In this document: positions 1 to 12,906 of the stretch, piece by piece
Layout: each line of letters begins with the position of its first letter
How positions within the stretch are numbered: position 1 is the stretch's first letter
Origin: Deltaproteobacteria bacterium
GTDB lineage: Bacteria > Campylobacterota_A > Desulfurellia > JAGGSF01
Direction: 5' to 3'
Length of the DNA: 12,906 nt
Assembly (NCBI GenBank): GCA_021159235.1
Contig: JAGGSF010000121.1
Span: forward strand, 1 to 12,906
The notes under the pieces: model-generated
The model's input: the letters and a program-made list of their open reading frames with translations, nothing else
Told to the model about the DNA's origin: nothing
Databases searched by the model: none
Translations under genes and position numbers: made by a program

Positions 1-120
1 GGGTATATTTTCAGCGGTTACGATGCGGGGAATCTTGCGGAAGCGGTGAAGGAGGAAAAAAGGAAAATGGTGGTGAAAATGATGGATGAATACCGGAAAA
101 CAAGAACAAAAACTTTATAG
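1..120 (+). CDS. C-terminal end of a truncated protein, possibly a GT4 glycosyltransferase
   Basis: The window opens inside a reading frame (frame 1) that runs 39 codons to a TAG stop at 118-120. The visible end reads GYIFSGYDAGNLAEAV followed by a very basic, charged helix-like tail. The G-Y-x-F/V-x-x-x-D-x-x-x-L-A-E-A pattern is what is usually seen just after the nucleotide-sugar site in the last helix of GT4 glycosyltransferases, and glycosyltransferase genes follow downstream. That assignment is an inference from a short fragment. The start and catalytic part lie outside the window. Confidence 0.45.
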   Translation, partial: GYIFSGYDAGNLAEAVKEEKRKMVVKMMDEYRKTRTKTL

Positions 121-364
121 TGAAGACGGATTTGGTGAAGAAGAAATGTTTTTAGTACAGGCAGGAAGGTATTATAAGGGATAAATAATTAAGAGATGGT
201 GATGAAAATGGATAAATGCCCAAGGGGTGGAGGGGAAATGAAAATTGACAGAGATGCCTACGTAAGGGATGAGATCATCTTTTAGGGAATGGCTTAAGGA
301 TCCCGGTTTCATATTCTGGCTGGGAGTATTATCGTATCATGGTACGTAGGGTGTGTAGAGTGAT
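121..364 (+). other. Intergenic stretch with two tiny remnant reading frames
   Basis: No complete gene is visible here. Two short overlapping frames can be read. Positions 202-285 give a 27-residue peptide with an upstream purine-rich GAGATGGTG. Positions 269-349 give a 26-residue peptide containing REWLKDPGFIFWLGVLSYHG. The second resembles the first cytoplasmic stretch and start of the first membrane helix of a multi-span membrane protein, for example a PMT/ArnT-like glycosyltransferase, cut off by a TAG at 347-349. This looks like the 5' scrap of a lost membrane gene, but it is too short to name. An AT-rich GATAAATAAT around 180-189 could be a TATA element. Confidence 0.35.
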
Positions 365-1189
365 ATGGGGAAAGAAACTTCGGTTGTGATTTGCAGTTAT
401 GGTGGTAATGAACATTTAGTTAAGCGGTGCATATATGCTTTAGAGCATCAAACACGTCTTCCTGATGAGATATTATTGGTGGTTGACACGGAACAAGAAA
501 TGGAGATGTACACTGAATTACTTAACGGGGGAGTAAAAGTTGTTTATTCAGGTAAGAAAGGTTTAGCAGCGGCGAGAAACAAGGGAATAGAAGAATCTGA
601 AGGTGAAATAGTAGCGTTTATAGATGATGATGCAGTAGCAGATGAAAACTGGCTATACGAGATAGTAAAATCCTTCTCGGGCTCTAGCGATGCAGCGGTA
701 GTTGGTGGACCAGTAAAACCGATTTTTAGAGGTAAGAAAATAAAGGAGAAACTAAACTGGATAATAGGCTGCACAAGCAATAATCCACCGACTGAACGAC
801 CTATTGGTTGCAATATGGCGTTTGATAAAAGAGTATTCAATACGATGGGAGGATTTAATGAGAATTTAGGAAGAGTAAAGGAGAAATTAGCCATAGGAGA
901 GGAGACGGAACTGTTTCTGAGAATTAAGAAATATATGCCAGATGCGAAAATAGTATTCAATCCAGATGCTATTGTATATCACGAAGTGCCAGCCCGAAGG
1001 ACGAAATTGGGTTATATGTTGAGAAGAGCGTATGAGGAGGGGTTAGCAAAAGCAGTTATTGGAAAGAAGTACGGTTTAGATACAGAGCAGAACTATCTCA
1101 AGTATTATCTGAAACATTTAGATTTTGTGACATTTATGGTATTACTATCTGCGGTATTTGGTTATATTAGAGGTAAGCTCAGGAGGTGA
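365..1189 (+). CDS. Family 2 (GT-A fold) glycosyltransferase
   Basis: A 274-residue protein expected to transfer a sugar from a nucleotide-sugar donor to a growing glycan at the cytoplasmic face of the membrane. The N-terminus has the GT-A signature SVVICSYGGNEHLVKRCIYA, with an LVVD strand end at 38-41, a GLAAARNKGI loop at 66-75, and the metal-binding DDD at 87-89 (FIDDDA). An acidic IGEETELFLR stretch near 177-186 fits the catalytic-base helix, and His206 (VYHE) is placed like the distal metal ligand. The last 25 residues are hydrophobic (about 253-268) and end in basic residues, so the protein is probably membrane-associated. Start: ATG 365, preceded by AGAGTGAT. The stop lies inside the ribosome binding site of the next gene, so the two form an operon. 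Donor and acceptor cannot be read from sequence. Confidence 0.9.
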   Translation: MGKETSVVICSYGGNEHLVKRCIYALEHQTRLPDEILLVVDTEQEMEMYTELLNGGVKVVYSGKKGLAAARNKGIEESEGEIVAFIDDDAVADENWLYEIVKSFSGSSDAAVVGGPVKPIFRGKKIKEKLNWIIGCTSNNPPTERPIGCNMAFDKRVFNTMGGFNENLGRVKEKLAIGEETELFLRIKKYMPDAKIVFNPDAIVYHEVPARRTKLGYMLRRAYEEGLAKAVIGKKYGLDTEQNYLKYYLKHLDFVTFMVLLSAVFGYIRGKLRR

Positions 1190-1190
1190 T
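1181..1190 (+). promoter_or_regulatory. Strong Shine-Dalgarno site for the GT4 gene at 1193
   Basis: AGGAGGTGAT is a near-perfect match to the expected complement of the archaeal 16S rRNA 3' end. It overlaps the stop codon of the preceding glycosyltransferase and lies 2 nt before ATG 1193. This fixes that start and couples the two genes. Confidence 0.85.
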
Positions 1191-1192
1191 AA

Positions 1193-2263
1193 ATGAAAAT
1201 AGCACAGATATGCCACAGGTATTATCCAAATAGAGGCGGGGTGGAGAATCATGTGAAGGAGATAAGCGAGAGGTTAGCTAAGAAATTTCATGTAGAGGTT
1301 ATAAGTGCCGATCTATCTTCGGATAATTCTCATAACGAAGAAATAAATGGGGTTAAGGTAAAAAGATTTAGTTCAATCGCTCCCAACGATGCTTACTTCT
1401 TTTCGCCACAGATTTTGTTTTATCTAAGAAAGTCTGATTTTGATATTATACACGCACATAATTATCACGCTTTTCCGGCTTTATTTGCGTCTTTAGTTAA
1501 AGGTAGAAAGTTCGTTTTTACACCACATTATCATGGAATTGGCAGCACTGCTTTTCGTGATTTCCTGAATAGATCTTACAAATTGCTTGGCTCAAAAATA
1601 TTTGAGAGAGCGGATAAGATAATATGCGTTTCGGAGTTTGAGAAAGAACTGATAATAAGGAATTTCGGAATTTTGGAGGATAAAATGGTAGTTATTCCCA
1701 ATGGTGTTGCTCTCAAGGAAATAAAGGAAGCAAAACCTTTTGGTTTTGATGCTGATTTGGTTTTATACGTTGGAAGATTAGAGAAGTATAAAAATATTCA
1801 TTTGGTGATAAAAGCGATGGAGTTTTTACCAGAGTGTTATTTTTATATCATAGGAGCAGCGGGGAATTATAAGAATGAATTAGGAAAGCTCATTCACAAG
1901 CTGAATTTAGAGAACAGGGTAAAAATACTAAGTGATGTTTCAGATGAAGAAAAATACAGATGGCTGAAGACCTGTTCGCTGTTTATCAATTTGTCAGGCA
2001 TCGAAGCGTTTGGAATGACGGTGTTAGAAGCATTAGCGGCGGGGAAGCCTGTGATTGTGAACGACAAAGGGGGATTAAGAGAGATTGCAGAGAAATTTCA
2101 CGATGCTGTTATTTCTATACATGCGGAGAGCATATCTGCGGAAAGATTGGCATCACTCATCGAGAAAGCCATAGGAAAAGTTGCGAAAATTGATGTTAGT
2201 GAATACAATTGGGAGTGTGTAGTTGATAAAATTGAGAATATCTATGAAAAGGTGAGCATATGA
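1193..2263 (+). CDS. GT4 family (GT-B fold) glycosyltransferase
   Basis: A 356-residue retaining glycosyltransferase of the GT4 class. The N-terminal Rossmann domain starts with MKIAQICHRYYPNRGGVENH, with the donor/acceptor loop GGVENH at 15-20 and a HAHNYHA motif at 87-93. The hinge and C-terminal domain begin near VIPNGV (167-172). LYVGRLEKYKN (191-201) is the usual first strand of the donor-binding domain. The EX7E motif is intact: Glu271 and Glu279 in GIEAFGMTVLEA, followed by LAAGKPVIVNDKGGL. Length is normal for the family. It shares a 4-base ATGA overlap with the membrane glycosyltransferase at 2260, indicating translational coupling. A short, clearly related piece of a GT4 C-terminal domain sits at 4623-4685. 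Sugar specificity cannot be told. Confidence 0.92.
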   Translation: MKIAQICHRYYPNRGGVENHVKEISERLAKKFHVEVISADLSSDNSHNEEINGVKVKRFSSIAPNDAYFFSPQILFYLRKSDFDIIHAHNYHAFPALFASLVKGRKFVFTPHYHGIGSTAFRDFLNRSYKLLGSKIFERADKIICVSEFEKELIIRNFGILEDKMVVIPNGVALKEIKEAKPFGFDADLVLYVGRLEKYKNIHLVIKAMEFLPECYFYIIGAAGNYKNELGKLIHKLNLENRVKILSDVSDEEKYRWLKTCSLFINLSGIEAFGMTVLEALAAGKPVIVNDKGGLREIAEKFHDAVISIHAESISAERLASLIEKAIGKVAKIDVSEYNWECVVDKIENIYEKVSI

Positions 2264-3951
2264 AATTGGTATCTGGGGACAAAATAAGAGAGTATGCGAA
2301 TAAGATAAGCATTTCACCTATCATGATCATCGGGATTTGCGTGTTTTTCGCAGTATTCCTCTCAACAGCCATATTTATCATTGAGGATAAAAAGCCTCAG
2401 GCATGGGATCAGGCATTGCACATGACATGCTCTTTCCTCTATTATCAGCTCACAAGAGCATTTAATTTTGGGGATTTTGTGAAAGTTAGCAACTATTACC
2501 CTCCTTTTTTCCACCTCTGCTCCGTCCCGCTTTATTTCTTGTTCGGTTTTTCAGAGGATGTTGCTATTGCGACAAATTTAATCTTCTACGCTGTTCTCGT
2601 CTTCTCTGTGTTCAAAATTGGCGAACATTTCGGAGATAAAGAGACAGGCATTCTCGCGGCAATCCTTGTATCTTTCTATCCACTCTTACTAATACTTCAG
2701 CGTGAATATATGCTGGACTTCGCACTTACGGCGATGTGCGCGCTCGCTTTGCTCCTCCTCTTGAAATCAGATTGCTTTAGAAAACCTCTCATAACTGCTC
2801 TTTTTGGCATAACATTCGGTCTCTGTGAACTCACGAAATGGTCAGCTTTTGTTTTCATCTTGCCTGCGATATTTGCGATATTTATGATTGAATTTGGAAA
2901 GATTAGGAGTGTTTGTGCGCAATGCGGTAAAAAGCTCGGCGAGAAAATTTTCGTTGAGGGTTTATATAGATTCTGTTCAAAGCGATGTGCGAAGATTTTT
3001 GCTGAAAATCCGAGACCGATTGTATCAATTATATCAAGCACGCAAATCACGAATATTATCATCGCTCTCGCACTCGCAATTGTCGTCCTTGGATGGTGGT
3101 ATATTCCGAATTGGGAAGAAGTGAGCATACGCTTAAAATACTTCTCTACGATAAGAGGTGTCAGTGAGAGAGACCCTACAATATTTACGCTTGAAGGCTG
3201 GCTTTACTACATAAAGGCGCTGGATGTGAGCATGGGGCTCTTATTTTTCGTGCTTGCCCTGTTTTCACTAATCTTCTTACTGCAGAGGAAAGATAAAAGA
3301 GCAGTGTTCTTTTTCATTTCCGTTATCATACCATACCTTATATTAACCGCAATGAGTAATAAAGGTGATAGATATATCTTGCCAGTTCTCCCAGTTCTTG
3401 CAGTCTCTACTGCTATCTTTTTGAGAGAGCTTCCTCATGCTTTTCGCAGAGTGGAAGGGAAAAAGTTACAGAGGTTTCTAATGGCAGTGATTCTTTTTGT
3501 GGGCATGATGCAGCTGCTCACGGTCACTGTGGGCTTTCCTAAAATTGAGAATTCCCTGCTTTATCCCAAACCTGTTGCTCCTGATACAGCAGATTGGAAG
3601 ATTGACGAACTTCTTTCTGCGATAAATCAAAATGGTGGCGGCGCGGTTGTCGTTCTTCCAGACCATCCTTACTTGAATGGACAATCATTAAACTTCTATC
3701 GGTTGAAAAATGGCTACAATTTCCCCGTTTTCAACGGCGTTTATATCGGATATGAAACAGTGAAGGCAAATTTTGACAGAATAAAATACTTTGTGCTAAT
3801 CGAGCCAAGGGAGCATGGAAGTGAGGTATTCGGTGGAGAAGAGGCAAGACTATATCAATTATTCTATGAAAGACAGCGGAACTTTGAAAGAATTGCGCAG
3901 TTCTCTCTCCCAGATAATACCTCCCTTCTATTGTATGAGCGTAAAGAATGA
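2260..3951 (+). CDS. Multi-span ArnT/PMT-like membrane glycosyltransferase with an embedded YHS/TRASH-like zinc finger
   Basis: A 563-residue integral membrane protein resembling the GT-C superfamily (PMT/ArnT/GT39-83), which uses lipid-linked sugars on the outer face of the membrane. Hydrophobic segments lie near 19-41, 100-121, 129-148, 152-168, 193-211, 263-281, 322-341, 347-366, 370-388 and 404-424. Asp50 in the first outer loop (AWDQALH) fits the catalytic aspartate, and KGDRYILPVLP (368-378) is the late-helix motif of the family. A soluble C-terminal part covers about 425-563. Unusually, the loop at 212-256 carries CAQC (219-222) and FCSKRC (238-243) followed by FAENP, the layout of a YHS/TRASH metal-binding finger. 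Counting helices places it in the cytoplasm, which is an inference. The start overlaps the preceding stop by ATGA. Confidence 0.82.
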   Translation: MKLVSGDKIREYANKISISPIMIIGICVFFAVFLSTAIFIIEDKKPQAWDQALHMTCSFLYYQLTRAFNFGDFVKVSNYYPPFFHLCSVPLYFLFGFSEDVAIATNLIFYAVLVFSVFKIGEHFGDKETGILAAILVSFYPLLLILQREYMLDFALTAMCALALLLLLKSDCFRKPLITALFGITFGLCELTKWSAFVFILPAIFAIFMIEFGKIRSVCAQCGKKLGEKIFVEGLYRFCSKRCAKIFAENPRPIVSIISSTQITNIIIALALAIVVLGWWYIPNWEEVSIRLKYFSTIRGVSERDPTIFTLEGWLYYIKALDVSMGLLFFVLALFSLIFLLQRKDKRAVFFFISVIIPYLILTAMSNKGDRYILPVLPVLAVSTAIFLRELPHAFRRVEGKKLQRFLMAVILFVGMMQLLTVTVGFPKIENSLLYPKPVAPDTADWKIDELLSAINQNGGGAVVVLPDHPYLNGQSLNFYRLKNGYNFPVFNGVYIGYETVKANFDRIKYFVLIEPREHGSEVFGGEEARLYQLFYERQRNFERIAQFSLPDNTSLLLYERKE

Positions 3952-3980
3952 AGTTTTCCGTTAAATGAGAGGATAAGGGA

Positions 3981-4376
3981 ATGGAAAATAAGATGAGGAG
4001 CAAAATTGATGTTAGGGATATAGAGAAGGTATTAAAAGGATTTAAAGAGATAGAATTTGCTTACTGCTTCGGTTCTTTCCTCGATAAAGAAACGTTTAAT
4101 GACATAGATATAATCGGTCCATACGAGGGTTTGAAGCTCTCTTTAAAGGTGGGGAGGGAGTTGGAAAGGGTGATAAAGCCGAGAAAGAGGATAGATGTGA
4201 AGATTCTTACTCACGCACCAATAGCACTTCAATATGAGGTTATAAAAAAGGGTGAAGTTATTTTTTCTAAGAATGATACGATGCGAAAGAGGTATGAGGC
4301 AGAGGTGCTCTCAAGTTATTTGGATTATAAAGCAACATCGGATTGGTTAGATAGGAAATTTCTTGCGAAGGTGTGA
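3981..4376 (+). CDS. mntA: MntA-like minimal nucleotidyltransferase (antitoxin of an MNT/HEPN pair)
   Basis: A 131-residue protein of the DNA polymerase beta-like minimal nucleotidyltransferase family. In characterised pairs of this family the enzyme adds AMP units to the HepT toxin and so silences it. The active site is complete: CFGSF at 29-33, then DIDI with Asp41 and Asp43, and a third carboxylate at Asp72 in RIDVKIL. The ATG at 3981 is preceded by GAGGATAAGGGA; a second ATG four codons later is an alternative. The remains of its HepT partner begin 3 nt after the stop, so this was a normal two-gene module. With the toxin destroyed, the enzyme is left without its expected local target. Confidence 0.85.
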   Translation: MENKMRSKIDVRDIEKVLKGFKEIEFAYCFGSFLDKETFNDIDIIGPYEGLKLSLKVGRELERVIKPRKRIDVKILTHAPIALQYEVIKKGEVIFSKNDTMRKRYEAEVLSSYLDYKATSDWLDRKFLAKV

Positions 4377-4379
4377 TAT

Positions 4380-4591
4380 ATGTTTGATGAGAGGGGCATA
4401 CTGGACCATCTAAGGGAGCTGAATGAATCACTGAAAGATTGGAAGAGGTATCAATCCATCTCACTCGAGGAGTTGCGTGCTGACAGGGACAAGAGGAACA
4501 TGGTGCTCCATGCCCTGCTCATAAACATTTTGCTGTGTTGAAGGAATTTAAGAGGATTGTGAAGAGATTGTTACAAGAGGAAATAGAATAA
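4380..4591 (+). pseudogene. hepT: HepT-like HEPN toxin gene with an internal deletion
   Basis: The ATG at 4380 starts a typical HepT (DUF86) N-terminus, FDERGILDHLRELNESLKD, continuing to LEELRADRDKRN and MVLHALLI, then stops at 4539-4541 after 53 residues. Immediately after, in another frame, positions from about 4524 to 4591 encode HFAVLKEFKRIVKRLLQE, the usual last helix of HepT. The two halves belong to one family but the middle is missing. HepT proteins are normally about 130-145 residues, so roughly 60-70 residues, including the RX4-6H ribonuclease motif, were lost, and the join is out of frame. The gene cannot make an active RNase. Its antitoxin at 3981 is intact. Confidence 0.8.
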
Positions 4592-4622
4592 CCGTGGCTT
4601 TGAACCATTGGAGGGTGAGATT

Positions 4623-4685
4623 TTTGGGATGACCGTGTTGGAGGCTTTAGCGGCGGGGAAGCCTGTGATCGTGGACGACAAAGGG
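4623..4685 (+). pseudogene. Orphan scrap of a GT4 glycosyltransferase C-terminal domain
   Basis: Twenty-one codons read FGMTVLEALAAGKPV and continue through a VDDKG end. This is the EX7E/donor-site region of a GT4 enzyme and matches residues 273-293 of the GT4 gene at 1193, both as protein and closely as DNA (similar codons, including GCGGCGGGGAAGCCTGTGAT). There is no full domain on either side: the frame runs into a stop at about 4716, overlapping the protease pseudogene that starts at 4697. It is a relic of a third or duplicated GT4 gene, left between two other broken genes. Confidence 0.7.
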
Positions 4686-4696
4686 TGTGCGATGAA

Positions 4697-5051
4697 ATGG
4701 GATTTACACACGTAAAAATATCGGTTCAAAATCCTGCAAGAAGGGAGAGGGGGAGGGAAGTTGAATTGCTCATAGATACCGGTGCTGTGATCTCGGTCAT
4801 TCCTAAGGAGAAAGGAAATCGGAATACGTGCTATTGGTAAGAGAAAGTTTAGGGTTTTTGGTGGTGAACTAATTGAGAGAGAGGTTGGTGTGGTCATCAT
4901 GGAATACGAAGATACTTGCGCTGGAGTTACTGTCGCTTTCGGTGAGGAGGGTGATACACCAATCTTAGGAGTAACTGCCTTGGAGACCCTTGGATACCAA
5001 GTAGATCCGGTAACGAAGAAGCTTAAGAAAGTAGAGCTTTTGATAGTATGA
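4697..5051 (+). pseudogene. Retropepsin-like (clan AA) aspartic protease gene, frameshifted
   Basis: Positions 4697-4840 encode 47 residues with the aspartic protease active-site motif LLIDTGAVISVIP, then hit a TAA. From about 4815 a different frame continues the same kind of protein: GIRAIGKRKF, a GGELIEREVGVVIMEYE strand region, GEEGDTPILGVTALETLG and a VDP end, stopping at 5049-5051. Single-domain archaeal proteins of this type are about 115-120 residues with one DTGA and one hydrophobic-GVTALE flap/psi-loop motif, and the composite has both. The junction (4809-4816) carries the frame change and perhaps a loss of a few codons. The cellular role of this family is poorly known. The stop overlaps the next gene's ATG as ATGA. 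Confidence 0.72.
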
Positions 5052-5260
5052 CCTCCGATATTATATCAAAGTGTTGGAAGGGCGTTATGATTGCAATTGG
5101 AGTAATTATGCTTATAGCTTCATTTTATTTCTCATGGTCATCATGGAAATCTGCTAACTCTTTTGCTGAAAAAGACCATACACTTATAGCGGTAAAAATT
5201 TTATTTTTGCTTTTTATGATAGGAATTGGCACATATTTAACCGGAAAGGAGTGGAATTAG
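5048..5260 (+). CDS. Small two-helix membrane protein, function unknown
   Basis: A 70-residue protein with two clear hydrophobic helices, about residues 13-31 (GVMIAIGVIMLIASFYFSW) and 47-64 (ILFLLFMIGIGTYLTG), joined by a short polar loop. I do not recognise the family. Its ATG overlaps the stop of the broken aspartic protease gene (ATGA), and it lies just before a second membrane protein gene with close spacing, so the two may form a membrane pair. Nothing in the sequence points to an enzyme activity. Confidence 0.6.
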   Translation: MTSDIISKCWKGVMIAIGVIMLIASFYFSWSSWKSANSFAEKDHTLIAVKILFLLFMIGIGTYLTGKEWN

Positions 5261-5292
5261 CATTAGAAATAATGAAAATAGAAAGGGGGCAA

Positions 5293-5946
5293 ATGAAAAA
5301 GCAAGAGAAGGGAGAAAGGAAGAATCGGCAGAAGAACAGGCAAGAAGAAATGATAAGGAGTATTTATGAGGAGAATTGGGAGCACATGAGGCATATTGAG
5401 ACTGAAAGATACTGGTTTCTTAATGTGTATGCACTGGTATTAGGTGCCATCGTTTCAGGAATACTTATGAGCGACAAGAGCTGGGAGGAATTCCTTCCTT
5501 ACATCCTTCTTTTTTTGTTCTTCTTCTCTTTGATTTGGTCTTTTATGACACTGAAACTAAATATAGAGTATTCCAGAATTAGAAAGCAAAATAAAGCATT
5601 GTTAGAGGAATATTACGACGAATTGCTAGAATATATGCATCTGCCAATAGGCGCAGAAATAAAAGGAAAAACTATCTTTCACCACCTTTTTTCAGTTGGT
5701 AGTTTGGCTTGGATTTTCTATGCCCTTGTTGCTTCTACATCACTTGGATTCCTCTTTTATCTTACATATGCAAATAACCATGTAAAAAATATTTTGGAAA
5801 TCGTCTTATCTCCTTATTTTTACGTCCCGTTCTCTATCACTTTGTTTCTTCTTACTCTTGTGCACGAGTGGTTATGGAAAAAATGGAGATACGTTGGAAC
5901 ACTTCAGAAAAGGGTTTGGTCTGCCGATGGCTCGTGGGAGCCTTAG
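5293..5946 (+). CDS. Four-helix membrane protein with a basic coiled-coil-like N-terminus, function unknown
   Basis: About 217 residues from ATG 5293, which I prefer because AGGGGG lies 3 nt upstream; a GTG at 5251 in the same frame would add 14 residues and overlap the previous gene. The first 25 residues are almost all Lys, Arg, Glu and Gln. Then comes an ENWEHMRHIETERYWFLN segment leading into helices near 41-59, 68-87, 133-157 and 175-192 (numbered from 5293), with a charged cytoplasmic-looking stretch between helices 2 and 3. This layout recalls small SLATT-type or related membrane effectors, but that is only a resemblance. The end (DGSWEP) overlaps the hairpin and duplicated block that lead into the next nucleotidyltransferase gene. 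Confidence 0.6.
   Translation: MKKQEKGERKNRQKNRQEEMIRSIYEENWEHMRHIETERYWFLNVYALVLGAIVSGILMSDKSWEEFLPYILLFLFFFSLIWSFMTLKLNIEYSRIRKQNKALLEEYYDELLEYMHLPIGAEIKGKTIFHHLFSVGSLAWIFYALVASTSLGFLFYLTYANNHVKNILEIVLSPYFYVPFSITLFLLTLVHEWLWKKWRYVGTLQKRVWSADGSWEP
5929..5942 (+). promoter_or_regulatory. Small inverted repeat upstream of the nucleotidyltransferase promoter (copy 1)
   Basis: GGCTC-GTGG-GAGCC forms a perfect 5-bp stem with a 4-base loop, 18 nt before the TTTAAA box. The second copy at 8209 keeps the stem through a paired C:G to T:A change. It also codes for the last residues of the upstream membrane protein. It could be an operator for autoregulation or a transcript hairpin; neither is proven. 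Confidence 0.4.
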
Positions 5947-5960
5947 CCGTAAGATGGAAA

Positions 5961-5983
5961 TTTAAAGGTACAAAAAGGTACAA
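5961..5983 (+). promoter_or_regulatory. TATA box followed by a tandem 10-bp repeat
   Basis: TTTAAA at 5961-5966 would place transcription start near 5990, just ahead of the AGGGTGAT ribosome binding site (5991-5998) and ATG 6003. Overlapping the box is AAAGGTACAA twice in perfect tandem (5964-5973 and 5974-5983), one DNA turn apart, a good layout for a repressor site. The second nucleotidyltransferase copy at 8267 lacks these repeats. Confidence 0.5.
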
Positions 5984-6002
5984 AACCAAGAGGGTGATAT
6001 AT

Positions 6003-6329
6003 ATGGAAATCTCGGAGAGACGCAGGGAAGCCGTGGAAGAATTTGTAAGAAGGGCACTGAGTAGATATGGCGACAGGATAGAGAGCATCATCCTATTCGG
6101 TTCTGTTGCGAGGGGAGAGGCGAAAGAGGATTCCGACATCGATATTTTAGTCGTAACCAAAAAGGAAGACTTCAGGTTGAGGCGTATGCTTATAGAAATA
6201 GCCTTTGATATTCTGCTGGATACGGGAGAGAATATTTCTGTGAAAGCTCTATCAAAAGACGAATTTGAAAGGCGTAAAAACTTTTCATTTTTGAGGAGTG
6301 TTATTTCGGAGGGCATAAGAATTGCCTGA
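6003..6329 (+). CDS. Minimal nucleotidyltransferase (MNT antitoxin), copy 1
   Basis: A 108-residue pol-beta-type nucleotidyltransferase, probably the antitoxin of an MNT/HEPN pair. The active-site helix is IILFGSVARGEAKEDSDIDI, with Gly33-Ser34 and Asp45/Asp47. The position that often carries a third acid reads ISVKALS, so it lacks an Asp there. I choose ATG 6003 because of AGGGTGAT 4 nt upstream and because the second copy at 8267 begins at the same residue; upstream in-frame codons belong to the overlapping membrane gene end. Its toxin partner is reduced to a 22-residue stub at 6322. Residues 1-51 are nearly identical to the copy at 8267, while the C-terminal half differs strongly. Confidence 0.85.
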   Translation: MEISERRREAVEEFVRRALSRYGDRIESIILFGSVARGEAKEDSDIDILVVTKKEDFRLRRMLIEIAFDILLDTGENISVKALSKDEFERRKNFSFLRSVISEGIRIA

Positions 6330-6390
6330 GGAAGGGGAGATTGAGGCACTTATTGAGAGAGCAAAAAGGAGGCTTGATGCGAGGCGATAA
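6322..6390 (+). pseudogene. N-terminal stub of a HEPN toxin gene
   Basis: A TTG at 6322, overlapping the MNT stop, opens 22 codons reading PEEGEIEALIERAKRRLDA and then a stop at 6388-6390. The charged helical start and its place right after an MNT gene fit the first helix of a HEPN-domain toxin. GGAGGG at 6308-6313 could serve as its ribosome binding site. The rest of the domain is gone, replaced by the next nucleotidyltransferase gene, which starts 18 nt later. Confidence 0.5.
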
Positions 6391-6408
6391 GACTTGCGGA
6401 GAAAATCA

Positions 6409-6793
6409 ATGCATTTGCAAGAAAATAAGATAACAACCCTTTTAGAGGAGCTGAGGGGAAAAGGTGTTGAGCCAGAATCTATCATATTATTCGGCTCTTT
6501 TGCGAAAGGGAATTACACTGAGAGTAGCGATATTGATGTATTAATTGTATTGAGGAGCGATATGGATTGGTTTAATAAGCAACTCTTAGTAAGCAGTGCA
6601 GACGCTATTAACACCGGAGGAGTTAGAGATGATGTTTTATGAGAATAATGGATTTATCCTGGATGTTTTAGAGGATGGTATTGTTTTACATGATAATGGA
6701 TATTGGAAAGAGATGAAGGAGGAATTCTTGGATAGGAAGAAATTGGGTGCTATTAAGAGGATAAAAAACGGATGGAAAATAAAAGGTAAATGA
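6409..6793 (+). pseudogene. Second-type nucleotidyltransferase gene, frameshifted
   Basis: From ATG 6409 (GCGGAG 7 nt upstream) the frame encodes MHLQENKITTLLEELRGKG and the nucleotidyltransferase motif IILFGSFAKGNYTESSDIDV, then leaves the family after about 61 residues and stops at 6640-6642. A second frame, opening at about 6593, gives the expected C-terminus: LLTPEELEMM, NNGFILDVLEDGIVLHDNG and a basic end, stopping at 6791-6793. The two parts together give a normal protein of about 125 residues, so a short indel lies near 6590-6600. The sequence differs clearly from the MNT copies at 6003 and 8267, so this is a separate subfamily. Read alone, the first part keeps the catalytic Asp pair but lacks the C-terminal half. 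Confidence 0.65.
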
Positions 6794-6797
6794 TTGA

Positions 6798-6980
6798 TGT
6801 GAGTACACTCACCAAAAAGAGAGAAAAAAATGGGCGACGAAGATACTCGGGAAGGAGGAAAAGAATTTCTTTGAGTGGGAAGTGATTCTGACAGAAATGA
6901 ATAAGTTAAGGGGTGTTGATAAATATAAGCTGGTGTTTCTAAATCGCATAAGGGGAATAAATATAAATCGAGATGGCTAA
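6798..6980 (+). pseudogene. Unrecognised reading frame without a start, probable gene remnant
   Basis: An open frame of 60 codons ends with TAA at 6978-6980. It has no good start codon at its 5' side, only an internal ATG near 6897. The part that looks like protein reads KKWATKILGKEEKNFFEWE, then ILTEMNKLRGVDKYKLVFLN. It is rich in Lys/Glu/Leu with no stop-prone stretch, so it may be the C-terminal part of a former gene. I do not recognise a family. The AT-rich end of this frame contains the probable promoter of the RelB/RelE pair. Confidence 0.3.
6960..6968 (+). promoter_or_regulatory. TATA box of the RelB/RelE-like module
   Basis: AATATAAAT is centred about 39 nt before ATG 7003. Allowing the usual archaeal spacing, transcription would start near 6990, just before the AGGTGAG ribosome binding site at 6992-6998. 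Confidence 0.5.
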
Positions 6981-7002
6981 TAAGTGAATGTAGGTGAGAG
7001 AA

Positions 7003-7224
7003 ATGGAGGTAGAAAAAAAGGAGTATATAAAAGGTGTCGTCGCTTCGGCTGTGTATAGAGATATGGTAAAACTGAGGGAGGAAATGGATGCCATCATTGA
7101 AACTTTGGAGATAATGAGTGATGAGGAGTTGATGGAGGGGATAAGGAGGTCGAAAGAAGATCTAAAAGCTGGGAGATACAAGGAGTTAAAGAGTGTGGAG
7201 GAACTTGATGAAATTTGGGGATGA
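7003..7224 (+). CDS. RelB-like antitoxin of a type II toxin-antitoxin pair
   Basis: A 73-residue, highly charged, mostly helical protein. The C-terminal half (SDEELMEGIRRSKEDLKAGR and the following SVEELDEIWG end) matches the Glu-rich toxin-wrapping tail seen in archaeal RelB-type antitoxins. The N-terminal 35 residues would hold the dimer/DNA-binding part, though I see no clear ribbon-helix-helix signature. ATG 7003 is chosen over GTG 6994 because AGGTGAG ends 4 nt before it. The stop shares ATGA with the toxin gene at 7221. Such pairs usually repress their own promoter. The module is intact. Confidence 0.7.
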   Translation: MEVEKKEYIKGVVASAVYRDMVKLREEMDAIIETLEIMSDEELMEGIRRSKEDLKAGRYKELKSVEELDEIWG

Positions 7225-7466
7225 AAGTAATTTACACCAAGGAATTTGAGGATGACTTGAAGAGAGTGCGGGACAGAGGAATGCAAATGAGAATAAAGAA
7301 GAGCATTCAAAAGATAATGGATAATCCTAGTATTGGAAAACCTTTAAGATACGAACTTTCAGGTCTGAGAAGTCTAAGGATTCCACCTTTCAGAATAATC
7401 TATGAACTTAAAGATGATTTGATAATTTTACACAAGTTTGAGCACAGGAAAAGAGTTTATGAATGA
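7221..7466 (+). CDS. relE: RelE-family mRNA interferase toxin
   Basis: An 81-residue protein of the RelE/ParE superfamily. It has the expected order: MKVIYTKEFEDDLKR start, an amphipathic helix pair to about residue 38, GKPLRYELSGLRSLRI (39-54) and a PFRIIYEL strand (56-63), ending in HKFEHRKRVYE. Arg53, Arg58, His75, Arg76 and Tyr80 sit where RelE-type toxins carry their basic and aromatic catalytic residues. Members cut mRNA on the ribosome, while ParE members poison gyrase; the Arg- and His-rich end favours RelE. ATG 7221 overlaps the antitoxin stop. The stop is 4 nt before a copy of a glycosyltransferase 5' end. This is one of only two fully intact pairs here. Confidence 0.8.
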   Translation: MKVIYTKEFEDDLKRVRDRGMQMRIKKSIQKIMDNPSIGKPLRYELSGLRSLRIPPFRIIYELKDDLIILHKFEHRKRVYE

Positions 7467-7470
7467 ACGA

Positions 7471-7644
7471 GTGAAAATTATACACTGGAATATCTCCAAG
7501 CGATCTCATCCTGTTTATGTATTACGAAAATATGAGGATGCGTTGTTCAGCCATCTAAAGGAGCTAGGGCAAGATTGGGATATAGAGAGGATTTGGCGAA
7601 GTGATGGAAAGATTCTTGGGAGCACCGTCTTCTCATGCCTTTAG
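7471..7644 (+). pseudogene. 5'-end stub of a GT4 glycosyltransferase (duplicate of the gene at 10025)
   Basis: Starting at GTG 7471, 57 codons encode KIIHWNISKRSHPVYVLRKY and onward to GKILGSTVFS, the same as the first 55 residues of the intact GT4 gene at 10025 with few changes. A TAG at 7642-7644 ends it where the intact gene continues with its first Rossmann fold. Bases 7594-7637 are identical to 10148-10191 over 44 positions. The stub follows the RelE stop by 4 nt, and an ATG at 7459 in the same frame overlaps the RelE gene. It cannot form an active enzyme. Confidence 0.88.
7594..7637 (+). repeat. 44-bp exact direct repeat shared with 10148-10191
   Basis: These 44 bases match 10148-10191 with no difference. 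They code for the segment WRSDGKILGSTVFS in both reading frames. Identity without even silent changes, while the flanking parts of the same duplicate differ, suggests recent duplication or local gene conversion. Confidence 0.9.
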
Positions 7645-7694
7645 CAATATTTGAAAAATGACAAGGAAATGGTTTAAAGTGGTTAATTTGGAGA

Positions 7695-7958
7695 ATGAGA
7701 TTAGAAATTATTCCTCTGGCATTGAAGAAGATAAGAAGGCGAAAGATACCGATAGAATGGATTGAAGAGACCGTGAGCAATCCAAATCAAGTGGTTGAAG
7801 GTTATAGGGGGAGAAGGGTTGCACAGAAAGTTTATTATGTGGGAGATAAGAAAATGTTATTAAGGGTGGTGTTGGAAGATAATGATACAGTGGTGACGGC
7901 ATATCTCACATCGCAGGTGAGTAGATACTGGAGGGATGAGCATGAAAATAGAGTATGA
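7695..7958 (+). CDS. DUF4258 family protein, probable toxin of a TA pair
   Basis: An 87-residue protein with the DUF4258 pattern: an N-terminal helix (LALKKIRRRKIPIEWIEETV, residues 8-27), NPNQVVEG, GRRVAQKVYYVG, a hydrophobic MLLRVVLE strand, and a VVTAYLTSQVSRYW end. DUF4258 proteins are RelE-like small domains often paired with DUF2283 proteins, as here: the stop of this gene lies 17 nt inside the DUF2283 gene. The toxin role follows from this pairing and fold class rather than from a measured activity. A TTTAAA at 7673-7678 lies close upstream, but at a spacing short for a leaderless start. Confidence 0.8.
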   Translation: MRLEIIPLALKKIRRRKIPIEWIEETVSNPNQVVEGYRGRRVAQKVYYVGDKKMLLRVVLEDNDTVVTAYLTSQVSRYWRDEHENRV

Positions 7959-8148
7959 TCCGAAGTATGACATAATGAATATAGAGTTTATAGCGGAGGG
8001 GGATATAGCGGAGAGTGTGGAGTTGGAAGACGGCATAATTGTGGATTATGGGGAGGATAAAAAAGTTGTGTCCATTGAGATATTAGACGTTAAGAAGAGA
8101 GTGAGTGAAAAGAAATTAGAGGGTGTAAGTTTCGTGATTCTCAAATGA
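7942..8148 (+). CDS. DUF2283 family protein, probable antitoxin partner
   Basis: A 68-residue protein opening with the DUF2283 signature MKIEYDPKYDIMNIEF, then ESVELEDGIIVDYGEDKKVV and SIEILDV. The domain is a small beta-rich fold common beside DUF4258 genes. ATG 7942 is chosen because GGAGGG (7930-7935) lies 6 nt upstream; the ATG at 7936 is too close to that site. The gene overlaps its neighbour by 17 nt at the start, and its own stop overlaps the ATG of a glycosyltransferase stub (ATGA). The pair is intact. Its regulation is not evident. Confidence 0.85.
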   Translation: MKIEYDPKYDIMNIEFIAEGDIAESVELEDGIIVDYGEDKKVVSIEILDVKKRVSEKKLEGVSFVILK

Positions 8149-8207
8149 AAATAGTCCATTGGAGTATATCTAAAGCGGAGCATCCAATGTATGCACTGCG
8201 AAGGTGA
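8145..8207 (+). pseudogene. Second 5'-end stub of the same GT4 glycosyltransferase
   Basis: ATG 8145 starts 20 codons, MKIVHWSISKAEHPMYALRR, then a TGA. They align without gaps to the first 20 residues of the GT4 gene at 10025. The first 14 bases and a 21-base run (8180-8200 against 10060-10080) are identical. The homology ends abruptly at about 8201, where the duplicated nucleotidyltransferase leader block begins. The start overlaps the DUF2283 stop as ATGA, just as the intact gene's start overlaps the PIN gene's stop. Confidence 0.85.
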
Positions 8208-8208
8208 T

Positions 8209-8222
8209 GGCTTGTGGAAGCC
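8209..8222 (+). promoter_or_regulatory. Small inverted repeat upstream of the nucleotidyltransferase promoter (copy 2)
   Basis: GGCTT-GTGG-AAGCC keeps the 5-bp stem and GTGG loop of the copy at 5929, with the closing pair changed from C:G to T:A. Both copies are followed by CTTAGYCGTAA. The preserved pairing hints at a constrained site, but one covarying pair is weak evidence. Confidence 0.4.
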
Positions 8223-8235
8223 TTAGTCGTAAAAC

Positions 8236-8242
8236 TTTAAAA
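8236..8242 (+). promoter_or_regulatory. TATA box of the second MNT/HEPN module
   Basis: TTTAAAA centred 28 nt before ATG 8267 would put transcription start at or next to the start codon, so this message is probably leaderless. No Shine-Dalgarno site is seen, unlike copy 1 at 6003. Confidence 0.5.
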
Positions 8243-8266
8243 GATGAAAACAAAAAGATGAAGCAC

Positions 8267-8650
8267 ATGAAAATCTCTGAGAGACGCAGGAAAGCCGTGG
8301 AAGAATTTGTAAGAAGGGCACTGGGCAGATATGGTGACAGGATAGATAGTATCATCCTGTTTGGGTCTGTTGCGAGGGGAGAAGCGAAAGAGGATTCTGA
8401 CATTGATATTTTGGTAGTTGGTGATGTGAGCTTAGAAGAATTGGTAGAGGTATCGTTTCCAATATTATTAGAATATGGTGAGCTTATTTCAGCGAAGAGT
8501 ATGAAAAAAGACCGTTTTGATTTCGCAGCAAAGGAAGGACATTCATTTGTAAGAAATGTCTTGAGGGAAGGAGTGGTGTTATATGAAAGAATGGGAGAAG
8601 CATTTGGAGAGGGCGGAAGAGAAGCTGAGGGCGGCAAATCTTTTACTTGA
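8267..8650 (+). CDS. Minimal nucleotidyltransferase (MNT antitoxin), copy 2
   Basis: A 127-residue pol-beta-type nucleotidyltransferase. The motif IILFGSVARGEAKEDSDIDI gives Gly33-Ser34 and Asp45/Asp47; the position that often carries a third acid is ISAKSMK, without Asp, as in copy 1. ATG 8267 matches the start of copy 1; in-frame codons upstream to 8204 belong to the leader. The last 22 residues (from ERMGEAFGEGG on) are translated from the first 68 bases of the HEPN gene in another frame, an unusually long overlap for such a pair. Residues 1-51 match copy 1 in 47 positions, while the C-terminal half is only distantly similar, so one copy is probably a mosaic. Confidence 0.85.
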   Translation: MKISERRRKAVEEFVRRALGRYGDRIDSIILFGSVARGEAKEDSDIDILVVGDVSLEELVEVSFPILLEYGELISAKSMKKDRFDFAAKEGHSFVRNVLREGVVLYERMGEAFGEGGREAEGGKSFT

Positions 8651-8958
8651 GCATGTTTTCCGAAGCCATAAGCGAGGCGTATTATGCAATGTTTCATGCT
8701 GCCAAAGCTTTGCTTGCATTAAGAGGCATCTATCCGAAGACGCATGCTGGTGTTGTTTCGCAGTTCGGATTGCAGTTTGTTACTGAAGGACTTATTGAGG
8801 AATTATATGCGAAGAGTTTGGCAAAAGCGGAAACGAAGCGTGAAGAGGCAGATTATGACATATATTTCGAGCCATCCGAAGAAGAAGCCGAAGCCATTGT
8901 CAAGGATGCGGAGAAGTTTTTAGAGAGGATAAAAAGAGCTTTGGAAGAGTTGAGATGA
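8583..8958 (+). pseudogene. HEPN-domain toxin gene with a frameshift
   Basis: ATG 8583 encodes the usual HEPN start, EWEKHLERAEEKLRAANLLL, but this frame leaves the family after about 24 residues near 8656. A second frame resumes with FSEAISEAYYAMFHAAKALL, then an RGIYPKTH stretch (an R-x6-H arrangement near 8725-8748), GVVSQFGLQF, DIYFEPSEEEAEAIV and a charged last helix, stopping at 8956-8958. The composite is about 126 residues, normal for this family. The change is equivalent to a missing 2 bases. An ATG at 8647 in the second frame could start a truncated 103-residue product lacking helix 1, so residual activity is conceivable. The stop overlaps the next frame by ATGA. Confidence 0.7.
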
Positions 8959-9286
8959 TAGAAGTGAGGGACGTCCTTTTCATACATTCCTTAAACATGC
9001 ATGAAGCGCACAGGATGTTTGCGGAAGCCCTTTACTCCCCTTCGGTCAAAGCCCTTGGGGGAAGATGCTTCGCGGAAGCGATAGAAAGAGATTTTTGGGC
9101 TTGCTTACCCGAAAACTAAAAGTTTTCAGGAGATTTGTAGAAGCATTCAAAAGAGCGAAGGGGTATCCCGATTATCCTGTTTACGTGCTTGAAGGTGGGA
9201 TGCCTATGTTTCCAATCTATTTTAAGAAGAGGAAAAGGAAAGATATAAATTATAAATATCCATATATTCATATTGTTAAGAGGTGA
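8955..9286 (+). pseudogene. Frameshifted N-terminal fragment of a probable glycosyltransferase
   Basis: ATG 8955 overlaps the HEPN stop (ATGA) and opens 54 codons: MIEVRDVLFIHSLNMHEAHR, then FAEALYSPSVKALGG and FAEAIERD, stopping at 9117-9119. At the T-run 9092-9096 the -1 frame takes over smoothly with FLGLLTRKLKVFRRFVEAF and YPDYPVYVLEGGMPMFPIYF, ending at 9284-9286. One extra T would join them. The order (a hydrophobic first strand, a helix, then a YxVYxLEGG strand and a membrane-side loop) resembles the N-terminal domain of a GT4-like enzyme. The naming is tentative because the C-terminal donor domain is missing. The fragment ends in AT-rich sequence forming the next promoter. Confidence 0.5.
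9250..9258 (+). promoter_or_regulatory. TATA box of the UPF0175/PIN module
   Basis: TTATAAATA is centred 40 nt before ATG 9294. The implied transcription start near 9280 sits right before the AGGTGATGAT ribosome binding site at 9281-9290. Confidence 0.55.
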
Positions 9287-9293
9287 TGATAAG

Positions 9294-9566
9294 ATGGAGT
9301 TTGAGACGCTGGAAATAAAAGTTCCGAGGGAGTTGTTAATAGGAATAGAAAAGGATAAATTTGTGGAAGAGATGAAACTTTTCACGGCGATGAAACTGTA
9401 CGAAATGAACGCCTTATCTTTGGGAAAGGCGGCGGAATTGGCGGGGAAAAATAAAGAAGTATTTATGGAAGCGTTATCAGAGCATGGAATAGAGGTGGTA
9501 AGGTATTCAAAAGAGGAACTAAATGATGAGATAAAATTTTTGAAGGGAATAAAAGGGATTAAATGA
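9294..9566 (+). CDS. UPF0175 family antitoxin
   Basis: A 90-residue protein of the UPF0175 family, a small helical, DNA-binding-type antitoxin usually paired with a DUF3368/PIN toxin. The core reads MKLYEMNALSLGKAAELAGK (residues 33-52), followed by FMEALSEHGIEVVRYSKEEL, the usual family end. ATG 9294 has AGGTGATGAT at 9281-9290 and a TATA box ahead of it, so I prefer it to the TTG at 9273. The stop shares ATGA with the PIN gene at 9563. The antitoxin is complete while its toxin gene carries a frameshift. Confidence 0.85.
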   Translation: MEFETLEIKVPRELLIGIEKDKFVEEMKLFTAMKLYEMNALSLGKAAELAGKNKEVFMEALSEHGIEVVRYSKEELNDEIKFLKGIKGIK

Positions 9567-10028
9567 AAATAGTATCTAATTCCTCTCCTTTAATCGCACT
9601 TGCAAAAATTAGGAAGCTGGGTATATTGAGAGAAGAAGTTGTTATCCCAAAGGCGGTTTTTGATGAAATAACCAAATCTAAGAAAGAATATGCGAAGGAA
9701 TTGTATGAATGGGGCAAAGATAGGGTTGCCGAGGTGAAGAACAGCAGTTGAATATTTGGAGATGATAGTGGACAAAGGAGAAGCGGAAATGATTACATTA
9801 GCCGAAGAGATGAACGCAGAAGCTGTGTTAATTGATGACTTAAAAGCAAGAAAAATAGCAAAACTTAGAGGATTAAACGTTATTGGAACGATAGGTGTTC
9901 TGTTAGATGCAAAGGAGAAAGGGGTCATAAAGGAATTGAAGCCATTGTTGGACGAGCTAATAGAAAAGAGAATTAGGATACGCAGAGAACTTTATGACCA
10001 TGCCTTGGAGTTGGCTAACGAAAAATGA
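9563..10028 (+). pseudogene. PIN-domain (DUF3368) toxin gene with a frameshift
   Basis: ATG 9563 encodes the DUF3368 start MKIVSNSSPLIALAKIRKLG, then VVIPKAVFDEI, and stops at 9749-9751. From about 9744 another frame continues the same domain: AVEYLEMIVDKGEAEMITLA with its acidic residues, AVLIDDLKARKIAKLRGLNV carrying further acidic residues, GTIGVLLDAKEKGVI and a helical end, stopping at 10026-10028. The composite is about 154 residues, normal for these predicted metal-dependent RNases. The join needs a +1 shift near 9737-9746. The second half has only a TTG start and lacks the N-terminal strand, so an active product is unlikely. The stop overlaps the intact glycosyltransferase's ATG. Confidence 0.75.
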
Positions 10029-11065
10029 AAATAGTCCACTGGAACATCTCAAAAAAATCGCATCCAATGTATGCACTGCGGAAGTATGAGGATGCGTTAT
10101 TCAGCCATATAAAGGAGCTGAGGCAAGAGTGGGATATAGGAAGAATATGGCGAAGTGATGGAAAGATTCTTGGGAGCACCGTCTTCTCATGGTTTTTCTA
10201 TAAAAGCAACAATGCTGATATAGTGCATGCAACTTCGCAGACCGTAGCTCCTGCCGTTTATTTCAGACTTAAGAAATCAAAGAAATTTATCGTAACTGTG
10301 CATGATTTAGCACCGCTGGTGTATCCTTCCGAAATAACTGATGTTTCAATGAAAATACAGTTCATGCTCACGCCAAGAGCGCTGAAAAAAGCGGACAGGA
10401 TAATAGCAATATCAGAATTTACGAAGGGGGAGATAATGAGATTACTGGGGATAGAGGAGGAAAGAATAAGCGTTGTTTACCAAGGCGTTGACCATAAGAG
10501 ATACAAGCCGATGGACAAGATTGAATGCAAGAGGAAGTTTGGGTTGAATCCGGAGGAGAAACATATATTGGTTGTATCGTCTAACATAGAGCACAAGCGA
10601 ATGGATTTAGCGAAAAAGATATTTAATTATATACGGTCAATAAGAGAAGATGTGAAGATGATAAAGGCGGGGTATGGAGAATTGCTGGAAGGGGACGGGG
10701 TGATAAGCGTGGGATGGGTGCCTGAGGAGCGGATGCCGCTGCTATTCAACGCTGCGGATGTTTTCCTGCACACGAGCGAATACGAGGGCTTCGGCTTGCC
10801 GGTGCTCGAGGCGATGGCGTGCGGCACGCCAGTCGTTGCGTTTAAAAAGGCGAGTATACCCGAAGTATTAGGAAATTGCGGGCGCTTGGTCGAGTCAGGC
10901 GACGGAGAAGGTGTGGTGAAGGCGTTTGTTGATAAAATCCTTGAGATGATGGACAAGGGTAAAGATTGGAGGGCTGTGGAGCGTAGCAAGATGTTTTCTT
11001 GGAGGAAGACGGCTGAGGAGACGATAAAAGTGTATGGAGAGTTGATAAGGGATGAAGGTGCTTAA
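10025..11065 (+). CDS. GT4 family glycosyltransferase, intact member of the duplicated 5'-end set
   Basis: A 346-residue GT4 enzyme. The N-terminal domain runs from MKIVHWNISKKSHPMYALRK to about residue 150, with ADIVHATSQ (64-72), VTVHDLAPLVYP (90-101) and a DRIIAISEFTKGEI helix. The donor domain follows, with an ILVVSSNIEHKR strand-loop (181-192). The EX7E motif is Glu254/Glu262 in EYEGFGLPVLEAMACGTPVV. It begins by ATGA overlap with the PIN pseudogene, so it probably depends on the UPF0175 promoter at 9250. Stubs of its 5' end occur at 7471 and 8145. From about 10660 the bases become visibly richer in G and C than in the first half, hinting at a mosaic origin. The next gene overlaps its end by 14 nt. 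Confidence 0.92.
   Translation: MKIVHWNISKKSHPMYALRKYEDALFSHIKELRQEWDIGRIWRSDGKILGSTVFSWFFYKSNNADIVHATSQTVAPAVYFRLKKSKKFIVTVHDLAPLVYPSEITDVSMKIQFMLTPRALKKADRIIAISEFTKGEIMRLLGIEEERISVVYQGVDHKRYKPMDKIECKRKFGLNPEEKHILVVSSNIEHKRMDLAKKIFNYIRSIREDVKMIKAGYGELLEGDGVISVGWVPEERMPLLFNAADVFLHTSEYEGFGLPVLEAMACGTPVVAFKKASIPEVLGNCGRLVESGDGEGVVKAFVDKILEMMDKGKDWRAVERSKMFSWRKTAEETIKVYGELIRDEGA
10148..10191 (+). repeat. 44-bp exact direct repeat shared with 7594-7637
   Basis: This is the copy inside the intact GT4 gene, covering the codons for WRSDGKILGSTVFS. See the partner at 7594. Confidence 0.9.
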
Positions 11066-12161
11066 CATTTCACGGCTCAAACTGAACGATAAGCACAACT
11101 ACTACGGAGGAGCTATTGGGAATATTGCCTACAATTTAATGCGCTCGCTTGCCGAGCTGGGAGTGGAAATTGTGACTTTTACTGAAGGTGTTGATTTAGA
11201 AAGAGAACCGCCCGAAAATCTAAAATTTATCGAGGCACATTCGTTCAGGGAGATTTTGCAAAAGACGAGCAAGCTCCTTGATGAAGAAAAATTTCAAGTT
11301 GTAACACACTTTTATTTTCATGAACCCGAATTCAATCCAGTTGCAAAGTTTGTTAAGAGGCGAGGGATTCCGTTCGTCATAGGCATGTGCGAGCTTCCGC
11401 ATCCCCGCCTCAATGACGAGGTTAGTGGCATCTTGAAAATTCGTCCGGTGAGAATTTTGGGGAAATATTGGGTCTTGCCGAAGTTTAAAGAGACTCTAAG
11501 GCTTTGCGACGGCTTAATCGTTGTGAATGAAGCGGCGAAGGCGTATTATGGTCAATTCGTGGAAGAGGGCAAAATCCGAGTCATCCCCTACGGCGTAGAT
11601 TTGGAGCGTTTTCGCTACGCTCCTCTACCAGATACACCGAGGATCCTGACGGTGAGCAGACTTATAAAGAGGCGAGGAGTTGATTATTTAGTGAGGGCGA
11701 TGCCTGAGATACTGCGGGAATCCCCGAAAGCGGAACTTCACTTTGTTGGCGAGGGGGCAAGAAAGGAAATTTTAAGAAAATTGGCTGAAAAATTGGGCGT
11801 GGCTTCAAAGGTCTTTTTCCATGGAAACGTTCCGGCAGAGGAGCTTGTTAAGCTTTATAGGGATTGCTATGTATTCTGCCACTTGTCTTTTGCAGATGGC
11901 TGGAATCAGCCGGCTTTAGAAGCTATGGCTACGGGTAGGCCGGTGGTATGTACAAATGCTCCGCATAATAGTATGGTTGATGATGGTGAAACGGGTTTTC
12001 TTCTTCCATTTGGGGATGTTGAAGAGTTGGTAGAAAAATTAATGAGGCTCGTTAAAGATAGGAGATTGGCTGAGAGAATGGGTGCAAAATCTCGAAAGAA
12101 GGCTGAAAATGAATACGACTGGGGAAATATTGCAAAAAGGTATTACAAAGTTTTTGAATGA
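11052..12161 (+). CDS. GT4 family glycosyltransferase with Asp in place of the first EX7E glutamate
   Basis: A 369-residue GT-B enzyme. The N-terminal domain has an MKVLNISRLKLNDKHNYYGG start, with the glycine loop at 19-23, and a THFYFHEPEFNP segment at 85-96. The linker IPYGVDLERF (178-187) leads to ILTVSRLIKRRGVDYLVRAM, the classic first part of the donor domain, then LHFVGEGARKE and VFFHGNVPAEELVKLY. The acid pair is Asp282 and Glu290 in ADGWNQPALEAMATGRPVVC, so the usual first Glu is replaced by Asp; some GT4 groups tolerate this. TGETGFLLP-type sequence (DGETGFLLPFGD, 311-322) is intact. It overlaps the previous gene by 14 nt and the next by ATGA, so all three are co-translated. Confidence 0.92.
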   Translation: MKVLNISRLKLNDKHNYYGGAIGNIAYNLMRSLAELGVEIVTFTEGVDLEREPPENLKFIEAHSFREILQKTSKLLDEEKFQVVTHFYFHEPEFNPVAKFVKRRGIPFVIGMCELPHPRLNDEVSGILKIRPVRILGKYWVLPKFKETLRLCDGLIVVNEAAKAYYGQFVEEGKIRVIPYGVDLERFRYAPLPDTPRILTVSRLIKRRGVDYLVRAMPEILRESPKAELHFVGEGARKEILRKLAEKLGVASKVFFHGNVPAEELVKLYRDCYVFCHLSFADGWNQPALEAMATGRPVVCTNAPHNSMVDDGETGFLLPFGDVEELVEKLMRLVKDRRLAERMGAKSRKKAENEYDWGNIAKRYYKVFE

Positions 12162-12906
12162 CCTTCACATACAACATACACAATGTTTTAAAGATACAAT
12201 CTGATGTTCGGTTGATGAACTATGCGTTCCACAAATACTTTCTCTCAGATGAGACAGATGATCCAGACATTATTATAAGAATTGCTAAAGATATTGAAAA
12301 ACCAAAGGGGTTGAGTAGACATGATAGATGGTTTTACGGAAAAGAGGGGGAAGATTTGGTCTACTACGAGGACAACTTACTCGGAATGAATGACAAAGTT
12401 CTCGTAAAAAATATAAAAGAAAAACCTACGGAAATAATAGTAACAAAGTCTGTGCTTAAGTTTACACCCCGTTCGAGAGGTAGCCTATCTGACTTGATTG
12501 AAGCAATTATTGACTTAAAACTTTCAAAAACAGGGTTCGCAACATTACATGCTGGAACTTTATCAAAAAATGGTTTGGCGGTTGTTCTGACAGGGTTCCC
12601 AAATGTGGGAAAGACGCTTTGCACGCTTTACCTTTTAAAGAATGGTTTCAAATACATGGGAGATGATAACGGGATGATAGATAAGGATGGTAATGTTTAC
12701 TGTTACCCTTCAACATCTTCAATTGGCTACCATGATTTCCTCAAGTTCATAGAGCCTGACGACATCGGGCGATTTAGATATTACAAGCATTTAATCAGGG
12801 TTCTTCCGATGAGGGTAAAGATTGTGGAACGTCTGTTCAATTATCCTGAGATATATCTACCAGATATCAAAAGGTATGGACAGGAAGATAAAGCAAAAGC
12901 CAAGGT
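12158..12906 (+). CDS. HprK-like P-loop kinase, 3' end outside the window
   Basis: ATG 12158 overlaps the preceding GT4 stop (ATGA) and the frame stays open for 249 codons to the window edge. A beta-rich N-terminal region of about 125 residues precedes FATLHAGTLSKNG (127-139) and the Walker A loop LTGFPNVGKTLCTLYLL (144-160), with Gly146, Lys152 and Thr153. YMGDDNGMIDKDG (167-179) follows, the acidic pair placed like the catalytic and metal-binding segment of HPr kinase/phosphorylase-related proteins (HAG before Walker A and DD after it). Such HprK-like genes occur in surface polysaccharide and peptide-modification clusters; the phosphate acceptor is unknown. The first 125 residues show no named domain to me. 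Confidence 0.7.
   Translation, partial: MTFTYNIHNVLKIQSDVRLMNYAFHKYFLSDETDDPDIIIRIAKDIEKPKGLSRHDRWFYGKEGEDLVYYEDNLLGMNDKVLVKNIKEKPTEIIVTKSVLKFTPRSRGSLSDLIEAIIDLKLSKTGFATLHAGTLSKNGLAVVLTGFPNVGKTLCTLYLLKNGFKYMGDDNGMIDKDGNVYCYPSTSSIGYHDFLKFIEPDDIGRFRYYKHLIRVLPMRVKIVERLFNYPEIYLPDIKRYGQEDKAKAK

Follow-up and report, generated by a model that had tools for sequence, protein, structure and literature searches.

The window (the whole 12,906-nt stretch of contig JAGGSF010000121.1 that was analyzed) encodes a GT-C membrane glycosyltransferase that, judging from its motif, its profile matches and the conservation of its ligands, carries an FCS-type zinc finger in a loop on the likely cytoplasmic side of the membrane. 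We propose that this finger is a structural zinc module that docks a cytoplasmic partner, most likely on the donor-making side of the pathway (GT2/GT4 glycosyltransferases), a reading to which we assign a probability of roughly 45%. GT-C enzymes and FCS fingers are each of a known kind; none of the open-access papers searched described the two combined at this loop position, or a GT-C enzyme with a zinc finger.

Position and conservation of the finger

The GT-C gene (positions 2260–3951; forward strand, as are D50, the finger loop and its parts, and the GT2 and GT4 genes at 365–1189 and 1193–2263) encodes a 563-aa protein that matches PMT_2 (PF13231; E = 3.8e-10) with 40.7 bits, exceeding the cut-off of 26.1, and has at least 10 hydrophobic segments by hydropathy; the enzyme probably adds sugars to surface glycans. 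D50 (AWDQALH; positions 2407–2409), in the first external loop, aligns with an Asp of archaeal and bacterial relatives and is the candidate catalytic residue, a role that, like the sidedness of the protein, is transferred from GT-C enzymes. The finger lies in a basic loop (residues 214–262; positions 2899–3045; 10 K/R versus 3 D/E) flanked by hydrophobic segments 195–213 and 263–281, the latter leading to a large loop (residues 282–322). In TMTC enzymes, the TM6–TM7 loop is cytoplasmic and the next loop is luminal (PMC7801869). Based on homology to this TMTC/ArnT topology and on the basic charge, the finger loop is likely cytoplasmic, in agreement with the side that the first-pass annotation had obtained by counting helices.

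The same annotation had reported a CxxC pair, an FCSxxC motif and a FAENP stretch in this protein, and these are present at residues 219, 238 and 247, respectively. The core of the finger (C219-x2-C222-x16-C239-x3-C243; positions 2914–2988) spans residues 219–243, CAQCGKKLGEKIFVEGLYRFCSKRC, with CAQC starting at residue 219 (nt 2914) and FCSKRC at residue 238 (nt 2971); C222 and F238 are separated by 15 residues. Of the FAENP stretch downstream (positions 2998–3012), only F/Y is conserved in homologues. The protein has 10 cysteines in total; when its residues were shuffled, the pattern CX2CX14-30FCSX2C arose in 2 of 100,000 shuffles, and a looser four-ligand pattern in 330 of 100,000.

Conservation among homologues is stronger evidence for the finger than the shuffle test. 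The GT-C family was present in 10 of 392 sampled genomes, in searches centered on an archaeal MAG and its phylum. An allele with 97% protein identity to the window enzyme retains all four cysteines, and the homologues of G486, G303, G257 and G218, which are 43–50% identical, have the ligands C/C/C/(C or H). The loops read CAQC..FCSKRC (window and G099), CAFC..FCSDRC (G486), CAYC..FCSKKH (G303), CPYC..FCSKKH (G257), CPYC..FCSQKH (G218) and CPYC..FRSKKH (G178), so that the fourth ligand varies between Cys and His, with His in G303, G257 and G218. Pairwise identity of the insert across the five finger lineages is 26–54%; its invariant residues are C, C, G, F, C, S and K, and the ligands are nearly its sole conserved residues. 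Exchange of Cys for His at a ligand position is tolerated by zinc sites. Retention of the ligands, together with this exchange, within an otherwise diverged insert points to joint selection on the four residues, and the finger very probably binds zinc. We infer a treble-clef fold; the model of the isolated loop yielded a beta-hairpin only (mean pLDDT 57, from a shallow alignment), and the full-length model had a mean pLDDT of 39, from an alignment consisting of one near-identical relative.

Four genomes (G280, G316, G314 and G317) encode a complete GT-C enzyme with a short loop and no finger, as do three bacterial GT-C relatives. In G178, the GT-C copy has several in-frame stops, and the third finger cysteine is replaced by Arg. 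A survey of the four cysteines had been put forward with the first-pass annotation as a check; random loss was not seen among the homologues, and the finger is missing either as a whole module (four genes) or from a gene that is already broken (G178). Since four genomes keep the enzyme but have no finger, the finger is not catalytic, and from this comparison it is a selected accessory module that is dispensable in one subclade. When only archaeal sequences were used for the tree, one branch with 100/100 support split the genes with a finger from those without; when a long-branched bacterial outgroup was added, the fingerless clade was nested among the finger genes, which would imply one gain and one loss. 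No relatives were found in viral contigs or plasmids. The broken G178 gene is located at 2,077,981–2,079,568 of record L045/L117, in a glycan locus that is otherwise similar.

Relationship to TRASH-clan families

All Pfam finger matches of the loops fall short of curated cut-offs. The excised window loop scored 19.8 bits against YHS (PF04945; cut-off 30.3), covering positions 24–40 of 47 only, with further sub-threshold treble-clef matches to zf-Vps39_C (19.4), VATC (18.4) and zf-FLZ (16.2). The best zf-FCS score was that of the G486 loop (22.3 bits, cut-off 22.4; DUF2116, 21.9), and the score of the window loop was lower and so likewise under the cut-off. For the G257 and G218 loops, the Pfam match was YacG, which we take to be the same family as DUF329. 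A six-loop profile searched against the PDB gave as its top match the FCS finger of PHC1 (Polyhomeotic; 2l8e; E = 9.4e-5), with both cysteine pairs aligned, followed by an RNA polymerase subunit, YacG, MYM5, eL24 and L3MBTL2; there were no YHS entries among the PDB matches of this profile. By hhalign, the loop profile matched archaeal eL24 with a probability of 90.8 versus 44.5 for archaeal YHS, although the latter profile is slightly weakened by a wrong ORF in one of its 10 rows. The best other finger-profile matches in genomes of the class of G257 were to ribosomal proteins that, on inspection by eye, we take to be eL24.

The zf-FCS consensus is CX2CX14-30FCSX2C, and the TRASH clan unites zf-FCS, YHS, L24e and DUF329 (PMC4047054). 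With its C-x2-C-x15-FCS-x2-C arrangement, the window sequence conforms to this consensus, and on these sequence comparisons the finger is FCS-type and belongs to the TRASH clan. Thus, of the YHS/TRASH layout originally proposed, the clan holds and the YHS family does not: the loop finger shares with YHS/TRASH metal-sensing domains the clan and the C-terminal FCSxxCxxxF half, but it lacks the DPVCGM half and has a CxxC pair in its place, its YHS match is sub-threshold, and profile comparison preferred eL24. The finger has the same spacing as the zf-FCS fingers of Polyhomeotic/PHC1, L3MBTL2 and MYM (PF06467, PF21319; 2l8e, 2w0t, 2das) and a basic C-terminal tail as they do; those are soluble chromatin proteins, whereas here the finger is in a loop of a membrane enzyme, with His as the fourth ligand in three lineages. 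YacG (a gyrase inhibitor; PF03884) and eL24 (PF01246) are of the same clan, have CxxC and FCSxxC, and gave significant or near-significant profile matches, but unlike the loop finger they are small, soluble, stand-alone proteins with GyrB and the ribosome, respectively, as partners. The loop region also matched a Nudix-like protein (L014), which was set aside as zinc-ribbon resemblance only. A YHS search of the assembly that holds the window (G000) returned nothing; the contig probably does not come from that genome (see below).

Gene neighborhood and proposed function

Upstream of the GT-C gene, and in the same direction, are genes for a GT2 glycosyltransferase (positions 365–1189; PF00535) and a GT4 glycosyltransferase (positions 1193–2263; PF13439/PF00534), the latter overlapping the GT-C start by 4 nt. 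A GT2 homolog is near the finger-bearing GT-C gene in G257, G178, G218 and G303, and a GT4 homolog adjoins GT-C in G257 and is close by in G178. G257 also has a GtrA-family gene, which overlaps the end of GT-C, and its GT2 homolog is 1.9 kb from GT-C; no GtrA match was identified among the window proteins scanned with Pfam. The fetched neighborhoods of the four fingerless genes contain no GT2 or GT4 in common with the window. This association of the finger with a GT2 neighborhood is suggestive only, and neither strict linkage nor strict dependence holds: three of the four fingerless genomes encode, on another contig, a GT2 that is 58–61% identical to that of G257, and G486 has the finger without an adjacent GT2. 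In bacteria, GT2/GtrA/GT-C sets produce polyprenyl-phosphate sugars, flip them and carry out the transfer (PMC8035078, PMC11127046). The finger-bearing enzymes resemble such GtrA/GtrB/GT-C systems, and PMT/ArnT/TMTC enzymes, in the PMT_2 match, the Asp of the first external loop, the linked GT2 and, in G257, the GtrA-family gene, and differ from them in the finger itself, which four archaeal and three bacterial relatives lack in this loop.

In the proposed mechanism, GT-C would take a sugar from a donor, presumably of the polyprenyl-phosphate type, at the outer face of the membrane and transfer it onto a glycan or glycoprotein of the cell surface. The finger would fold around one structural zinc in the cytoplasmic loop ahead of the large external one, where it could hypothetically dock a donor-side protein, most likely the linked GT2 or GT4; such docking would allow donor synthesis, flipping and transfer to happen together. 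The finger is opposite the presumed active-site face (D50) and has little conserved besides its zinc ligands, and zf-FCS fingers mediate protein–protein and protein–nucleic-acid contacts (PMC4047054). It is this placement, together with the dispensability of the finger and the contact role of FCS fingers, that favors docking. Contact with a cytoplasmic partner, which the first-pass annotation had offered beside metal sensing, is thus the most likely role and our leading idea, whereas the docking itself and the identity of the partner are hypothetical.

The near-exclusive conservation of the ligands would also suit a zinc site that is purely structural and has no partner, stapling the long cytoplasmic loop and aiding folding or stability of the enzyme, and the hosts are probably thermophiles (the related archaeal contig L031, described below, is from a hydrothermal source). 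We consider this unlikely, if the most serious of the competing explanations: relatives do well with a short loop and no finger, which indicates that shortening or stapling does not call for the insert, and contacts are the usual role of FCS fingers. Those contacts might instead be with nucleic acid (RNA, the ribosome or mRNA), tying glycosylation to translation or to placement at the membrane. The closest solved match is the RNA-binding FCS finger of PHC1, the loop profile resembles ribosomal eL24, and the loop has its 10 K/R residues; but the positive-inside rule already predicts a basic cytoplasmic loop and the TRASH clan includes many protein-binding members, and we regard nucleic-acid binding as distinctly less probable than a structural staple.

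Regulation of surface glycosylation by metal or redox state, the other suggestion of the first-pass annotation, gained no positive support and appears improbable. Kinship within the TRASH clan and the weak YHS match speak for it; against it, YHS is matched by half a profile while FCS, YacG and eL24 are closer, the four-ligand CCCC/CCCH site looks structural, and the window neighbors with a Pfam match are glycosyltransferases, nucleotidyltransferases and a ParE toxin, with no metal or redox gene among those tested. That the cysteines occur by chance in a long loop without any metal site would accord with Pfam scores under curated cut-offs for the window finger, and is very hard to credit given the rarity of the motif in shuffles, its conservation in divergent homologues and the significant match to a solved FCS finger.

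GT-C enzymes act on the outer side of the membrane, and little is known about how the cell keeps them in step with the making of donors on the inside. The broader proposition that a GT-C enzyme gained a cytoplasmic FCS finger coupling transfer on the outside to the inside of the cell, whether via donor-making enzymes or via RNA and ribosomes, is one that we advance as doubtful; if true, it would represent a layer of control that we did not find described for this enzyme class. Because it is conserved and faces the cytoplasm, the zinc finger of this one family would give direct access to the partner of GT-C.

Origin of the contig and the variable island

The assembly that holds the window (G000, 1.1 Mb) is a bacterial MAG, and its other sampled contigs encode bacterial proteins (which we take by eye to be LptD, UvrB and DnaK). 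Tetranucleotide correlation between the window and these contigs is 0.46–0.56, versus 0.65–0.83 among the contigs themselves. The correlation is 0.74 with a 3.3-kb contig (L031) of a ‘Methanosarcinales archaeon’ MAG; of four further contigs from this MAG, three gave 0.63–0.64, and L031 is 95–96% identical to the window at the DNA level in two blocks. No SSU rRNA of any kind, including archaeal, was recovered in G000. Based on the tetranucleotide profile and the near-identical archaeal contig, the window is probably of archaeal origin and was misbinned with bacterial contigs; homologue searches centered on G000 miss the GT-C family.

Directly after two GT4 genes, an open-ended ORF (positions 12158–12904) has a weak, sub-threshold match resembling the C-terminal domain of HPr kinase (PF07475; E = 0.0024). 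Where L031 has about 0.5 kb (1502–1988), the window has about 4.7 kb (4238–8977), and this island, absent from the near-identical contig, lies between glycan genes and contains nucleotidyltransferase (Polbeta/NTP_transf_2) genes and a ParE-like toxin gene. Partial duplicates with 81–89% identity are scattered through it: 7472–7637 and 8143–8200 copy 10023–10191, 4623–4685 copies 2009–2071, and 5926–6154 copies 8206–8418. They derive from the starts or insides of GT4 genes and a nucleotidyltransferase gene, suggesting that the island has been repeatedly rearranged.

What the first reader, a model, noticed from the sequence alone, without database searches (positions are those of the whole stretch)
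7003..10200. Every toxin-antitoxin module in a run of four ends on a glycosyltransferase 5' end
RelB/RelE is followed 4 nt later by a GT4 stub (7471). DUF4258/DUF2283 runs by ATGA into another GT4 stub (8145). MNT/HEPN runs by ATGA into a different glycosyltransferase-like fragment (8955). UPF0175/PIN runs by ATGA into the intact GT4 gene (10025). Three modules have a visible TATA box, so each would supply a promoter and translational coupling to the downstream glycosyltransferase. I infer repeated insertion or exchange of promoter-bearing TA cassettes at glycosyltransferase starts. This would tie sugar-coat variation to TA addiction, or simply protect the locus from loss.
Basis: partly seen in the sequence, partly recalled or inferred. 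Interest (0 to 1): 0.85.

Follow-up and report, generated by a model that had tools for sequence, protein, structure and literature searches.

The report
Toxin-antitoxin scrapyard inside a glycosyltransferase operon
In a small archaeal genome, a variable gap inside a sugar-transferase operon has filled with toxin-antitoxin pairs and leftover gene scraps; the pairs end on sugar-transferase starts because genes in this genome are packed that tightly, so this looks like a known kind of unstable gene island and not a new coupling mechanism.

Summary
The four junctions exist: gaps of +4, -4, -4 and -4 nt at 7466/7471, 8148/8145, 8958/8955 and 10028/10025. Two lead into stubs of the same GT4 gene (166 nt at 84%; 58 nt at 83%) and one into the intact GT4. 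The third "glycosyltransferase-like" fragment could not be identified by any search. Two of the four modules have broken toxins: PIN by a 5-bp deletion against an intact homologue, HEPN by an inferred frameshift.

A 95-96% identical allele (L024, Guaymas MAG contig) shows that the locus varies. Between the same flanks it carries 487 bp with a different DUF4258/DUF2283 module where the window has 4.74 kb, and a different TA abuts the same third fragment. TA turnover is therefore real.

The claimed special link to glycosyltransferase starts is not supported. About 73% of co-directional neighbours elsewhere in this genome overlap. In related genomes 0 of 13 readable TA modules of these families precede a glycosyltransferase. 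Such modules are joined equally tightly to DctQ and DUF1156 genes. The stubs diverged from GT4 under strong purifying selection (dN/dS 0.10; P=3e-6), so they are relics of once-working genes.

Best reading: a TA island and gene graveyard in a glycan operon, a known kind.

The parts
365..1189 (+). GT2 glycosyltransferase, left end of the glycan operon
   Evidence: Pfam Glycos_transf_2 E=8.9e-22
1193..2263 (+). intact GT4 glycosyltransferase; source family of the 4617-4688 scrap
   Evidence: Pfam PF00534/PF13439
2260..3951 (+). PMT_2-type membrane glycosyltransferase; conserved left flank of the variable gap
   Evidence: Pfam PF13231; C-terminal 400 codons vs L024 dS 0.074, dN/dS 0.18
3981..4541 (+). 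MNT nucleotidyltransferase and truncated HepT-like partner; L024 homology ends inside MNT at 4237
   Evidence: Pfam Polbeta E=1.4e-15, HepT-like weak; breakpoint
4617..4688 (+). GT4 C-terminal scrap, 89% identical to 2009-2071
   Evidence: dN/dS 0.04
4685..5051 (+). frameshifted retropepsin-like aspartyl protease ORFs
   Evidence: Pfam RVP E=0.0017, below cut-off; two frames
6003..6793 (+). two MNT nucleotidyltransferase genes, the second frameshifted, with partner genes reduced to remnants
   Evidence: Pfam NTP_transf_2; frames; 5926-6154 repeats 8206-8418
6994..7224 (+). small ORF, antitoxin by position only
   Evidence: no credible Pfam or NCBIfam hit
7215..7466 (+). RelE/ParE-superfamily toxin
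   Evidence: Pfam ParE_toxin E=2.1e-12
7471..7638 (+). GT4 stub 1, 5' end only (56 codons)
   Evidence: 84% to 10026-10191; dN/dS 0.10
7695..7958 (+). DUF4258 (toxin-like)
   Evidence: Pfam E=9e-6, over cut-off
7936..8148 (+). DUF2283 (antitoxin-like)
   Evidence: Pfam E=2.5e-14
8145..8201 (+). GT4 stub 2, 5' end only (19 codons)
   Evidence: 83% to GT4 5' end; dN/dS 0.16
8267..8650 (+). MNT nucleotidyltransferase
   Evidence: Pfam Polbeta/NTP_transf_2; weak NCBIfam MntA
8583..8958 (+). HEPN, frameshifted near 8650
   Evidence: Pfam HEPN covers profile 24-116 from the 8647 frame; N-terminus in the 8583 frame
8955..9286 (+). fragment of unknown identity, frameshifted by 1 bp here, open in L024
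   Evidence: 96% to L024; no family
9294..9566 (+). UPF0175 antitoxin
   Evidence: Pfam E=1.1e-18; 8 nonsynonymous, 0 synonymous vs L024
9563..10028 (+). PIN/DUF3368 toxin broken by a 5-bp deletion at 9742
   Evidence: L024 copy intact with DUF3368 E=3.9e-17
10025..11065 (+). intact GT4 glycosyltransferase under purifying selection
   Evidence: Pfam PF00534 E=4.5e-22; 11 synonymous, 0 nonsynonymous vs L024
11052..12161 (+). GT4 glycosyltransferase, overlaps the previous GT4 by 14 nt

Best explanation
The stretch 3951-10025 is a hypervariable gap inside a cell-surface glycan operon of a compact archaeal genome. Small TA pairs and glycosyltransferase alleles have repeatedly been gained there, partly overwritten and truncated. 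What remains is a chain of TA modules and gene scraps between working glycosyltransferases. Each TA ends on the next gene's start because deletion pressure in this genome closes spacers until neighbours overlap, whatever the downstream gene is. GT4 stubs follow two modules because diverged copies of GT4 once worked at this place and lost their 3' parts. The intact GT4 (10025) is kept by selection; the UPF0175/PIN module in front of it is decaying. Shown: truncation, strain replacement, selection patterns, overlap as the norm, no link to glycosyltransferases elsewhere. Inferred: order of events, illegitimate recombination as the agent, and that the modules act as passengers or weak island stabilisers.
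For: L024 allele: same flanks at 95-96%, 487 bp with another DUF4258/DUF2283 in place of 4.74 kb, left break inside MNT, right break inside the 8955 fragment. Both same-genus genomes lack the locus at DNA level. Stub 1 vs GT4 dN/dS 0.10 with P=3e-6 and dS 0.78; MNT repeat 0.08; GT4 scrap 0.04: relics of functional homologues older than the strain split. Pseudogenes throughout. Overlap is the genome norm. Same module kinds tightly joined to non-glycosyltransferase genes in G012, G000:C59 and G001. Published precedents: TAS islands in many genomes (PMC2701414); TA pairs inside a long rfb-glycosyltransferase transcript in Synechocystis (PMC4963859).
Against: Three different TA genes meet the GT4 start within 0-4 nt with no trace of a shared upstream gene, which is neater than random breakage alone would give. 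Three of four junctions are the exact 4-nt overlap against 24% expected (P about 0.045). A 44-nt run identical between stub 1 and GT4 (7594-7637) hints at recombination between the copies. Only one other allele was available, from a 3.3 kb contig in a bin with a different taxon label.
Confidence: 0.75

Rival explanations
1. The 5' end of GT4 is a recombination anchor. Circular or linear DNA carrying a TA plus a GT4 5' fragment integrates by crossing over in GT4, each event adding one TA and leaving one GT4 5' stub upstream, so that surface-glycan genes and TA modules are exchanged as units.
For: A Campbell-type event predicts the array TA-stub-TA-stub-TA-GT4. Stubs 1 and 2 are 5' ends of the same gene. 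There is a 44-nt identical run at the 3' end of stub 1. Three unrelated TA genes join the GT4 start.
Against: The stubs are far too diverged from GT4 (dS about 0.8) and too constrained (dN/dS 0.10-0.16) to be by-products of recent integrations. The 8955 fragment is not GT4. L024 shows replacement between breaks inside MNT and inside the 8955 fragment, not at GT4. No GT4 start was found behind a TA of these families elsewhere in 25 genomes.
Confidence: 0.1
2. The TA modules are kept because their promoters and overlapping stops drive expression of the downstream glycosyltransferase, so that glycan synthesis is tied to TA autoregulation.
For: GT4 10025 has ATGA coupling to PIN and no strong Shine-Dalgarno sequence of its own, unlike GT4 1193. 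PIN/UPF0175 persists upstream of GT4 in both strains.
Against: PIN is frameshifted in the window, so ribosomes translating it would stop at 9751 and not at the GT4 start, yet GT4 shows only synonymous change. UPF0175 changed 8 nonsynonymous to 0 synonymous. TATA-like matches are at chance for three of the four modules. Two modules drive only stubs.
Confidence: 0.15
3. Part of the pattern is an assembly artefact, with alleles from different strains joined in one contig and frameshifts from sequencing error.
For: The window is a whole contig of a draft assembly in 122 contigs; frameshifts occur in several genes; L024 is a short contig in a bin with another taxon label.
Against: L024 independently confirms both flanks, the 8955 fragment, UPF0175/PIN and the PIN-GT4 junction. 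A 5-bp deletion and 60-170 nt stubs with constrained divergence are not typical assembly errors.
Confidence: 0.07

Closest known systems
TAS islands (closely spaced toxin-antitoxin operons of different classes), Makarova et al. 2009, PMC2701414
   Same: Several unrelated TA classes side by side, not explained by tandem duplication; the families include MNT-HEPN and COG2886/UPF0175-PIN.
   Different: Here the island lies inside one glycosyltransferase operon and is interleaved with glycosyltransferase scraps; two toxins are already broken.
TA pairs in the ~40 kb rfb-glycosyltransferase island of Synechocystis 6803 (slr1062a-slr1062, ssr1765-ssr1766), Kopfmann et al. 2016, PMC4963859
   Same: TA pairs embedded in long co-transcribed cell-surface modification genes of a strain-variable island.
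   Different: More modules and more decay here; no expression data; archaeal host.
DUF4258-like/DUF2283 module inside a TRAP transporter operon
   Same: Small TA-like pair between two operon genes, with ATGA junctions to DctQ and between the pair.
   Different: Neighbours are transporter genes, which shows that the junction style is not specific to glycosyltransferases.

Membership tests
TAS island (Makarova 2009) | several closely spaced TA pairs of different classes | tested here: met
   RelE/ParE, DUF4258/DUF2283, MNT/HEPN (several) and UPF0175/PIN within about 6 kb
TAS island (Makarova 2009) | excess over the genome-wide expectation | tested here: inconclusive
   Of the PF01909 hits in G000, 3 of 5 lie in this contig, plus the Polbeta-type 3981; the only DUF2283 and UPF0175 hits are here; 1 of 2 HEPN hits. 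No formal test.
Strain-variable genomic island in a surface-glycan cluster | different content between the same flanks in close strains | tested here: met
   L024: 487 bp versus 4.74 kb
Strain-variable genomic island in a surface-glycan cluster | mobility genes or a tRNA integration site | tested here: not met
   No tRNA; no transposase or integrase among the ORFs scanned in Pfam; not every small ORF was scanned
Type II / type VII TA systems | toxin and antitoxin both intact | tested here: not met
   PIN and HEPN frameshifted, HepT truncated; the RelE/ParE and DUF4258/DUF2283 ORFs are intact
Type II / type VII TA systems | toxicity and neutralisation | not testable with these tools
   needs expression experiments
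   0 of 13 readable modules of these families

The most novel reading that the evidence does not exclude
The GT4 5' end serves as a standing recombination anchor at which TA-headed glycosyltransferase alleles are exchanged, so that TA turnover and surface-glycan switching are physically one process.
Probability: 0.07. Interest if true: 0.6.

Novelty: new member of a known kind. Interest (0 to 1): 0.25.

Why it matters
It gives a clear example, with a strain comparison and selection tests, of how small TA pairs and glycosyltransferase alleles accumulate and decay in one operon. It also warns that ATGA coupling of a TA to a neighbour is weak evidence of function in genomes where overlaps are the norm.

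Tried and rejected
Glycosyltransferase identity of the 8955 fragment: no hit in Pfam, NCBIfam, plasmids or viral contigs. PDB matches were to designed proteins without a significant stretch. The one genome hit lies within another gene's coding region and contains a stop. AlphaFold from a single sequence gave pLDDT 54, so no fold search was run. Viral origin of the modules: no relatives in IMG/VR for DUF2283, UPF0175 or the 8955 fragment, and only a 27% GT hit for GT4. tRNA-targeted integration: no tRNA. Recent tandem duplication of GT4 5' ends: rejected by dS about 0.8 with dN/dS 0.10. Gene conversion between GT4 and the stubs as the cause of the strain differences: the 11 differing sites do not consistently favour either copy. 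A first codon comparison of PMT and UPF0175 was in the wrong frame; one search replaces it.
Full report
What is there. The window is a whole 12.9 kb contig (G000:C31) of a 1.13 Mb archaeal draft genome. Its genes read left to right: GT2 (365), GT4 (1193), a PMT-type membrane glycosyltransferase (2260), then about 6 kb of small ORFs, then GT4 (10025) and GT4 (11052). The finding concerns the right half of the 6 kb gap. The four junctions are as stated: RelE/ParE to a GT4 stub with a 4-nt gap, and DUF2283, HEPN and PIN each ending on ATGA at the next start.

Corrections. Two of the three fragments are proven GT4 5' ends (stub 1 166 nt, 84%; stub 2 58 nt, 83%). The one at 8955 found no credible relative in Pfam, NCBIfam, PDB, plasmids, IMG/VR or 386 genomes, so calling it a glycosyltransferase is a guess. 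The PIN gene is broken by 5 bp and the 8955 fragment by 1 bp against L024. The HEPN gene spans two frames. The gap also contains a HepT-truncated MNT pair, a broken aspartyl-protease-like ORF, two more MNT genes with remnants, and a GT4 C-terminal scrap.

A second allele. L024 (QMVO01000285.1, a 3.3 kb contig in a MAG labelled Methanosarcinales B64_G16) matches window 2735-4237 and 8978-10245 at 95-96%. Between these flanks it has 487 bp with a DUF4258-like ORF (frameshifted by my reading; no Pfam hit) and a DUF2283 that is 38% identical to the window's, where the window has 4.74 kb. So the same 8955 fragment carries MNT/HEPN upstream in one strain and DUF4258/DUF2283 in the other. In L024 the left break lies inside MNT and the right break removes the fragment's first codons. 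UPF0175/PIN and the GT4 start are shared. The two same-genus genomes lack the locus at DNA level.

Selection. Stub 1 against GT4: 17 synonymous and 10 nonsynonymous changes, dN/dS 0.10, P=3e-6 against neutrality; stub 2 0.16, P=0.02. The MNT repeat gives 0.08 and the GT4 C-terminal scrap 0.04. These scraps therefore spent most of their divergence as working genes and were cut down later; they are not copies made by a recent insertion. Between the strains the intact GT4 has 11 synonymous and 0 nonsynonymous changes, UPF0175 0 and 8, and the 8955 fragment about 3.5 and 7.5. GT4 is maintained; the module in front of it and the fragment are not visibly constrained.

Is the tight junction special? 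In nine other stretches of this genome, 46 of 63 co-directional neighbours overlap and 15 of 63 by exactly 4 nt (hand count, longest ORFs; the stretches were chosen around glycosyltransferase and MNT/HEPN hits). Glycosyltransferases in the window also overlap each other (2263/2260, 11065/11052). Among modules of the same families elsewhere in this genome and in the other genomes of the phylum, none of 13 with readable downstream sequence leads into a glycosyltransferase. The 13: DUF2283 in L038-L044, L046, L047; UPF0175 in L049; MNT/HEPN or HEPN in L028, L051, L053. Contig-edge cases (L037, L045, L048) and the unclear L050 and L052 were left out. What follows them is DctM, DUF1156, a winged helix protein, LysE, an ABC transporter, a convergent gene or nothing. 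In G012 the pair sits between DctQ and DctM, joined to DctQ by ATGA and to each other by ATGA. In G001:C79 UPF0175/PIN runs by overlaps into DUF4258/DUF2283. The closest outside GT4 (Methanothrix, 62%) follows a GT2-like gene with no TA.

Promoters. A consensus TATA scan upstream of the four modules exceeds chance only for MNT (P=0.01); UPF0175 and DUF4258 give 0.26 and RelB 0.77. GT4 10025 lacks a strong Shine-Dalgarno sequence, so coupling to PIN is plausible, but the frameshift in PIN removes ribosomes from that junction in this strain.

Literature. TA islands of mixed classes are described in many genomes, with preferential incorporation or cassette transfer as suggested causes (PMC2701414). 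TA pairs embedded in a long glycosyltransferase transcript of a strain-variable island are described in Synechocystis (PMC4963859). No paper in the library mentions DUF2283, so DUF4258/DUF2283 remains a TA-like pair by genetic organisation only.

Verdict. The specific claim, TA cassettes aimed at glycosyltransferase starts that tie sugar-coat variation to addiction, is not supported. The locus is best read as a TA island and gene graveyard in a surface-glycan operon. What remains open is why two GT4 5' ends survive exactly behind TA genes; more alleles would settle it.

Noticed in passing
7594-7637 and 10148-10191: Stub 1 and GT4 share a 44-nt identical run at the 3' end of the stub although the first 122 nt carry all 26 mismatches; this hints at recombination between the copies.
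   Followed up: partly
5926-6154 and 8206-8418: Two MNT genes share 81-86% identical 5' halves that break off abruptly after DILV, with the second copy starting right after GT4 stub 2.
   Followed up: partly
L038 (G012:C46) 962-3210, - strand: A DUF4258-like/DUF2283 pair lies inside a TRAP transporter operon between DctQ and DctM with ATGA junctions.
   Followed up: yes
L028 (G000:C59) 245-5790: MNT/HEPN between an SNF2/NOV_C helicase gene and a DUF1156 gene, all overlapping; looks like a defence operon.
   Followed up: partly
L046 (G001:C79) 97-475: Direct repeats of about 89 nt beside a chain of UPF0175/PIN/DUF4258/DUF2283 genes.
   Followed up: no
4685-5051: A retropepsin-like aspartyl protease ORF, frameshifted, among the TA remnants.
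   Followed up: no
8955-9286 and L024:1969-2298: Fragment with no relative found in any searched collection; its identity is unexplained.
   Followed up: partly
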